This document shows, piece by piece, positions 1 to 64,000 of a stretch of 64,000 nucleotides of DNA (positions within the stretch are counted from its first letter, which is position 1; each line of letters begins with the position of its first letter). Location: NCBI RefSeq assembly GCF_001761545.1, contig NZ_CP017326.1, positions 1,178,001 through 1,242,000 on the forward strand. Reading direction: 5' to 3'. Both the position numbers and the translations under genes were made by a program. This stretch comes from Weissella soli. GTDB lineage: Bacteria > Bacillota > Bacilli > Lactobacillales > Lactobacillaceae. Below the pieces are notes generated by a model that had not been told where the DNA came from, did not search any database, and worked only from the letters and a program-made list of their open reading frames with translations.

Positions 1-74
1 TAGGCAATGGCTGTGTTGATCAAGTCCATAATGGCATCATTGGATAGCAAGTTTAAATTTACAAAATTACGCAT
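1..74 (-). CDS. pyrB: Aspartate carbamoyltransferase, N-terminal fragment
   Basis: Only the first 24 codons are in the window; the gene runs off the left edge. ATG is at 74-72, preceded by an AGAAAGAAG-like ribosome-binding site. The peptide starts MRNFVNLNLLSNDAIMDLIN, which resembles the N-terminus of bacterial PyrB (a short lead-in followed by a 'LS.E.I..L' helix). The stronger argument is context: a PyrR-type transcription attenuator lies immediately upstream, as expected in front of a pyr operon gene. PyrB condenses carbamoyl phosphate with aspartate in pyrimidine synthesis. Another carbamoyltransferase or pyr gene cannot be excluded from 24 residues. Confidence 0.6.
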   Translation of the reverse strand, partial: MRNFVNLNLLSNDAIMDLINTAIA

Positions 75-106
75 GATAACTTCTTTCTGTTGAGCACAAG
101 ACATAA

Positions 107-220
107 AAAAACCGGCAGTCATGAGAGACTACCGGTTTTCGCTTCAGTTGGCTATGATGATAGTCTGGTCTCCAGCTATCCCTAACCAACGAGGTGAATC
201 CTTTGCTAGTCTCTCGGACT
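107..220 (-). promoter_or_regulatory. PyrR-type pyrimidine attenuator (binding loop, intermediate hairpin, terminator)
   Basis: On the minus strand, AGTCCGAGAGACT at 220-208 matches the conserved PyrR-binding loop found before pyr genes in Gram-positives. A second hairpin (GATAGCTGG/CCAGACTATC, 178-157) follows. Then comes an intrinsic terminator whose arms AAAACCGGTAGTC/GACTGCCGGTTTT (138-107) end in a T run. About 30 nt separate it from the pyrB start. In known systems UMP-bound PyrR stabilises the anti-antiterminator so that the terminator forms. The layout fits that mechanism; which helix is the antiterminator was not computed. Confidence 0.8.
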
Positions 221-249
221 AAATTAAAAGGTTCTTTTTCGTTAAACTG

Positions 250-278
250 AGTATACCAAACTACCTACTTTATGTACA
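250..278 (-). promoter_or_regulatory. Promoter of the pyr transcript
   Basis: TATACT at 255-250 is a good -10 box. TGTACA at 278-273 is a 4/6 match to the -35 consensus, with exactly 17 bp between them. Transcription would start about 25 nt before the PyrR-binding loop, so the whole attenuator lies in the leader. Confidence 0.6.
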
Positions 279-309
279 TAACATTCTTGATCAAACTTCA
301 AAATGGCAC

Positions 310-621
310 CTAAGCGAGTTGGTTTTCTGCCAAAATCGCCTCAATGACCTGATCCATTTCCGGCGTTTTCTGCCATTCCGTCCAATGATCAATGGCAACC
401 ATCTGTGGAATTTCGAAATTAGTATTAATGTACTGTTCATACTTCTCGACATTGCGTGAATGTGGGATATTGATTTTCATAATACGCACTTCTTTAATGA
501 AGCCCTGCTCAGCGGCATATTCAGCCTGCCCATTATGCAACAAATTACCAATTTCACGGTACTTGGTCCCGTCGATTCGCGTAATTTCTTCGATGATATT
601 AAACGTTTGCAATTCTGCCAT
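310..621 (-). CDS. Uncharacterised 103-residue protein downstream of glmM
   Basis: I do not recognise this family. It is a soluble, acidic 103-residue protein with no signal peptide or membrane segment. The middle contains a mixed stretch (GFIKEVRIMKINIPHSRNVE), and the C-terminal half looks helical with a Trp pair (HWTEW). It starts 21 nt after the glmM stop on the same strand, so it is probably the last gene of the cdaA-cdaR-glmM operon. No intrinsic terminator is obvious between them. A role linked to amino sugars or c-di-AMP would be guilt by association only. Confidence 0.6.
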   Translation of the reverse strand: MAELQTFNIIEEITRIDGTKYREIGNLLHNGQAEYAAEQGFIKEVRIMKINIPHSRNVEKYEQYINTNFEIPQMVAIDHWTEWQKTPEMDQVIEAILAENQLA

Positions 622-642
622 TACTTGTGCCTCTCAATTAAT

Positions 643-2007
643 CTATTCGTGCACACCCACCTCAGCAACGACCACGTCAACGATGCGGTCAACATAAGCT
701 GACACGAGCTCTTCTGTCTTGGCTTCAGCCATAACCCGTAGTAAATCTTGCGTTCCAGAAGGTCGTACTAAGACACGGCCTTCATCGCCCATTTCAGATT
801 CGACAGCGGCAATCACTTGCTTAATCGTGGCATTATTTAACGCCACGTTTTTATCTTGCACCTTAACGTTGACCAATTTTTGCGGATAAACCGGCATCTC
901 AGCCGCTAGCTCAGATAATTTCTTACCTGTTGCCTTCATCACGTAGAGCAATTGCAGCGATGTCAACATGCCATCACCAGTTGTTGCCCAATCTAAGAAG
1001 ACCACGTGACCAGATTGCTCACCACCCACATTGTAGCCCGACTTCAACATTTCTTCGACAACATAGCGATCACCCACCGCTGTTTTCACTGAATTAATGT
1101 GATTTGCGGCCATGGCCTTATACATGCCGATATTTGACATGACCGTGGTCACGATGGTGTCTTGTTTGAGACGCCCGTGTTCACTTAAGAACTTACCGGT
1201 GATAAACATGATCTGATCACCATCCACGATGGCACCGGTTTCATCAACTGCGATTAATCGGTCACCATCCCCGTCAAAAGCCAAGCCAACTTGGGCTTCA
1301 CTTTCAACAACAAATTGCGCCAATGCTTCAGGGTGCGTCGATCCGACACCCTCATTAATATTTAACCCATCTGGGCTGGTTGCCATGGTAACGAAATCAG
1401 CTCCCAAATCAGCAAATAGGTTAGATACTAAACTACTGGTCGCACCATTGGCAGCATCGATAGCAATGGACATGCCTTCTAGCTTTTCAGGAATGGTTGT
1501 TTGCAAATACTCAAGATATTTGGCCGCCCCCACTGGAAAATCTGAGACAGTGCCTAACCCTGCAGCTGCTGGGCGTGGTAAATCGTCCGTGGGTGCGTCA
1601 AGCAAAGCTTCAATTTCAGCTTCTAATTCATCTGATAACTTAAAGCCATCATTCCCAAAGAACTTGATACCATTATCTTCAGCTGGATTATGTGAGGCTG
1701 TGATTTGAGCAGCCGCATCTGCTTGCTGCGCGCGAACCAAGAAAGCGACCCCCGGTGTCGAAATAATGCCTAAGCGCAATACTTCAATCCCGACTGATAA
1801 GAAGCCAGCAATCAAGGCTGATTCCAATAATTGACCAGACTTACGAGTGTCTCGGCCGACCAGAACACGTGGCTGATGTTCACCAGTCGCATGCTGTGTC
1901 AATACATAGCCGCCCATGCGACCAAGCCGAAAAGCTAATTCAGGGGTTAACTCCTGATTGGCAATGCCGCGCACACCGTCTGTTCCAAAATAATGTAATT
2001 CAACCAT
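643..2007 (-). CDS. glmM: Phosphoglucosamine mutase
   Basis: Converts glucosamine-6-phosphate to glucosamine-1-phosphate, the step before UDP-GlcNAc for peptidoglycan. The 454-residue length is typical. The catalytic phosphoserine loop ITASHNP is at about 102-108 (Ser105), the metal-binding loop DGDGDR at 245-250, and the phosphate-binding RPSGT motif lies near the C-terminus. It begins with the family-typical YFGTDGVRG. It follows cdaR by 1 nt, giving the conserved Firmicute order cdaA-cdaR-glmM. In B. subtilis and Lactococcus, GlmM binds CdaA and inhibits c-di-AMP synthesis, so cell-wall supply and turgor signalling are physically coupled. Confidence 0.97.
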
Positions 2008-2008
2008 T

Positions 2009-2986
2009 TTATTCTGCCTCCTTTGGGGTGATTGTCACAGTAATTGAGGTTGGTGAAAGTTTATTCACGCCATCTGGTACTGATAAGGTCACCTTTTGTG
2101 TCGTTTTCGCTGTAATATTTTTGAGATTGACTGGCACACTAATTTGGCTCACTTTGGCTAACTTATCCATGTTACCTGTTAGTGTGACTGTATTGACATT
2201 CGCCGTGATGGTAAAGTTTGCTGCGTCACCGTTAGAAGTCACAAATTTAACAGCCGCGCTCTTAGTGCCAACCCCTGCTTGCACTGGCAAAGTTAAGGTT
2301 GTTGATGCTTCTGATAAGGTGACATCCACGGGATTACCATTAGCATCGACTGCCTGTAACGGCACGGACTTTGAGACGTCCGCTTTGGTATTACGTGACA
2401 AGTCTAACGTGGCAACAACCTGCGCGACTTGATTAACCGCAGTAGTCCGCCCAGAAACGGTCACTTCAGACACTGACGTTGTAATGTCGCCCGCCTCATA
2501 ACCTTCGGCAATAGCATCCGTATTATATTGAGGCGTGACCTTGAAATAGGCTGATGATTTTTGATAGATCGATAAGTTAACCGCCTTCGTTTTTAACGTA
2601 TACGTTAAATCCTTATTCAGGCCCTTAACCTCTAAGTTAACCTTATGTTCACCATCGCTGAGCCCTTTCAAATTAGCAATTACTTGAAAATTATGTGTAT
2701 TCTCGGCTGCCACGACAATGGCAGCCGGTCCCTTGATTTCAATTTCAACTGTATCTGGCAAACCACTAATCAAGTACTTATTGGTATCAACACCCGTCAC
2801 TTGTAAAGATGCCTTTAAAGTGATCGTTTTTTGTGTATTTAAATGAATCAAAGAAGTATCAGTAGAACTACTTTCGGAAAGTTTTGAAGTATCCGTACCT
2901 GACTGTCCGTCAACAAAAACAGCTAATAGAATCGCTAACACTAACGAAAAGAGCATATAACTCATTCGACTCAACCTACTGAACAT
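2009..2986 (-). CDS. cdaR: CdaA regulatory protein, YbbR repeats
   Basis: Membrane-anchored extracytoplasmic partner of the diadenylate cyclase. An N-terminal hydrophobic segment (about residues 8-26) acts as signal anchor. The rest consists of repeated beta-rich YbbR units of about 80 residues, rich in Val, Thr and Lys, ending with a pattern like '[10 protein letters not shown]'. Length is 325 residues. It begins 1 nt after cdaA and is followed 1 nt later by glmM, so the three are translated from one transcript. CdaR modulates CdaA activity in Listeria and Bacillus. YbbR repeats diverge fast, so assignment rests on repeats plus position. Confidence 0.93.
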
Positions 2987-2987
2987 A

Positions 2988-3830
2988 TTATTGCTCCTTT
3001 CGTGATCCGAATTTCCGGAACTTAGGAATCTTAAAGCCCAAGAAAGTCATTGTCTCTTCATCAGATGTTTTGATTAACTGACGAGTCAAATATTTAACGT
3101 AGTCGTCATGCGTCAAATCAACCATGAACTCGGAGTTACGTGTGATGGTCACACCACCGGTTTCTTCTGACACAATAATCGTCAAGGCATCGGTCACCTC
3201 TGAAATACCAACACCCGCACGATGCCGTGTCCCAAGTTCTTTTGGAATCAATGGATTGTCAGAAAGTGGTAGATAAGCGGCTGCTACTGCTAAACGATTA
3301 TCTTTGATAATCACTGCCCCATCGTGTAAGGGGGTGTTGGGAATAAACGTATTGATCAATAGCTGACTTGATACCACGGCATCAATATCAATACCGGTTT
3401 CAATATATTCCTCTAACCCAGTTTCCATTTCGATGGAAATTAGTGCACCAATGTGTCGTTTAGACATATATTGGATCGCTTGATCGATACTTTCGATTAG
3501 ATTGCGTTCAGCTTGGTCAACTTGTTGCCGCCGGAAAACTTGCGAGCGGCCGATATGCTCCAAACCACGCCGAATTTCTGGTTGAAAGACCACAACGATG
3601 GCGATGGCCCCCCAATTAATAATCTGGTCCGTTAACCATGAAATGGTCGTAAAACCAACATACCAACTAACTAACTTGATAATAATAACAAACGCAACGC
3701 CGCGTAATAGGGTCACCGCCTTGGTACCACGAATCAACATCAAGAGTCGATAAACTAACCACCAAACCAAAGCAATATCAATGATACGAACCAGGGTAAT
3801 TTGTTCTAAAAAACCTGAGATATTAAGCAT
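2988..3830 (-). CDS. cdaA: Membrane diadenylate cyclase (c-di-AMP synthase)
   Basis: Makes c-di-AMP from two ATP. Three N-terminal membrane helices (about residues 13-33, 40-60 and 68-83) precede the cytoplasmic DAC domain. The signature DGA (170-172, in PLHDGAVII) and RHR (202-204, in GTRHRAGVG) motifs are both intact. Length is 280 residues, as in other CdaA/DacA proteins. It overlaps nothing and lies directly after a CPA1-type antiporter gene with no gap. c-di-AMP controls potassium and osmolyte transport in Firmicutes, so the antiporter neighbour is functionally suggestive. Confidence 0.96.
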   Translation of the reverse strand: MLNISGFLEQITLVRIIDIALVWWLVYRLLMLIRGTKAVTLLRGVAFVIIIKLVSWYVGFTTISWLTDQIINWGAIAIVVVFQPEIRRGLEHIGRSQVFRRQQVDQAERNLIESIDQAIQYMSKRHIGALISIEMETGLEEYIETGIDIDAVVSSQLLINTFIPNTPLHDGAVIIKDNRLAVAAAYLPLSDNPLIPKELGTRHRAGVGISEVTDALTIIVSEETGGVTITRNSEFMVDLTHDDYVKYLTRQLIKTSDEETMTFLGFKIPKFRKFGSRKEQ

Positions 3831-5891
3831 TTATTCTTCCTCACTTGTCAACAAACCTGTTTCGGCAAAGTTAATGCGTTGACGTAATTTCAAACCTATT
3901 TCGGCTGAGATAAAGTGGGCTTCAAATAGGTGTTGAACCGCCTCACGTTGGGCGTTCAATCCGATCACTTCAAGCTCAGTTTTGGCCGCTTCTAGCTGTG
4001 CTTGCGTTAACTTACGATTAACATTGTGCTCTTTTTCTAAGCGATTACGATACGTAATGATTAAATTATGCGCCGCTTGTTGATCGATCTTTAACTGCCG
4101 GCCTTCATCTGAATCGATAAATTGTGAAATAGCATTAATTGCTGCCTTGGCGCCTTCATGCTTAGCTATCAGGTATTCAGCCATTAAGCGTTCGCTGTCT
4201 TCATCGGCAAACCAGACACGAATCGCGCGCATCATGCGAATCAGATAACGCTTAGTAAATTGCCAAGATCGCTTTTTGTTAAATAACAAGACATCTTCCA
4301 ATTCTGCTTCAGCACGATCCAAACGCCGACTTTCACTCGTAAATACAAGTGGCGTAATCTGCTCAGCCACTAATAACCGCCGCAAGGTTGACCGTTCAGC
4401 CTCAAAGCTAACTTGACGCAGTCGATACTCCGCCTCCAAAATTGGGCCTAATTTTTCATGACTGATATTATCAATTTGTAACTTACGAATCTTCATTTGA
4501 TATCGTAACATGATGTCATATGTGACCGCTTGATTCGTTTCACGGCGATGTTCCTCAATTTCACGTACTGCAGATTGCAAGACATAAATTTGGGCACGGG
4601 CTTCCGTCATGTGCTGGGCAACTGGTTTGACCGCTGTTTTAGTATTTTTATTTGGTTTTTCAGACAGCATTGGCAAAATGACAATGGCTGCCACGAGCGA
4701 AATAATAATGGTCGTTGCCGCAATAAACAACATCAACCCCCGTTCTGGGAACTTAACGCCATTGTCCATCATGACTGGCACCGAAATGACCCCAGCTAGG
4801 GTGACCGCACCACGGACACCGGTAAGCCCTGAAATAAGTGCCACGCGCCATGAGGCTCGATGCCCGCCACGAGTTAGCTGCCATACTTTCTGGTTGAAGA
4901 ATGTCCAGAGCACCCGGATACCAAAAATGACTAACCAAGTTGCAAAAGCATACCACAAAACCATTGGTAGTGCGAGATGCCCAGATTCCCCAGCATATTC
5001 ATGCAAGGCTACCGGTAATTCCACGCCTAAAATGACGAAAATCAACCCATTTAACAGATAGCCAAAGACCTTCCAGACCATCACCCCGGTGAAATGTAAT
5101 TCATCCGAGTAGTTAACATCTACTTTTGAATGCAAGTTAGCAATAATCGCTGCAACCACGACCGCGATGACCCCAGAAGCATGGATAGATTCAGCAACAA
5201 TGTAGATCATGAAAGGACTAAATAATTGCAAAACAACCATAAAGACAACATCATTGCCATCGTGTTCTGCCAAAAAATCACCCAAATTATTCAAGATAAC
5301 CGCGATGACTGCTCCGACGGCCGTTCCCACTAGTGACACATACAAAAATGACGTTGTGGCGCCCAAAATTGAGAAAGTCCCCGTGGCTGCTGCCGCGACC
5401 GCAAATTTAAAGGCGACCAACCCACTGGCATCGTTGATTAAACTCTCTCCGGCCACAAGGTGCATCACATTTGGTGGTAGTTTAGCCGACTTAGCGATTG
5501 ATTGGACCGCCACTGGATCAGTTGGCGATAAGATGGCTGCAATTGAGAAGGCCACCGCTAAGGGCAGTTCAGGCACGATGTAGTATATCAATACCCCCCC
5601 GATAACCGTGGTTAGGACAACCAAGAGAATGGCATTCCCAAAGATACGACCGCGGAGATTCCAGAGTTCATGCTTTGGAAAACGCCATGCATCAGAATAC
5701 AGTAATGGTGCGATAAAAAGTAACAAGAACCAATCCGTATCAATCTCAATTTGGATATGCAAAACAGTTGTTGCTAGCAAACCTAAGCCGATTTGCACAA
5801 TGGCCACCGGCACCCGTTTGACGAAATGTGAAAACACATTACTCAACAACACGATTGCCAATAAGCCGACGACTGTTTCAATCAGATGCAT
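3831..5891 (-). CDS. CPA1-family Na+(K+)/H+ antiporter with long cytoplasmic tail
   Basis: An integral membrane antiporter of the NhaP/NHE type. About twelve hydrophobic segments fill residues 1-410, and the conserved NDASGLVAFK stretch (Asn-Asp pair of the ion site) is present. The last roughly 270 residues are hydrophilic, charged and helical, as in NhaP-type tails that respond to pH or ligands. I chose the ATG at 5891 (MHLIETV), which sits behind GGGGGGAGTGCTT. An in-frame start 15 nt upstream overlaps that ribosome-binding site. The stop abuts cdaA, so antiporter and c-di-AMP synthase are probably co-transcribed. The transported ion cannot be told from sequence. Confidence 0.9.
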   Translation of the reverse strand: MHLIETVVGLLAIVLLSNVFSHFVKRVPVAIVQIGLGLLATTVLHIQIEIDTDWFLLLFIAPLLYSDAWRFPKHELWNLRGRIFGNAILLVVLTTVIGGVLIYYIVPELPLAVAFSIAAILSPTDPVAVQSIAKSAKLPPNVMHLVAGESLINDASGLVAFKFAVAAAATGTFSILGATTSFLYVSLVGTAVGAVIAVILNNLGDFLAEHDGNDVVFMVVLQLFSPFMIYIVAESIHASGVIAVVVAAIIANLHSKVDVNYSDELHFTGVMVWKVFGYLLNGLIFVILGVELPVALHEYAGESGHLALPMVLWYAFATWLVIFGIRVLWTFFNQKVWQLTRGGHRASWRVALISGLTGVRGAVTLAGVISVPVMMDNGVKFPERGLMLFIAATTIIISLVAAIVILPMLSEKPNKNTKTAVKPVAQHMTEARAQIYVLQSAVREIEEHRRETNQAVTYDIMLRYQMKIRKLQIDNISHEKLGPILEAEYRLRQVSFEAERSTLRRLLVAEQITPLVFTSESRRLDRAEAELEDVLLFNKKRSWQFTKRYLIRMMRAIRVWFADEDSERLMAEYLIAKHEGAKAAINAISQFIDSDEGRQLKIDQQAAHNLIITYRNRLEKEHNVNRKLTQAQLEAAKTELEVIGLNAQREAVQHLFEAHFISAEIGLKLRQRINFAETGLLTSEEE

Positions 5892-5912
5892 AAGCACTCC
5901 CCCCATTCTCTT

Positions 5913-6812
5913 TTACTGTTCGCCTAAAATGCGCACTTCAGTTTCTAAAGTCACTCCGTATTTCTCTGCTACCACTTGCTGGACATGGCGAATCACTTGA
6001 ATATAGTCCGTCGCTGACGCGGTACCACGATTCACAATAAATCCAGCGTGCTTGGTTGAAACTTGCGCCCCGCCGATGGTGTAGCCCTGCAAATCGGCAT
6101 CCATAATCAACTTACCTGCAAAATAACCAACTGGCCGTTTAAAGACCGAGCCACAGGATGGAAATTCTAAGGGTTGCTTGCTAGCGCGCCGGGTGTTGAA
6201 ATCTTCCATCATGGCATCAATGGCAGCTTTGTCACCTAATTCAAGCGCAAATGTTGCTGACAAAATGATATCACCGGTCTCTTGCACTGCACTATGACGA
6301 TAAGCGAATGCTAAATCCGCATTGGTTATGGATTTGATTTCGCCCGTTCGCGTTAAGACCTCAATGGTTGACACGACACTATCAACTTGACCACCGTAGG
6401 CTCCCGCATTCATATAAACGGCCCCACCAACGGAACCAGGAATGCCGGCCGCCCATTCAAGCCCTGTCAATCCATTTTGTTGTGCCACCCGCGCGACATC
6501 AATGATGGCCGCGCCAGCACTTGCCGTGATGGTTTGCTCCACCACTTGGATCTCAGCTAAATCAGTTAAAAATATCACCAACCCACGTAAACCATCATCA
6601 GTGATGATCAGATTTGAAGCATTTCCTAAAACCGTAATTGGTAACGCACGATCAGATGCATGGAGCTCTTCAATGACCGTTTTGACTTGGGCGATTGTTT
6701 TGGGCCAAAATGCCCAATCGGCCGGCCCACCAACACGCGTATTAGTGTAGTCTGCTAGCCGGACATTTTTACGAATATCATATCCTGGAAAGTATTGAAT
6801 TAAATTTTCCAT
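5913..6812 (-). CDS. murB: UDP-N-acetylenolpyruvoylglucosamine reductase
   Basis: Catalyses the NADPH-dependent second step of UDP-MurNAc synthesis using FAD. At 299 residues it is a type IIb-like MurB. The FAD-binding domain carries LGNASNLII and WAAGIPGSVGGAVYMNAGAYGG-type motifs (central region), then the catalytic serine in CGSVFKRP, and the C-terminal Glu in LETEVRILGEQ. The ATG at 6812 follows AAGGAGCTCTC. It sits 10 nt after the exonuclease gene and 21 nt before the antiporter start, probably in one operon. Confidence 0.97.
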   Translation of the reverse strand: MENLIQYFPGYDIRKNVRLADYTNTRVGGPADWAFWPKTIAQVKTVIEELHASDRALPITVLGNASNLIITDDGLRGLVIFLTDLAEIQVVEQTITASAGAAIIDVARVAQQNGLTGLEWAAGIPGSVGGAVYMNAGAYGGQVDSVVSTIEVLTRTGEIKSITNADLAFAYRHSAVQETGDIILSATFALELGDKAAIDAMMEDFNTRRASKQPLEFPSCGSVFKRPVGYFAGKLIMDADLQGYTIGGAQVSTKHAGFIVNRGTASATDYIQVIRHVQQVVAEKYGVTLETEVRILGEQ

Positions 6813-6821
6813 GAGAGCTCC

Positions 6822-7361
6822 TTATATTACTTTAACAAGTGGTTTAATCGGATCAACGCCAAAGGTTGTCGCTTGCGTGACCAAAATTTGCGCAGCAGCT
6901 ACCGTATCATCTAAGGCATTGTGATGGTGCTCCAAGTCGATGCCTAATGCCGCGGCAACTGTGTTTAATTTATGATTAGGCAGTTGCGGGTACAATTTAC
7001 GCGAAGTTCGCACCGTGTCCAATGATAAATAATGCGGGGCACCAATGCCATAATGTCCTAATGTTGCCCGCAAAACACCATTATCAAAGGGCGCGTTATG
7101 CGCAATCACCAATTGTTCTGGCGTATAAAACTGTTTAATTTGCTGCCACACATCCGGAAACATTGGCGCATTAATGACGTCTTCAGCAACGATACCGTGG
7201 ATGGCCGTATTACGGCTATCAAACCGAACATCACTACCTGGATTAATTAAACTGTAAAACTGGTCCACTAATTGATTATCACGTACCACCACGACGGCCA
7301 TAGAAACTGCACTATGTCGTTGCACACTGGCCGTCTCAAAATCCATCGCAATAAAATTCAT
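6822..7361 (-). CDS. DEDDh 3'-5' exonuclease (DnaQ/epsilon-like)
   Basis: A 179-residue single-domain exonuclease. Motif I is DFETAS (Asp7, Glu9), motif II is HNAPFDNGVL, and motif III is the HHNALDDTVAA stretch with the catalytic His and Asp. No polymerase or BRCT domain is attached, so it resembles the stand-alone epsilon-like exonucleases common in Lactobacillales. These are often annotated as DNA polymerase III epsilon subunit, although the replicative PolC has its own exonuclease. It lies 2 nt after the GNAT gene. A role in DNA repair or RNA trimming is inference. Confidence 0.9.
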   Translation of the reverse strand: MNFIAMDFETASVQRHSAVSMAVVVVRDNQLVDQFYSLINPGSDVRFDSRNTAIHGIVAEDVINAPMFPDVWQQIKQFYTPEQLVIAHNAPFDNGVLRATLGHYGIGAPHYLSLDTVRTSRKLYPQLPNHKLNTVAAALGIDLEHHHNALDDTVAAAQILVTQATTFGVDPIKPLVKVI

Positions 7362-7363
7362 GA

Positions 7364-7876
7364 TTATTTCTCCACTACTCGTTCCATGTCAAATGCGGTT
7401 ACCTTTTCTCGGCGTGTATTTAGAATTTGCGTTGTTGAAGCAGTTATTTTTGTGAATCCATATTTTTCGTAAATATGAATTGCTGGTAAATTTTGGGCCT
7501 GCACAGTCAACACGAGTTTTTCAATTGAACTAAAATCGTGCGCCCACAGCAATAATTCTTCTAGTAAAATTTGGGCAAAGCCATGCCCTTGATATTTTTC
7601 CAGCACGGCCACCCCAATTTCCGCTACTCGCGGCTGGCCAGGAATTGCTGCTGCCGAAATCACCCCGTATAAGTTGGCTTGTTCATCAGCCATCACCAAA
7701 ATGATATTATTGGTCGTTGTTTGCAAATACTCAATATTATCGGCTTCAGTGACCCCATCAACAGCTGATAAATCATTAGCCACCATAAAAGTACTTGACT
7801 CATTTTGTAATTGCATCAACAACTGTAGCAACCCGGTGGCATCATCGGCTTCAGCTGGCCGTACTACTAATTCCAT
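7364..7876 (-). CDS. GNAT-family N-acetyltransferase
   Basis: A 170-residue Gcn5-type acetyltransferase. The acetyl-CoA pyrophosphate loop is the YQGHGFAQILL segment (the Q/R-x-x-G-x-A motif A). It is preceded by IGVAVLEKY and followed by the NLPAIHIYEKYGFTK helix, which is typical of the family C-terminus. The start overlaps the end of tsaE by 10 nt, implying translational coupling. The position after tsaE recalls RimI, which acetylates ribosomal protein S18. The ordering (tsaE then acetyltransferase) supports that only weakly, since RimI normally neighbours tsaB. The substrate is unknown. Confidence 0.85.
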   Translation of the reverse strand: MELVVRPAEADDATGLLQLLMQLQNESSTFMVANDLSAVDGVTEADNIEYLQTTTNNIILVMADEQANLYGVISAAAIPGQPRVAEIGVAVLEKYQGHGFAQILLEELLLWAHDFSSIEKLVLTVQAQNLPAIHIYEKYGFTKITASTTQILNTRREKVTAFDMERVVEK

Positions 7877-8340
7877 ATTGTCTCTAGTTTCTCCAAAATA
7901 GCCTGACTCTGTTGGCCAGTTGCGTCCAATGTTACCACCCGTTCGGCCTCATTATGATTGCTAGTACGGGCAATTGTAATAGTTAAAAAATCATTTGGCC
8001 AAGCTGCCTTAATAAATTCCGGCCATTCAATGATTGCTACCCCATCGCGCCCAAAGTATTCTTCCAACCCTAATTCATCGGCCCCGCCTTCTTCACCAAG
8101 CCGATAAACATCGAGATGATACAGCGGGAAGTTAGTGGTTTGATATTCACGTACTAACGTAAAAGTTGGACTCTTGAGGGGGCGATTAATCCCGAGCGCG
8201 CGCGCGAATCCTTGCGTAAAAGTCGTCTTACCTGCACCTAAATCGCCATTCAACAAAATGGTGTCACCCGGTGTCACCAGTTTTGCAAGTGCCATCCCTA
8301 ATTTTTGTGTCTCTTCTGCATTTTCTGTAATAATTCTCAT
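7867..8340 (-). CDS. tsaE: tRNA t6A biosynthesis ATPase TsaE
   Basis: A 157-residue P-loop ATPase required with TsaB/TsaD for threonylcarbamoyladenosine at position 37 of ANN-decoding tRNAs. The Walker A motif GDLGAGKTT is at about 32-40, followed by the family-typical SPTFTLVREY and YHLDVYRL. Usual start and length. The ATG at 8340 has no recognisable ribosome-binding site, and a TATACT box ends only 8 nt upstream, so the mRNA may be leaderless. It heads a compact string tsaE-GNAT-exonuclease-murB. Confidence 0.95.
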   Translation of the reverse strand: MRIITENAEETQKLGMALAKLVTPGDTILLNGDLGAGKTTFTQGFARALGINRPLKSPTFTLVREYQTTNFPLYHLDVYRLGEEGGADELGLEEYFGRDGVAIIEWPEFIKAAWPNDFLTITIARTSNHNEAERVVTLDATGQQSQAILEKLETIWN

Positions 8341-8478
8341 ACTAAAAAGTATAGCATTTTCAACGGTTTCAGCAAAGTAGGCTGACCCCGCCTAAACTTG
8401 ATTTGCTTCGCATCATCCCCAGATTATTTGCGGGATACAGAAGACAACTTTTTAAAAAAACGGGCGTAATGATCAAAA

Positions 8479-8513
8479 AAATGGTGTTCTGGGAAAACCC
8501 AGAACACCATTTA
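8479..8513 (-). terminator. Intrinsic terminator after acpP
   Basis: A perfect 13-bp hairpin (AATGGTGTTCTGG/CCAGAACACCATT with a TTTT-containing loop) followed on the minus strand by seven Ts. It lies 14 nt beyond the acpP stop. The flanking 8341-8478 stretch holds no gene. Confidence 0.9.
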
Positions 8514-8526
8514 ATAGATGATCTAA

Positions 8527-8769
8527 CTATTTTTGGTTAGCAAAAATGTAGTCAACTGTGTTGTTGATTGTAATCAATTTTTCGGCAGCTTCATCTGAAA
8601 TCTGAGTGTCAAATGCATCTTCCATCTCAAGTACCAACTCAACAAAGTCGATTGAATCCGCTTCAATATCACTTAGAAAGTTCAACTCACCAGAAACTTT
8701 GCTTGAATCCAATTCGAAGTGGTCTGCTACAATCGTAACGACCTTATCGTAAATTTCTTGCTTCTCCAT
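8527..8769 (-). CDS. acpP: Acyl carrier protein
   Basis: An 80-residue acidic carrier. The 4'-phosphopantetheine attachment Ser39 lies in EADSIDFVEL (DSI rather than the usual DSL), followed by the acidic helix II that contacts fatty-acid enzymes (LEMEDAFDTQISDE). It sits downstream of plsX and is followed by a strong terminator, so it ends a recG-plsX-acpP gene string. Lactobacillales usually carry a second ACP in the fab cluster. This copy is likely dedicated to PlsX/phospholipid synthesis, by position only. Confidence 0.95.
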   Translation of the reverse strand: MEKQEIYDKVVTIVADHFELDSSKVSGELNFLSDIEADSIDFVELVLEMEDAFDTQISDEAAEKLITINNTVDYIFANQK

Positions 8770-8868
8770 TTTTCTATCCTTTTCAACACCCGGTTAACCC
8801 GGTTGATTAAACTCTAATAAACAGTGTAGCGTGTTACTTACTGATATTCAAGTCACACTTTACAATTT

Positions 8869-9915
8869 TTATTCCGTCGCTCCGGGCACCCGGGCCGCTA
8901 ACTCTTCTTTATGTTCAGCCACAAAAGTTTGTACTTTCTTTACCAAGTCAGCTTCTAACATGGTATTAATCTGCAGCATGGTACTCAAAACTGCTTCAGG
9001 ACCGGCAGCACCATGAGTTTTTACGACCGGTGCCTTAACGCCCAAAACGACCGCACCACCATGTTTTGAGTAGTCTAACTTATCTTGCAAGCCTTTTAAT
9101 GAGGGCTTCAACAAGCCACCACCAATTTTAGCAGCTAACCCTGAATGTAAGATGGTTTGCTTGATTAAATGCAAGAGCTCACCGGCTGTGCCCTCAATTG
9201 ATTTTAGGACCGCATTACCTGAGAACCCATCGGCGACGACGACATCAACAGGGCCTTGCAGAATTTCGCGGGATTCAACATTTCCCACAAAGTTCAGATA
9301 ACCCTGTGCCCCACCGTGCTTCAACAGCTGATGCGCTTCCTTATGGACGTCGTCACCCTTATCTTCTTCAGAACCGTTGTTTAACAAACCAACCTTAGGG
9401 GTGTCGTATCCCAATATTTCCTTTGCATAAAATGAGCCCAGAATACCGTACTGGTAAAGGTGTGAGGGCCGATTTTCAGCATTGGCACCGACGTCCATCA
9501 TGACAAAGGCATCATGTTCCCCTTCAAAAGCAGGCAAGATCGTCATTAAAGCTGGTCGATCAATGCCTTTAATCCGTCCCACCAAGAAAATACCCGCTGC
9601 TAACAAAGCACCCGTATTACCGGCTGAAAATAAGGCATCGGCTTCGCCAGCTTTAACGGCATTGGCCGCTAATACTAGTGAGCTTTGCTTTTTAGTCCGC
9701 ACCGACTTCACTGGTTCATCACCCATCGCGATGACTTCATCGGCTTGAATTAATTGCAACCGCTCTGCATTTTTAACCAATGGTTTAACTTTATCTAATT
9801 GACCAAACAACAAGAATTCAACACCTGGCATTTGGTCACGGGCCAATTCAACACCCTTGACAATGGCTTCTGGCGCATTGTCGCCGCCCATTGCATCAAC
9901 CGCAATTTTAAACAT
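8869..9915 (-). CDS. plsX: Phosphate acyltransferase PlsX
   Basis: Converts acyl-ACP to acyl-phosphate for PlsY in membrane phospholipid synthesis. The family start FKIAVDAMGGDNAP is followed by the conserved EEDKGD..H and DGFSGN motifs. Length is 348 residues. I start at the ATG at 9915, which follows AGGTGATAAAA with ideal spacing; an in-frame GTG 9 nt upstream lies inside that ribosome-binding site. It is 88 nt downstream of recG and about 100 nt upstream of acpP, the usual Firmicute arrangement. Confidence 0.96.
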   Translation of the reverse strand: MFKIAVDAMGGDNAPEAIVKGVELARDQMPGVEFLLFGQLDKVKPLVKNAERLQLIQADEVIAMGDEPVKSVRTKKQSSLVLAANAVKAGEADALFSAGNTGALLAAGIFLVGRIKGIDRPALMTILPAFEGEHDAFVMMDVGANAENRPSHLYQYGILGSFYAKEILGYDTPKVGLLNNGSEEDKGDDVHKEAHQLLKHGGAQGYLNFVGNVESREILQGPVDVVVADGFSGNAVLKSIEGTAGELLHLIKQTILHSGLAAKIGGGLLKPSLKGLQDKLDYSKHGGAVVLGVKAPVVKTHGAAGPEAVLSTMLQINTMLEADLVKKVQTFVAEHKEELAARVPGATE

Positions 9916-10003
9916 TTTTATCACCTAATTTTTCTTTTTGATTCATGTGATACAGCGCATCACGAAGTAAATTTTAACATATTGGCTGTTAAACTGCTTT
10001 TGA

Positions 10004-12037
10004 TTAATCAAAATTCCGATATTTTCCCATTGTTTCAGACATATAATCAGCCAAAAATTGATTTGCAGGTTGTTGATCCCATTTTTCATCTGATACTAAT
10101 TCAATGGCTTCTTGTTGCGCGTATTCCATCATAATCAGATCGTTGACGGGGTCACCGACGCGAAATTCAGGAACCCCCGATTGACGTTTACCTAAAACAT
10201 CCCCAGAACCACGTAATTCTAAATCCTTCTGCGCCAAAATAAAGCCGCTCGTTGTTTCAACCATGGCCTCCATCCGGTCGATCCCATACTGCGTTTTCGG
10301 GTCGGCAATCAAAAATGTATATGATTGCCGTGAGCCACGCCCGACCCGTCCCCGCAATTGGTGTAATTGGGCCAAGCCGAAGCGATCAGCATCTAATATC
10401 AACATCACCGTCGCATTGGGGACATCCACGCCAACTTCAATCACAGTTGTGGCGACAAGGACTTGGTAATGATTCGCTTTAAATTCAGACATCACCGTCT
10501 CTTTTTCTTGATTTGATAACCGGCCATGCAACAAACCCACCTGGTATTGTGGCGCAAAATAGTGGGAGAGATCAGCATATACTGCCTCGGCATTTTGGAC
10601 ATCCAGGGCTTCAGACTCTTCGATCAAGGGGGTGACGACATAAGCCTGAGCACCCTCATCAAGCTGTTGTTTGATAAACTGGACGGTTTTATCAAGTTCA
10701 TTACCACGTAGCCAGCGGGTTTGAATTTGTTTACGTCCCGCCGGTAGTTGGTCAATCACTGAAACATCCATTTCACCATATGCGGTAATTGCTAATGTGC
10801 GTGGAATGGGTGTCGCCGTCATCGCTAAAATGTCTGGGTTCATACCAATTTCACGCAGCATAGCGCGCTGGCGTACCCCAAAACGATGTTGCTCGTCAAT
10901 CACCGCTAATCCTAGATTCCTAAACGCAATATCCGGCTGAATTAATGCATGCGTTCCGACCAGAATATCAATGTCACCCATTGCTAAATCTTCCAGAATT
11001 TGGCGACGAGCCGCGGCTTTGGTCGAACCCGTTAATAATTCTACCCGCACTTCGGTACCATCAAAAAAATCGCCCAAAGTCCTAGCATGCTGCTGCGCGA
11101 GAATCTCCGTTGGTGCCATCAGCGTTGCCTGCATACCCGCCGTAAAGGCCGCATACATGGCCAACGCCGCCACCACTGTTTTACCTGAACCAACGTCACC
11201 TTGTAAGAGACGATTCATATGAATTGGTCGCCGCATATCACGTAATATTTCATTAACCACCTTTTTCTGGGCAGCCGTTAATTCAAAGGGTAATTTTTGA
11301 ATAAAAACCTTGAGTTGCTCGTTATCAAACATGACGGCCCGACCAAAATTCGATTTATCCATTAACTTCAGCAGTTGCAAACGCATTTGAAACAAAAAAA
11401 ACTCTTCAAATGATGCACTTCGTCGTGCTGACTGCGCTTCTTGTCCATCCTTTGGTGCGTGCATCCCAAAGACCGTATCATGTTTATTCATCAAACGATA
11501 ACGGGTCTGAATTGATGTTGGCACCAGATCGACCATTTGATCCTGATACTTACCGAGTGCCTGCTCAATTAAAGCTTTAATCGTGCGTTGTTGGACTTCT
11601 TTTGAAGACGGATAAATCGCTTGCAGTTCATCTTCAGCCATTTTAGGTAAAACTTTCATCCCCGTCAAAGCTTGTCTGGCTTTATCGTATGTCCCGTAAA
11701 CTGCGACTTCTTGACCTAACTCTAGTTGGTTAACAATCCAAGGTTGGTTAAAGAACGATACCATGACGTTATCATTTTCAACGAGCAAACGAAAATTAAC
11801 CCGCGTCTTCTTATAACCAAACCGTGCGACAACTGGTGCAGACGAAACAATGCCTTTGAAAGTGATTTTTTCACCATCGAGAGCCAACGATGGCAACTTC
11901 ATCGCTAAATCATCGTAACGTGTTGGATAATACATTAAGAGGTCAGCAATGGTGTAGATACCCAATTTATTCAATGCCTGTTCACGCTTCGGTCCAACAC
12001 CCGATAGCACAGCGATTGAGTCCGTTAAACTCGCCAT
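10004..12037 (-). CDS. recG: ATP-dependent DNA helicase RecG
   Basis: A branch-migration helicase that remodels stalled forks and Holliday junctions. The N-terminal wedge/OB domain occupies about residues 1-230. The superfamily 2 motor follows, with Walker A GDVGSGKT, the DEQH box (VIDEQHRFG), MTATPIPRT, and the motif VI region HQLRGRVGRG. The C-terminus carries the RecG-specific FGKR-like QKDLELRGSGDVLG region. 677 residues is a normal length. An intrinsic terminator at 12088-12117 separates it from the upstream fakA-like gene. Confidence 0.97.
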   Translation of the reverse strand: MASLTDSIAVLSGVGPKREQALNKLGIYTIADLLMYYPTRYDDLAMKLPSLALDGEKITFKGIVSSAPVVARFGYKKTRVNFRLLVENDNVMVSFFNQPWIVNQLELGQEVAVYGTYDKARQALTGMKVLPKMAEDELQAIYPSSKEVQQRTIKALIEQALGKYQDQMVDLVPTSIQTRYRLMNKHDTVFGMHAPKDGQEAQSARRSASFEEFFLFQMRLQLLKLMDKSNFGRAVMFDNEQLKVFIQKLPFELTAAQKKVVNEILRDMRRPIHMNRLLQGDVGSGKTVVAALAMYAAFTAGMQATLMAPTEILAQQHARTLGDFFDGTEVRVELLTGSTKAAARRQILEDLAMGDIDILVGTHALIQPDIAFRNLGLAVIDEQHRFGVRQRAMLREIGMNPDILAMTATPIPRTLAITAYGEMDVSVIDQLPAGRKQIQTRWLRGNELDKTVQFIKQQLDEGAQAYVVTPLIEESEALDVQNAEAVYADLSHYFAPQYQVGLLHGRLSNQEKETVMSEFKANHYQVLVATTVIEVGVDVPNATVMLILDADRFGLAQLHQLRGRVGRGSRQSYTFLIADPKTQYGIDRMEAMVETTSGFILAQKDLELRGSGDVLGKRQSGVPEFRVGDPVNDLIMMEYAQQEAIELVSDEKWDQQPANQFLADYMSETMGKYRNFD

Positions 12038-12086
12038 CTCACCACGCTCCTTTTTAGTTTCTTACATTAATTATAACCTAACAACA

Positions 12087-12117
12087 CAAAAAGCCGCCAT
12101 TTCTGACGACTTTTTAA
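12087..12117 (-). terminator. Intrinsic terminator after the fakA-like gene
   Basis: Arms AAAAAGTCGTCA/TGGCGGCTTTTT (two G-U pairs) form a hairpin just past the stop of the DAK-domain gene. The terminal T-rich arm serves as the U tract. Confidence 0.75.
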
Positions 12118-12120
12118 TAA

Positions 12121-13809
12121 TTATTCAACTGAAATCAAGAATGGATACAATGGTTGCCCACCATCATGAATTTCAACTTCCAAATCTTCATCAATTTCAA
12201 GTACAGCCGCTTCAAGCAGTTCAGCTGCCTCGTTTGTCAAATCAGCACCATAGATAATCGTGACCAACTCTGAATCAGCATCTAACATCTTGTGCATCAA
12301 TGCGACGGCCGCTTGTTGAATGTTGGCATCAGGTTCAGCGACAACGATGTCGCCATCAAGCAAGCCAATTGCATCGCCAGAATGGATCTCAAGTCCATTA
12401 AGGGTTGTATCACGAACTGATGTCGTCACAGAACCAGACTTAACATCACCCAGGGCTTCTGTCATTGCCGTCACGTTTTCGGTCAGGTCACCTTCAGGAT
12501 TGAAGCCAACAATTAAAGCCGTCAATCCTTGTGAAATTGTCCGTGACTTTACCAATTCAACCGGTACTTCAGCCACTCCTTGTGCTTGTTCAGCAGCCAT
12601 AAAGATATTTGAATCATTTGGCAACAAGATCGCCTTCTTGGCACCAGACTGTTCAATGGCAGCGACTAAGTCAGCCGTTGAAGGGGCTTGCTCCCCATCA
12701 ATAACGATCGTTGCACCAGCAGACTTGAAGAGCTTCTTAACCCCTTCACCTGTTGCTACTGTAATGACTGCAGTATCAACATCCATCATCGTTTCTGCGA
12801 TATTTTCTTGTGCGCGGATCGCACTAGCAGCCGCAGCCGCTTCAGCTTGTTGATTACGCATGTTATCAACCTTAGTCTTACGCAATGAACCAAACTTCAA
12901 GCCCCATTCAAAGACTTCACCAGGATGTTCAGTGTGGACGTGAACCTTAACTACTTCATCATCATTGATCACCAGCAATGAATCACCCATACCAACTAAG
13001 TGATTATAGAACGTATCATAATCAAAGTCTTCAGTCCAAGTGGTCCCGTTTGACAAATCAACCATCATTTCCGTGCAATAGCCAAATTCGATGTCAGCAG
13101 GATTTAGCGCACCTTGCACACCGGCGTTATGCAATTGTTGTACCATGGCTTCAAGGCCAGCATTATCAATGGCTTCATGTTGAATTTCTTGACCTGATAA
13201 AACGGCATAAAAACCTTCAAGGACGATCACTAATCCTTGACCACCAGAATCAACAACACCAACTTCCTTTAACACAGGTAATAAGTCTGGGGTTGTCGCC
13301 AGGGCCTTCTCAGCAGCATTATAAGCCGCTTCAGCAACGACAACGACGTTATCCGATGCCTTAGCTGCCTTATTAGCAGCTGCAGCAGCTTCACGGATAA
13401 CTGTCAAAATGGTTCCTTCGGTAGGCTTCATAACTGCTTTATAGGCTGTTTCAGCCCCGCCCATCAAACCATCAGCAAAATCACGGGCCGTCAAAATTTC
13501 TTTATCTTTGACAGCTGCCGCGAAGCCCCGGAAAATTTGTGACAAGATAACGCCTGAATTACCGCGAGCTCCCATCAACAAACCTTTAGCTGTGGCTTGT
13601 GCTAAGACACCAAGCTTGGTGTCTGTCTCATTACGCTCATATTCAGCACCTGAGGCCATTGACAAAGTCATATTTGTGCCAGTATCGCCATCAGGCACTG
13701 GAAACACATTCAATTTATTAATCTTGTCAGCATTGTCCTTCAAGGCATTCGCTGCAGCGTTGATCATTTTACCAAATTCAACATTGGTAATTTCTTTAAC
13801 AACTTCCAC
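12121..13809 (-). CDS. DAK-domain fatty acid kinase subunit (FakA/YloV family)
   Basis: A 562-residue member of the DhaL-fold family. The N-terminal nucleotide/Mg-binding loop FPVPDGDTGTNM is at about 36-47, followed by GARGNSGVILSQ. The middle and C-terminal FakA-type domains include DDEVVKVHVHTEHPG with clustered His residues. In staphylococci FakA phosphorylates fatty acids bound by FakB (DegV-like) proteins so that exogenous fatty acids enter phospholipids. It is preceded 35 nt away by the Asp23-like gene, the usual YloU-YloV pair, and is near plsX, which fits a lipid role. Confidence 0.93.
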   Translation of the reverse strand: MEVVKEITNVEFGKMINAAANALKDNADKINKLNVFPVPDGDTGTNMTLSMASGAEYERNETDTKLGVLAQATAKGLLMGARGNSGVILSQIFRGFAAAVKDKEILTARDFADGLMGGAETAYKAVMKPTEGTILTVIREAAAAANKAAKASDNVVVVAEAAYNAAEKALATTPDLLPVLKEVGVVDSGGQGLVIVLEGFYAVLSGQEIQHEAIDNAGLEAMVQQLHNAGVQGALNPADIEFGYCTEMMVDLSNGTTWTEDFDYDTFYNHLVGMGDSLLVINDDEVVKVHVHTEHPGEVFEWGLKFGSLRKTKVDNMRNQQAEAAAAASAIRAQENIAETMMDVDTAVITVATGEGVKKLFKSAGATIVIDGEQAPSTADLVAAIEQSGAKKAILLPNDSNIFMAAEQAQGVAEVPVELVKSRTISQGLTALIVGFNPEGDLTENVTAMTEALGDVKSGSVTTSVRDTTLNGLEIHSGDAIGLLDGDIVVAEPDANIQQAAVALMHKMLDADSELVTIIYGADLTNEAAELLEAAVLEIDEDLEVEIHDGGQPLYPFLISVE

Positions 13810-13844
13810 TGTTTTTCTCCTTAAAAAAGTGTCCTGAGTCCTGC

Positions 13845-14204
13845 TTATCCTAGCAAGCGCACACCTTGAACTGTAACATTAACTTCGTTAGCTACAATTC
13901 CGAGCATCACATTCAAATCATTCTTGACACGTGATTGCACACTCTTTGAAATTTCTGAAATTTTCATACCATATCCAACGATCACGTGCACCTCAACTGA
14001 AATACCAGTTTCCGTTTGACGTACGACGACACCCTTAGAAAAATTGTCACCATTTAAAACTTGGTTTATCCCGTCGCGCAAAGGATTTTGACTTGCCATA
14101 CCAACAACACCGTAATTATCTGTTGCGGCACCACCAACGATTGTTGCAATCACATCGTTATCAATTTCAATAACCCCGTGTTGAGTTTGCATTTTCACTG
14201 CCAT
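13845..14204 (-). CDS. Asp23/Gls24-family envelope protein (YloU)
   Basis: A 119-residue Asp23-type protein. It begins MAVKMQTQHGVIEIDNDVIA and has a central NYGVVGMA and a C-terminal valine-rich strand (NEVNVTVQGVRL). The ATG at 14204 follows GGAGGTCATACAA; the longer reading frame upstream lacks a ribosome-binding site. Family members sit at the membrane or help with alkaline/envelope stress. The fixed partnership with FakA/YloV is seen here too. The precise function is unknown. Confidence 0.9.
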   Translation of the reverse strand: MAVKMQTQHGVIEIDNDVIATIVGGAATDNYGVVGMASQNPLRDGINQVLNGDNFSKGVVVRQTETGISVEVHVIVGYGMKISEISKSVQSRVKNDLNVMLGIVANEVNVTVQGVRLLG

Positions 14205-14334
14205 TTGTATGACCTCCATCTTTGTTGAATCATGTGGTTTACCCACACAAAACATGACTAACTAACATTTTACCACAAAACATGAATGTCTTACTAACAG
14301 ACGGTTCGTCGACAATCCTTCACCCCTAATTAAA

Positions 14335-14362
14335 CAAAAAACGCTACCCTTTCAGGTAACGT
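14335..14362 (-). terminator. Intrinsic terminator after rpmB
   Basis: Hairpin ACGTTACC/GGTAGCGT with a TGAAAG loop followed by six Ts on the minus strand, about 45 nt past the rpmB stop. Confidence 0.85.
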
Positions 14363-14406
14363 CTTTATTTGTAACTAATTAGTCTATTAACTAATCAGCA
14401 ACCTAA

Positions 14407-14607
14407 TTAAACGCGTTCGATTGAACCGTTCTTCAAACCAGCCTTCAAAGTACGGGCTGACAAGTAAACCTTCTTAGGTGCTGAACCGTTAATTTTAACA
14501 GTAACCTTTTGCAAGTTTGGCTTCCATGAACGACGGCTTGAGTTCAAGGCGTGTGAACGTTGGTTACCAAAGCGAGTACGCTTTCCATTGACTGCATCAA
14601 CTGCCAT
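14407..14607 (-). CDS. rpmB: 50S ribosomal protein L28
   Basis: A 66-residue basic protein of the large subunit. The signature [20 protein letters not shown] is followed by SARTLKAGL near the C-terminus. No CXXC zinc pair is present, so this is the zinc-independent form. The ATG at 14607 follows TTGGAGGGATACACCC. It is a single-gene transcript with its own promoter (14666-14694) and terminator (14335-14362). Confidence 0.97.
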
Positions 14608-14665
14608 GGGTGTATCCCTCCAATCCTAAGCTCTTTTTATTTCAGTGCTTTTATTTACTTGAATT

Positions 14666-14694
14666 ATATTACCAAAACACGGGCGACTATGCAA
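14666..14694 (-). promoter_or_regulatory. Promoter of rpmB
   Basis: TTGCAT (14694-14689) and TAATAT (14671-14666) with a 17-bp spacer, about 60 nt upstream of the L28 start. Confidence 0.7.
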
Positions 14695-14714
14695 GTGTTT
14701 TGTGACAAGTATTT

Positions 14715-15368
14715 TTACTTTACAGAACTATCTTTACTTTGCACAACTGCTATCATACCACTTTCAAATGAAAAATGATTAACTTTGCCGTTAAATTCAT
14801 TAGATTCAAAAGATTTAGGTCCACCTGTCCAGTGTAACAACGGGTACTTTTCATCAATTAAATTTAATTCTTCAACTGGTTCAAGAGCCACAAACCCTAG
14901 ATATTTCATGGCTGGTTCTTGCACAATTGTATAGTCACCTGGCAAGTAAAATGAAATCACATTATTCCGATCAACTAACTTGGTGCGGGTGGCCATCTCT
15001 CGGAAACGTGGTTCCGTAAACATAAATAAATTAGTCAGAAGTTGATCCATGCGACCACCGGTAGCGCCATAAATTTCAAGCGTTTCCGGTTTAATATCAG
15101 TTTGAATTAAATTAAGAATCCATTTGGTATCAGTATCAATTTCATCGGTTTTAATCACCACATTTGGCAGGCGGTCTTGGAGCATCTCCCGATCATTTTG
15201 AGCAATTGAATCAAAATCACCAACCACCAAAATAGGATCGAAACCCATTTTTACCAAATCAAGTGCGCCACGATCCGCAGCTGCCCAAGGCCCCGCCAGC
15301 TGCCCGTTTTTCAAACTTTCTGGCCATTCTGATTTGGGACCACCGACCAACAAACGCAAGCGCTCCAT
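14715..15368 (-). CDS. thiN: Thiamine pyrophosphokinase
   Basis: Transfers pyrophosphate from ATP to thiamine, making the cofactor needed by phosphoketolase in heterofermenters. It is a 217-residue TPK. The N-terminal domain has GPWAAADRGALDL and PILVVGDFDSI (the Asp residues bind Mg-ATP), then DTDTKWILN and GATGGRMDQLL. The small C-terminal beta domain ends near GMIAVVQSKD. Its ATG shares one base with the rpe stop (TAATG), so translation is coupled. It ends the priA-to-thiN block. Confidence 0.95.
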   Translation of the reverse strand: MERLRLLVGGPKSEWPESLKNGQLAGPWAAADRGALDLVKMGFDPILVVGDFDSIAQNDREMLQDRLPNVVIKTDEIDTDTKWILNLIQTDIKPETLEIYGATGGRMDQLLTNLFMFTEPRFREMATRTKLVDRNNVISFYLPGDYTIVQEPAMKYLGFVALEPVEELNLIDEKYPLLHWTGGPKSFESNEFNGKVNHFSFESGMIAVVQSKDSSVK

Positions 15369-16027
15369 TAGTCTGCCGTCACTTCCTTCAACCGGGCAAT
15401 CTTGGCAGCTGGATCAACTTTATCAAAGACATATGAACCAGCAACCGCCACTGTTGCACCGGCTTGATATGCCAATGCAGTCGTTTCATCATTGGCGCCC
15501 CCGTCAATTTCGATATCATAAGTGTAGCCTTTTTCACGTTTGATTTCTGCTAGCCGGGTAATTTTTGCAAGCGTTTCAGGCAAAAACTTTTGCCCCCCAA
15601 AGCCAGGATTAACCGTCATCACTAATACCTGATCAACCATATGCAAAACTGGCTCAATCAACGCCACTGCAGTGCCTGGGTTGATTACCACTTCGGCCTT
15701 GACACCCTTGTTTTTAATCATTTGTAAGGCCCGATGAATATGTGGGGTTGCCTCATAGTGTACACCGATAATGTCTGAACCAGCATCCGCAAAGACGTCG
15801 ATATAACGTTCTGGTTGCTCGACCATCAAGTGTACGTCCAATACCATGTCGGTTACCGGCCGTAAAGCCTTAACCCATGCTGGACCGTATGAGATAGCTG
15901 GCACAAACATGCCATCCATCACATCGATGTGGACAAATTCGGCACCGGCCTTTTCAATTAGTTCAATATCACTTTGCAAGTTGATATAATCTGCTGACAA
16001 AATTGATGGTGCAACTTTAATTGCCAT
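15368..16027 (-). CDS. rpe: Ribulose-phosphate 3-epimerase
   Basis: Interconverts ribulose-5-phosphate and xylulose-5-phosphate, the substrate of phosphoketolase. A 219-residue TIM barrel with APSILSAD, the metal-binding HIDVMDG and HLMVE motifs, VNPGFGGQKF, and the catalytic Asp in EIDGG. The ATG at 16027 follows AGGAGAAGTTAAC; an in-frame upstream start lacks a ribosome-binding site. Downstream of rsgA across a hairpin terminator and overlapping thiN, as in other Firmicutes. Confidence 0.96.
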   Translation of the reverse strand: MAIKVAPSILSADYINLQSDIELIEKAGAEFVHIDVMDGMFVPAISYGPAWVKALRPVTDMVLDVHLMVEQPERYIDVFADAGSDIIGVHYEATPHIHRALQMIKNKGVKAEVVINPGTAVALIEPVLHMVDQVLVMTVNPGFGGQKFLPETLAKITRLAEIKREKGYTYDIEIDGGANDETTALAYQAGATVAVAGSYVFDKVDPAAKIARLKEVTAD

Positions 16028-16065
16028 GTTAACTTCTCCTATCATATTAGACAACGCTCTTAAAT

Positions 16066-16098
16066 AAAAAGCCCGCTGAGAAAACCCAGCGAGCTTTC
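16066..16098 (-). terminator. Hairpin terminator between rsgA and rpe
   Basis: Arms AAAGCTCGCTGGG/TCAGCGGGCTTT followed by TTATTT. It lies inside an otherwise continuous gene block, so it may only attenuate rpe-thiN expression. Confidence 0.7.
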
Positions 16099-16116
16099 AT
16101 AACACAGAAAGCACGA

Positions 16117-17031
16117 TTAGTGTTTCTTGTCATGTTTATTATATACCGGACGCCGACCCTCTATCAAATCATAAAATAATTGATAGTTGGTATAACGTGA
16201 GGCCATGATATCACCATTTTCAACGGCTTCTTTCACCGCGCACCCGGGCTCGTTCAAATGAACACAACCGCGGAAACGACATTTTGGCGAGAATTGATTA
16301 AAATCACGGAAGTAGTGGGTCAAATCACGGGCCCCCATGTTAAACACCTCAAAGGATGAAAACCCTGGTGTATCAGCCACCAGACCATCTGCCAGTGCTA
16401 ACAAGCCAACTTGACGTGTTGTATGCCGGCCCCGACTCAAAGCTTGTGACACTTCACCTGTTTTAAGATTCAATTCTGGCGCAATATGATTCAACAAAGT
16501 TGATTTCCCAGCCCCGGTTTGCCCCATGAAGACCGATAGTTTACCCGCAAAAGTGGCCGCAACTTCGGCCAAACTCGCATCATCAAAAGCCTTTTCAGGC
16601 ACAATCACATCATAGCCGGCGGCCCGGTAGCCAGCAGCAACTTCTTCTAAGTGTGCTAACTCACTAGGCGAAAGTAAATCTGTTTTAGTAAAGTAGATGA
16701 CTGGTTCAATCTGATCCTCTTCAAGCGTCACTAATTGACGATCCAGCAAGTTATCTGAAAAATCAGGCATCTTAACCGCAGTCACCAAGATTGCTTGGTC
16801 GACATTAGCTACCGGTGGACGGACCAAACTATTTTTACGCTCATCGATATCGAGGATGTAACCTTCGTGTTGTGTTTCAGCACTAAAAATCACCCAATCA
16901 CCAACTAATGGTTTCATATCGCGCTTACGAAAATTCCCACGAGCACGTGTCCGATACAATACACCGTCCTCAGCTAACACATCATAAAAGCCAGCTAAAG
17001 CCAAGTGGATTTGTCCATGATATTCTGCCAT
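16117..17031 (-). CDS. rsgA: Ribosome small subunit-dependent GTPase RsgA
   Basis: A circularly permuted GTPase acting in late 30S maturation. An N-terminal OB fold precedes the G domain, in which G4 (FTKTDLL) comes before the P-loop GQTGAGKST and G3 DTPGFSSF. The C-terminal zinc knuckle is CRFRGCVHLNEPGC. I start at the ATG at 17031, with AAGGAGTGTAC upstream; an in-frame GTG two codons earlier lies within the ribosome-binding site. 304 residues. It follows the PASTA kinase by 9 nt. RsgA (CpgA) is a known kinase substrate in B. subtilis. Confidence 0.96.
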   Translation of the reverse strand: MAEYHGQIHLALAGFYDVLAEDGVLYRTRARGNFRKRDMKPLVGDWVIFSAETQHEGYILDIDERKNSLVRPPVANVDQAILVTAVKMPDFSDNLLDRQLVTLEEDQIEPVIYFTKTDLLSPSELAHLEEVAAGYRAAGYDVIVPEKAFDDASLAEVAATFAGKLSVFMGQTGAGKSTLLNHIAPELNLKTGEVSQALSRGRHTTRQVGLLALADGLVADTPGFSSFEVFNMGARDLTHYFRDFNQFSPKCRFRGCVHLNEPGCAVKEAVENGDIMASRYTNYQLFYDLIEGRRPVYNKHDKKH

Positions 17032-17040
17032 GTACACTCC

Positions 17041-19155
17041 TTAATTAGAACTAGTCGAAGATTCTGCTGAAGATGAACTGGAACTGCTTGAAGAAGATGA
17101 CGTTTTTGTGCCCGTTGAGACAGATACCGTAATGGTACCGCCCTTTGAAACTCGCTCACCTGCAGTTGGACTTTGATCCGTAACTGTCCCCTTTGGTTGC
17201 AGGGAATCAAGATCTGAAGTTTGTTGCACGGTAATGCCATACTTCTTAGCCCAGGCCAAGACGCTCTTGTATGTAGAACCAACAAAGTTTTTTGTTGCCA
17301 CTGAATCTGAAATATTGATATTGACCGTTTCACTTTGACTAATCTTTTGACCAGGCACCACACTTTGGTTAATGACCTTACCGTAGTCTACTGAATCCGA
17401 AGTGATCTCATTAAAGTAAACCGTCAAATCAAGTGCATCGGCCTTGGCCTGTGCCTCGGCCTTAGTCATATCACTAAAGTCAGGTACCGTAATTTGCTTT
17501 TCACCCTTTGAGACCTTGAAAGTTACCGTTGTATCACTTGGTACAACCTTTTTCTCAGCATCAATATCTTGTGAAACGATGTAGCCAACCGGCACCAAAT
17601 CACTATTAACCTTCTCTTGTTGAACAGTGTAACCCTTTGCACGCAGGGTGGCCGCCACTAGTGAGTACTTTTCGTTCTCATATTCACCAAAACGGACATG
17701 CTTAGCCCCCTTAGACACTTCGATGTTGACCGCAGTGCCTTCATTGACTTGCGCACCCTTCTTTGGATTAGTTGTAATAACCTTGCCTTTATCTACCTTC
17801 TTTGAGTAGACATATTTGACGTTACCAACTTTTAAATCATTTTCCTTCAAAGTAGTTTTAACTTGTGCCAAGCTTTTACCATTCAACTCGGCAATGGTCA
17901 CTTTATCTGGAATAATATAATTCATCGCGGCCAAGACAACCGCTAGCGTCACCAATAAGCCAATGGCATATACCAAGAAGCGCCACTTAGACTTGGCTGG
18001 TTTCACCATTTCAAAGGCCACAACCACACCATCTTCAACTGTGATTTTGGCTTCTTTAGCCTTCTTGACGGTCGACCATAAATCCTGTTTTAAGATAAAC
18101 CGCTGACGCTCTTTAGTATCGGGCATCAAAACATTGATATAATCCTCACGCAAGCCAGCTGCCTTACGCCCGTTAGTCTCTTTCCCAGTCACGGCCACCA
18201 AATACGTTTGGCGTTGTTTTGCTACTTCAGGAGCGACACTGTCATTTTGGTCAGTAATTGGCAAGACACGGGTGGCACTATTATCGACAATGGTTTTGAT
18301 TTTTTCGACGCCAAACCGTGTTTCATTAATTCGCTCTGGTGCCAAAACAGTACTCAAATCACGCCGCATTTCGGTCACATTTGCATAACGATCCATCGGA
18401 TTCTTCTGCATTGCCCGTAAAATCACGTTTTCCAATGCCTGTGGGATCCGTGGGTCAAAGTCGCGTACATAAGGAATCGGTGCGCGTGCATGCTTCACCG
18501 CAATGGCGACCGCATCATCAGCATCAAATGGCACCACCCCGGTCAACATTTCATATAACATGACCCCTAAGGCATAGATATCGCTGCGATTGGTCGCCCC
18601 CTCACCCTTAACTTGTTCAGGTGACATGTAGTGCACTGAGCCAATCGCGGTGTTGGTGGCCGTCATACCTGCTTCACTTTGGCCAGTCGCAATCCCGAAA
18701 TCAGTAATTTTGGGATTCCCCTGGACGTCGATCAACACATTTTGTGGTTTCAAATCGCGATGGATAATATCATGCGCGTGGGCTTCTTCCACGCCCGCTA
18801 AAATACCATCATAAATATCCACGACACGGGTGACTGGAATTGGTTTACGCATCGCGATGTAGCGCTTAAGATCGGTACCTTCAATATACTCAGTAACTAA
18901 GTATTGCATCGCTTCGTCTTCACCATAATCATAGACTTGAATGATATTGGCATGATTTAATTCAGCCGTTGCTGCAATTTCATTTTCAAATCGGTGTCGC
19001 ACCGTGGGATTATCACGCAAATCGAGCCGTAACATTTTGATCGTCACATCTCGACCTAAAATCAAATCATGCGCGCGGTAGACATTCGCCATGCCACCTT
19101 CACCAAGGGGTTCTATGATCTTATAGCGATCTCCAATAATTTCGTTAATACGCAT
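17041..19155 (-). CDS. prkC: PASTA-domain serine/threonine kinase (PrkC/StkP family)
   Basis: A membrane kinase that senses peptidoglycan or lipid II and adjusts cell-wall growth. The cytoplasmic kinase domain (about 1-270) has the glycine loop GEGGMANV, HRDLKPQN and DFG (ITDFGIA). A basic linker and one membrane helix (about 370-395) lead to four extracellular PASTA repeats, each ending near 'VSKG' or 'VSTG'. The protein ends in a tail of about 20 residues made almost only of serine. 704 residues. It is 3 nt downstream of its PP2C phosphatase. Confidence 0.96.
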   Translation of the reverse strand: MRINEIIGDRYKIIEPLGEGGMANVYRAHDLILGRDVTIKMLRLDLRDNPTVRHRFENEIAATAELNHANIIQVYDYGEDEAMQYLVTEYIEGTDLKRYIAMRKPIPVTRVVDIYDGILAGVEEAHAHDIIHRDLKPQNVLIDVQGNPKITDFGIATGQSEAGMTATNTAIGSVHYMSPEQVKGEGATNRSDIYALGVMLYEMLTGVVPFDADDAVAIAVKHARAPIPYVRDFDPRIPQALENVILRAMQKNPMDRYANVTEMRRDLSTVLAPERINETRFGVEKIKTIVDNSATRVLPITDQNDSVAPEVAKQRQTYLVAVTGKETNGRKAAGLREDYINVLMPDTKERQRFILKQDLWSTVKKAKEAKITVEDGVVVAFEMVKPAKSKWRFLVYAIGLLVTLAVVLAAMNYIIPDKVTIAELNGKSLAQVKTTLKENDLKVGNVKYVYSKKVDKGKVITTNPKKGAQVNEGTAVNIEVSKGAKHVRFGEYENEKYSLVAATLRAKGYTVQQEKVNSDLVPVGYIVSQDIDAEKKVVPSDTTVTFKVSKGEKQITVPDFSDMTKAEAQAKADALDLTVYFNEITSDSVDYGKVINQSVVPGQKISQSETVNINISDSVATKNFVGSTYKSVLAWAKKYGITVQQTSDLDSLQPKGTVTDQSPTAGERVSKGGTITVSVSTGTKTSSSSSSSSSSSAESSTSSN

Positions 19156-19158
19156 CTA

Positions 19159-19899
19159 TTAGAGCTCCTTTCCGTCTTGATAGCCAAGCAATACCGTAAT
19201 ATTATCGGGACTACCTTTTGCATTTGCTTTTGAAATTAAGCCGGCAACAGCATCAGAAATACTATCAGCCTCATGAATCGTATTAATAATCTCAGCATCT
19301 GACAGCACTTTACCAAGCCCGTCAGTGGTTAGCATCAATAGGTCACCCGTTTCAACCTTAAAATCATGTATCTCAGGGTCAGCTTCTTCATTCACACCTA
19401 GTTGACGTGTCACTAGATTCCGGCCTGGATGTTCGGCCGCTTCCGTCGGCGTAATCGCCCCACGACGGAGCAATTCACTAGCAAGATTATGATCTTGCGT
19501 CAGTTGCACAATCTGCGCATTACGTAACATATACGCTCGTGAATCACCCAAATTGGCGACGACAACTTGGTTTGGCAAAACAACAGCTATCACTAGTGTT
19601 GTCGCCATACCTTGGAGGGTTTTATAACGCTTAGCCGCGGTTAAAATCAATTCATTCTCACGTTGCGTATGAGCATAAATCCATTCCTTGACCTCAGCTA
19701 CACCTTGCAGCGTTGAGGTCTCCCAGTCATTTCCAATGTGTGAAACCGCCATTGTCGCAGCGACATCCCCAGCATTTTGGCCACCGACACCATCTGCTAC
19801 AATCGCAAGTTGTAGACCGTTTTTATTTACAAAAACATCGACGTAGTCTTGATTATCGGCTCGTCGGGTGCCTTTATCTGTGGAAAAAGCGAGTTTCAT
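19159..19899 (-). CDS. prpC: PP2C-type serine/threonine phosphatase (PrpC/Stp)
   Basis: Reverses PASTA-kinase phosphorylation. A metal-dependent PPM phosphatase of 246 residues with the motifs RADNQD, VADGVGG (metal-binding Asp), GDSRAYM, TTDGL and SPDNITV. The ATG at 19899 (MKLAFSTDKG) follows AAAGGACTTTCT, while the longer frame upstream has no ribosome-binding site. It is sandwiched between rsmB and the kinase, as in most Firmicutes. Confidence 0.95.
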   Translation of the reverse strand: MKLAFSTDKGTRRADNQDYVDVFVNKNGLQLAIVADGVGGQNAGDVAATMAVSHIGNDWETSTLQGVAEVKEWIYAHTQRENELILTAAKRYKTLQGMATTLVIAVVLPNQVVVANLGDSRAYMLRNAQIVQLTQDHNLASELLRRGAITPTEAAEHPGRNLVTRQLGVNEEADPEIHDFKVETGDLLMLTTDGLGKVLSDAEIINTIHEADSISDAVAGLISKANAKGSPDNITVLLGYQDGKEL

Positions 19900-19945
19900 A
19901 GAAAGTCCTTTCAAAGAGAATTTTTTCAATTATTTCTATTATGCC

Positions 19946-21325
19946 TTATTTCGTTGCTTTTTTCACCAATGTTGCAATGAAAAAACCATCAGAATCGTAA
20001 TCATCTGGATACATATGCAACATTCCCTCTTCATCAAGCGCATTCAGCTCATAGGCTGTTTCAGTCGGTACAAGTTCAAATTCAGGATGTGTCGTGACAA
20101 ATTGATGGACAACATCCTCATTTTCTGCACTGAGAATCGTGCATGTCCCGTAAACTAGACGACCGCCAACTTTCAACTTGTCAGCTACTGAATCTAAGAT
20201 GCCTAATTGAATTTTTTGTAGACTGAGACTGTCTGCCATGGTCTTATCATAGCGAATTTCAGGCTTACGTCGCAGCAAGCCAAACCCTGAACATGGTGCA
20301 TCCACTAGAATGCGATCAAAAAATTCGTCGGCGAAAGCTTCATCAACTTGACGTGCATCTAAATTACGTGCTGAAATTCGGTCAGCTACGTGCAAACGTT
20401 CCGCATTTTGATTAATTAACTGGATCTTGTGATCATGGATATCAAGTGCTTCGACACGCCCACCCACTGTTGCATCAAGATAGGTCGCAATTTGCGTCGT
20501 TTTCCCACCAGGAGCAGCCGCCGCATCTAATACGTGATGCCCCGGTTCGATTTGTAGGCTAGGCGCCATCAACATAGCAGATTCATCTTGAAGAGTCACC
20601 AAACCATCCTGAAAAGCCTGTGATGAGGCTACATGACCACCATGCAATAACAGTGCCTCAGGTACAACCTTTGAAGGCGTCACCGTGAAGCCCTCCGCCT
20701 CTAATGCGGTTGTTGCTGCAGCGACCGTTGTCACTGCCAAATTCACCCGAGCTGATTGAGCTGGTGCTTCATTAATCGCCCCTGCAATCGCAGTAGCTTT
20801 TTCGACCCCTAACTCGGCGGTCAACTCTTCGATTAACCAGACAGGTAAAGAAGCTGCAATCGATAAGCGTTGGACAGGATCAGTGATATCATCAATCGCC
20901 CGGACACCTTGACGATCAATCGCATGAAGAACACCCGTCACAAACTTACGTGTGCCGTCATGTCCTCGCCGTTTAGCAATGGCAATCGCTTCATCAAAAA
21001 TGGCATGATTGGGCACTTTATCCAAGTATTCCATCTGAAAAAGTGAGATGTAAAGTAATTCTTTGACCCAAGCATCCAATTTTTTCCAATCAGCCACAAA
21101 AGGGTGCAACCAGTATTCTAAGGTTAACCGATGCTGAATCACACCATAAGTCATCGTTGTCATCAAATGAATATCACGTTCTTCTAATTGTGATTGTTTA
21201 ATAATTTGATTTAATTGCAGATTTGAATAGGCACCATTTTGAATTTTTTCAAGTGCGCGTACGGCTAAGGCACGCGGATTCTTTTGTTCCCAGCCTGCGA
21301 TGACGTTACTCTTACCTTTACTCAT
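19946..21325 (-). CDS. rsmB: 16S rRNA (cytosine-967-C5)-methyltransferase
   Basis: A SAM-dependent RNA methyltransferase of the Sun/NOL1 family, 459 residues. The N-terminal NusB-like helical domain (about 1-150) is followed by the Rossmann catalytic domain. That has the SAM-binding AAAAPGGKTTQIA segment, the motif IV cysteine DAPCSGFG, and the motif VI cysteine GTCTILSAEN. It overlaps the end of fmt by 8 nt, indicating coupled translation. Confidence 0.96.
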   Translation of the reverse strand: MSKGKSNVIAGWEQKNPRALAVRALEKIQNGAYSNLQLNQIIKQSQLEERDIHLMTTMTYGVIQHRLTLEYWLHPFVADWKKLDAWVKELLYISLFQMEYLDKVPNHAIFDEAIAIAKRRGHDGTRKFVTGVLHAIDRQGVRAIDDITDPVQRLSIAASLPVWLIEELTAELGVEKATAIAGAINEAPAQSARVNLAVTTVAAATTALEAEGFTVTPSKVVPEALLLHGGHVASSQAFQDGLVTLQDESAMLMAPSLQIEPGHHVLDAAAAPGGKTTQIATYLDATVGGRVEALDIHDHKIQLINQNAERLHVADRISARNLDARQVDEAFADEFFDRILVDAPCSGFGLLRRKPEIRYDKTMADSLSLQKIQLGILDSVADKLKVGGRLVYGTCTILSAENEDVVHQFVTTHPEFELVPTETAYELNALDEEGMLHMYPDDYDSDGFFIATLVKKATK

Positions 21326-22274
21326 GTGTAATTACCTGATCTCCCTCTACAAACTGCGCGTGTCCATTTAAATAGGCTGTGATTGCCATCTTTGGTTTTC
21401 CAGCTGGTTGAATTTCATCAATCGCCACGGCATGGCCATCCCCCGCTGCAATCCAAAGTGCATGTTTATCTTTCTTGACGACCGTACCTGGTAAAACTTT
21501 AAAAGTTACATCTTCTACGAGGTGCGCCTGTTGAATTTTTGTCCGGATCCCATTGATCGTCGTATGGGCGATTGGCATCGGATAAAGACCCCGAATGTGA
21601 TTCCAAACTTGGCGTGCTGACTTTGACCAATCAAGCACTTCTTCTTCTGGTTTAATCGTTGGTGAGAAGGTCACTTCATTTGGATCTTGCGGTGTCGCTA
21701 CATTGGTGCCATCAATGAGACTTGGCAAAGTAGCCATCAACAAATCGCGGCCAAGTATTGATAGCTTATCAAATAACGTCCCTGTATTATCGGTATCCAA
21801 AATAGGTAGCTTAGCGACTGATAGAACATCACCCGCATCCATTTCCTTAACCATATACATAATAGATACTCCAGTTTCAGCGTCACCATTCATCACTGCG
21901 TAATGAATAGGAGCACCGCCCCGATACTTTGGAAGTAACGAAGCGTGCACATTAATCGCACCAATCTTGGCAGCATGTAAGAGTTTGGTTGGTAAAAATT
22001 GACCGTAGGCGGCAGTGATCATGATCTCTGGTGCCAGCGCAATAATTTCAGCCATCTCCGGCGAACCAGACAACTTCTCCGGTTGTAAGACTTTAATATT
22101 TGCTGCCACGGCAGCTGCTTTAACCGGTGACGGTGTCAGCACCCGCTTTCGACCAACTGGTCGATCTGGTTGAGTTAAAACCGCCATCACATCATACGCT
22201 GGGTCATCGATCAGCGCTTGTAAAATCCCTACTGAGAACCCTGGGGTGCCCATAAAGACAATTTTTGTAGTCAT
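21318..22274 (-). CDS. fmt: Methionyl-tRNA formyltransferase
   Basis: Formylates Met on initiator tRNA using 10-formyl-THF. 318 residues. The N-terminal transferase domain starts TKIVFMGTPGFS and carries the catalytic Asn-His-Asp set (INVHASLLPKYRGGAPI, then a VSIMYM strand followed by KEMDAGDVL). A C-terminal OB-like tRNA-binding domain follows. It lies between priA and rsmB. The initiator tRNA in this window (42610-42683) keeps the C1:A72 mismatch Fmt recognises. Confidence 0.97.
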   Translation of the reverse strand: MTTKIVFMGTPGFSVGILQALIDDPAYDVMAVLTQPDRPVGRKRVLTPSPVKAAAVAANIKVLQPEKLSGSPEMAEIIALAPEIMITAAYGQFLPTKLLHAAKIGAINVHASLLPKYRGGAPIHYAVMNGDAETGVSIMYMVKEMDAGDVLSVAKLPILDTDNTGTLFDKLSILGRDLLMATLPSLIDGTNVATPQDPNEVTFSPTIKPEEEVLDWSKSARQVWNHIRGLYPMPIAHTTINGIRTKIQQAHLVEDVTFKVLPGTVVKKDKHALWIAAGDGHAVAIDEIQPAGKPKMAITAYLNGHAQFVEGDQVITHE

Positions 22275-22302
22275 GTTGTTTTCCTCACTTTAATTGATAT
22301 GT

Positions 22303-22320
22303 ATGGTGAGTTAACTCACC
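22303..22320. repeat. Short palindrome between priA and fmt
   Basis: GGTGAGTTAACTCACC is a perfect 16-bp palindrome just after the priA stop. No T run follows on the minus strand. It could be an RNA hairpin that protects or separates messages, or a protein site. Confidence 0.4.
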
Positions 22321-22321
22321 G

Positions 22322-24754
22322 TTAAATGAAATTAACTGGATCACGATCAATCGACAACATCGTGCCATGTTTAGCTAACCTTTGCGCGCCCTCTGCGAGC
22401 TCCAACAAAGCCTGTTCTAAACCTTCATCATGTTTAAATTTAATCAATACTCGATAATAATACTTATTTTTCAAACGGCGTACCGCCCCACTCGATGGTC
22501 CCAAAATCACCGTCTCAGGTGCGATTTTATTTTGCAACCATTTCACGGTTGCATATGCGACTTTAGCCGCTTCAGCTTCCGTCTCATTAGCAAATTTTAA
22601 CTGAATGGCATAAAAATATGGCGCATAATTCCAGGCGTGTCGTAGTTGCATTTCCGTTTGATAAAATGCTTCATAATTTTGTTCCCGAGCAAGCTGAATG
22701 GCATAATGATCAGGATTAAAGGTTTGAATAACGACTTCTCCCGCTTTATCAGCCCGCCCAGCCCGCCCAGCTACTTGGGTCAGGAGTTGAAATGTCTTTT
22801 CGCTGGCGCGGTAATCGGGTAAGCCCAACGTTGTGTCGGCGTTTAGTACCCCAACCAACGTCACGTCAGGGAAATCAAGACCCTTGGCAATCATCTGCGT
22901 TCCTAAAAGAATATCGGCTTCTTTATCACCGAAGCTTTGCAGCATTTTATCAGTAGCACCTTTTTTGCGAGATGTATCCACATCCATGCGAATCACCCGG
23001 GCATCTGGGACGATATCCTGCAAGAGTTCTTCAATTTTTTCAGTACCGGTACCATATGGACTGATCCGCCGTGAGCCACAATTTGCACAAACTTGCGGAA
23101 TTATTTCATTATAACCACAATAATGACATTCAAGACGGCCCGTCTCCTTGTGAACAGTTAACGCCAAATCACAGTTTTTACAACGCGGTACATATCCACA
23201 GTCGCGACACATCATAAAATTAGCATAACCGCGGCGATTTAGCATTAACACGGTCTGTTCATGACGGTCTAACCGATCTTTTAATTTTTCCACGAGCAGT
23301 GGTGAAAAATTTTCTTCGCCAGAATTTTGCATGACTTCACGCATATCAACCACCACTGCCTCTGGCAAAGGATTATGTTGGGCGCGCTTGGTTAACCGTA
23401 ATAACTCATAGACACCCCGTTGTGCCCGGGCCCGACTTTCAAGTGATGGTGTGGCAGAACCTAATACAACGGTCGCGCCATGATAACGGGCGCGCCACAG
23501 CGCCACATCACGCGCATGATAACGCGGATTTTCATCTTGTTTATAGGTGGCTTCATGCTCTTCATCGATGATAATCAACCCGATATTCTTTAAAGGTGCA
23601 AAGACCGCCGACCGGGCACCCACCACCACGTTCACTTCATCACGCTCCACGCGCCGCCACTCATCATAACGCTCACCATCGGACAAACCTGAATGCATCA
23701 CCGCCACAGTATCACCAAAGCGTCCCTGTACCCGTCGCACCATTTGCGGTGTGAGCGTAATTTCAGGAACGAGCATCATGGCTGTTTTACCTTGTGAAAT
23801 TGTCTCAGCAATGGCATGTAAATAAACTTCAGTTTTACCAGAACCGGTAATGCCTTCTAGCAAGAAAGTGTCCGTACCCGCACGCGTCAACGTGGTCGCA
23901 ATTTTATCATAAGCCAACTGTTGTTCAGCATTGAGCGTCAAAGGTTCTGTTCGTGCCACGGGCTGACTAAGCTGTGGTAATCGATAGGTTTCAATTTCAT
24001 CGCGTCGTAGCCAACCGGCCGCAGCCGCCGTATTTAAATCAGCCGATGTCACATGAAGCTGTTGCATAACAGCCCGTGCTAATAACACTTTGCCCTGTGC
24101 TTGTTGCATCAAAAAGGTGAGGATACGCGCTTTCTTTTTTGCCGTTGCTGGCAATTGTTGTCGCAGTGCCTCATAAAACGATGCTTCTGCTAAAACCTCA
24201 ATGACCGGGGCAGTTTTCACACGAGCCTGATTTTCGACATGATAACCAACCTGAATGGCTTTACTCATTTGGTAGCGTTTTAAGACCGGCAATAATTCCT
24301 CATCAATCTCATCAACGGCAAATGGTACTTCAAAGCGATCTGCAAATAACTGTTGCACGCGTTCATCCGTGACCGCTGTTTGATCAACTAGTTGCAGCGT
24401 TTTCGTATATTTTGCCCGCATCACATTTGGGAGCATTGTTTGAAAAACCGAAATTTGAAAGGAAAAATTTTCGGTTGCCAGCCATTGCCCGAGTGCCAAC
24501 AATTCAGTATTAAGCACCGGTTCAAGTTCAATAATATCATCCACGGCTTTGACTTTAGTCACATCAACGTTCGTTGGTAATGTGTCTAACACAGCCGTGA
24601 CAAAACCTTGAATCCGCCGATTACCTTTTCCAAAAGGAACCACAATCCGCATCCCTGGTGAGATTAAATCGGTGAATTTTTCTGGCACGCGATAGGTATA
24701 TGGCTGATTGGTTTGCATCGTTGGGACGTCCACGATTGCTGTTATATAATTCAT
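22322..24754 (-). CDS. priA: Primosomal protein N' (PriA helicase)
   Basis: A 3'-5' helicase that reloads the replisome at stalled forks. 810 residues. The N-terminal DNA-binding domain starts with VPTMQTNQPYTYRVP. The motor has Walker A GITGSGKTEVY, the DEEH box (IIDEEHEATYKQDE), and GSATPSLES. A zinc-binding insert has four CXXC pairs (CRDCG, CKNC, CHYCG, CANCG). It ends with the helicase motif AGRAGRADKAG and a C-terminal domain. The ATG at 24754 follows AAGGAGTCTTT. First gene of the block ending at thiN. Confidence 0.97.
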   Translation of the reverse strand: MNYITAIVDVPTMQTNQPYTYRVPEKFTDLISPGMRIVVPFGKGNRRIQGFVTAVLDTLPTNVDVTKVKAVDDIIELEPVLNTELLALGQWLATENFSFQISVFQTMLPNVMRAKYTKTLQLVDQTAVTDERVQQLFADRFEVPFAVDEIDEELLPVLKRYQMSKAIQVGYHVENQARVKTAPVIEVLAEASFYEALRQQLPATAKKKARILTFLMQQAQGKVLLARAVMQQLHVTSADLNTAAAAGWLRRDEIETYRLPQLSQPVARTEPLTLNAEQQLAYDKIATTLTRAGTDTFLLEGITGSGKTEVYLHAIAETISQGKTAMMLVPEITLTPQMVRRVQGRFGDTVAVMHSGLSDGERYDEWRRVERDEVNVVVGARSAVFAPLKNIGLIIIDEEHEATYKQDENPRYHARDVALWRARYHGATVVLGSATPSLESRARAQRGVYELLRLTKRAQHNPLPEAVVVDMREVMQNSGEENFSPLLVEKLKDRLDRHEQTVLMLNRRGYANFMMCRDCGYVPRCKNCDLALTVHKETGRLECHYCGYNEIIPQVCANCGSRRISPYGTGTEKIEELLQDIVPDARVIRMDVDTSRKKGATDKMLQSFGDKEADILLGTQMIAKGLDFPDVTLVGVLNADTTLGLPDYRASEKTFQLLTQVAGRAGRADKAGEVVIQTFNPDHYAIQLAREQNYEAFYQTEMQLRHAWNYAPYFYAIQLKFANETEAEAAKVAYATVKWLQNKIAPETVILGPSSGAVRRLKNKYYYRVLIKFKHDEGLEQALLELAEGAQRLAKHGTMLSIDRDPVNFI

Positions 24755-24860
24755 AAAGACTCCTTTCTAGTCGATGACTTATTTTATATATTAAACTGCT
24801 TGTCAAAAATATGACCATCATTACTATTCTACCAGAAAAATGATGGCATCCAAAACGCAG

Positions 24861-24893
24861 AAATGCCTAGGTCATCAAGATGACCTAGGCATT
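24861..24893 (-). terminator. Terminator-like perfect hairpin after ackA
   Basis: AATGCCTAGGTCATC and its exact inverse flank a 2-base loop, 11 nt past the ackA stop. The following T tract is short (TTTCTG), so it may stabilise the message as well as end it. Confidence 0.65.
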
Positions 24894-24903
24894 CGCTTTA
24901 CGA

Positions 24904-26091
24904 TTAATTATTCTTCAATGACTCCACATCACGAGCAATCATCAATTCTTCATCCGTTGGAATCAAGAAAACCTTCGCCGTTGAATCGGGGGTAGACAAT
25001 TCAGTTTCCTCACCACGAACCTTATTGGCTTCAGCATCCATCTTAATACCCATGAAGTTTAGCTTTTCAATAATATGCTCACGTTGCGGATCTGAATTTT
25101 CACCAATTCCGGCCGTGAAGACAATGGCATCGACGCCACCAAGTTCAACAATGTATTGACCGATGTAGCGTAACACGCGGTTTTCCCACATTTCAACGGC
25201 CAATTTAGCATGTTTATTAGTATCTTCAACGGCCAACAAATCACGCATATCTGGTGACAAAGTTGAAATCCCTAGCATACCTGACTTCTTGTTCAAGATA
25301 TCTAGCATTTCTTCATTTGACAAGTTTTCCTTCTCTTGAATGTAATAAATCAAAGAAGGATCAACATCACCGACACGGGTTGACATCATCACACCTGCCA
25401 ATGGCGTGAAGCCCATTGACGTATCTAATGACTTACCATCCTTGATGGCCGTAATTGAAGCACCGGCACCCAAGTGCAATGTGATTAGCTTCAATTCTTC
25501 CAATGGCTTACCCATCAGTTCAGCAGCGCGTTGGGCTACATAGCGATGTGATGTGCCATGAGCCCCATACTTACGGGCACCATAACGCGTGTAATATTGG
25601 TATGGCAATGGGTAAAGGTAGTTAACCTCAGGCATTGTTTGATGGAAGGCGGTGTCAAAGACCGCAACTGATAGGGCATCTGGCAACAATTTCTTGAATG
25701 CGCGAATTCCAGTAGCGTTAGCTGGATTGTGCAATGGTGCATAAGCTGCCAAGCGATCAATCTTGTTTAGCACTTCATCGTCGACAATAACTGAATGGTT
25801 AAAGAACTCACCACCCGCGACGACACGGTGACCAACACCTGTAATTTCATGCAAGTCTGCAATCACGTTGTGTTCCTTCATTTGTTCCAACATGTAGTTA
25901 ATGCCTACTTCATGATCGGCAATATTAACGATAGTTTCAAACTTTTCGCCATTGAACTTCAATGTGAAAATTGAATCTGGCAAACCGATGCGTTCGATTT
26001 GTCCCTTCGCAATTACCGTCTCTTCAGGCATTTCGATAAGTTGGAACTTCAATGATGAAGAACCTGCGTTGATTGCCATTGTTTTAGCCAT
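24904..26091 (-). CDS. ackA: Acetate kinase
   Basis: Makes ATP from acetyl phosphate, the energy-yielding end of the phosphoketolase pathway. 395 residues. It has the ASKHA motifs INAGSSSLKF, GHRVVAGG, the catalytic-Asp region VFDTAFHQTMP, HLGAGASI, and GIGENS near the C-terminus. The ATG at 26091 (MAKTMAINAG) was chosen as the family start; GAAGGAG lies 11 nt upstream, and a longer in-frame start 30 nt earlier is less likely. It follows the comG/methyltransferase unit on the same strand, as in many Bacilli. Confidence 0.97.
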   Translation of the reverse strand: MAKTMAINAGSSSLKFQLIEMPEETVIAKGQIERIGLPDSIFTLKFNGEKFETIVNIADHEVGINYMLEQMKEHNVIADLHEITGVGHRVVAGGEFFNHSVIVDDEVLNKIDRLAAYAPLHNPANATGIRAFKKLLPDALSVAVFDTAFHQTMPEVNYLYPLPYQYYTRYGARKYGAHGTSHRYVAQRAAELMGKPLEELKLITLHLGAGASITAIKDGKSLDTSMGFTPLAGVMMSTRVGDVDPSLIYYIQEKENLSNEEMLDILNKKSGMLGISTLSPDMRDLLAVEDTNKHAKLAVEMWENRVLRYIGQYIVELGGVDAIVFTAGIGENSDPQREHIIEKLNFMGIKMDAEANKVRGEETELSTPDSTAKVFLIPTDEELMIARDVESLKNN

Positions 26092-26217
26092 GTTTCCTAA
26101 ATCTCCTTCAATTTGTGGCAAAATACATTTGCGGATGCACCGGCGCCTGTATGAACCAAATTATAGTCTATTCTATCACGATTTCTAGTTTCTGAACTAT
26201 TTGCGCAACCTAAGGCA

Positions 26218-27231
26218 TCAATCCTGGGGCATCTTCAGATGATTGTCTTGCATCCATGTTGAAAATTCACTAATGAATTGTGCGTTTGCTGCTTTATTCG
26301 CCACCTCAGGAATTTGCCCTAACATCACCGGTTCTGCTTGGGTTGCCTGCGCCCCAGCACGTTGCAAAATCAGCAAGACTTTAGCGACTGCTGGATCAAC
26401 AAACAGCTTATCTGGAAAACGCAGCATCCCTTGAAGGTAGACTTCATCAGACTGTAGATATCCGAGCAATTGCTTAGCCTGATCGCTTTCAAATAGGTTA
26501 GCTGGGGCCACAAAAATTCCTAATCCGCCTGGGATCAATTGACGCATCCCCTGTTCAATCAGAAGATGGTGCGCAAAGGTTTTCTCAGGTGCAGCATTGA
26601 CTTGATAATGCGCTACTTCGTCCTTAGGATAATAGCCAACTGGCAAATCGCTAATTAACAAATCTGTGGTGCTTTGGGCGGTCAATGCCACCGCATCACC
26701 GAGTTCTAATTGCCAGTCATACCCAAGTAAGGCCGCTAGACCACTCGCTACTGTCAATAAGGTATCATCGTTATCATAACCAATTACCGTCGTCGTGATC
26801 GCGGCCGTTGCCAATACTTGCGACACGGTAGCCACAAGGTTGCCGCTACCGATGGCAACATCTGTCAGCCGTACACGATCGTGCCCTATCGCAAATTGTT
26901 CAGCAATATATCCGACCCACATGCCGATCGCATCTGGTGTGACTTGGTAGTTTGCTGGCAACCCGTCAGTTTGCATAACTGATACTAAGAGAAACTGTAA
27001 GACTTGCCTTTTTGAGGCTACTGCCAGGTCTTGAAACGCACTGGCAGCAATGAGCGCGTGAATCTGACCTTGCATCTCACCAGACAAACTCGCAAAATCA
27101 ACATCCTCTTGATCTAACATGACCGAAAATAGGATGATCGTAGCTTCAATGGTCGAGATATCTAATTCTGCGGCAATCAATTTAATTGCTTGTTGCAACT
27201 GATTGGTGGCAGTTGTAATTTCTTCATACAT
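26218..27231 (-). CDS. YtxK-like class I SAM-dependent DNA/RNA methyltransferase
   Basis: 337 residues. An N-terminal helical region precedes a Rossmann methyltransferase domain with VAIGSGNLVATV (SAM loop, usually GxG) and LLISDLPVGYYP. The latter corresponds to the N/D-P-P-Y/F catalytic motif of N6-adenine-type enzymes, here as SDLPVGYY. The start at 27231 (MYEEI) is preferred over a longer frame lacking a ribosome-binding site. It lies between comGG and ackA, the same place as B. subtilis ytxK and its streptococcal counterparts. Target and role in competence are unknown. Confidence 0.85.
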   Translation of the reverse strand: MYEEITTATNQLQQAIKLIAAELDISTIEATIILFSVMLDQEDVDFASLSGEMQGQIHALIAASAFQDLAVASKRQVLQFLLVSVMQTDGLPANYQVTPDAIGMWVGYIAEQFAIGHDRVRLTDVAIGSGNLVATVSQVLATAAITTTVIGYDNDDTLLTVASGLAALLGYDWQLELGDAVALTAQSTTDLLISDLPVGYYPKDEVAHYQVNAAPEKTFAHHLLIEQGMRQLIPGGLGIFVAPANLFESDQAKQLLGYLQSDEVYLQGMLRFPDKLFVDPAVAKVLLILQRAGAQATQAEPVMLGQIPEVANKAANAQFISEFSTWMQDNHLKMPQD

Positions 27232-27293
27232 GATTAAGATCCTAATTTCCATCGTATTTTCATGTTTCACGATAGCACAAATCTAACATTTTC

Positions 27294-27488
27294 TCACTCT
27301 TTTCCCGCCATTTTTTGTTGCAGCAACCGTTCACGAAAGGCATAGTATCTGATTTCACTTTGAATGATTTTGGCACGCTGATTCTCTTGATTGATCCAAC
27401 TGAGATAGATTAACGAAAACGTGATCATGGCCAGCATCGCAGAAATCGCCGCGCTACCGCTCCGCTGCCAACGAAATTTTTCTTGCAT
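27294..27488 (-). CDS. comGG: Competence pseudopilin-associated protein ComGG-like
   Basis: A 64-residue protein, last of the comG set. A short basic N-terminus is followed by one hydrophobic helix (SAAISAMLAMITFSLIYLSW) and a charged helical tail. The start at 27488 follows GAGGAAAGGCAT and overlaps the comGF end by 35 nt. ComGG proteins are poorly conserved and this one is short compared with B. subtilis ComGG (about 124 residues). The call therefore rests on position and topology. Confidence 0.65.
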   Translation of the reverse strand: MQEKFRWQRSGSAAISAMLAMITFSLIYLSWINQENQRAKIIQSEIRYYAFRERLLQQKMAGKE

Positions 27489-27954
27489 ATGCCTTTCCTC
27501 GTAGTAAACCATTTTGTGGTGCCTGGACAACCATCTGAAAATGGTCGTCGTCTAATTTTGTAATGTGAAAAGCCTCCGCACCCACAAAGATAGCCATATA
27601 ACCGCCATTTGGCGTACTGACATATAATGTTTTTGACGGTGTTTTACCCGTTAAGTAATATTTTTCTCCCGCTTGATTAACAAAAAACAGCCAGTCATAT
27701 GGCTTGCTATTCTGAATTCCGACAAGATGGTAATCTGTCATTTTCAGTTCAAAATCAGCAGCTAATTGATCCACTCTAATTTGAAAAGCCTGATCTGCCA
27801 TATGCATCGCATGCACCTTCATCAATCGCATCCCCATGCCCACTGTCAACGTGACTAGACTGATCACAAAAATTGCTGCTAGCGTTTCAATTAATGTGAA
27901 TGCCTCTTGCCTAGTGGGCTTCTTGCCATGCCAAATAGGCGCTTTTTGTGGCAT
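27454..27954 (-). CDS. comGF: Competence minor pseudopilin ComGF-like
   Basis: 166 residues. A basic leader (KKPTRQEA) precedes a type IV prepilin motif FTLIETLAAIFVISLVTL, giving the cleavage site before Phe with Glu at +5. The C-terminal half resembles ComGF (strands around KYYLTGK, GYMAIFVGAEAF and GLLRGKAYARKI). The ATG at 27954 is 5 nt behind GGAAGGA. It overlaps both comGE and comGG, so the tail genes of this operon are tightly interlocked. Confidence 0.8.
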   Translation of the reverse strand: MPQKAPIWHGKKPTRQEAFTLIETLAAIFVISLVTLTVGMGMRLMKVHAMHMADQAFQIRVDQLAADFELKMTDYHLVGIQNSKPYDWLFFVNQAGEKYYLTGKTPSKTLYVSTPNGGYMAIFVGAEAFHITKLDDDHFQMVVQAPQNGLLRGKAYARKISLAAER

Positions 27955-28153
27955 CATAGTCCTTCCGTTGGTTCTCCAAATCTTGACGCAGTGTTGCTTG
28001 ACGCTCCATGTCATGAGCAAATCCTCCGACAAATAAACCCGTGCCCGAAGCCACAATCAACATTGCGACAATTGCATCTAACAATACGAAGCCCGCTCGT
28101 TTATTTGATGGTGTACTCGCTCCAACCGAATTGAAATACAATTTGCTTACCAT
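27911..28153 (-). CDS. comGE: Competence minor pseudopilin ComGE-like
   Basis: An 80-residue membrane protein. After a polar leader with KRA, the segment GFVLLDAIVAMLIVASG is a prepilin-type helix, in which Asp replaces the usual Glu at +5. A charged coiled-coil-like tail follows (RQATLRQDLENQRKDYD). The start at 28153 sits behind GAGGTGGG and lies within the comGD end. The family is highly variable; identified by order. Confidence 0.65.
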   Translation of the reverse strand: MVSKLYFNSVGASTPSNKRAGFVLLDAIVAMLIVASGTGLFVGGFAHDMERQATLRQDLENQRKDYDATKSAYLAWQEAH

Positions 28154-28502
28154 GTCCCACCTCATCTTTTAAATAAATCGTTCCTGGATGAATTTTGTGA
28201 TGATGATAGCCCACTGCATTCTTGTAATAATGCCAGTTAGCCGGCAACCTAACTTGGACACCATTCACCGTCAGCGTGCGATCAGAAGTGCCCCCATCGA
28301 TGAGTCCTTCGATGTCTTTTGTATTATACAAAATCTGTTCATCAATGGCTTGATTGAAACTCGCACGAAATTCATCCCAATGATCCCGATTAACCGGCAA
28401 TGGAAAATAAGCCACCGTTGTTAACAAGCTACCCATAATCCCTAATACCGGGACTGATTCAATCAAAGTGAAACCTGGACGCTGGCTATGACTTACGCAC
28501 AT
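28101..28502 (-). CDS. comGD: Competence minor pseudopilin ComGD-like
   Basis: 133 residues. The prepilin motif RPGFTLIESVPVLGIMGSL has the cleavage site after Gly and Glu at +5. The hydrophobic helix is interrupted by Pro and ends at TTVAYFPLP. The ectodomain has the DRTLTVNGVQVRLP strand pair. The start at 28502 overlaps the comGC end by 17 nt, so translation is likely coupled. Assignment rests on the motif and gene order. Confidence 0.75.
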   Translation of the reverse strand: MCVSHSQRPGFTLIESVPVLGIMGSLLTTVAYFPLPVNRDHWDEFRASFNQAIDEQILYNTKDIEGLIDGGTSDRTLTVNGVQVRLPANWHYYKNAVGYHHHKIHPGTIYLKDEVGHGKQIVFQFGWSEYTIK

Positions 28503-28830
28503 ACGCCTTGCCCTGCGCATCAACTGAGATCTTCAACGTAATACAACGCTGATACTGCACGGCTGACAAGTAGCCGGCTTGCTCTAGATTAAAGATATTG
28601 TATGTCACATCATCTGGATGTTCCGAAGCATACATATCGGCCTGTGCCTGGACAGTATGCACCATGGCCTCGGCTTGATTTTCATTAGCGACTTCTTTTA
28701 TTTTCGAGACGTTCGGCACAACTAGCAATAAGATCAACCCGATAATGAAAATAGAAGTCATGATTTCAATCAATGTGAAACCCGCACGCACATTCAACGT
28801 TTTAAAATCTTTTAGTTTATTTTTTACCAT
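28486..28830 (-). CDS. comGC: Major competence pseudopilin ComGC
   Basis: 114 residues. The basic leader ends in RAGFTLIEIMTSIFIIGLI, a textbook class-3 prepilin signal cut by ComC between Gly and Phe. The pilin body has the conserved 'LVVPNVSKIKE' helix and a 'QADMYASEHPDD..YNIFNLEQAGYL' region. It forms the main shaft of the DNA-uptake pilus. Start overlaps comGB by 7 nt. The two Cys positions seen in some ComGCs are not present; only one Cys is visible. Confidence 0.93.
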   Translation of the reverse strand: MVKNKLKDFKTLNVRAGFTLIEIMTSIFIIGLILLLVVPNVSKIKEVANENQAEAMVHTVQAQADMYASEHPDDVTYNIFNLEQAGYLSAVQYQRCITLKISVDAQGKAYVRKS

Positions 28831-29843
28831 GATTCAACTTTCCCCATACTGCTATACATCGGTAACAACATCTTTGCGTACATATAAATCACTAATCCAC
28901 CAATAATACAAAACGCCACCGGTTGAATCATCGTTAAGCCACGCTGCACCAGTCGGTTAAATTCATCTAATTTATGCCGTGATAACCGTTCCATATCACG
29001 GCCAACCGCTTCTTGCGGTTTGCCTACCTGAAACAAGACTTCGCATTCATTCGGCAATAATGGCATGTTACGGACAAAACCACAGACATCATGACCACCT
29101 TCTAAGGCATTTTGCGCCTTGCTCGCTAGGTTGCCCACGAGGGTGCGCTGATTGATACCAGCTAATCTTTGAACAACTGTAGACATACTTACCCCAGACT
29201 GTAACAACAACCCTAGGTGCAAACAGATGTAATACCCCATGAGACTTTGTAGGCCGCGACTAATACCTGGAATTTTCATCAGCCACAAAAACCGTTCAAA
29301 AACGCTCAACCTGACCATGTAGCGTATCGCTAACCCAATAATGACGACACTTACACTGGCCCCAAGTACAATGACACCCATTTCCATGGTGGACAGGTGG
29401 TGTTTGACGGTTGGCTCTCCCGTTAAAGAAACCATTTGTGGCATCAAAAAACGCGCCATAAAGATGCCCATGCCAACCACCATGGTTAGTAAAATGGCTG
29501 GATAAACCAATAGGCCTTGGCATTGTTGAATCTGTTGTGACCGTTCATATTCATGCTTACCAATTTCGCTCAAGACCCCTTTTAAATTACCATGCAATTG
29601 AACCAAGCTCAGTTGCATCAAAATAACTTTTGAGACATATGGCTGTATGGCACTAGCCATTGTACTTCCCTGGTTAAGCTGTACTGAGATGGCTTGAATA
29701 TCGCCTTGCTGCTTTGGCACAATTTTTTCTAGTACCGCTAACGCTTCCTTCAGGCCATAACCACTATCAATTAAATCACCTAATGTTTCAAAAAACTGCA
29801 CTTGTATTCTTCGTGACCACCGTTTACGCTTCCACACGATCAA
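28824..29843 (-). CDS. comGB: Competence type II secretion platform protein ComGB
   Basis: 339 residues with two GspF-type cytoplasmic domains and three membrane segments. The first domain contains LIDSGYGLKEAL. The first helix is near LLVYPAILLTMVVGMGIF, the second near MGVIVLGASVSVVIIGL, and the last near the C-terminus (MIQPVAFCIIGGLVIYMYA). It anchors pilus assembly in the membrane. The start overlaps the comGA end by 20 nt. Confidence 0.93.
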   Translation of the reverse strand: MIVWKRKRWSRRIQVQFFETLGDLIDSGYGLKEALAVLEKIVPKQQGDIQAISVQLNQGSTMASAIQPYVSKVILMQLSLVQLHGNLKGVLSEIGKHEYERSQQIQQCQGLLVYPAILLTMVVGMGIFMARFLMPQMVSLTGEPTVKHHLSTMEMGVIVLGASVSVVIIGLAIRYMVRLSVFERFLWLMKIPGISRGLQSLMGYYICLHLGLLLQSGVSMSTVVQRLAGINQRTLVGNLASKAQNALEGGHDVCGFVRNMPLLPNECEVLFQVGKPQEAVGRDMERLSRHKLDEFNRLVQRGLTMIQPVAFCIIGGLVIYMYAKMLLPMYSSMGKVESW

Positions 29844-30717
29844 TCATCTCCTCAATCGCTACTTTTGTTAGAAACCGAAAATCTACTAAACTACCCGCGT
29901 CATCTGCCCGGATTGATTGGTTACCGATCCCGGACAAGACATGTTTCAATACCTCCGGATCAATCCCAAACGACAACATACGATACCAAATCCCCACCAT
30001 TGAGGTGGCATGCACGGTACTGATAATGAGGTGACCGCTCAAGGCCGCCTCAACCACAATGCGCGCCGTATCTGCATCACGGATTTCACCCACAATCATG
30101 ATATCTGGGTGATGTCGCAGTGCTAGTTTTAACAGACTGGCATAGGACATACCTGCAAAATCATTCACTTGCAATTGTAGAAATCGATCAGTCGCAATCT
30201 CTACTGGATCTTCAATGGTCAACACAAATTTATGATGCGCAACTTTTTGCGCGACATAGTACATTGTTGTTGTCTTACCAGACCCCATCGCTCCGCTTAA
30301 CAAGATCAACCCATTATGTGAAATGACCGTTTGGTAAAACCGTTCCACGGCCCCTTCGTCAGTCCATCTGAGTGTAATATCTTGTGCTTCATAAATAAAA
30401 CGAACGACTAAGGACTGTCGATTTAAAAAGTCACCAACAGATGAGATCCGACAATGCACAACGCGTTGGTCGATCACATACCGCATCCTTCCTAACTGTG
30501 GTCGTCGTGCATCGGAGATATCCATCTCACTACGATACTTGACATGCTGGATTAAGTGATTCCCTTCCTGGAGTGACACATCTTTTAAATGATGTAATTT
30601 TGTCCCCGCGACATACCTGACAACAAAGCCTAATTGCGTAGGTAATACATACAAATCGCTCGCATTCGCTGCAACACAAATTTTAACCAACTCATCAAAT
30701 TGTTTTACGACTGCCAT
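29824..30717 (-). CDS. comGA: Competence pilus assembly ATPase ComGA
   Basis: A 297-residue GspE/PilB-type hexameric ATPase powering pseudopilus extension. It has Walker A GAMGSGKTTTM, the Asp box TIEDPVE, Walker B LRHHPDIMIVGEIRD and the His box IISTVHATS. The ATG at 30717 follows GGAGGTGTGTG. It is the first gene of comGA-GB-GC-GD-GE-GF-GG. No clear ComX-type box was found in the roughly 60 nt upstream. All seven genes look intact, so the uptake pilus could be functional. Confidence 0.95.
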   Translation of the reverse strand: MAVVKQFDELVKICVAANASDLYVLPTQLGFVVRYVAGTKLHHLKDVSLQEGNHLIQHVKYRSEMDISDARRPQLGRMRYVIDQRVVHCRISSVGDFLNRQSLVVRFIYEAQDITLRWTDEGAVERFYQTVISHNGLILLSGAMGSGKTTTMYYVAQKVAHHKFVLTIEDPVEIATDRFLQLQVNDFAGMSYASLLKLALRHHPDIMIVGEIRDADTARIVVEAALSGHLIISTVHATSMVGIWYRMLSFGIDPEVLKHVLSGIGNQSIRADDAGSLVDFRFLTKVAIEEMIDRVEA

Positions 30718-30864
30718 CACACACCTCCAAACAAAAGAATGCGCTGTCAATCATTAATGTCCAAAATAAATACGCGCTGTTTTAATAGACGTTGCCATGG
30801 TGATGATGGGCTGCACATCGATCGTAATTGCAGCCACACGTTATCGACAGCAGTCTTTCAACAC

Positions 30865-30896
30865 AAAAAAACGTGTACACCAAAGTCGTGTACACG
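30865..30896 (-). terminator. Intrinsic terminator after the purine permease
   Basis: Perfect 10-bp arms ACGTGTACAC/GTGTACACGT followed by seven Ts on the minus strand, 17 nt past the permease stop. Confidence 0.9.
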
Positions 30897-30912
30897 TCAT
30901 GCTTATATTTAA

Positions 30913-32364
30913 TTAACCGATGGCTAAAATGATAAAGTTCAACAAGAAGAACAATGTCACTACCCAAAGAATTGGACTGATCTCATTAAATTTCCGCTTA
31001 GCGGCCTTAATGACAATGAAGAAGATAAAGCCAGCTGCGATACCATACGAAATTGAGTATGAAAACGCCATGAAGGCTGAAGTAAAGAATGCTGGAATCG
31101 CAATTTCAATGTCATCCCAGTTAATTTGCTTAAATTCACCCATCATCATGATACCTACAATAACCAAAATCGGTGCGGTAGCGGCAGATGGAATGACATT
31201 CACAAATGGTGCAAAGATGATTGAAACTAAGAACCCTAGCGCAACCACAACTGAAGTTAATCCAGTACGACCACCGGCCTTGATTCCTGAGGCCGATTCG
31301 ATAAACGTGGTTGTGTTTGAAGTACCCAAGATACCAGCAAACATCGTTGCGAAAGTATCTGCAACCAAACCACGATCCATCTTTGACTTAAAGCCCTTAC
31401 CTTCATAAAACTCTTTTTGATCAGCTTCTGAGAAAATACCAGTGGTCAAACCAGTACCAATAAATGTACCAATGGCATCAAACAAGCCTGAAAGTCCCAT
31501 TGAGAAGACTGTCAAAATCACGACCAGGATATTCTTAGGTGTGGTAAACATTGACCACAGGCCATCCTTACCCAAGGCTTGCCCAAAAATCTGACCAAAA
31601 TCAGTAAACATGGCATTGAATGATGAACTCCACTCAATATGCGTGCTTGTCACTCCCATGGGAATCCCAATCAACGTTGTCGCGATGACGGCAATCAAGA
31701 AAGCACCCCGCACTTGGAAAACCACCAACAAGACCAAGATAACGAGACTAATCAAAGCCAAGACAACAGCTGGTGTGTTGAAAGTTGCAATTTCAGGTGT
31801 TACCCCACCATTACCAACCATACTTGAAATCTTTGCGGCCCCTTGCCCATGAAAGGCTTGGTTATTCAATGAGATGATGTTGTCTGGATCAATCAAAAAA
31901 TTCAAGAAACCGGCATTTTTCAAACCGATATAAGCAATGAACAATCCGATACCCGCTGCAATGGCATGCTTCAATTGATCAGGAATCCCCTTCACAATCA
32001 TTGAACGCACCTTAGTCAAAGTGATAATGACATCAACCAAGCCAACCAAGAAAACCATTCCCAAGGCTTGTTGCCATGTAAAGCCAAGTCCAAAAACAAT
32101 CGTGTAAGTGAACATCGCTTGCATACCAATTGAAGGTGCTAATGCATATGGCAAATTAGCAAACAACCCCATAATCAACGTACCAATGACCGCCGTCAAG
32201 ATCGTTGCTAGGAAGACCCCTTGTGAAGGCATTCCCGTCATCGATAGCACGGCTGGGTTGAGGAAGATAATGTAAGCCATTGCAACGAAGGTTGTTAGCC
32301 CAGCAATGACTTCCGTACGCGCTGTCGTATGGTTCTCTGACAACTTAAAAAAACGCTCTAACAT
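30913..32364 (-). CDS. AzgA-type purine permease (NCS2; adenine/guanine/hypoxanthine)
   Basis: A 483-residue membrane transporter with about 13 hydrophobic segments. Family hallmarks are TEVIAGLTTFVAMAYIIF at the start, ALAPSIGMQAMFTY, IPDQLKHAIAAGIGLFIAYIG, and the substrate-site region FIESASGIKAGGRTGL. These fit the AzgA/PbuG/PbuO branch (COG2252) better than UraA/PbuX. The ATG at 32364 follows AAGGAG with an 11-nt gap. It has its own promoter (32587-32615), an attenuated leader (32468-32575) and a terminator. Confidence 0.92.
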   Translation of the reverse strand: MLERFFKLSENHTTARTEVIAGLTTFVAMAYIIFLNPAVLSMTGMPSQGVFLATILTAVIGTLIMGLFANLPYALAPSIGMQAMFTYTIVFGLGFTWQQALGMVFLVGLVDVIITLTKVRSMIVKGIPDQLKHAIAAGIGLFIAYIGLKNAGFLNFLIDPDNIISLNNQAFHGQGAAKISSMVGNGGVTPEIATFNTPAVVLALISLVILVLLVVFQVRGAFLIAVIATTLIGIPMGVTSTHIEWSSSFNAMFTDFGQIFGQALGKDGLWSMFTTPKNILVVILTVFSMGLSGLFDAIGTFIGTGLTTGIFSEADQKEFYEGKGFKSKMDRGLVADTFATMFAGILGTSNTTTFIESASGIKAGGRTGLTSVVVALGFLVSIIFAPFVNVIPSAATAPILVIVGIMMMGEFKQINWDDIEIAIPAFFTSAFMAFSYSISYGIAAGFIFFIVIKAAKRKFNEISPILWVVTLFFLLNFIILAIG

Positions 32365-32467
32365 AAGACAAAAAACTCCTTAAAATATTCAGAATTTCAA
32401 ATAGTTTCTATCGTCACTATGCTGCCAGAATAAGTGCATCCATTATTACGAAATACCCATAAAAATG

Positions 32468-32575
32468 AAAAACGACGCTTCTAAAAAGATAGAAGGCGTC
32501 GTCAAAAAGTAAAACCCATGACAGGCTTTATTTTTTTGAGTCTGTGGCAAAACACGTTAACGACCCTAAATAAAT
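32468..32575 (-). promoter_or_regulatory. Structured leader with transcription attenuator before the purine permease
   Basis: Between promoter and gene the leader ends in an intrinsic terminator (ACGACGCCTTCT/AGAAGCGTCGT then TTTTT, 32502-32461), about 100 nt before the start codon. Upstream, GGGTC (32566-32562) can pair with GACTC (32542-32538) around an inner GTG/CAC stem, giving a compact hairpin. The same GGGTCGT (32566-32560) can instead pair with ACGACGCC (32502-32495), the 5' arm of the terminator. These exclusive pairings are the hallmark of a riboswitch or protein-controlled attenuator. It does not match the purine (xpt-type) consensus I know. Confidence 0.6.
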
Positions 32576-32586
32576 TCAATGTTAAA

Positions 32587-32615
32587 ACTATAGGTTTATT
32601 TGCAATTAAAGTCAA
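32587..32615 (-). promoter_or_regulatory. Promoter of the purine permease
   Basis: TTGACT (32615-32610) and TATAGT (32592-32587) with a 17-bp spacer, near-consensus. It leaves a leader of about 215 nt before the permease start. Confidence 0.85.
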
Positions 32616-32637
32616 GGGGAAAAGGATGAGAATTTAG

Positions 32638-33747
32638 TTAGGGTTGCAACGTTGAGATGTCCCAAACACCGGCTATCAATAATTGATTCCATAGCTCATC
32701 CATTGAACGACCACTGCTTACCACATACCCTGATTGGTTTCCTGGGTGATAAAAGACACGCCACTCAGGTTTGATGTGCCAGTGGTTTTGAATCTTGTCA
32801 ATTTGTGCACTATTGAATGGCAATAGAATGGCTTGTTGGACTTCACGGACTGGCGCTAAAGCCTGCCCCACTAGCGCCCGCAGATGATTTTCATAAACTG
32901 AAATATTCGCGGTTGTCGAATAGAGCACCGTGTTATCATCCAAGCCTGCCAAGACATCCCGCACATAAAGATTACCGGTATCGCTATACAAAAAAGCGAC
33001 GGTATAAGCGCCGACAGACGCAATATTTTGACCAATTTGCGCGACGGTATCATTGACTGCCTCGACCACATCTGCCGATAATTGGTCCGTACTAGACCAC
33101 AGCACCGGCGCGAGCTGATCGACTGATTTGCGATAATTGATGGGATAAATCACAACTTCACCCTGGGCATCGCGCACCGCAGTGACGATTAACTCGGTTA
33201 CATCATCTAGCCAACTCTCGACTAGGATGGTGCCCCCATCAATCAATGGTGCAACCAGGCCTAAATCATATTCGCCACGCAAGATCACCCGCGATGAATG
33301 GGGCCCATGTTTAAAAATCGGCTTCACAACCACCGGATAACCTAACTGATGCGCATTGATCGAAATCTCTTCTAATGAAGTAGCTAATGCATATGGCAAA
33401 ATGTTGACACTGCTGGCTTCTAAGAAGGCTCTTGAAATGGCATGATCATCGGTCATTTCCAACAAATTGATCCCTTGTGGCAACGACAAGTCAGCTATTT
33501 TTTGGATCATCTCTAAAGTCAGCCATGTATTCGCGTAGGTAATGACACTCGAAATGCCAACAAAAGTTGCCCACTCATCAGCACCATGAAATTGATAATC
33601 CGCCTCACTTGGCGTGATTGGCTCAATTTTATCGGTATATGTGGCTACGGTATAGCCCAAGTTGTGAGCAGTCTGAATCAAATAGTGACTACTACTACGA
33701 TCACCTAAAATTCCAATAACACTGCCTGGTAATAATTCTAAACTCAT
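32638..33747 (-). CDS. PurK-like ATP-grasp protein with degenerate active site
   Basis: 369 residues that follow the PurK fold along their length. There is a pre-ATP-grasp Rossmann start (GSVIGILGDRSSSHYL), a central ATP-grasp domain with VESWLDDVTELI, and TTANISVYENHLRALVGQAL matching the PurK 'SQFEQHLRAI.GLPL' helix. A C-terminal domain ends with YHPGNQSGYV. Key residues are lost: the metal-binding Glu in 'MECF' aligns with Ala251. 'NELAPR.HNSGH' reads VRDVLAGLDDNTVLY (262-276), and the 'GGYDGRG' loop reads FKHGPHSS. It is probably not an active carboxylase ligase. It is the last gene of the cydDC-hydrolase string, 12 nt after the hydrolase. Confidence 0.7.
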   Translation of the reverse strand: MSLELLPGSVIGILGDRSSSHYLIQTAHNLGYTVATYTDKIEPITPSEADYQFHGADEWATFVGISSVITYANTWLTLEMIQKIADLSLPQGINLLEMTDDHAISRAFLEASSVNILPYALATSLEEISINAHQLGYPVVVKPIFKHGPHSSRVILRGEYDLGLVAPLIDGGTILVESWLDDVTELIVTAVRDAQGEVVIYPINYRKSVDQLAPVLWSSTDQLSADVVEAVNDTVAQIGQNIASVGAYTVAFLYSDTGNLYVRDVLAGLDDNTVLYSTTANISVYENHLRALVGQALAPVREVQQAILLPFNSAQIDKIQNHWHIKPEWRVFYHPGNQSGYVVSSGRSMDELWNQLLIAGVWDISTLQP

Positions 33748-33759
33748 ATTTTTCTTTTC

Positions 33760-34443
33760 CTATTTGTCGTATTGCTCAAGTTTGTATACCGCAATAATAT
33801 TTAATAACTTCTTAGCATAGTCCGGGTCAGTGGCATAACCACCACTCACCAAGCCGGCGACGGCTGTTTCAACTGAATCAGCGTAAATCACCGTCTGATA
33901 ACGCTGCGGTTTGTCGGTCGTCCCATTGGTCAGTAAAATTGCGTGATCGACCATTGATGCTTGAAAATCATCATACACCCGAAAATTAGCATCCACTGTG
34001 ATCCATTGTCCGTTCACATATTCCTTTGTAGGCAAAGTCACACTGCGCATCCCCACAGCTGCCTTCACGCCAAAGAAATTATTGTAGCGAAAGGCTAATT
34101 CTGAACGACCCCAATCAGATTCCAAAGCTGCTTGAGCAATTGAAATGGACGCCCGGAGATGATAGCGTTGTTGAATTGATTGTGCTTCAGGTGCAAGCCG
34201 CTGGATAAACTGCTCACGCGTGAGTTTATTCAGTGCCAAACTAGTCGGCGTATTAGTTGCTTGGGATGTCGGATTGACTTTGATATCACTCAGATAGCTA
34301 GCTAATCCCAGTACTAACACTACTGTAATTATAAACCTTCCCCGCCGTAACTTGCCACGATAGACAAAGAAACGCAATGGCCGCCACTTCTTCAGGCGCT
34401 TGAAAAAAACGGTCAGGTTTTTTTTGCGCCGTTGCTTGGCCAT
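33760..34443 (-). CDS. Membrane-anchored N-acetylglucosaminidase (FlgJ/LytG-like)
   Basis: 227 residues. A very basic cytoplasmic start (KKNLTVFFKRLKKW) is followed by one membrane anchor (about 35-53, FIITVVLVLGLASYL). The outer GH73-type domain has ASISIAQAALESDWGRSELA with the catalytic Glu, then NNFFGVKA and YVNGQWITVDANFRVYDD. It probably trims glycan strands at the septum or surface. It starts 10 nt after cydC and is followed 12 nt later by the PurK-like gene, so it seems to ride on the cydDC transcript. Confidence 0.9.
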   Translation of the reverse strand: MAKQRRKKNLTVFFKRLKKWRPLRFFVYRGKLRRGRFIITVVLVLGLASYLSDIKVNPTSQATNTPTSLALNKLTREQFIQRLAPEAQSIQQRYHLRASISIAQAALESDWGRSELAFRYNNFFGVKAAVGMRSVTLPTKEYVNGQWITVDANFRVYDDFQASMVDHAILLTNGTTDKPQRYQTVIYADSVETAVAGLVSGGYATDPDYAKKLLNIIAVYKLEQYDK

Positions 34444-34453
34444 TGCGTTTCTC

Positions 34454-36205
34454 CTATTCTTGAATTAATGCACCATGATCCATTTCTAGTAGTCCGTTAA
34501 ATCGTGCAGATGAATTCATTAACTCAGCTAAAGTACCAGATAACATAATCGTTTGATTTTCGATAAATATAATCTTATCAACTAATTCAATTCCTGTTAA
34601 GTGATGTGTGACCCAAATCACTGTTTTTTCTGCAAGCACTTCAAAAATAATTTCTAACACCGCCCGTTCTGTAATCGGATCAAGCCCAACCGTGGGCTCA
34701 TCCAGAATAACGATTGGGGCATCTTGCAGTAAGATTCGGGCTAAGGCAAACCGTTGTTGTTCACCACCTGAAAAGCGTTGACCCATTTCTGTCATTGGTG
34801 TATTCAAACCCTCAGGTAAGCTTTCAACCAGATGCGTTAAGCGTACTTTTCGCAATGCTGTCCATAATTCTTCATCCGTGGCTTGTAAATTGCCTAACCG
34901 TAGGTTATTTGCGACCGAACTAGCAAAAAGGTATGGATGTTGATCCAAAACAGCTAGATACCGTGCACGATTAGCCAACAATGCTGCCGGCGACACACCA
35001 CCAATTGAAATAGACCCTGCTTGCGGTATTTCATCCCCTAACAAGAGCTTGAGTAAAGTTGTCTTACCCGCACCAGATTGGCCCAGAATTGCCAACTTCT
35101 GCTGGGCTGGAATCGCTAATGAAATATTGGTTAACACATTTTGATCATCTTCATAAGCAAAGCTCAACGCGTTTATCTGGATATCATATTGGGTTAAGGT
35201 TGGCTGCTGAACTGGCTCTGCAACCTGAACCGCGTCAGTTGAATAGTGATTTAACCGTTCAATGGAATCTTGATAACGTGGCAATTCCTCTGCACCAGTA
35301 GCAATACTTATGAAGGCATCACTCATGGGGAAAATGGCTAAAGCAAAGGCAGCCACCCAATTCACGCCAAATGACGTATCGCCAAACCGGACATCTGCAA
35401 ACCACAACAGCAATAGCGCCGCTAGACCAATCACAAGTTCACTTAAGAAAGTCCGCCACCAAGTAAAATGTTTCTGCCGTCGTGTCAGCATCCAAATATC
35501 ACTTAAATGTTGCTTTTCTTGGGCGATCAGCTCTGCCGTCCGTCCTGCTAAAATCCAGTCTTCCAGCCCCATGACCGCATCAGTAACTCGGGTATACATG
35601 TTGGCCTCAAGTTGCTTTTTTTGGTAGTCTCTGGCACCGTTAACAGCCAGGGTAACTAGGGGAGCTAGCACGGTAATCATGCCAATTAAAATTAATAAAT
35701 AAAGACCGACAAAAGGATTGAAAATGCCCACGCCAACTGTAATGAACAGGTATAGGACAAAGCCAATGATCGTCGGAAAAACGAGTCTTAGATAAAAGTT
35801 TTCAATCTTATCTAAGTCATTAGCCAAAACATTCAACATATCGCCGGTCTGCGTCTTGGCATAGATTGACTTGGTATTGGCCTCAACTAATTGAAAGAGC
35901 CGCTTACGGAATTTTGAGACAATCCGTAGTACCCAGTTATGTGAGACCAGCCGTTCAGCATAGCGAAAACTAGGGCGCCCAATACCAAACGCACGGGTCA
36001 ACACGATGGGCACGTATACCATCAAGATATTTTCCGGCCGTTGGGCTGATCTTGAAATTAAAAATCCTGATGTAAACATCAATGCCCCGCCGCTAAAAAC
36101 CGTCATGAAGCCTAGGAACACGATGAGTGCCAGTAACCCTTTATAGGTTTTGAGGTACGGAATGACCCAGGAGTCAGTTCGGATTAACTTTTTAAGATTT
36201 TGCAT
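34454..36205 (-). CDS. cydC: ABC exporter CydC (cytochrome bd assembly)
   Basis: A 583-residue half-transporter with six membrane segments (1-310) and an ATPase domain: Walker A GQSGAGKTT, signature FSGGEQQR, Walker B IVILDEPTVGLD, and the switch His in VTHHL. With CydD it exports cysteine/glutathione and supports haem insertion into cytochrome bd. The start overlaps the cydD end by 14 nt, so the pair is co-translated. CydC is assigned as the second gene of the pair. Confidence 0.93.
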   Translation of the reverse strand: MQNLKKLIRTDSWVIPYLKTYKGLLALIVFLGFMTVFSGGALMFTSGFLISRSAQRPENILMVYVPIVLTRAFGIGRPSFRYAERLVSHNWVLRIVSKFRKRLFQLVEANTKSIYAKTQTGDMLNVLANDLDKIENFYLRLVFPTIIGFVLYLFITVGVGIFNPFVGLYLLILIGMITVLAPLVTLAVNGARDYQKKQLEANMYTRVTDAVMGLEDWILAGRTAELIAQEKQHLSDIWMLTRRQKHFTWWRTFLSELVIGLAALLLLWFADVRFGDTSFGVNWVAAFALAIFPMSDAFISIATGAEELPRYQDSIERLNHYSTDAVQVAEPVQQPTLTQYDIQINALSFAYEDDQNVLTNISLAIPAQQKLAILGQSGAGKTTLLKLLLGDEIPQAGSISIGGVSPAALLANRARYLAVLDQHPYLFASSVANNLRLGNLQATDEELWTALRKVRLTHLVESLPEGLNTPMTEMGQRFSGGEQQRFALARILLQDAPIVILDEPTVGLDPITERAVLEIIFEVLAEKTVIWVTHHLTGIELVDKIIFIENQTIMLSGTLAELMNSSARFNGLLEMDHGALIQE

Positions 36206-37928
36206 CCGTCACACCTCGCATGGCTTTCTCTAATTCAACAAAGTAACTATCGTGGGCATACAAGTCACTTAAAGTGCCTTGTTCAACAATCTTCCCTTGG
36301 CGCATCACCACAATCCAGTCCATTTGTTTCAACCAATGCAACCGATGCGTGGCAAAGAACACTAATTTATGCTCAAACAATGGTAACATTTTCTCCTTAA
36401 GCAAGGCTTCCGTTTCAATATCTAGATGTGCCGTTGGTTCATCTAGGAGTAAAATGCGCCGTTGGTCATCCAATAAAATGCGCGCTAAGCCTAAACGTTG
36501 CGCCTGGCCACCAGAGACTTGCAAAGCTCCTTCACCGATGATCGTATCTAACCGGCTTGGCAATTGTTCAAACCACGTCATTAGGCCCACCGTTTGCAGG
36601 GCTTGCACTAATTGGTCGTCGGTGGCAGTTTGTGAATAGAAACAAAGGTTATCCCGCAATGTCGCATGAAAAATATACGGTTTTTGCGGTAATGTCATGA
36701 CATTGATTTGCCACCCTTGGTCTCGCAAATGAGCCACGGGCGCTTGATTAATTTGAATTGATCCTGAACCAACATTAAAGCCTCCCAGTAAGTTCAACAA
36801 CGTTGACTTGCCGGAACCAGATTCCCCAATTAATGCTACTTTTTGGTAGCCCTTAACGCTAAGATTAATATCTGCCAATGTGGCGTGGGCTGCATTTCCA
36901 TACGTGAAATTGACATCCTGCAACGTCAACTGGTCCTGTTGCTGCCAACCCGCTGGTAAAGCAATCTGACTCGTGGGAGCAATCGTTGTTTGGTCCAATA
37001 AATTTAAGATATCGGCCAATGAATTTTTACCATTCAGTGTCGCATGGTAATCATTGGCAAAATTACGAATTGGCAAAAAATACTCGGGTGCTAACACTAA
37101 CATCGTTAGGGCCGGTAATAAACTAATTTGGCCATCTAATAATGATAAACCTAAGAACACGGCGACAATGGCAATTGATAACGTTGTAAAAAAGTCTAGC
37201 GCAAAAGTCGATAGAATCGCAATTTTTAAAGTATTGACGACCGCGACACGATGCTGCTCACTCACCTCAAAAATATTATCAGCATATTTTTTGGATAATC
37301 CTAATTGTTTTAAGGTTGTCAAACCACGCATTGAATCAATAAAGTGATTGGAAAGCTGATTAAACGTTTCGTATTCACGATCAGCCTTACCTTGTGCTGC
37401 TAACCCCAAAATAATCATGAATAAGACAATCACTGGATAAATAAACAATAGAAAGGTAGCCTGCTCCCAGTGAATCGTATAGAGATAGGCCAAAATAATC
37501 CATGGAATCACCATCATATCCACCGTCTTAATTAAGACCAAACTGATATAATCATGGACCTTAGTAAGACCTTCTAATAGCAAGGTCACCGACTTACCAG
37601 TTCCCTCGCTCGCAATGACTTGTGGTCCAAGAGTGGTATATTTTGTCAGCAACGCCTGTTGTAGTTGTTGCGTGACGCGGTCAGCAAACGGCGTGAGTAC
37701 ATATTCTTTGGCCACCGTCATCAACTGACGTACGACATATGCCAAAGCAAAAATAATGATGAGATTAGTGATAGTTGCAAAGGGTTTACCCTGCCATAAT
37801 GCAACAATCGTCCGGCTCAAAAAACGTCCTTGACCAATAATGGCGAATCCCTGGATACCAGCCAGCAGGGTCAACCAGACCAAGACTTGCCGCGCCCCTG
37901 AAAATTTAAAAATACGTTTATCCAACAT
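36192..37928 (-). CDS. cydD: ABC exporter CydD (cytochrome bd assembly)
   Basis: A 578-residue partner of CydC. The membrane domain (1-310) is followed by an ATPase with Walker A GESGSGKST, signature VSGGQAQR, Walker B ILLLDEPTAHLD and switch FATHRLHW. It is separated from cydB by 70 nt containing a hairpin terminator, so it is probably expressed at a lower level than cydAB. Order cydA-cydB-cydD-cydC as in other Lactobacillales. Confidence 0.93.
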   Translation of the reverse strand: MLDKRIFKFSGARQVLVWLTLLAGIQGFAIIGQGRFLSRTIVALWQGKPFATITNLIIIFALAYVVRQLMTVAKEYVLTPFADRVTQQLQQALLTKYTTLGPQVIASEGTGKSVTLLLEGLTKVHDYISLVLIKTVDMMVIPWIILAYLYTIHWEQATFLLFIYPVIVLFMIILGLAAQGKADREYETFNQLSNHFIDSMRGLTTLKQLGLSKKYADNIFEVSEQHRVAVVNTLKIAILSTFALDFFTTLSIAIVAVFLGLSLLDGQISLLPALTMLVLAPEYFLPIRNFANDYHATLNGKNSLADILNLLDQTTIAPTSQIALPAGWQQQDQLTLQDVNFTYGNAAHATLADINLSVKGYQKVALIGESGSGKSTLLNLLGGFNVGSGSIQINQAPVAHLRDQGWQINVMTLPQKPYIFHATLRDNLCFYSQTATDDQLVQALQTVGLMTWFEQLPSRLDTIIGEGALQVSGGQAQRLGLARILLDDQRRILLLDEPTAHLDIETEALLKEKMLPLFEHKLVFFATHRLHWLKQMDWIVVMRQGKIVEQGTLSDLYAHDSYFVELEKAMRGVTDAKS

Positions 37929-37964
37929 AATATTTTATTCCTTTTAATATATTCTATATGTATC

Positions 37965-37992
37965 AAAAAAAGCGAGCTGCCTCGCTTTTTTT
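37965..37992 (-). terminator. Hairpin terminator between cydB and cydD
   Basis: AAAAAAAGCGAGG/CTCGCTTTTTTT hairpin, 7 nt past the cydB stop with a seven-T tract. Likely partial read-through sets the cydDC level. Confidence 0.75.
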
Positions 37993-37998
37993 GCAAAT

Positions 37999-39009
37999 TT
38001 AGTGTTCTTCACCAACTTTGATACGCTTACTAAATACCCAGAAACTCCAGATTTGATAAGCCAAAACCATTGGGACCACTGTTAATGCAATAATCGACAT
38101 CCAACCTAATGTATAGGCTGACGAAGTTGCATTTTTAAGTAAAATACTGTGAACTGGATTGTTGGCGACCATGACCCGTGGGAACAACCCAACGAATAAG
38201 AGCGTCACCAATGAAACGATTGTCAACCCGACTGAGATAAATGCAGTTACCTGTTTATCTTTGAGGGCGGCGAACCATCCAATCAATGATAGGACCACAA
38301 TGAGCGCCAACAAGGCCAATGTCAGTAAGAATTTAGTTTGGAAGAAGTCCGTGTAGAAATACAAGCCCACCGCAAATGCGACCTCACCAACTAACAATAC
38401 GGGATACAATACTTTCACTTGCCGTTCAACTGTGTCGTGCATGGCACTTTTTTCAATCTTCAACTTCAAGTAGTTTAACCCATGTAAGTATGATAACAAT
38501 GCTAATGCAATACCACCAATCAATGAAAATGGATTAATGTAGTCGAAGAATGTGGCACTCACATCGCCAGCCGCATCAATTGGCATGCCCTTAACAACAT
38601 CTGAGAAGAGGATCCCAAACATGAAGGGCAACAATAATGAGGTTACCGCCGTCACCGTGGTCCACAAATTACGATACTTCGAAGTCAACATGTGCTCACG
38701 AAATTCAAAGGACACCCCACGGTAAATCAGGCCCATCAAAATAAATAGCAACACCAGATAGAAACCTGAGAACAACGAAGCATACCAGAATGGAATTGCC
38801 GCGAACATGGCACCACCCGCTGTAATCAACCATACCTCGTTACCATCCCAGTGGGGACCGATTGACTGATATAAGGCTTCAACATCTTCTTCATTCTTGG
38901 CCACTGACTTAAATGCCATACCAACCCCAAAGTCAAAGCCTTCTAGGAAGAAAAATCCTGCGAACAAGACAGCTTCAAGCACAAACCATAAAAGTTGTAA
39001 GTTAGTCAT
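37999..39009 (-). CDS. cydB: Cytochrome bd quinol oxidase subunit II
   Basis: A 336-residue subunit with about eight membrane helices. It starts LQLLWFVLEAVLFAGFFFLEGFDFG, whose buried acidic residues are family-typical, and contains WDGNEVWLITAGGAMFAAIP. It stabilises the haem-bearing subunit CydA. It shares one base with the cydA stop (TAATG). Use of the complex by this organism requires haem and menaquinone; no synthesis genes for either are in this window. Confidence 0.97.
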   Translation of the reverse strand: MTNLQLLWFVLEAVLFAGFFFLEGFDFGVGMAFKSVAKNEEDVEALYQSIGPHWDGNEVWLITAGGAMFAAIPFWYASLFSGFYLVLLFILMGLIYRGVSFEFREHMLTSKYRNLWTTVTAVTSLLLPFMFGILFSDVVKGMPIDAAGDVSATFFDYINPFSLIGGIALALLSYLHGLNYLKLKIEKSAMHDTVERQVKVLYPVLLVGEVAFAVGLYFYTDFFQTKFLLTLALLALIVVLSLIGWFAALKDKQVTAFISVGLTIVSLVTLLFVGLFPRVMVANNPVHSILLKNATSSAYTLGWMSIIALTVVPMVLAYQIWSFWVFSKRIKVGEEH

Positions 39010-40493
39010 TATTTATCCTCCTTCTTTGATTGATCGAATGCTTCGGCTGAAAATGGATCAACCAACGCCTTTTCCTCAGTTGATTCTTCGCTCTTTGGGA
39101 AAGCCAGGAGGACTCGCCGAGAAAGGAAAATCATAATGCCACCCAGCGTAGCAAAAGTAGCAAAGTAAAGGATATTTGAAATCAACAATGACGTAGTTGA
39201 TACATTTGGTGACACTGCATCTGCAATTGTTAATACGCCATAAACAACCCATGGATAACGACCCAACTCCGTAATCAACCAACCAGCGGTAATCGCTGCA
39301 AATGGTAGGAAGGTAGCAACGCCGTATACCCACAATACAATGCGTAGTTTAGGATTCATCAAATCTAGCTTGCTCTTCTTACGTGTAAACCAAAGCGCAA
39401 CCACTGCCATCAGCCCAAAGACCCCAGCTGACACCGCCATCACTCGGAATGCATAGAATAAAGTATTTGCTGGTACGAAATAATTCATATTCTTACCAAA
39501 CTTCTTGTCATACTTAGCATGCAATTCTTTGTTAATTTCTGAAGTACCGTCGTTTTCACCCTTGATATCATGGTGCGCCAAAATAGAAAGAACATATGGG
39601 ATATCCAAAGACCACTCAACTTTGTGCGTCTTTGGGTTTGTATATGACACAATCGACCATGGCTCTTGTTCGTTCTTACCACCGATTTTCTTTTCGATAC
39701 CTTCCATGGCCGCAAACTTCATGGGTTGGTCAAATTGCACAGCGTAGGCATGTTGGTCTCCGGTGAAACCAAGACCTAGTGTTCCGAATAACCCAACAAC
39801 CGCGGCAATCCGAATTGACGCTTTAAAGAACTCAACATCCTTGTACTTACGGAGCAAAGCAAACGCCGACATTCCCATGACGACGAAACTCCCCGCAATG
39901 AAAGTACTAAAGAAGACGTGTGGAAATTCGATCCACAGTTGATGATTTTTCAACAATGCTGGGAGATCAACCAATACAAACCGGTTAAATTTGTGATCCA
40001 CCTTGAACCCGACCGGATTTTGCATAAATGAATTGGCGGCCAAAATCCAAAGTGATGAAAAGGCTGACCCAATTGAAGTGATCCAAATAAAAGCTAAGTG
40101 CAGCTTCTTTGAAAAACGATCCCAACCAAATATCCACAAGCCCAGGAATGTTGATTCCATAAAGAACGCAACTAAAGCTTCAATCGCTAAGGCAGGCCCA
40201 AAAATGTCACCGACATAACGAGAGTAACGGGACCAATTCATTCCAAATTGGAATTCTTGAATAATACCAGTAACAACCCCGACCGCGAAGCTAAGCAAGA
40301 AAATCTTGCCCCAAAACATGGTCATACGTTTATATAATTCGTCCTTCTTTACCACATAGAATGTTTCCATGATGGCAACAATTAACCCTAGCCCAATTGA
40401 CAAAGGCACAAAGAAAAAGTGGAAAATTGTTGTCATTGCAAATTGAAAACGTGCTAAGTTTAGTATCGAAAGACCTTCTGAAAACAAATTCAT
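39009..40493 (-). CDS. cydA: Cytochrome bd quinol oxidase subunit I
   Basis: The 494-residue catalytic subunit that reduces oxygen with quinol. It has about nine helices. The haem ligand region is at the N-terminus (TTIFHFFFVPLSIG, His25), the GFTGDQHAYAVQFDQPMKFA stretch corresponds to the conserved Q-loop region, and the signature GWLITELGRYPWVVYG follows. The Q-loop is of the short type usual in Firmicutes. The ATG follows TAGGAGATAGGT. Promoter at 40551-40579. No clear Rex or CcpA operator was recognised in the roughly 70 nt upstream. Confidence 0.97.
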   Translation of the reverse strand: MNLFSEGLSILNLARFQFAMTTIFHFFFVPLSIGLGLIVAIMETFYVVKKDELYKRMTMFWGKIFLLSFAVGVVTGIIQEFQFGMNWSRYSRYVGDIFGPALAIEALVAFFMESTFLGLWIFGWDRFSKKLHLAFIWITSIGSAFSSLWILAANSFMQNPVGFKVDHKFNRFVLVDLPALLKNHQLWIEFPHVFFSTFIAGSFVVMGMSAFALLRKYKDVEFFKASIRIAAVVGLFGTLGLGFTGDQHAYAVQFDQPMKFAAMEGIEKKIGGKNEQEPWSIVSYTNPKTHKVEWSLDIPYVLSILAHHDIKGENDGTSEINKELHAKYDKKFGKNMNYFVPANTLFYAFRVMAVSAGVFGLMAVVALWFTRKKSKLDLMNPKLRIVLWVYGVATFLPFAAITAGWLITELGRYPWVVYGVLTIADAVSPNVSTTSLLISNILYFATFATLGGIMIFLSRRVLLAFPKSEESTEEKALVDPFSAEAFDQSKKEDK

Positions 40494-40550
40494 ACCTATC
40501 TCCTAAAATACAAAACAAAAAATCTGGAAACTTTGTCCCTACTGTTACCT

Positions 40551-40579
40551 ATTTTACTCGTATTATGTCCCTTAGTAAA
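40551..40579 (-). promoter_or_regulatory. Promoter of cydABDC
   Basis: TTTACT (40579-40574) and TAAAAT (40556-40551), 17-bp spacer, about 60 nt before cydA. Confidence 0.6.
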
Positions 40580-40600
40580 ACTATTTTTAGCAGAAAACAA

Positions 40601-40632
40601 TCAAAAAACATGATGTTCATACATCATGTTTT
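40601..40632 (-). terminator. Intrinsic terminator downstream of the Rgg-like regulator
   Basis: Arms AAAACATGATG/CATCATGTTTT followed by TT on the minus strand. It is 228 nt beyond the regulator stop, so the transcript would include the small ORF region at 40670-40850. Confidence 0.75.
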
Positions 40633-40669
40633 AGCCCTCTTCGTCTGGTACTTCCAGTACAATTGTTGA

Positions 40670-40850
40670 TCAAATATAACCCTTGGCCGCGAAGGCGCTC
40701 AGTCTTATTTGATACCTAGTGACACGCTTATCAGAAAATCGCGTGCGCTCAGTAACCTAGATTCGATTTCTTTAAAAATCGACGTTTAGCCTCATGCCAC
40801 GACCGATCATGAATATATTTCCCTATATAAATCTCATGGAAAACAGTCAT
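40670..40850 (-). other. Small ORF, possibly one 60-residue gene with a frameshift
   Basis: An ATG at 40850, 10 nt after the regulator stop, opens a 33-codon frame (MTVFHEIYIG..., stop 40749-40751) rich in Lys, Arg, Trp and His. Immediately after, a second frame offset by +1 continues without an ATG (VTERTRFSDKRV...AFAAKGYI, stop 40670-40672), of similar basic composition. Together they read like one basic protein of about 60 residues interrupted by a frameshift. No strong ribosome-binding site is present (CAGG only). I do not recognise either part. The rest of the 40494-40859 gap holds the cydA promoter and the terminator. Confidence 0.35.
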
Positions 40851-40859
40851 AAAACCTGG

Positions 40860-41720
40860 TTAAAATAACTGATCGACATTATGATGGCGCAAATATGGGA
40901 CAATATCATCCATTAGTTTCGCATCGCCAATGGTCTCAGCATCGCTATATGCCTTGATAAATGAGTGACATGATTCATGCAGATTATGCAACGCTAGGCG
41001 AATCCGTCCCTCCAAAAAATTTATTTTGACTATATCACTATTTAAAATCATTTTCGGTACGTATACGCGCGCATCATGCAAAAATTCTAACGCTTGTTTA
41101 TGTTCATTATCAATCATTGCTAATTCAGCTGCGCGTAAATACACGCTAACACATGATTTTGGATGTGCGTGCGTCTTAGATCGATTCATTGCATTGATTA
41201 ACATGATCGCATTGGCAATCACCTCGCGGGCGTTCTCCAAATCATTTTCGGCAATCCAAACAGCCGCTAGTTCACTCTCAATTTCCAAAGTTAACTGTCG
41301 CTGTTCAGGCGACGCATATGCCCGCGCATGATTCAAATGGTTGACTGCCAAATTGGTATGTTTCAGCCCAGATTCAATTTGGCCATATAATAAGTGGAAT
41401 TCAGCGATTGTATAGCTAGGTAACTTGGCCTTAAACTCAGGTACGCTGATAATTTTTCGAGCTTCTTTGTAACGATGTTCTTCTAATAACGTACGTACAT
41501 GACATAAGGATTGATTATCCTCCTCACTCCAATGCACCACATCATCTAGTTTGATGGCTAAACGTTGGCAGAGATGTTGTAGTATCGTCATGCTAGTAAT
41601 GTGATTTGAAGTTTCCAATCTTGATACTAATGACTGATGACAAATTCCTCTTGATAAATCTTGTTGTGAGATACTTAATTCCTCACGCCGACTCTTAATA
41701 ACACTTCCTCGAATAATCAT
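40860..41720 (-). CDS. Rgg/PlcR-like helix-turn-helix regulator with helical repeats
   Basis: 286 residues. The N-terminal HTH_3 domain (about 5-60) has SRREELSISQQDLSRGICHQ and SLVSRLETSN, the turn and recognition helix of Xre-type regulators. The rest is a chain of paired helices resembling TPR repeats. This is the architecture of Rgg, PlcR and PrgX peptide-responsive regulators. The ATG follows AAGGGGGCGGGGC. No hydrophobic signalling-peptide gene is evident nearby. The surrounding DNA is more AT-rich than the rest of the window. Target genes are unknown. Confidence 0.85.
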   Translation of the reverse strand: MIIRGSVIKSRREELSISQQDLSRGICHQSLVSRLETSNHITSMTILQHLCQRLAIKLDDVVHWSEEDNQSLCHVRTLLEEHRYKEARKIISVPEFKAKLPSYTIAEFHLLYGQIESGLKHTNLAVNHLNHARAYASPEQRQLTLEIESELAAVWIAENDLENAREVIANAIMLINAMNRSKTHAHPKSCVSVYLRAAELAMIDNEHKQALEFLHDARVYVPKMILNSDIVKINFLEGRIRLALHNLHESCHSFIKAYSDAETIGDAKLMDDIVPYLRHHNVDQLF

Positions 41721-41747
41721 GCCCCGCCCCCTTATACTTTATATTCA

Positions 41748-41822
41748 ATATTGTATTGTGAAAGTTCTTACAATATAAGTGTATATTATTTTTCTAATGT
41801 TATGTTACTGTAACAATATATG
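41748..41822. promoter_or_regulatory. Inverted repeats upstream of the Rgg-like regulator
   Basis: Two symmetrical elements lie just before the regulator: TATTGT...ACAATA (arms about 10 nt apart, 41752-41776) and the perfect 11-mer GTTACTGTAAC (about 41804-41814). They are reasonable candidates for the regulator's own operators. This is from symmetry only. Confidence 0.35.
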
Positions 41823-41966
41823 AATATAAGAATAATTAGTTGTTCTCATTAACTAAAAGTTCATAAAAAGCGACATATAAGGCGCATTATCACCGAGTCG
41901 CTTCATCTGATGACAGCCGTTTATTTATATTGCATAAATATTTCAAATTCAACTAATGCATATAAT

Positions 41967-42083
41967 TTAATTAAAAAGATCCTTTGACTTGGCATGATAT
42001 CTAGCGTACTTCAGATTTTCACCAAAACTAACCTCTGTTTGGTAATTGATCTGGGGCGTTCTACACTCTTTAGAATGGCAATA
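41967..42083 (-). pseudogene. Possible C-terminal remnant of a protein (transposase-like?)
   Basis: A start-less reading frame of about 39 codons runs from the rrn terminator to a TAA at 41969-41967. It reads ...KECRTPQINYQTEVSFGENL... and ends YHAKSKDLFN. It has coding-like composition but no start or ribosome-binding site. The TP and YQT spacing vaguely recalls the ends of IS3/IS30-type transposases. I cannot name the family. The rest of 41721-42082 shows only a long-arm hairpin (AAGCGAC...GTCGCTT then TTT, 41867-41909, minus strand) and AT-rich DNA. Confidence 0.25.
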
Positions 42084-42111
42084 AAAAAACCGCCTGCATC
42101 AGCAAACGGTT
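42083..42111 (-). terminator. Second terminator of the rrn-tRNA operon
   Basis: Arms AACCGTTTGC/GCAGGCGGTT (two G-U pairs), TGAT loop, then seven Ts on the minus strand. Confidence 0.85.
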
Positions 42112-42128
42112 GAAATGATTCAATAAAT

Positions 42129-42151
42129 TAAAAAAGTAGGCGAATGCCTAC
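42129..42151 (-). terminator. First terminator of the rrn-tRNA operon
   Basis: GTAGGC-ATTC-GCCTAC stem followed by TTTTTT, 8 nt after the last tRNA. Tandem terminators are common after strong stable-RNA operons. Confidence 0.85.
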
Positions 42152-42158
42152 ATCGTAG

Positions 42159-42246
42159 CGGAGACAGAGGGATTCGAACCCTCGCGCCAGTTTCCCGACC
42201 TACACCCTTAGCAGGGGCGCCTCTTCAGCCTCTTGAGTATGTCCCC
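42159..42246 (-). tRNA. tRNA-Ser (GCU)
   Basis: 88-nt class II tRNA with a long variable arm; anticodon loop CTGCTAA. Discriminator G. CCA is not encoded. Last gene of the rrn operon. Confidence 0.95.
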
Positions 42247-42271
42247 ATGTCAAAGTATAAACTTTAAACAA

Positions 42272-42345
42272 TGGGCCTGACAGGACTCGAACCTGTGACC
42301 CCTGCGTTATCAACACAGTGCTCTAACCAACTGAGCTACAGGCCC
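42272..42345 (-). tRNA. tRNA-Ile (GAU)
   Basis: 74 nt, regular cloverleaf with acceptor GGGCCTG/CAGGCCC and anticodon loop TTGATAA. Confidence 0.95.
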
Positions 42346-42349
42346 ACAA

Positions 42350-42421
42350 AGCGGACGACGGGAATCGAACCCGCATTCCCAGCTTGGAAGGCTGGAGCAC
42401 TAGCCATTGTACTACATCCGC
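42350..42421 (-). tRNA. tRNA-Gly (UCC)
   Basis: 72 nt; acceptor GCGGATG/CGTCCGC, anticodon TCC, discriminator T. Confidence 0.94.
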
Positions 42422-42451
42422 ATGGTATTTAATTATGACTTAATTAGTCAA

Positions 42452-42524
42452 TGGCGCGGGACGGAATCGAACCGCCGACACTACGAGCTTCAATCGTATG
42501 CTCTACCAACTGAGCTACCGAGCC
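42452..42524 (-). tRNA. tRNA-Phe (GAA), atypical
   Basis: 73 nt. The anticodon stem TACGA/TCGTA holds loop TTGAAGC, so position 37 is G where bacterial tRNA-Phe normally has A. The acceptor GGCTCGG faces CCGCGCC, leaving a T4:C69 mismatch where related tRNAs have CCGAGCC. All other stems pair. Either a variant Phe tRNA or one drifting towards disuse. Confidence 0.88.
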
Positions 42525-42532
42525 AAAATTAA

Positions 42533-42606
42533 CGGTCACAACGGGGTTCGAACCCGTGATCTCCTGCGTGACAGGCAGGCGTCCTAACCAACTGGACCAT
42601 GCGACC
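42533..42606 (-). tRNA. tRNA-Asp (GUC)
   Basis: 74 nt, anticodon loop CTGTCAC, acceptor GGTCGCA/TGTGACC with one G-U pair, discriminator G as required by AspRS. Confidence 0.95.
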
Positions 42607-42609
42607 AAA

Positions 42610-42683
42610 TTGCGGGAGCAGGATTTGAACCTGCGACCTTCGGGTTATGGGCCCGACGAGCTACCAAACTGCTCCATCCCGCG
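42610..42683 (-). tRNA. Initiator tRNA-fMet (CAU) with C33
   Basis: 74 nt. Initiator features are clear: unpaired C1:A72, the A11-containing D stem (GGAGC) and three G-C pairs in the anticodon stem (CGGG/CCCG). The anticodon loop reads CCCATAA, so the nearly invariant U33 is C. Confidence 0.93.
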
Positions 42684-42719
42684 ATAATATTATTTTACTA
42701 GTCCTTGAACAAGAACTAA

Positions 42720-42809
42720 AGGAGATGGTGGGATTCGAACCCACGCGCCGGTTTCCCGACCTGACGGTTTTCAAGACCGTTCCCTTCAGCCAGACTTGGG
42801 TACATCTCC
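42720..42809 (-). tRNA. tRNA-Ser (UGA)
   Basis: 90-nt class II tRNA with anticodon TGA and acceptor GGAGATG/CATCTCC. The genomic discriminator is T, not the G usual for serine tRNAs. Confidence 0.93.
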
Positions 42810-42837
42810 ATGAATTATTAAACTCGACAAAAGTCTA

Positions 42838-42911
42838 TGGACCCTGTCGGACTCGAACCGACGACCGGACGGTTATGAGCCGTCTGCTCTAACCAACTGA
42901 GCTAAGGGTCC
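42838..42911 (-). tRNA. tRNA-Ile2 (CAU, lysidine type)
   Basis: 74 nt, anticodon CAT. The body (acceptor GGACCCT, anticodon stem GACGG/CCGTC, GGTCGTCGG) matches Firmicute Ile2 tRNAs rather than elongator Met. Its place between Met and Ser equals that of Ile2 in B. subtilis trnB. It would be converted by TilS to read AUA. Confidence 0.85.
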
Positions 42912-42925
42912 AAAGGATGAGTCAA

Positions 42926-42999
42926 TCGCGGCGGGGGGAATCGAACCCTCGACCTCCCGGGTATGAACCGGACGCTCTAGCCAGCTGAGCTACACCGCG
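42926..42999 (-). tRNA. Elongator tRNA-Met (CAU)
   Basis: 74 nt, anticodon loop TTCATAC, acceptor CGCGGTG/CGCCGCG fully paired (C1:G72). The T stem GAGGG/CCCCC has an A50:C64 mismatch. Confidence 0.88.
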
Positions 43000-43034
43000 A
43001 GATTTATATCAACTTAATAGTAGACAAAATCAAG

Positions 43035-43108
43035 TCGGGACGACAGGATTCGAACCTGCGACCCCCTGGTCCCAAACCAGGTGCTCTACCAAGCTGAGCT
43101 ACGTCCCG
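43035..43108 (-). tRNA. tRNA-Pro (UGG)
   Basis: 74 nt; anticodon TGG, acceptor CGGGACG/CGTCCCG, discriminator A. Confidence 0.95.
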
Positions 43109-43140
43109 AATTTAATTATTATATCGCTACTTCGTAGCAA

Positions 43141-43214
43141 TGCACCTAGCAGGACTCGAACCTGCAACCTTCTGATTCGTAGTCAGACACTCTATCCAAT
43201 TGCGCTATAGGTGC
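43141..43214 (-). tRNA. tRNA-Arg (ACG)
   Basis: 74 nt; anticodon ACG (A34 read as inosine after TadA editing); acceptor GCACCTA/TAGGTGC. Confidence 0.95.
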
Positions 43215-43222
43215 ATAGTAAA

Positions 43223-43306
43223 TGCCGGATGCCGGGTTCGAACCGGCACGGTATAAATACCGGGGGATTTTAAGTCCCCTGCGTCTGCCTATTCCGCCAA
43301 TCCGGC
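43223..43306 (-). tRNA. tRNA-Leu (UAA)
   Basis: 84-nt class II tRNA; anticodon loop CTTAAAA; discriminator A as LeuRS requires. Confidence 0.95.
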
Positions 43307-43308
43307 AA

Positions 43309-43381
43309 AGCGAAGTACGGGATTCGAACCCGCGACCTCCACCATGGCAAGGTGGCGCTCTACCAGCTGAGCTAACTTCGC
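43309..43381 (-). tRNA. tRNA-Gly (GCC)
   Basis: 73 nt; anticodon GCC, acceptor GCGAAGT/ACTTCGC, discriminator T. Confidence 0.95.
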
Positions 43382-43388
43382 ATAACAA

Positions 43389-43461
43389 TGCCGACTAAAG
43401 GACTCGAACCTTCGACCCCCGCTTTACAAGAGCGATGCTCTACCAACTGAGCTAAGTCGGC
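43389..43461 (-). tRNA. tRNA-Thr (UGU)
   Basis: 73 nt; anticodon loop CTTGTAA, acceptor GCCGACT/AGTCGGC. Confidence 0.95.
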
Positions 43462-43497
43462 ATAATATTATACGCCAGATTATTCAAAATGAGGCAA

Positions 43498-43570
43498 TGG
43501 GCCGTCAGGGGCTCGAACCCTGGACCCATGGATTAAAAGTCCACTGCTCTACCAACTGAGCTAACGGCCC
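43498..43570 (-). tRNA. tRNA-Lys (UUU)
   Basis: 73 nt; anticodon loop CTTTTAA, acceptor GGGCCGT/ACGGCCC. Confidence 0.95.
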
Positions 43571-43572
43571 GA

Positions 43573-43645
43573 TGGACGTTACAGGGATCGAACCTGTGAC
43601 CCCCTGCTTGTAAGGCAGGTGCTCTCCCAGCTGAGCTAAACGTCC
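43573..43645 (-). tRNA. tRNA-Val (UAC)
   Basis: 73 nt; anticodon TAC, acceptor GGACGTT/AACGTCC. First tRNA after 5S, as in other Lactobacillales rrn operons. Confidence 0.95.
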
Positions 43646-43651
43646 ATAAGT

Positions 43652-43769
43652 GCGTCGCGACGTCCTATCCTCGCAGGAAGCGATCCTCCAACTACTTTCG
43701 GCGCTACTGAGCTTAACTGCTGTGTTCGGTATGGGAACAGGTGTGACCTCAGTGCCATCATCACGACAC
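43652..43769 (-). rRNA. rrf: 5S rRNA
   Basis: About 118 nt. It has the conserved CCGAACACAG and GAAAGTAGTTGG segments, and its ends pair as GTGTCGTGA/TCGCGACGC. Lies between 23S and tRNA-Val. Confidence 0.96.
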
Positions 43770-43806
43770 GTGCTATTTAATTAGCATTACGAGATTAATT
43801 ATCTCA

Positions 43807-43822
43807 AAACTGAATCATATTG
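43807..43822 (-). repeat. 3' arm of the 23S processing stem
   Basis: AAAACTGAATCATATT is the exact inverse of a 16-mer at 46947-46962 on the other side of 23S. The two arms would pair in the precursor RNA to form the RNase III stem. Confidence 0.7.
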
Positions 43823-43869
43823 TCAAGTAAATTTTATTGAACTTTGAAACCACGTTATCTGTTACTACT

Positions 43870-48618
<4,749 letters not shown>

Positions 48619-48740
48619 AAGCTTGAGTATAACTCAATCTTTGTTGTGTTTAACCAATGTTAAACGAATTTACTAGCGAATTGACTTCGCAAATGTTTTT
48701 TGCTTCAAATTCTAAAATTTGAAGACCCTACACATTTGAT

Positions 48741-48762
48741 CATCGAAACGTTATTCAGTTTT
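48741..48762 (-). repeat. 5' arm of the 16S processing stem
   Basis: Exact inverse of 46993-47014. It sits between rrn promoter P3 and the 16S gene in the transcribed leader. Confidence 0.75.
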
Positions 48763-48801
48763 CAAAGAACTATTTCCAATTGCTTTTCAACAACGATATT
48801 T

Positions 48802-48830
48802 AATATACTTCATTACCAGTTCAAAGTCAA
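48802..48830 (-). promoter_or_regulatory. rrn promoter P3 (gene-proximal)
   Basis: TTGACT (48830-48825), 17-bp spacer, TATATT (48807-48802), about 180 nt before 16S. Confidence 0.8.
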
Positions 48831-48886
48831 CAACTTATTTACTGACAATTTTAATTAATTATATATCGCCCTTAAGCAACTTTTAT

Positions 48887-48915
48887 ATCATATCTAAATC
48901 TCGAATAAATGTCAA
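48887..48915 (-). promoter_or_regulatory. rrn promoter P2
   Basis: TTGACA (48915-48910), 17-bp spacer, TATGAT (48892-48887). It shares the GTTGTTGAC lead-in with P3, suggesting duplication. Confidence 0.85.
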
Positions 48916-48970
48916 CAACTTATTTTTATATAAATTATTTTCTGGCTTATTGGTTTTAGACAACTTGAAT

Positions 48971-48999
48971 ATACTATCCCACCCAAAAGTATTTGTCAA
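48971..48999 (-). promoter_or_regulatory. rrn promoter P1 (distal)
   Basis: TTGACA (48999-48994), 17-bp spacer, TAGTAT (48976-48971). With P2 and P3 it fills most of the 48619-49040 gap, in which I see no gene. Confidence 0.85.
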
Positions 49000-49040
49000 T
49001 AAAAAACAAGCCTGTATTTCTACAAACTCATCCTGGCATA

Positions 49041-49424
49041 CTAGTCAAGGCGACCAACCCCATTCATATCAACGGTCGTTAGTAGGCTATTTAAGTCTTT
49101 CGCGTTAGCAAAATGCATGCCTAGCATACTTAATCGTTCATGATCAAAGATGGCTGGATTAACCACCTCAAAAGTATACAACGCGATTAAATCAGCATCA
49201 CTCTTCATATGCCAACCGGCCAACTCACCAAGGCGTAAATTATCCAAATTCAATGCGAGTTCATTTTTAAAGCCATTAAGAATTGCACCTAAAGCCGTTT
49301 CATCATTATGCCGATGCATCTTCACTGTATAGAAGTTTGGCTGTGGAACTTCATCCGTTACTAAGAAATAGGTATTATTCGTTTCAGTATCTGTGTAAAA
49401 AACAGTGCCAGCAATTAAAGACAT
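49041..49424 (-). CDS. Uncharacterised 127-residue protein
   Basis: I do not recognise the family. The protein is soluble, has no signal peptide, and mixes strands (LIAGTVFYTDTETNNTYFLV, NFYTVKMHRH) with a helical C-terminal half. The N-terminal half loosely recalls small Nudix-like or beta-barrel domains of lactic acid bacteria, but no catalytic motif is visible. It begins 25 nt after the S1-domain gene and ends just upstream of rrn promoter P1, so it is probably the second gene of a two-gene unit. Confidence 0.7.
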   Translation of the reverse strand: MSLIAGTVFYTDTETNNTYFLVTDEVPQPNFYTVKMHRHNDETALGAILNGFKNELALNLDNLRLGELAGWHMKSDADLIALYTFEVVNPAIFDHERLSMLGMHFANAKDLNSLLTTVDMNGVGRLD

Positions 49425-49448
49425 CTTTACTTACTTTTCCTTCTTTTT

Positions 49449-49835
49449 CTATTTCATTAGCCTAGTTAAGGCTTCTGATATCATATCATCTTTATTCTCG
49501 GCAATCGGTCGAAAACCAATTTCTAGATGTGAGTTAGTCCAATAATGACGATAGCCACGATCAGCGATTGGTTGGTCATCGTGACTAGAAGCATGCGCTG
49601 ACTCGATCACGATTCGTCGTGACAACGAAATTTTGCCTGTATATTGGTCGATATCCAAAACCATCACTTGCAATTCTTGCCCAATGGTTAATTCATCCCC
49701 AACATGATGAATATAGGCCGACCGACATTCTGAAATATGAATCAAGCCCTGTGTTTGATTATCTAGTTGGACAAATGCACCGTATGGCTGAATACCCGTT
49801 ACGACGCCGTCCACAATTTCCCCGATTCGATACAT
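49449..49835 (-). CDS. S1-domain RNA-binding protein (CvfD/YugI, GSP13-like)
   Basis: 128 residues. One S1 OB-fold fills residues 1-75 (GEIVDGVVTGIQPYGAFVQL, GLIHISE, GKISLSRR). A polar tail with HYWTNSHLEIGFRPIAE follows, seen in the CvfD/YugI family of ribosome-associated stress proteins. In pneumococcus CvfD acts as a post-transcriptional regulator. The ATG follows GGAGGG with an 11-nt gap. Confidence 0.88.
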   Translation of the reverse strand: MYRIGEIVDGVVTGIQPYGAFVQLDNQTQGLIHISECRSAYIHHVGDELTIGQELQVMVLDIDQYTGKISLSRRIVIESAHASSHDDQPIADRGYRHYWTNSHLEIGFRPIAENKDDMISEALTRLMK

Positions 49836-49903
49836 CTGTCAATCATCCCTCCACCCTGTCAAATTTCATACTATATGTATCCCGTAAAATTACGGGCATT
49901 TTA

Positions 49904-50509
49904 TTAAGCTTCAACTGAAGCCTTAACAATGACAACATCTTCAACTGGCTTATCAGCATAATCCGTTTTGACACCATCAATTTTCTGAACCACATCCATA
50001 CCAGCAACCACTTGACCAAAAACAGTGTGGCCATATGGCGTTAATGGGTTTTTACCATCCAACCAAGGCGTACCACCCACTTCAGCATACTTCTCAATGA
50101 TCTCTTTTGGATACAGACCATTCAAGGACTTCAAGTCACGTGCGGCAACCTTAGGCGCGTTAACAATGAAGAATTGTGATCCATTTGTGTTAGGACCGGC
50201 ATTCGCCATTGATAGTGCACCGTTCAGATTAAAGACTTCATCTGAAAATTCGTCGTCAAAAGCCTTGCCAAAGAATGACTCACCACCCATACCAGTACCA
50301 GTAGGGTCGCCACCTTGAATCATGAAGTCACGAATCACACGATGGAAAATAATACCATCATAATATCCTTGCTTAATCAAGCCTGTAAAATTCTCGACAG
50401 TCTTAGGTGCTTGGGTAGGAAACAGTTGAATTTTGATCGTACCGTAATTTGTTTCTAAGACAGCGATTGGTCCCTCAACGGCTTGTAAATCTAATTGTGG
50501 CAGTGCCAT
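49904..50509 (-). CDS. ppiB: Cyclophilin-type peptidyl-prolyl cis-trans isomerase
   Basis: A 201-residue cytoplasmic cyclophilin: VLETNYGTIKIQLFP, FHRVIRDFMIQGGD (catalytic Arg and Phe), GALSMANAGPNTNGSQFFI and GHTVFGQVV. Longer than E. coli PpiB because of an inserted segment around LKSLNGLYPKEIIEKYAE, common in Lactobacillales. No signal peptide. The ATG follows TGAGGAGATATACATC. Divergent from the DedA gene. Confidence 0.95.
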   Translation of the reverse strand: MALPQLDLQAVEGPIAVLETNYGTIKIQLFPTQAPKTVENFTGLIKQGYYDGIIFHRVIRDFMIQGGDPTGTGMGGESFFGKAFDDEFSDEVFNLNGALSMANAGPNTNGSQFFIVNAPKVAARDLKSLNGLYPKEIIEKYAEVGGTPWLDGKNPLTPYGHTVFGQVVAGMDVVQKIDGVKTDYADKPVEDVVIVKASVEA

Positions 50510-50547
50510 GATGTATATCTCCTCAATGTTTTACTATTTTAGAATTC

Positions 50548-50556
50548 ATTATAACA
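50548..50556 (-). promoter_or_regulatory. Extended -10 promoter of ppiB
   Basis: TGTTATAAT, an extended -10 with perfect TATAAT core, about 30 nt before the ribosome-binding site. No good -35 is needed or seen. Confidence 0.6.
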
Positions 50557-50587
50557 TACCCAACAATCAACCAAGGAGGTAGAAAAC

Positions 50588-50614
50588 ATGCTAAAATGCC
50601 AGTTGAAACTATAG
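50588..50614 (+). other. Mini-ORF before the DedA gene
   Basis: ATG CTA AAA... reads MLKCQLKL then stop. It has a much better ribosome-binding site (AAGGAGG, 7-nt gap) than the DedA start downstream. It might be a translated leader peptide coupled to DedA, or simply chance. Confidence 0.25.
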
Positions 50615-50634
50615 AAGGAGTTACAAATAATTTT

Positions 50635-51306
50635 ATGAATGCTATTAGTCTTGTGGTCGACTTATTTCTACACCTAGATAAACATTTAGCCCAATGGGTG
50701 AGTATTTTAGGACCGTGGTCATATATTCTACTATTTGCCGTGATCTTTATCGAAACCGGTGCCGTTGTCTTACCTTTTCTACCAGGGGATTCGTTGTTAT
50801 TTGCAGCAGGGGCAATATCAGCCATCTCAGGTAGCTCACTAAATCATTGGTTACTGATGCTAATCTTTTGGTTAGCAGCCGTTGGTGGGGATTCACTAAA
50901 CTTCTTACTTGGCCGAACTGTCGGTATTAAACTCGTGCGTCATCCCCTCCTTGGACGTTTTATCAAGGAAAAGCATCTCATCGAAGCGCATGCATTCTAT
51001 GAGAAGCACGGTGCCATGGCGATCATTTTGTCACGTTTCTTACCAATTATACGGACCCTAGCACCCTTCATCGCGTCCATTTCTGGTTTTAACTACAAGC
51101 GTTTCCTAGCGCTTGATATGATTGCGGCAACCCTCTGGGTCATTGTCGGTGTGGAAGCTGGTTACTATTTTGGTAGCATTCCGTTCATCCAAAAACATTT
51201 CTCACTCGTGATCATTGGTATCCTAGTAGTGTCCGTCTTACCAGCGATCATCTCCGCTGTCCGCTCGGCACTGGCATCAAAAAAAGAAGCCCAAATGAAG
51301 AAATAA
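50635..51306 (+). CDS. DedA-family membrane protein
   Basis: 223 residues with five or so hydrophobic segments. Conserved DedA features are ILLFAVIFIETGAVVLPFLPGDSLLF, GDSLNFLLGRTVG, the FLPIIRTLAPFIA motif with the functional Arg, and VGVEAGYYFGS. DedA proteins are flippase-like (undecaprenyl phosphate, phosphatidylethanolamine) and support envelope stability. I start at 50635 (MNAISLVVDL), which matches relatives. A start at 50596 is in frame but badly spaced from any ribosome-binding site. One of few plus-strand genes here. Confidence 0.92.
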   Translation: MNAISLVVDLFLHLDKHLAQWVSILGPWSYILLFAVIFIETGAVVLPFLPGDSLLFAAGAISAISGSSLNHWLLMLIFWLAAVGGDSLNFLLGRTVGIKLVRHPLLGRFIKEKHLIEAHAFYEKHGAMAIILSRFLPIIRTLAPFIASISGFNYKRFLALDMIAATLWVIVGVEAGYYFGSIPFIQKHFSLVIIGILVVSVLPAIISAVRSALASKKEAQMKK

Positions 51307-51315
51307 CTATCCCGA

Positions 51316-51346
51316 GCGTCACCATTATCAATGGTGATGCTTTTTT
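51316..51346 (+). terminator. Intrinsic terminator after the DedA gene
   Basis: GCGTCACCAT/ATGGTGATGC stem, TATCA loop, then six Ts. Confidence 0.9.
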
Positions 51347-51368
51347 CAACGTGCCATGTTTGGTATAC

Positions 51369-51374
51369 TATAAT
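51369..51374 (+). promoter_or_regulatory. -10 box of ssrA
   Basis: TATAAT immediately upstream of tmRNA. TTCAAC 18 bp before it is a weak -35. Confidence 0.5.
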
Positions 51375-51387
51375 TGACTAACATCTT

Positions 51388-51743
51388 GGGGGTGTTACGG
51401 AATCGACTGGCATCGTTCGAGCTAGTATTGCGTTTAGGGGTTGTGAACCTTAATCCACTCAGAAGAATTAACTGCAAAAAATTCAAACACTATGGCTTTA
51501 GCTGCCTAAAAAACAGCTTGCCTAACTCACTCTTTTCTTAGTTGCTGATTTGAGTAAGTCATTAGATTGCAACCTGCGAGTAACCCTCCCACCTGAAGTG
51601 GTTACTAAGAGGATAATCAGGTTAGCGAATGTGATCGCCTTGTGGATTGGCGTGCACGTAGCGAAACTTAAATAAATCGACTATGAACGTAGATGTATTA
51701 GTGCCGAGATGGTAGGACAGGGGTTCAACTCCCCTCACCTCCA
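51388..51743 (+). ncRNA. ssrA: tmRNA (ssrA)
   Basis: About 356 nt. The ends GGGGGTG/CACCTCC form the alanine-type acceptor, the T arm is GGGGTTCAACTCCCC, and CCA is not encoded. The tag frame at 51474-51509 starts at a GCA resume codon and encodes AKNSNTMALAA followed by TAA. It ends with the expected ALAA degron. With SmpB it rescues stalled ribosomes. Confidence 0.95.
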
Positions 51744-51817
51744 TTAACAGCAACTTGGTATGCAGCCTGATGCAAATCAAGTTGCTTTATTTTTTAATTA
51801 AGAAAGCAGAAGGGCAT

Positions 51818-52183
51818 ATGTCATTTATTTTTATCTTATTTCCAGTATTAGTCGCACTTGAGGCTCTCTACATTATGTATCTCGAAATGTTTGGTTCAAT
51901 CAAAGCGCAAGCGAAGGCTTTTGAAATCGACCCAAAAGCACTGATTATCCCTGAGGTTAAAACCTTGTTAGGGAATCAAGGGGTTTATAACGGCTTGTTA
52001 GGGCTGTTGATCATCGCCACCATTTTAGTTTTGCCCACCCCCTATGAAACTAACCTGTTGTTATTAGAAATGGCTTTTGTCCTCATCGCAGCTATTTATG
52101 GCGGCTTCACTGCCAGTCGCAAGATTTGGTTAGTCCAAGGGCTGCCGGCTGTCGTTGCGATCCTCATGTTACTAATCAAATAA
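51818..52183 (+). CDS. DUF1304 small membrane protein
   Basis: 121 residues with four hydrophobic helices. Family hallmarks are ALEALYIMYLEMFG in helix 1 and NQGVYNGLLGLLII after the loop. The start at 51818 (MSFIFILFP) has AGAAGGGCAT in front; a longer frame into the tmRNA 3' flank is unlikely. Function unknown; often next to redox or transporter genes. It has its own terminator. Confidence 0.85.
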   Translation: MSFIFILFPVLVALEALYIMYLEMFGSIKAQAKAFEIDPKALIIPEVKTLLGNQGVYNGLLGLLIIATILVLPTPYETNLLLLEMAFVLIAAIYGGFTASRKIWLVQGLPAVVAILMLLIK

Positions 52184-52203
52184 TTAATTTTATTTGGCAA
52201 AAT

Positions 52204-52241
52204 AAAAAGGCACTCCAATTTGCGCGTAGGAGTGCCTTTTT
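52204..52241 (+). terminator. Intrinsic terminator after the DUF1304 gene
   Basis: AAAAGGCACTCC/GGAGTGCCTTTT stem with a 12-nt loop ending in Ts; usable from both strands. Confidence 0.85.
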
Positions 52242-52423
52242 GCTATGTCTCAATGTTTAAAGATCTTCTTCTCCAATTAAAGACTTGATAGCATTTTGAA
52301 TAATTATATTATAAAACAGACTTATCGAAATTGTTAGTGAATTATGAAAATTTATGACTAAATTTTGACATTATTTTAAAGTAAAGGGGGTGTCAGCACC
52401 TAATCGACAATCGCTGCAAATAA

Positions 52424-52454
52424 AAAACGACCTTTCATGCCGAAAGATCGTTTA
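52424..52454 (-). terminator. Intrinsic terminator after rpoZ
   Basis: AAACGATCTTTC/GAAAGGTCGTTT stem with GGCAT loop and a TTTTTT tract on the minus strand, just past the rpoZ stop. The 52242-52423 stretch holds nothing I can support. Confidence 0.85.
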
Positions 52455-52463
52455 GTCTATTTA

Positions 52464-52688
52464 TTATTCAAAATCAGTTTCATTAGGATCAACGATGACG
52501 TTGCCAGCTTCGATCTCTTCAAAAGCTTGCCCGATTGGCTTTACTGAGTCAAAGTGACTCAACGTTGGCAATGCGCCCTTCTCCAACTCATGGGCCCGCT
52601 TAGCACCCAATGCGATCAACTTGTAACGTGAATTTTCAACCTTTAACAAGTTGTCAACTGATGGATATAGAATTCCTTTTTCGCTCAT
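52464..52688 (-). CDS. rpoZ: RNA polymerase omega subunit
   Basis: 74 residues. It begins [30 protein letters not shown], the conserved helix bundle that latches the beta' subunit, with RA..L pattern intact. The acidic C-terminus is usual. Its start overlaps the gmk end by 4 nt, the standard gmk-rpoZ pair of Firmicutes. Confidence 0.95.
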
Positions 52689-53302
52689 TTGTCAATCTCC
52701 TCAATCATCGCAATATATTCTGGTAACACTCGGTTCACCCGTAAACGTTCTACTTTAACTATGTCTTTAATACGTTGCACGGCGTTTTCAACCTCATCAT
52801 TGACCACAGCATAATCATAATTAGCCATCATGCGAATCTCAGAAGCAGCCGTATTCACCCGCTTGTCAATCACGTCCATATCTTCTGTGCCCCGCCCAAC
52901 TAAACGTTCTTTTAAAGCGTCCAAGTCAGGTGGTGTTAGGAAGATATAGGCGCCCTCAGGCATCTTTTCTTTAACCTGCAAAGCTCCCTGTACTTCAATT
53001 TCAAGGAAAACGTCGCGGCCTGAGGCCAATGTATCATCAATGAAAGTCTTCGGTGTCCCGTAATAGTTCCCAACGTATTCCGCATACTCAAGCATATTAC
53101 CCTCGGCAATATTCTTTTCGAATTCTTCACGGGTGACAAAGAAGTAATCCTCACCATTCATTTCACCTTCTCGCGGATTACGAGTGGTCATCGAAATTGA
53201 ATATTGAAAGTCGATGTCTGTTTCTTCAAACAACGCCTTTCGTACTGTGCCCTTACCAACACCTGATGGTCCTGACAAGACAATCAATACGCCACGCTTC
53301 AT
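52685..53302 (-). CDS. gmk: Guanylate kinase
   Basis: Phosphorylates GMP to GDP. 205 residues. P-loop GPSGVGKGT (11-19), the GMP-binding region [13 protein letters not shown] and NGEDYFFVT, the [10 protein letters not shown] segment, and a lid with RLVGRGTE. In Firmicutes this enzyme is a (p)ppGpp target. The partner rpoZ follows. Confidence 0.96.
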
Positions 53303-53354
53303 GGTAGATACTTCCTTTTCTAAAAACTATTACTCTAATCATACTCGGTTTACC

Positions 53355-54893
53355 CTATTTAGACAAGGTATACAACACGCCCCACAAGATAATCTCAGGA
53401 TTCGTTAATAGCAACCGGCGCGTGATGCCCGTATTAGGTACATTCAAGCTCTGCCATTGTTGCTTGCCCAGCTCACGAATGGCTGTCACAAAGGTCGCCG
53501 CTGTATACACAGGCAGCTTATCCACGCCCAGTAACCGACCTAATCGTTCAATCACAGCTAAGCCAAGGGCTTGTGCATCATAGTCTTGATATTCCGTATC
53601 GACGGCCAGCCATTGTTTAAAACGCAACCACACGAGCGGATCTGCCAAGAACAAGGCAATCGGGGCTGTCGCAGCATGCTTAGCTAACGCTTTGCGAAAT
53701 GTTTGACTGAATGGTTGCCAATCCGTGTTTGGTTCAAAGGCGTAATAATAACCTGCATAATCTCCTAACATTTGGCGGGTACGAATTTCACCCAAGCGCA
53801 TATGTTCGGCACTCCGTTCAGGCAAAAAATCTAGCAAAGGGCCTAATGTCCAGGGCGAACGCACCATATGGACCTGCACATCGGCTGGTACCTTATCCTT
53901 GTAGACAGAACCCTCCATCATATACACAGCCCAAATCTCTTTGGCACCTTGTTTGGCCGCATATTCGATTGGAATATTATCTGTAAACCCACCGTCAATA
54001 TATTGTTTCCCCTTAATCCAAACTGGATCGACAATCGGATAAAATGCGCTGGATGCGACAATCCATTCGACCAGTTCTTCCACCCTAGTCTCCTCATTCA
54101 CCGCGTAATGCGTTTCCTTGAGGAGTGGGAATTCTGTGGCTACTAAGGTAAACGGTATTTTATGAGGTAAAGCCAATTCTTGTGCGACAACTGGACGCAG
54201 GATTTCACGTAATTTATCTTTCTCAAAATAGTTTTGCCGGACAAAATGTTCTGCAAGCACTTTGCTTAATTCATATCGTGTGGCACCCACAGTGGCGATG
54301 CCATACACTTTGTCTGTCGTTAACGAATCCCAGGTCGCATGTGCCACCGTACTATCTAAATGCATTAAAGACATCCCTGTGATTGCACCAACCGAGACAC
54401 CCCACAGATAATCAGGTAGGATCTGGTGCTCCTTGAGCACATCGAAAACACCCGTTGCAAAGGCACCATGGGCCCCACCTCCACCTAAAACTAACGCTGT
54501 TGGATACGTAAATTCTCGGACGTACACCTGATTGGCAACTTGATTAAGTTCCAGGCGCTGCAATAAATCAGCATTGTCGATCACCAGGCGCACTTGAACT
54601 GCATCGAAGCGGTGCTGACTAAACACCGTCAACCAATATTGCATCGCCTTGATATCTTGCAAGCGGCGACTAATCAACGCATTGATGATGACCGCCTGAT
54701 GATGCTGCTTTTTGTATAATAAAACCCCTTCTAAGACATTGCTTTTCTCGTCTACTAACGTTAATGCAAACACATCAGCCTGCGCTTTTTGTTGCTGGTA
54801 AGCTTGCCGGGCTGCCGTCGCATCTGAATAAATACCGATGGCTTGAAGATACGGATATTGTCCTAATTCGGGCTTCAAAGTACTAATTTTCAT
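53355..54893 (-). CDS. Patatin-like phospholipase with extra N-terminal domain
   Basis: 512 residues. The patatin core starts with the oxyanion loop VLGGGGAHGAFATG (about 135-148), has the nucleophile GVSVG with Ser167, and the catalytic Asp in DGG (300-302). It is a cytoplasmic serine hydrolase of the RssA/YqhO-like type, without signal peptide. The first roughly 130 residues form a separate mixed alpha/beta region I do not recognise, and the last roughly 120 are helical. Flanked by gmk and recN, both on the same strand. Confidence 0.88.
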   Translation of the reverse strand: MKISTLKPELGQYPYLQAIGIYSDATAARQAYQQQKAQADVFALTLVDEKSNVLEGVLLYKKQHHQAVIINALISRRLQDIKAMQYWLTVFSQHRFDAVQVRLVIDNADLLQRLELNQVANQVYVREFTYPTALVLGGGGAHGAFATGVFDVLKEHQILPDYLWGVSVGAITGMSLMHLDSTVAHATWDSLTTDKVYGIATVGATRYELSKVLAEHFVRQNYFEKDKLREILRPVVAQELALPHKIPFTLVATEFPLLKETHYAVNEETRVEELVEWIVASSAFYPIVDPVWIKGKQYIDGGFTDNIPIEYAAKQGAKEIWAVYMMEGSVYKDKVPADVQVHMVRSPWTLGPLLDFLPERSAEHMRLGEIRTRQMLGDYAGYYYAFEPNTDWQPFSQTFRKALAKHAATAPIALFLADPLVWLRFKQWLAVDTEYQDYDAQALGLAVIERLGRLLGVDKLPVYTAATFVTAIRELGKQQWQSLNVPNTGITRRLLLTNPEIILWGVLYTLSK

Positions 54894-54954
54894 TGCTTCT
54901 CCCCCTTAAAAATAGCTATTTCAAGTGCATTATAGTCTTTTATCGTGAAAACAA

Positions 54955-54987
54955 AAAACGCCATCTATTTTAAATAGAGCCGTTTTA
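54955..54987 (-). terminator. Intrinsic terminator after recN
   Basis: AAAACGGCTCTATTT pairs imperfectly with AAATAGATGGCGTTTTTT; the T tract follows on the minus strand, just past recN. Confidence 0.75.
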
Positions 54988-54998
54988 AGGTGTTCAGA

Positions 54999-56666
54999 TC
55001 ATATTTTTAAAAGATCACGCGCATTTTGGCGGGCTGCAGCGGTAAGTTCACTACCTGACAACATCCGGGCCACTTCGTCCACCCGTTCTTCAACAGTTAA
55101 TTCCCGCACACTTGTTTCGGTGCGATCAGCAACGATATTTTTTTCGATGTACAAATGAGTCGCTGCAATGGCCGCCACTTGTGGTAAATGCGTGATTGTT
55201 AACACTTGTGAATTCTCCGCAATCATGGCTATTTTTTCGGCAATTGCTTGGGCCACCCGTCCAGAGACACCCGTATCAACTTCATCAAAAATAATTGAGG
55301 TGATACCTTGTCGTTTCGAAAAGATGGTCTTCATGGCCAACATCATCCGACTAAGTTCACCACCAGAGGCGATTTTAACTAAGGGCTTCGCAGTTTCACC
55401 TGGATTCGTCTGAATATAGAATTCGATATCATCTTGACCAGTGCTCGTTAAGGTATTTGCTTTATCAAAATGAACTGAGAAAATGGCCTTGTCCATCACC
55501 AAATCCTTTAGTTGCAGATGAATTTGTTCAGCCAGTAAACCTGCTTTGGCTTGGCGGACTGCGGTTAATTCATCCGCGTAAATCTGGGCTTGTGCCTGTG
55601 CCACTGCTACTTGATCAGCCAGCTCAGCAGCCGTCGCACCCGTGCCAATCATTTGGGCTAACTCTTCATCCACTTGACTTTGATGTGTCAAAACATCAGC
55701 AATGGTGACACCATACTTACGCTCTAGGTTACGAATCAAATTCAACCGATCTTCGACAAATTGCAGACGTTCCGCATCAAATTCCAGATTATCACGCGCA
55801 CTTTGAATGGCAGTGGATGCCTCCTGTAATTCAAAATAAGCACCCCGAACTTGTTCCGTTAATACTTGGTAAGTGGGGGTTAATTCCTCAATATCTTCCA
55901 TGGCATCAACCGCGACCGAAACGGTCTCTAATCCGTTACCATCCCAGTCACCTGCTAAGGCTTCATAAGACTTAGACAAGGCCTCCAAGACATCCTGAAA
56001 ATTAGTTAATGCCTGATATTCTGCTTCTAAGGCAGCTTCTTCACCATCATGCAAGTCCGCTTCAGCTAATTCTTTTGCTTGAAACGATAACATATCATAG
56101 CGTTGTGCCCACTCTTGCTCATTTTCGAGGCGTTGATGGTACTGTTCCTCAAGTTCACGATAGGTATCATATGCTGCCTGATATTGTTGTAGCAGGGGTT
56201 CAATCTCTTGCTTCCCAAATTCATCCAACAACACCCGATGGCGGTCGACGTGCATTAACTCTTGATGCTCATTTTGACCATGAATATCAACTAAGAAGAG
56301 ACCAATGCGTCGCAAAATCGTGGTATTGACTAAGGTGCCATTCACCCGAATCACATTACGGCCATTCCGTTGTAATTCACGATGAATCAATAGTTGCTGC
56401 GACTCTAATATAATGCCGTACTGGTCTAAAACGGCGACCAACTTAGAATTTTCAGGAATGTCATAGAGCCCTTGTAAAATTGCCCGATCCGCCCCTTCGC
56501 GAATGAAATCTTGTGAACCACGCCCACCCGTCAGTAAGCCAACGGCATCAATGATAATTGATTTACCCGCACCCGTTTCACCGGTCAAAACCGTCATGCC
56601 ATCATTAAATGTCAAATTCAGCTTCCGAATAATCGCAAAATTTTGAATGGATAATTCCTGTAACAT
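54999..56666 (-). CDS. recN: DNA repair protein RecN
   Basis: An SMC-like ATPase that gathers double-strand break ends. 555 residues. Head motifs are LQELSIQNFAIIRKL, Walker A TGETGAGKSIIID, and the C-terminal signature ASGGELSRMMLAMK with Walker B SIIFDEVDTGVSG. Two long coiled coils lie between. The ATG at 56666 follows AAAGGAGCTGTG; the frame extends 18 nt upstream to an ATG overlapping the argR stop, which is less well placed. Same order (argR-recN) as in Bacilli. Confidence 0.96.
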   Translation of the reverse strand: MLQELSIQNFAIIRKLNLTFNDGMTVLTGETGAGKSIIIDAVGLLTGGRGSQDFIREGADRAILQGLYDIPENSKLVAVLDQYGIILESQQLLIHRELQRNGRNVIRVNGTLVNTTILRRIGLFLVDIHGQNEHQELMHVDRHRVLLDEFGKQEIEPLLQQYQAAYDTYRELEEQYHQRLENEQEWAQRYDMLSFQAKELAEADLHDGEEAALEAEYQALTNFQDVLEALSKSYEALAGDWDGNGLETVSVAVDAMEDIEELTPTYQVLTEQVRGAYFELQEASTAIQSARDNLEFDAERLQFVEDRLNLIRNLERKYGVTIADVLTHQSQVDEELAQMIGTGATAAELADQVAVAQAQAQIYADELTAVRQAKAGLLAEQIHLQLKDLVMDKAIFSVHFDKANTLTSTGQDDIEFYIQTNPGETAKPLVKIASGGELSRMMLAMKTIFSKRQGITSIIFDEVDTGVSGRVAQAIAEKIAMIAENSQVLTITHLPQVAAIAATHLYIEKNIVADRTETSVRELTVEERVDEVARMLSGSELTAAARQNARDLLKI

Positions 56667-56683
56667 CACAGCTCCTTTGCTCA

Positions 56684-57136
56684 TTAACCAGGTAAACTCT
56701 GTAACTTTTTAACAAAATTTGCAGCATTAACCGCTGTTTTCAAGACGATCAGTGCACCCGTATCGTCACCAATAACCCCAAAAACTTCAGTAAACTCACA
56801 TGTTTCAAGGGCATTCTTCAATGCTGGTCCGGTTCCTGGTGCGACCCGAACCATAATCATATTGGCCTGAAAATCAATTGAACTGGTCTCTTCATGCAAG
56901 ATTTGACCGAGTTGAGCTAAATAATCAGTGCCATTCATCATGGCATAGGCAAACCCGCCCGTCTCTAAAGGTACCTTGACTAGTTGCATACTAGCGATAT
57001 CGCGCGAAACGGTTGCCTGCGTGACTTCCCAACCTTGCTCATTTAACAAATCAACCAATTCTTCTTGTTTTTGAATCTTATGCGTACTGATGAGTTGCTT
57101 AATGGCTTGCTGGCGTTGTTGCTTATTCCGTGCCAT
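56684..57136 (-). CDS. argR: Arginine repressor ArgR/AhrC family
   Basis: 150 residues. The N-terminal winged helix has HKIQKQEELVDLLNEQGWEVTQATVSRDI. The C-terminal oligomerisation and arginine-binding domain has VAPGTGPALKNALE and GVIGDDTGALIVLK (Asp pair that contacts arginine). It overlaps the tlyA end by 14 nt. In Lactobacillales it controls arginine metabolism; it may also regulate this cluster. Confidence 0.95.
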   Translation of the reverse strand: MARNKQQRQQAIKQLISTHKIQKQEELVDLLNEQGWEVTQATVSRDIASMQLVKVPLETGGFAYAMMNGTDYLAQLGQILHEETSSIDFQANMIMVRVAPGTGPALKNALETCEFTEVFGVIGDDTGALIVLKTAVNAANFVKKLQSLPG

Positions 57137-57974
57137 CGGCCTGCTCCTTTCGACGCGCGTTCAGCTGAGCATGGGCCGCCTCAACAACCGCCCGACGATC
57201 GCGTTCAGAAATGGTCTCCTCACCACCGTCAAGCTTCAAATGGGCAATAAACTCAATATTCCCTGAACCACCTTTAATTGGTGAAAAATCAAGGGCCACG
57301 ATGCTAAACCCTGCCGTTTGTGCATACCCTGCCACTTTATTAATGACTGCTAAGTGCGTGGCGGCATCTTTAACAATGCCATGTTTACCAACTGCCTCAC
57401 GTCCAGCCTCGAATTGTGGCTTAATCAATGTGGCGACTGAGCCTCCGGGCGCCAAAATTTTAGATAATGGTGGCAAAATCAAATTCAGAGAAATGAATGA
57501 GACATCAATCGTCGCCCGTTCAGGTTGACCATGCGTAAAGTCATCTGGCTGAGCATAACGAAAATTAGTATTTTCCATGACCACGACGCGACTATCTGAA
57601 CGTAATTTCCAGGCTAATTGATTTGTCCCAACATCCAGTGCGTACACTAATTTAGCACCATTCTGCAATGATACATCCGTAAACCCACCCGTTGATGATC
57701 CGATATCTAGCACCACTTTATCAGCCATTGAAATGTCAAACACATTGATCATTTTTTCCAACTTAAAGCCACCACGTGAAACATACGGCATGGGCTTGCC
57801 TTTAAGATGTAGTTCGGTCGTCACAGGAATTTTTTCACCGGCTTTGTCCATACGTTGTTCATTTTGACCAAGGATTTCACCTGCCATAATGGCCCGCTTG
57901 GCCTGTTCACGTGATGTAAACAAACCCTGTTGTACCGCTAATATATCCACGCGTTCTTTTTCAATTCCTGCCAT
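57123..57974 (-). CDS. TlyA-family rRNA 2'-O-methyltransferase (YqxC)
   Basis: 283 residues. An N-terminal S4 domain (RVDILAVQQGLFTSREQAKRAIMAGEI) is followed by an FtsJ-type methyltransferase with the SAM loop DIGSSTGGFTDVSLQNGA and the catalytic Lys/Asp/Lys/Glu set (including KLVYALDVG and LIKPQFEAG). TlyA of mycobacteria methylates 16S C1409 and 23S C1920; Firmicute homologues are less studied. Short gaps tie it to ispA and argR. Confidence 0.92.
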   Translation of the reverse strand: MAGIEKERVDILAVQQGLFTSREQAKRAIMAGEILGQNEQRMDKAGEKIPVTTELHLKGKPMPYVSRGGFKLEKMINVFDISMADKVVLDIGSSTGGFTDVSLQNGAKLVYALDVGTNQLAWKLRSDSRVVVMENTNFRYAQPDDFTHGQPERATIDVSFISLNLILPPLSKILAPGGSVATLIKPQFEAGREAVGKHGIVKDAATHLAVINKVAGYAQTAGFSIVALDFSPIKGGSGNIEFIAHLKLDGGEETISERDRRAVVEAAHAQLNARRKEQADGTE

Positions 57975-57976
57975 CG

Positions 57977-58837
57977 TTACTCCATTTCATCCTTAAAATA
58001 TGCTAAAAACGCGTTCAGCTGCTGCATCGAGTGCCCAGTTAAAGTCTGTAACCCATCCACCTGTTCCTGGGCCAACGTGACCTGCTGTTGTAACGCTTGT
58101 TGCGCACCAGTCACTCCCAGGAGATAGGGGTAACTTTGCTTATCCTCGGTATCATCTTGGGCCAGATCATCTAAGTCATCTTTAATTTGAAAAGCCAACC
58201 CATAGGTCATCCCGAAATCCCAGAGTAAGCTCAAGGCATCCTCGTTTGTTTGGCCGATAATCCCGCCAGCAACGGCAGCATACCCGAGCAAAGCGCCAGT
58301 TTTACGATAATGAATGGCCATTGCTTGCTCGAGGGTGATGGTTTCAGCAGCGGTCGCTGCCATGTCTGCAACTTGACCAGCTACCATGCCATCAGCACCA
58401 CTCGCCTGTGCCAACTGTAACATCAGCTCAGACTTTTGCCCTGCTGAAAGGAGTTCACTTTGCGCCAACCATTGATACGCCAAAGGTTGTAGGGCATCCC
58501 CAGCTAAAATTGCTAACGCCTCACCGTACACTTTATGACTGGTCGGCTGACCTCTGCGTAAGTCATCATCATCCATTGCCGGTAAATCATCATGGATTAA
58601 GCTATAGGTGTGGACTAATTCAACGGCGCTGACCTCAGTTAAATAATTTTGCCAAGCCAGCCCTAAATCTGCTAGCACAGCTAACGATAAAGCTGGTCGC
58701 AGTCGCTTACCACCATTCATCACAGAATAATTCATCGCTTCAGCGAGGGCTGGTAATTGACTGGCTGTCGTTAATTGTTCAGCCAAGTTCTCTTCAATGG
58801 CCGGCTGTACTTTAGCCATAAATGCTGCTAAGTTCAT
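57977..58837 (-). CDS. ispA: Polyprenyl (farnesyl/geranylgeranyl) diphosphate synthase
   Basis: 286 residues. The first Asp-rich motif HDDLPAMDDDDLRRG has the two-residue insertion typical of bacterial FPP synthases. The second is FQIKDDLDDLAQD. It has NGGKRLRP near the start and KTGALLGYAAVAGG in the middle. It provides prenyl precursors for undecaprenyl lipid carriers. The start overlaps the xseB end by 4 nt. Confidence 0.95.
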   Translation of the reverse strand: MNLAAFMAKVQPAIEENLAEQLTTASQLPALAEAMNYSVMNGGKRLRPALSLAVLADLGLAWQNYLTEVSAVELVHTYSLIHDDLPAMDDDDLRRGQPTSHKVYGEALAILAGDALQPLAYQWLAQSELLSAGQKSELMLQLAQASGADGMVAGQVADMAATAAETITLEQAMAIHYRKTGALLGYAAVAGGIIGQTNEDALSLLWDFGMTYGLAFQIKDDLDDLAQDDTEDKQSYPYLLGVTGAQQALQQQVTLAQEQVDGLQTLTGHSMQQLNAFLAYFKDEME

Positions 58838-59061
58838 GCCTGTCCCTCTGCTGAAAAATCAGTCATTGTCCCATCTTCGGCCACAATTTTGGTTAGGCTT
58901 TGTTGGGCATTTTGCAAAGTGTTTTGTAATTGTTTAGATAACTTCACGCCAGTTTCAAATTGTGCAATGGCTTCTTCTAATGGCACATCACCTTTTTCTA
59001 ACTGGTTCACAATTTTTTCCAATTCAGCCAAGTTCTCTTCAAATGTTTTTTCTGCCATCAT
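58834..59061 (-). CDS. xseB: Exodeoxyribonuclease VII small subunit
   Basis: 75 residues, the helical partner of XseA. It contains TFEENLAELEKIVNQLEKGDVPLEEAI (conserved LE.IV..LE.G..PLE pattern). It overlaps xseA and ispA by 4 nt each, so translation is coupled across the three. Confidence 0.95.
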   Translation of the reverse strand: MMAEKTFEENLAELEKIVNQLEKGDVPLEEAIAQFETGVKLSKQLQNTLQNAQQSLTKIVAEDGTMTDFSAEGQA

Positions 59062-60317
59062 GCTTTCCTTTTTTCTGTAATCGTTGCCTTAACATGACCG
59101 TCATGCAACCGTACTTCGATGTGATCACCCACGGCTAAATCATCAATACTTTGAATAATCCCCTGCTCACCAGTGGTCACACTATAACCGCGTGCCAACA
59201 CCTCGAGTGGACTCACTAAATTCAAATGCGCCACTAACTGCCTAAAGTGCTCATCCTTCTTTGTAAATGTCTGACTTATGGCTGGTTGTAGCCGTTGTTG
59301 AACTAACGCAAACTGATGTTCGGCCCGCTCCACCTGCTGACCCATGTTGCTGACTAAACGATTTTGTGCTAAATCTAATCGCTGCATCACTCCCTCATAT
59401 AGGCGGTTTGGCTCAGTGAGGACATAGCGCCCTTGGACTCGCTGTAATCGGCTTTCAAGTTCAGTGATTTTGTGCGACACGCTGTTCACCATGCGTGTTT
59501 GCCAATCTGTCAAACCATTCCATACCTGTGGTAGCGTAATCGGGGTGGCTAGTTCAGCGGCGGCGGTGGGGGTAGCTGCTCGTTGATCAGCAACAAAATC
59601 AGCAATGGTCGTATCGGTCTCATGACCAACTGAACTGATGACTGGTAAGGGCATATCCGCTAGTCGATAGGCTAGTTTTTCATCGTTGAACGCCCACAGG
59701 TCTTCCATCGAACCACCACCACGCCCGATGATTAAGACGTCGTAATCGCCTTGAGCGACAGCATCTAATTGTCGCAACAGGTCTGGGACAGCCTGGGCTC
59801 CCTGGACAACCGCTGGGTATAAATAAATGCCGGCGATTGGATAACGGCGTGCCACAGTGGTCATGATATCGCGAATGACTGCGCCACTAGGGGATGTAAT
59901 CACCGCAATTTTTTTCGGGAACTGGGGGATGACTTTTTTAGGTCGACTAAATAGTCCAATTTCAGCGAGCTTGTGCTTGAGTTGTTCAAATTGTAACGCC
60001 AAGGCCCCCACACCATCAGGTTCGATCTTATCAACAATAATGGAGTATGACCCACTGGTCTCCAACAAATCCATATGGCCAGTGACATTGACCTTCATAC
60101 CATCTACCAGTTTAAATGGTAAACGGGCATACACACCTTGCCAAATGGCGGCCCCAATCGTGGCGTGCGCATCCTTAATTGAAAAATATTGATGTTTGGC
60201 ACGTGGCCGAAAATTAGAGACCTCACCAGTTAGATAGATCTTTTGCAGATGCGGATCGACCGTAAATTTCCGCTTTAAATATTTAGTTAACGCGGTAACT
60301 GTTAAGTATTCAATCAT
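59058..60317 (-). CDS. xseA: Exodeoxyribonuclease VII large subunit
   Basis: 419 residues. The N-terminal OB fold (LTVTALTKYLKRKF, TGEVSNFRPRAKHQYF) is followed by the nuclease domain with PKKIAVITSPSGAVIRD, IGRGGGSMEDLWAFNDE, SVGHETDTTIADFVADQRAATPTAAAE-type motifs (separate blocks), and a C-terminal coiled coil. It degrades single-stranded DNA with XseB. It begins 1 nt after folD. Confidence 0.96.
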   Translation of the reverse strand: MIEYLTVTALTKYLKRKFTVDPHLQKIYLTGEVSNFRPRAKHQYFSIKDAHATIGAAIWQGVYARLPFKLVDGMKVNVTGHMDLLETSGSYSIIVDKIEPDGVGALALQFEQLKHKLAEIGLFSRPKKVIPQFPKKIAVITSPSGAVIRDIMTTVARRYPIAGIYLYPAVVQGAQAVPDLLRQLDAVAQGDYDVLIIGRGGGSMEDLWAFNDEKLAYRLADMPLPVISSVGHETDTTIADFVADQRAATPTAAAELATPITLPQVWNGLTDWQTRMVNSVSHKITELESRLQRVQGRYVLTEPNRLYEGVMQRLDLAQNRLVSNMGQQVERAEHQFALVQQRLQPAISQTFTKKDEHFRQLVAHLNLVSPLEVLARGYSVTTGEQGIIQSIDDLAVGDHIEVRLHDGHVKATITEKRKA

Positions 60318-60318
60318 C

Positions 60319-61200
60319 TTAATCCAATTCTACTCCGTGATTTACGGCGGCTAATTCAACCGTCGTTTGCATCAAGGTGGCAATGGTCATTGGTCCTACA
60401 CCACCAGGGACTGGCGTGATAAAGGCGGCTTTAGGTTCCGCTGAAGCAAAATCAACATCCCCAACCAGTGAACCATCTGCTAACCGATTAATACCAACAT
60501 CAATCACAGTAGCTCCCTCTTTGAGATCATCACCAGTGATTAATCCGGGCACACCGGTAGCAACGACCACAACATCGGCTTGCTGCGTCAAACGTCGTAG
60601 TTCTGCACGTGGTGTATGCCGGTGTGCTAACGTCACCGTCATATTAGCCCGTTCAAGCAATGAAAACATCGGCCGCCCAACTAAAATTGAGCGACCAATG
60701 ACGATGGCCTGTTTGCCGTGCAATGTTTGTTGCGTTGCGTCTAGCAACGTCATCACACCCCGGGGCGTATTGGCGATCGGATAATACCCGGCACGATTAG
60801 CAAATAAACGGCCTATGTTTTCAGGATGGAACCCATCAACGTCCTTGCTTGGCAGAATCGCTTCTTGTACTTTTTCTTCGTCAATATGCTTTGGTAATGG
60901 ACTTTGCACTAAAATAGCGTCAACCGCTGCATCTTCATTCAGTTGTGCCACGATCGCCAACACCTCTGCCTCGGTCGTTTCAACTGGCATCACAATCGTT
61001 TGTGACTGGACACCGACCTTTTTGGCTGCACGTGATTTGTTGCGGACATAGATTTGGCTGGCCGGATCTTCGCCAACTAATATCACCGCTAATCCAGGTA
61101 CGATCCCCATTTCAGCTAACTTTTGTGCCCGCTCAGCTGCTCGTGCACGTACGGTTTGTGCAATTGTTTTGCCATCAATCAATGTAGCCAATACTCTCAC
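60319..61200 (-). CDS. folD: Methylenetetrahydrofolate dehydrogenase/cyclohydrolase
   Basis: A bifunctional enzyme making 10-formyl-THF for purines and for Fmt. 293 residues from a GTG at 61200; a TTG at 61191 (ATLIDGKTIA) is an equally plausible start with GGTGAGAG just before it. Catalytic Lys and Tyr are in YVRNKSRAAKKVG, with VDAILVQSPLPKHI, KDVDGFHPEN, the NADP loop IVIGRSILVGRPM and TPVPGGVGPMT. First gene of folD-xseA-xseB-ispA-tlyA-argR-recN. Confidence 0.96.
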   Translation of the reverse strand: MRVLATLIDGKTIAQTVRARAAERAQKLAEMGIVPGLAVILVGEDPASQIYVRNKSRAAKKVGVQSQTIVMPVETTEAEVLAIVAQLNEDAAVDAILVQSPLPKHIDEEKVQEAILPSKDVDGFHPENIGRLFANRAGYYPIANTPRGVMTLLDATQQTLHGKQAIVIGRSILVGRPMFSLLERANMTVTLAHRHTPRAELRRLTQQADVVVVATGVPGLITGDDLKEGATVIDVGINRLADGSLVGDVDFASAEPKAAFITPVPGGVGPMTIATLMQTTVELAAVNHGVELD

Positions 61201-61279
61201 CCGACTCTTTCATCTTGTTTATGCATCATTTCTGTATATTCTACCATGTTTAACGCTTCTAAAATACCGACGTCCATCG

Positions 61280-61317
61280 AAAAAACTGTGTAGTCGACCT
61301 GATGTCAGACTACACAG
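61280..61317 (-). terminator. Intrinsic terminator after ecfT
   Basis: GCTGTGTAGTC/GACTACACAGT stem followed by TTTTTC on the minus strand, about 12 nt past the ecfT stop. It separates the ECF operon from folD. Confidence 0.85.
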
Positions 61318-61329
61318 CTTTCATATTTT

Positions 61330-62151
61330 TTAAAAAGGGTACCAATAACGACCACCGTCGACACCAATTAATATCAAATCAATCAGCACCAGGCCCACCA
61401 TCAATAAGAGTACAAGATAATCGCGTCGCGTCAAGACTTGGGCGAAGTACCATGTGCGCCGTTTACCTTTACCGAAGCGGCGTAGATCCATGGCACGACT
61501 AATTTCATCAATCCGATTGAGTGATGAAAAAACCAGTGGCATCACGATACCAGCCGCCCCCTTGATCCGTTGCCTAAAGCTCGCCTTCTTGGACATTTCA
61601 AAACCACGGGCTTGTTGGGCATTGGCCACCATCCAATACTCTGCCTGGATATCTGGGATATAACGCAAGGTCAACGAAAATGCGATCGCAATCCGATAAG
61701 AGACCCCGATCTTATTCAAGCCCGCTGCAAATTCACTTGGGTTAGTTGTCAATAAAAACACCAATGCTAAGGGCAAGGTGAAAAAGTATTTGATCAAGAC
61801 GATGAACTCATACACTAACTGTTCCAGCGTTAAAGCATAGCCCCCACTGCCTAACAATATCGTTTGGTGATGAAATAGGGTGACCCCGTACTGTGGGGCA
61901 AACAAGTAAATTAAAACCAGATTCATGACCGCAAAAACGGCCACCAATTTAACCATCAAGGCAATGTCTTGCCATTTGATATGCGCTAATTTCAAGGTGA
62001 AGCTTGCCAATAAAGCTAATGCCACCAAATAGCGCAAATCGAAACTCAACATTCCAGCTAAAGTCAATACCAGAAAGGTAATCAACTTGGTCGTCCCGGT
62101 CAGCCGGTGAATCATTGAATCACCCGCTTGAAAGCCAAATAAATTATTCAT
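61330..62151 (-). CDS. ECF transporter transmembrane subunit EcfT (CbiQ family)
   Basis: 273 residues, about five or six membrane helices. The coupling helices carry the paired Ala-Arg-Gly type motifs: NAQQARGFEMSKK (A-R-G) and DEISRAMDLRRFGKGKRR (A-x-D-x-R). The start at 62151 follows AAGGAGGTCATG with good spacing and overlaps the ATPase gene. It is the specific T-component of the adjacent operon rather than the shared EcfT near rpsI. Confidence 0.93.
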   Translation of the reverse strand: MNNLFGFQAGDSMIHRLTGTTKLITFLVLTLAGMLSFDLRYLVALALLASFTLKLAHIKWQDIALMVKLVAVFAVMNLVLIYLFAPQYGVTLFHHQTILLGSGGYALTLEQLVYEFIVLIKYFFTLPLALVFLLTTNPSEFAAGLNKIGVSYRIAIAFSLTLRYIPDIQAEYWMVANAQQARGFEMSKKASFRQRIKGAAGIVMPLVFSSLNRIDEISRAMDLRRFGKGKRRTWYFAQVLTRRDYLVLLLMVGLVLIDLILIGVDGGRYWYPF

Positions 62152-63847
62152 CATGACCTCCTTGAGCAAGGGCGCGGGCCAATTGTTCTGGCCTATCTAA
62201 CTGCAAAGCATTTGCTAATGTGTAGACTGATGTCAACCGTAAATCAGCCTGCGCAACCAATGCCGGATTAACCAACAGATCGGCAGGGGCAACGTCAGCT
62301 AATAATTGACCATCAACTAAGACTAACGCCCGTGCAGTCATGGCCAACATCAACGCCATGTCGTGGGTAATAATGAGCACCGTTAGTCCGAGCTCTTGAT
62401 TCAATTTTTGGACAAAATCCATCATTTCGTGTGCATGACGCAAATCTTGACCAGCCGTGGGCTCGTCCAAAATCAAAAGCTTCGGCTCTAAGACTAGTAC
62501 AGCAAGCATTGAGAGTCGTTTCTTTTGCCCGTAGCTTAATACGGCAATGGGCCAGTTGCGCATTTTATATAGACCAGCAATTTTCAACAGGCGATACACC
62601 TGTGCCTGGATTTCAGCCTCAGGCACACCTCGTAACTTAAGGCCGATCGCGACCTCATCAAAAATGATTGTCTGGGTCATCATACTATTCGGATCTTGAG
62701 CCACATAACCAATGTATTCAGCACGTTCCTTGATTGATAATTGCCGTAAATCAATTTCTTGTTGCCAACGAATTTCACCAGCGGACTCATGCAAAAATCC
62801 CACCAACAATTGACTAAGCGTCGATTTGCCGGAACCATTCTTGCCAACCAAAGCGACAATCTGGCCTTCATTTAATGTCAGCGATAATTTGTCGAATAAT
62901 TGCCGATGATCTGGATAACTAAAAGCGAGATTTTTAATCTCAAGCAATGGCTTCGTCATCGATTGAGGGCTGTTTTCAGGCAAGGTTGCTTGATATGCCA
63001 GCACTTGATCACGAATTGCCGGTGCCGTGATTTTAGCAGGCTCTTCCAGATTGGCGATCGTACTGAAATCGACCCCGGCCGCATGTAAGATTTGAAGATA
63101 CGCCGGTGTTGATAACCCATAGGTCGTTAACTTATTTTCAAGCAAAACCTCCCGGGCGGTACCTTCAAAAACAATTTGGCCCTCATCAAGAATCACAACC
63201 TTATCGACCCCGGTTTGTAAAATCTCTTCCAACCGATGTTCAATAATAATGACTGTCAAATTTTCTAATGTTTGAATCCGATTCAATAGCTGCATCATGC
63301 GATAACCACTTGCCGGATCAAGACTAGCTAAAGGCTCATCAAACAGCAAAATCGGTGAATCGTCAATTAACACCCCACCCATCGCCACGCGTTGTTTTTG
63401 GCCACCGGATAAAACTTGGGGTGCCAGGTCCAATAATTCCGTCAACTGTAGCTCTTCCGCCCATTTTTTGACCTGGGCGAGCATCGTCGGATGATCGACA
63501 GCATCGTTTTCTAAGGTAAACGCTAAGTCTTCAGCTGTGGTTAACCCGACAAACTGTGCATTAGAATCCTGTAAAACCGTACCGATTTGCAAAGACCGCG
63601 CAAAAACATCACTAGTTGTAACATCCTGCCCAGCTATTTTTATAGTGCCCGTCACCTGACCAGGGAAGGCGTGTGGAATTAAGCCATTTAAAACCCGACT
63701 AAATGTGGACTTACCAGAACCAGAGGGCCCAGCAATTAAAATCTTTTCACCACGATTGATGACCAGATTAATATCTTTCAAGGTTACTTCAGCTTGCGCA
63801 TCATATTTAACCGACAAGTTTTCAATTTCAATCATCGGCTCGCTCAT
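62144..63847 (-). CDS. Fused double ATPase of an ECF transporter (EcfA1-EcfA2)
   Basis: 567 residues holding two full ABC ATPase domains. Domain 1 (about 1-230) has Walker A GPSGSGKST, signature LSGGQKQR and Walker B ILLFDEPLASLD. Domain 2 (about 305-550) has GKNGSGKST, signature LSYGQKKR and ILDEPTAGQD. The start at 63847 (MSEPMIEIENL) follows AGGGAGACTAGTC; a longer frame has no ribosome-binding site. This YkoD-like fusion with UPF0397 upstream and CbiQ downstream forms a dedicated ECF importer. The substrate is unknown. Confidence 0.93.
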   Translation of the reverse strand: MSEPMIEIENLSVKYDAQAEVTLKDINLVINRGEKILIAGPSGSGKSTFSRVLNGLIPHAFPGQVTGTIKIAGQDVTTSDVFARSLQIGTVLQDSNAQFVGLTTAEDLAFTLENDAVDHPTMLAQVKKWAEELQLTELLDLAPQVLSGGQKQRVAMGGVLIDDSPILLFDEPLASLDPASGYRMMQLLNRIQTLENLTVIIIEHRLEEILQTGVDKVVILDEGQIVFEGTAREVLLENKLTTYGLSTPAYLQILHAAGVDFSTIANLEEPAKITAPAIRDQVLAYQATLPENSPQSMTKPLLEIKNLAFSYPDHRQLFDKLSLTLNEGQIVALVGKNGSGKSTLSQLLVGFLHESAGEIRWQQEIDLRQLSIKERAEYIGYVAQDPNSMMTQTIIFDEVAIGLKLRGVPEAEIQAQVYRLLKIAGLYKMRNWPIAVLSYGQKKRLSMLAVLVLEPKLLILDEPTAGQDLRHAHEMMDFVQKLNQELGLTVLIITHDMALMLAMTARALVLVDGQLLADVAPADLLVNPALVAQADLRLTSVYTLANALQLDRPEQLARALAQGGHDE

Positions 63848-63919
63848 GACTAGTCTCCCTATTTTTAAATAATATGTATCCGGGCGAACCACCCGGAAAA
63901 ATAATCACTATGTTTGTAA

Positions 63920-64000
63920 TTAATCTTCTTTCGTCAACGAACCACGTTTTACTTGCGTCCGGTTATAGGCGATCAAGAGAATTGTGCCCAAAATCGTGAT
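63920..64000 (-). CDS. ECF S-component, UPF0397-like, C-terminal fragment
   Basis: Only the last 26 codons are present: a hydrophobic helix followed by AYNRTQVKRGSLTKED and stop. This matches the end of UPF0397/YkoE-type membrane S-components as I recall them (helix, then 'AY.KTR.K.GSL..E'). It lies 72 nt upstream of the double ATPase, which is the usual UPF0397-ATPase-CbiQ order. Substrate binding cannot be judged from this fragment. Confidence 0.65.
   Translation of the reverse strand: MTILGTILLIAYNRTQVKRGSLTKED

Follow-up and report, generated by a model that had tools for sequence, protein, structure and literature searches.

The window analysed here, a 64,000-nucleotide stretch of the Weissella soli genome, carries on its minus strand a gene for a permease of 483 amino acids, preceded by a leader that contains a promoter, a short hairpin and an intrinsic terminator (Table 1). 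The permease matches the Pfam family Xan_ur_permease (2.5e-35) and, among PDB entries, the adenine/guanine permeases AZG1 (1.6e-51) and AZG2 (4.1e-44), similarities which indicate that it belongs to the AZG adenine/guanine type. Directly upstream of the azgA leader lies a gene for a PurK-like ATP-grasp protein, which scores 107.9 bits, far below the PurK equivalog cut-off of 375, and is possibly a diverged or repurposed enzyme.

The original prediction for this locus was an unassigned riboswitch or attenuator, in which GGGTCGT (32566-32560) would pair with either of two mutually exclusive partners, GACTC (32542-32538) or ACGACGCC (32502-32495); all of the letters that it described are found at these positions on the minus strand. 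The promoter, described as near-consensus, agrees with the consensus at 10 of 12 positions, and transcription is expected to start near 32580. The terminator, described as strong, is borne out by the predicted energy of its hairpin (Table 1) and by its T-rich tail; it was not detected by a simple terminator scan of the window. The A-rich linker and the AAAGCC/GGGTTT hairpin are likewise present, with a sequence that is not conserved in relatives. Although the logic of two competing partners was recognised correctly, the decisive feature of the leader, a near-invariant hairpin of 25-29 nt, had been overlooked.

Table 1. Features of the azgA leader, its neighbourhood and the related loci discussed in the text
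Feature	Position	Strand	Description and basis
Promoter	32587..32615	-	-35 TTGACT 32615-32610, 17-nt spacing, -10 TATAGT 32592-32587; consensus scan
Sensor hairpin	32538..32566	-	GGGUC-GUUAACGUGUUUUGCCACA-GACUC; conservation and kept pairs
Sensor stem P1	32566-32562 with 32542-32538	-	
Possible inner stem P2	GUG 32555-32553 with CAC 32546-32544	-	Loop UUUUGC
Spacer hairpin	32504..32536	-	Includes AAAGCC/GGGUUU; fold
UUGACGACGCC	32495..32505	-	Antiterminator partner of GGGUCGUUAA (32566-32557) and terminator 5' arm; duplex and truncated-transcript folds
Intrinsic terminator	32461..32503	-	Stem 32503-32471, U-rich tail TTTCATTTTT 32470-32461; hairpin predicted at -16.6 kcal/mol
azgA ribosome-binding site	32376..32381	-	AAGGAG; sequence
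AzgA-type purine permease gene	30913..32364	-	ORF
PurK-like ATP-grasp protein gene	32638-33747	-	
PyrR-type attenuator	103-235	-	48.1 bits
PyrR-type attenuator (L174)	G000:C1:55659-55795	+	49.2 bits
Purine-riboswitch-like leader, L116	3034-3129	-	
Purine-riboswitch-like leader, L117	3036-3131	-	
Purine-riboswitch-like leader, L119	1316-1411	+	

When the leader was compared by BLAST with 28 Weissella genomes, 26 of them, including the source genome, matched strongly, with the matches centred on the same 26-30 nt. This block has the 29-nt consensus NAGUC-GUUAACGUGUUYYGCCACA-GACUN, the inner 25 letters of which are nearly invariant, and 22 columns are invariant among the 21 distinct block sequences. 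Its edges are sharp: mean column identity in 24 leaders is 94% over 32566-32538, compared with 46% upstream and 43% downstream, and the surrounding leader is otherwise unalignable among relatives. The pairs of P1 and P2 are kept in 95% of cells. Because most of the sensor stem never varies, covariation, proposed as a check on the original prediction, turned out to be modest; only the outermost P1 pair varies on both sides, and 23 of 500 shuffles score as high, which amounts to weak support for the stem rather than to a refutation. The 120-nt leader folds better than its shuffles (z = -3.9; 1/200), whereas the part preceding the terminator is unremarkable (z = -1.0). The folding signal thus comes mostly from the terminator, and folding alone therefore shows no more than chance for the sensor part, so that the case for the latter rests on conservation. 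In our judgement, the strongest evidence for the element is comparative. The block also contains an invariant GTG, from which a short ORF could start, with the position of the ribosome setting the fold of the leader. Such leader-peptide attenuation is, nevertheless, highly improbable: no ribosome-binding site upstream of the GTG is shared among the leaders, invariance is equal across codon positions, and conservation stops at the end of the block.

The same block occurs ahead of azgA outside the genus, in two Periweissella genomes and one Furfurilactobacillus (F. siliginis), bringing to 29 the number of genomes in which, as is characteristic of riboswitches, a conserved structured element occupies the 5' leader of a metabolically related gene. 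Each genome has a single copy, ahead of an azgA-type permease gene, with the exception of one fragmented draft. In this 66%-complete assembly (G008), the promoter and block (L022, contig G008:C24) run directly into the interior of a yebC-like gene from position ~1503 onward, a junction that is probably a misassembly. The Weissella genomes that do not have the block (G002 and G024) also do not have a close AzgA orthologue, and the five element-bearing AzgA proteins included in a tree of 31 form one group (support 100/99). A covariance model of the block scores 45.9-55.3 bits in 27 of 397 Lactobacillaceae genomes, the next best score being 27.5 bits, and this search yielded no convincing diverged copies past the 27 strong matches. 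An exact scan of the genomes of 84,980 species yielded, outside lactobacilli, just four isolated matches in unrelated phyla, approximately the level of chance, and a pattern search with 3 mismatches returned mostly noise, as judged by a reversed-pattern control. No plasmid-borne copies of the block were found. An antisense RNA acting in trans was considered and rejected, there being no second locus above chance.

Terminators could be placed in 27 of 28 leaders, mostly by automatic folding of windows before T-runs; four (L009, L011, L013 and L062) were placed by eye, and for L024 the second hairpin was taken. Their 5' arms pair with the 5' half of the conserved hairpin at a mean of -10.9 kcal/mol, compared with -5.3 kcal/mol for 125 other terminators drawn from the window and related loci (Mann-Whitney p = 2e-11, for sequences that are related rather than independent). 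Arm shuffles, combined over 13 group representatives with the groups set by hand, gave p = 1.8e-5. The plain count of pairing leaders, 27 of 27, is weakened because shuffled arms often pair with the element too (73% at >=5 pairs versus 100% observed); the observed pairing exceeds that of shuffled arms in extent (11.0 versus 7.8 pairs, p = 0.0004). The complementary arm variants GTTAACGAC, GTTGACGAC, GTTAGCGAC, GTTAATGAC and GTTGATGGC all pair with the invariant GUCGUUAAC via G-U, and the substitutions seen within this common register, A-to-G or C-to-T, preserve the pairing as G-U. Other registers are used in the W. paramesenteroides group (arm CATGTTGGC against GUUAACGUG), in one Periweissella (GACTC against GAGUC) and in W. 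oryzae (L006), where the 3' half of the hairpin is engaged. The block, itself invariant, is thus matched with terminators that have taken shape independently, and the two exclusive partners originally proposed for GGGTCGT have their counterparts in orthologous leaders. Two leaders fit the scheme less well: in W. halotolerans (L025) there is no clear terminator and P1 has 3 standard pairs only, and in P. beninensis (L112) the arm pairs weakly with the element.

These arms also bear on a reading in which a repressor binds the block as a DNA operator early in the transcribed region, the terminator being incidental. The block lies 14-30 nt downstream of the -10 element in most leaders (21 of 24 orthologous leaders have a similar promoter at this distance), and its AGTC...GACT forms a short inverted repeat, both as an operator would have it. 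Yet the core is no palindrome, the outer pairs include some G-U, which preserve RNA pairing but not DNA symmetry, and an operator leaves unexplained why the terminator arms follow the letters of the block's transcribed strand. We regard an operator as improbable and an RNA attenuator, whether read by a ligand or by a protein, as very probable.

Folding of truncated transcripts is consistent with such an RNA attenuator. For transcripts that stop within the terminator 5' arm, all 27 leaders show pairing of the element with that arm and hardly any P1; completion of the terminator restores P1 to a probability >0.5 in 14 leaders. In the source leader, the probability of P1 rises from 0.00 at the arm to 0.94 with the complete terminator. 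The W. paramesenteroides group runs counter to this, since there the complete leader still has the antiterminator as its minimum-energy fold. The loss and return of P1 predict OFF control by anything that holds P1, and the expression platform is, as in riboswitches, exclusive with the sensor fold, a result obtained with shuffle controls.

With the conserved hairpin, the terminators and their complementarity established computationally, a mechanism can be proposed. The 29-nt sensor hairpin would be transcribed first and, if left unheld, its 5' half would pair with the terminator 5' arm, giving an antiterminator and read-through into azgA (ON). A signal stabilising the hairpin would leave the arm free, so that the terminator could form near 32461 and expression of the permease would be turned OFF. 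We infer this direction of control, as well as a small-molecule signal bound directly. The signal is most likely a purine base or nucleotide, a natural guess because the permease is of the AZG type and its nearest orthologues are under purine riboswitches or PurR-box-like sites. Our preferred reading, which we consider reasonably probable, is that the leader acts in cis as a transcription attenuator of azgA, with a hairpin that probably senses a purine directly. For direct metabolite sensing as such, which would make the hairpin a candidate very small orphan riboswitch, we see slightly better than even chances.

Searched with Rfam 15, the leader matched no family at the gathering score, in line with the "unassigned" of the original prediction, which the comparison with relatives supports as well. 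The models of the purine (RF00167), ZTP (pfl) and preQ1 riboswitches found no match either at the gathering score or at E<=10. Purine riboswitches likewise reside at purine genes, among them those of close AzgA orthologues from neighbouring genera, but their three-way junction and core letters are absent from the azgA leader, as had been noted for the xpt/purine core, though the genome has three genuine copies elsewhere, preceding genes that we take to be guaB, a uracil-xanthine permease gene and guaA. The faint resemblance to the ZTP motif noted earlier holds for the letters GGGTCGT, with which the hairpin begins, and not for the model as a whole; the leader has one conserved domain instead of two. 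The preQ1-I riboswitch is a very small one-hairpin aptamer coupled to a terminator, and the azgA leader resembles it in having a small single-hairpin sensor and a terminator, but differs from it in being without a conserved 3' segment able to form the pseudoknot. To our knowledge, no natural aptamer is as small as a hairpin of 27-29 nt would be (preQ1-I, ~34 nt), which speaks against the riboswitch reading.

PyrR-binding attenuators exert OFF control of a nucleobase gene through an anti-antiterminator, the same logic as that proposed here. The leader itself was rejected as a PyrR site: it scores 19.5 bits against RF00515 (gathering score 54), compared with 48-49 bits for the genome's own sites, and it is without the GAGAGG of a genuine site (L174). 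The genome's two PyrR-type attenuators (Table 1) fall below the gathering score themselves, which seems to miss the PyrR sites of this genus. The ligand control originally claimed for the leader is our inference as well, and the hairpin could be read by a protein instead: in the same attenuator, a purine-sensing RNA-binding protein might hold the hairpin in a PyrR-like manner. We consider this rather unlikely, albeit a serious rival. Short hairpins with a conserved loop are typical protein sites, and conservation is confined to one small hairpin here; however, there is one site per genome with one target gene, no dedicated protein gene adjoins it in the window, and the scores make PyrR itself unlikely.

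Regulation by a directly sensed purine, the reading that we prefer, would set this azgA gene apart from its orthologues outside Weissella, Periweissella and F. siliginis. PurR is encoded in the source genome, and no PurR box (CGAAC-containing) occurs within 330 nt upstream of azgA. Among the nearest AzgA orthologues outside the group, one (L121) has a full purine riboswitch (55 bits) and three of a neighbouring clade (L116, L117 and L119) have purine-riboswitch-like leaders (31-34.5 bits, gathering score 37). In the latter, J3/1 is preceded by an additional base and the P3 loop is too short to make the usual loop-loop contact; they may represent a purine riboswitch variant with changed specificity. 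Some azgA orthologues of lactobacilli are preceded by ACACGAACATT-type PurR-box-like sites, and the remaining AzgA orthologues have neither a purine riboswitch nor a PurR-box-like site in the stretch read. Upstream of the genome's two other AzgA-type genes (L108 and L109) there are PurR-box-like letters (AAACGAACTATA and ACACGAACATAA) and no hairpin, suggesting that these paralogues are apparently under different control.

The motif was not found in the literature searched, and the main texts of two ncRNA screens, of 26 and 50 genomes (PMC8632094 and PMC11109978), do not mention Weissella, Leuconostoc, lactobacilli or permease. We tentatively propose, at somewhat less than even chances, a new riboswitch class, the whole aptamer of which is one hairpin of ~27-29 nt that senses a purine and replaces control by the purine riboswitch or PurR at the orthologous permease gene in Weissella, Periweissella and F. 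siliginis. If a purine is bound directly, this new class would include one of the smallest natural aptamers, and a single permease gene would have come under three different regulators (the purine riboswitch, PurR or a new RNA) in members of the same bacterial family. If the hairpin is bound by a protein, it would be an equivalent of the PyrR attenuator for purines. Both possibilities are amenable to testing, on a short RNA and in lactic acid bacteria associated with food.
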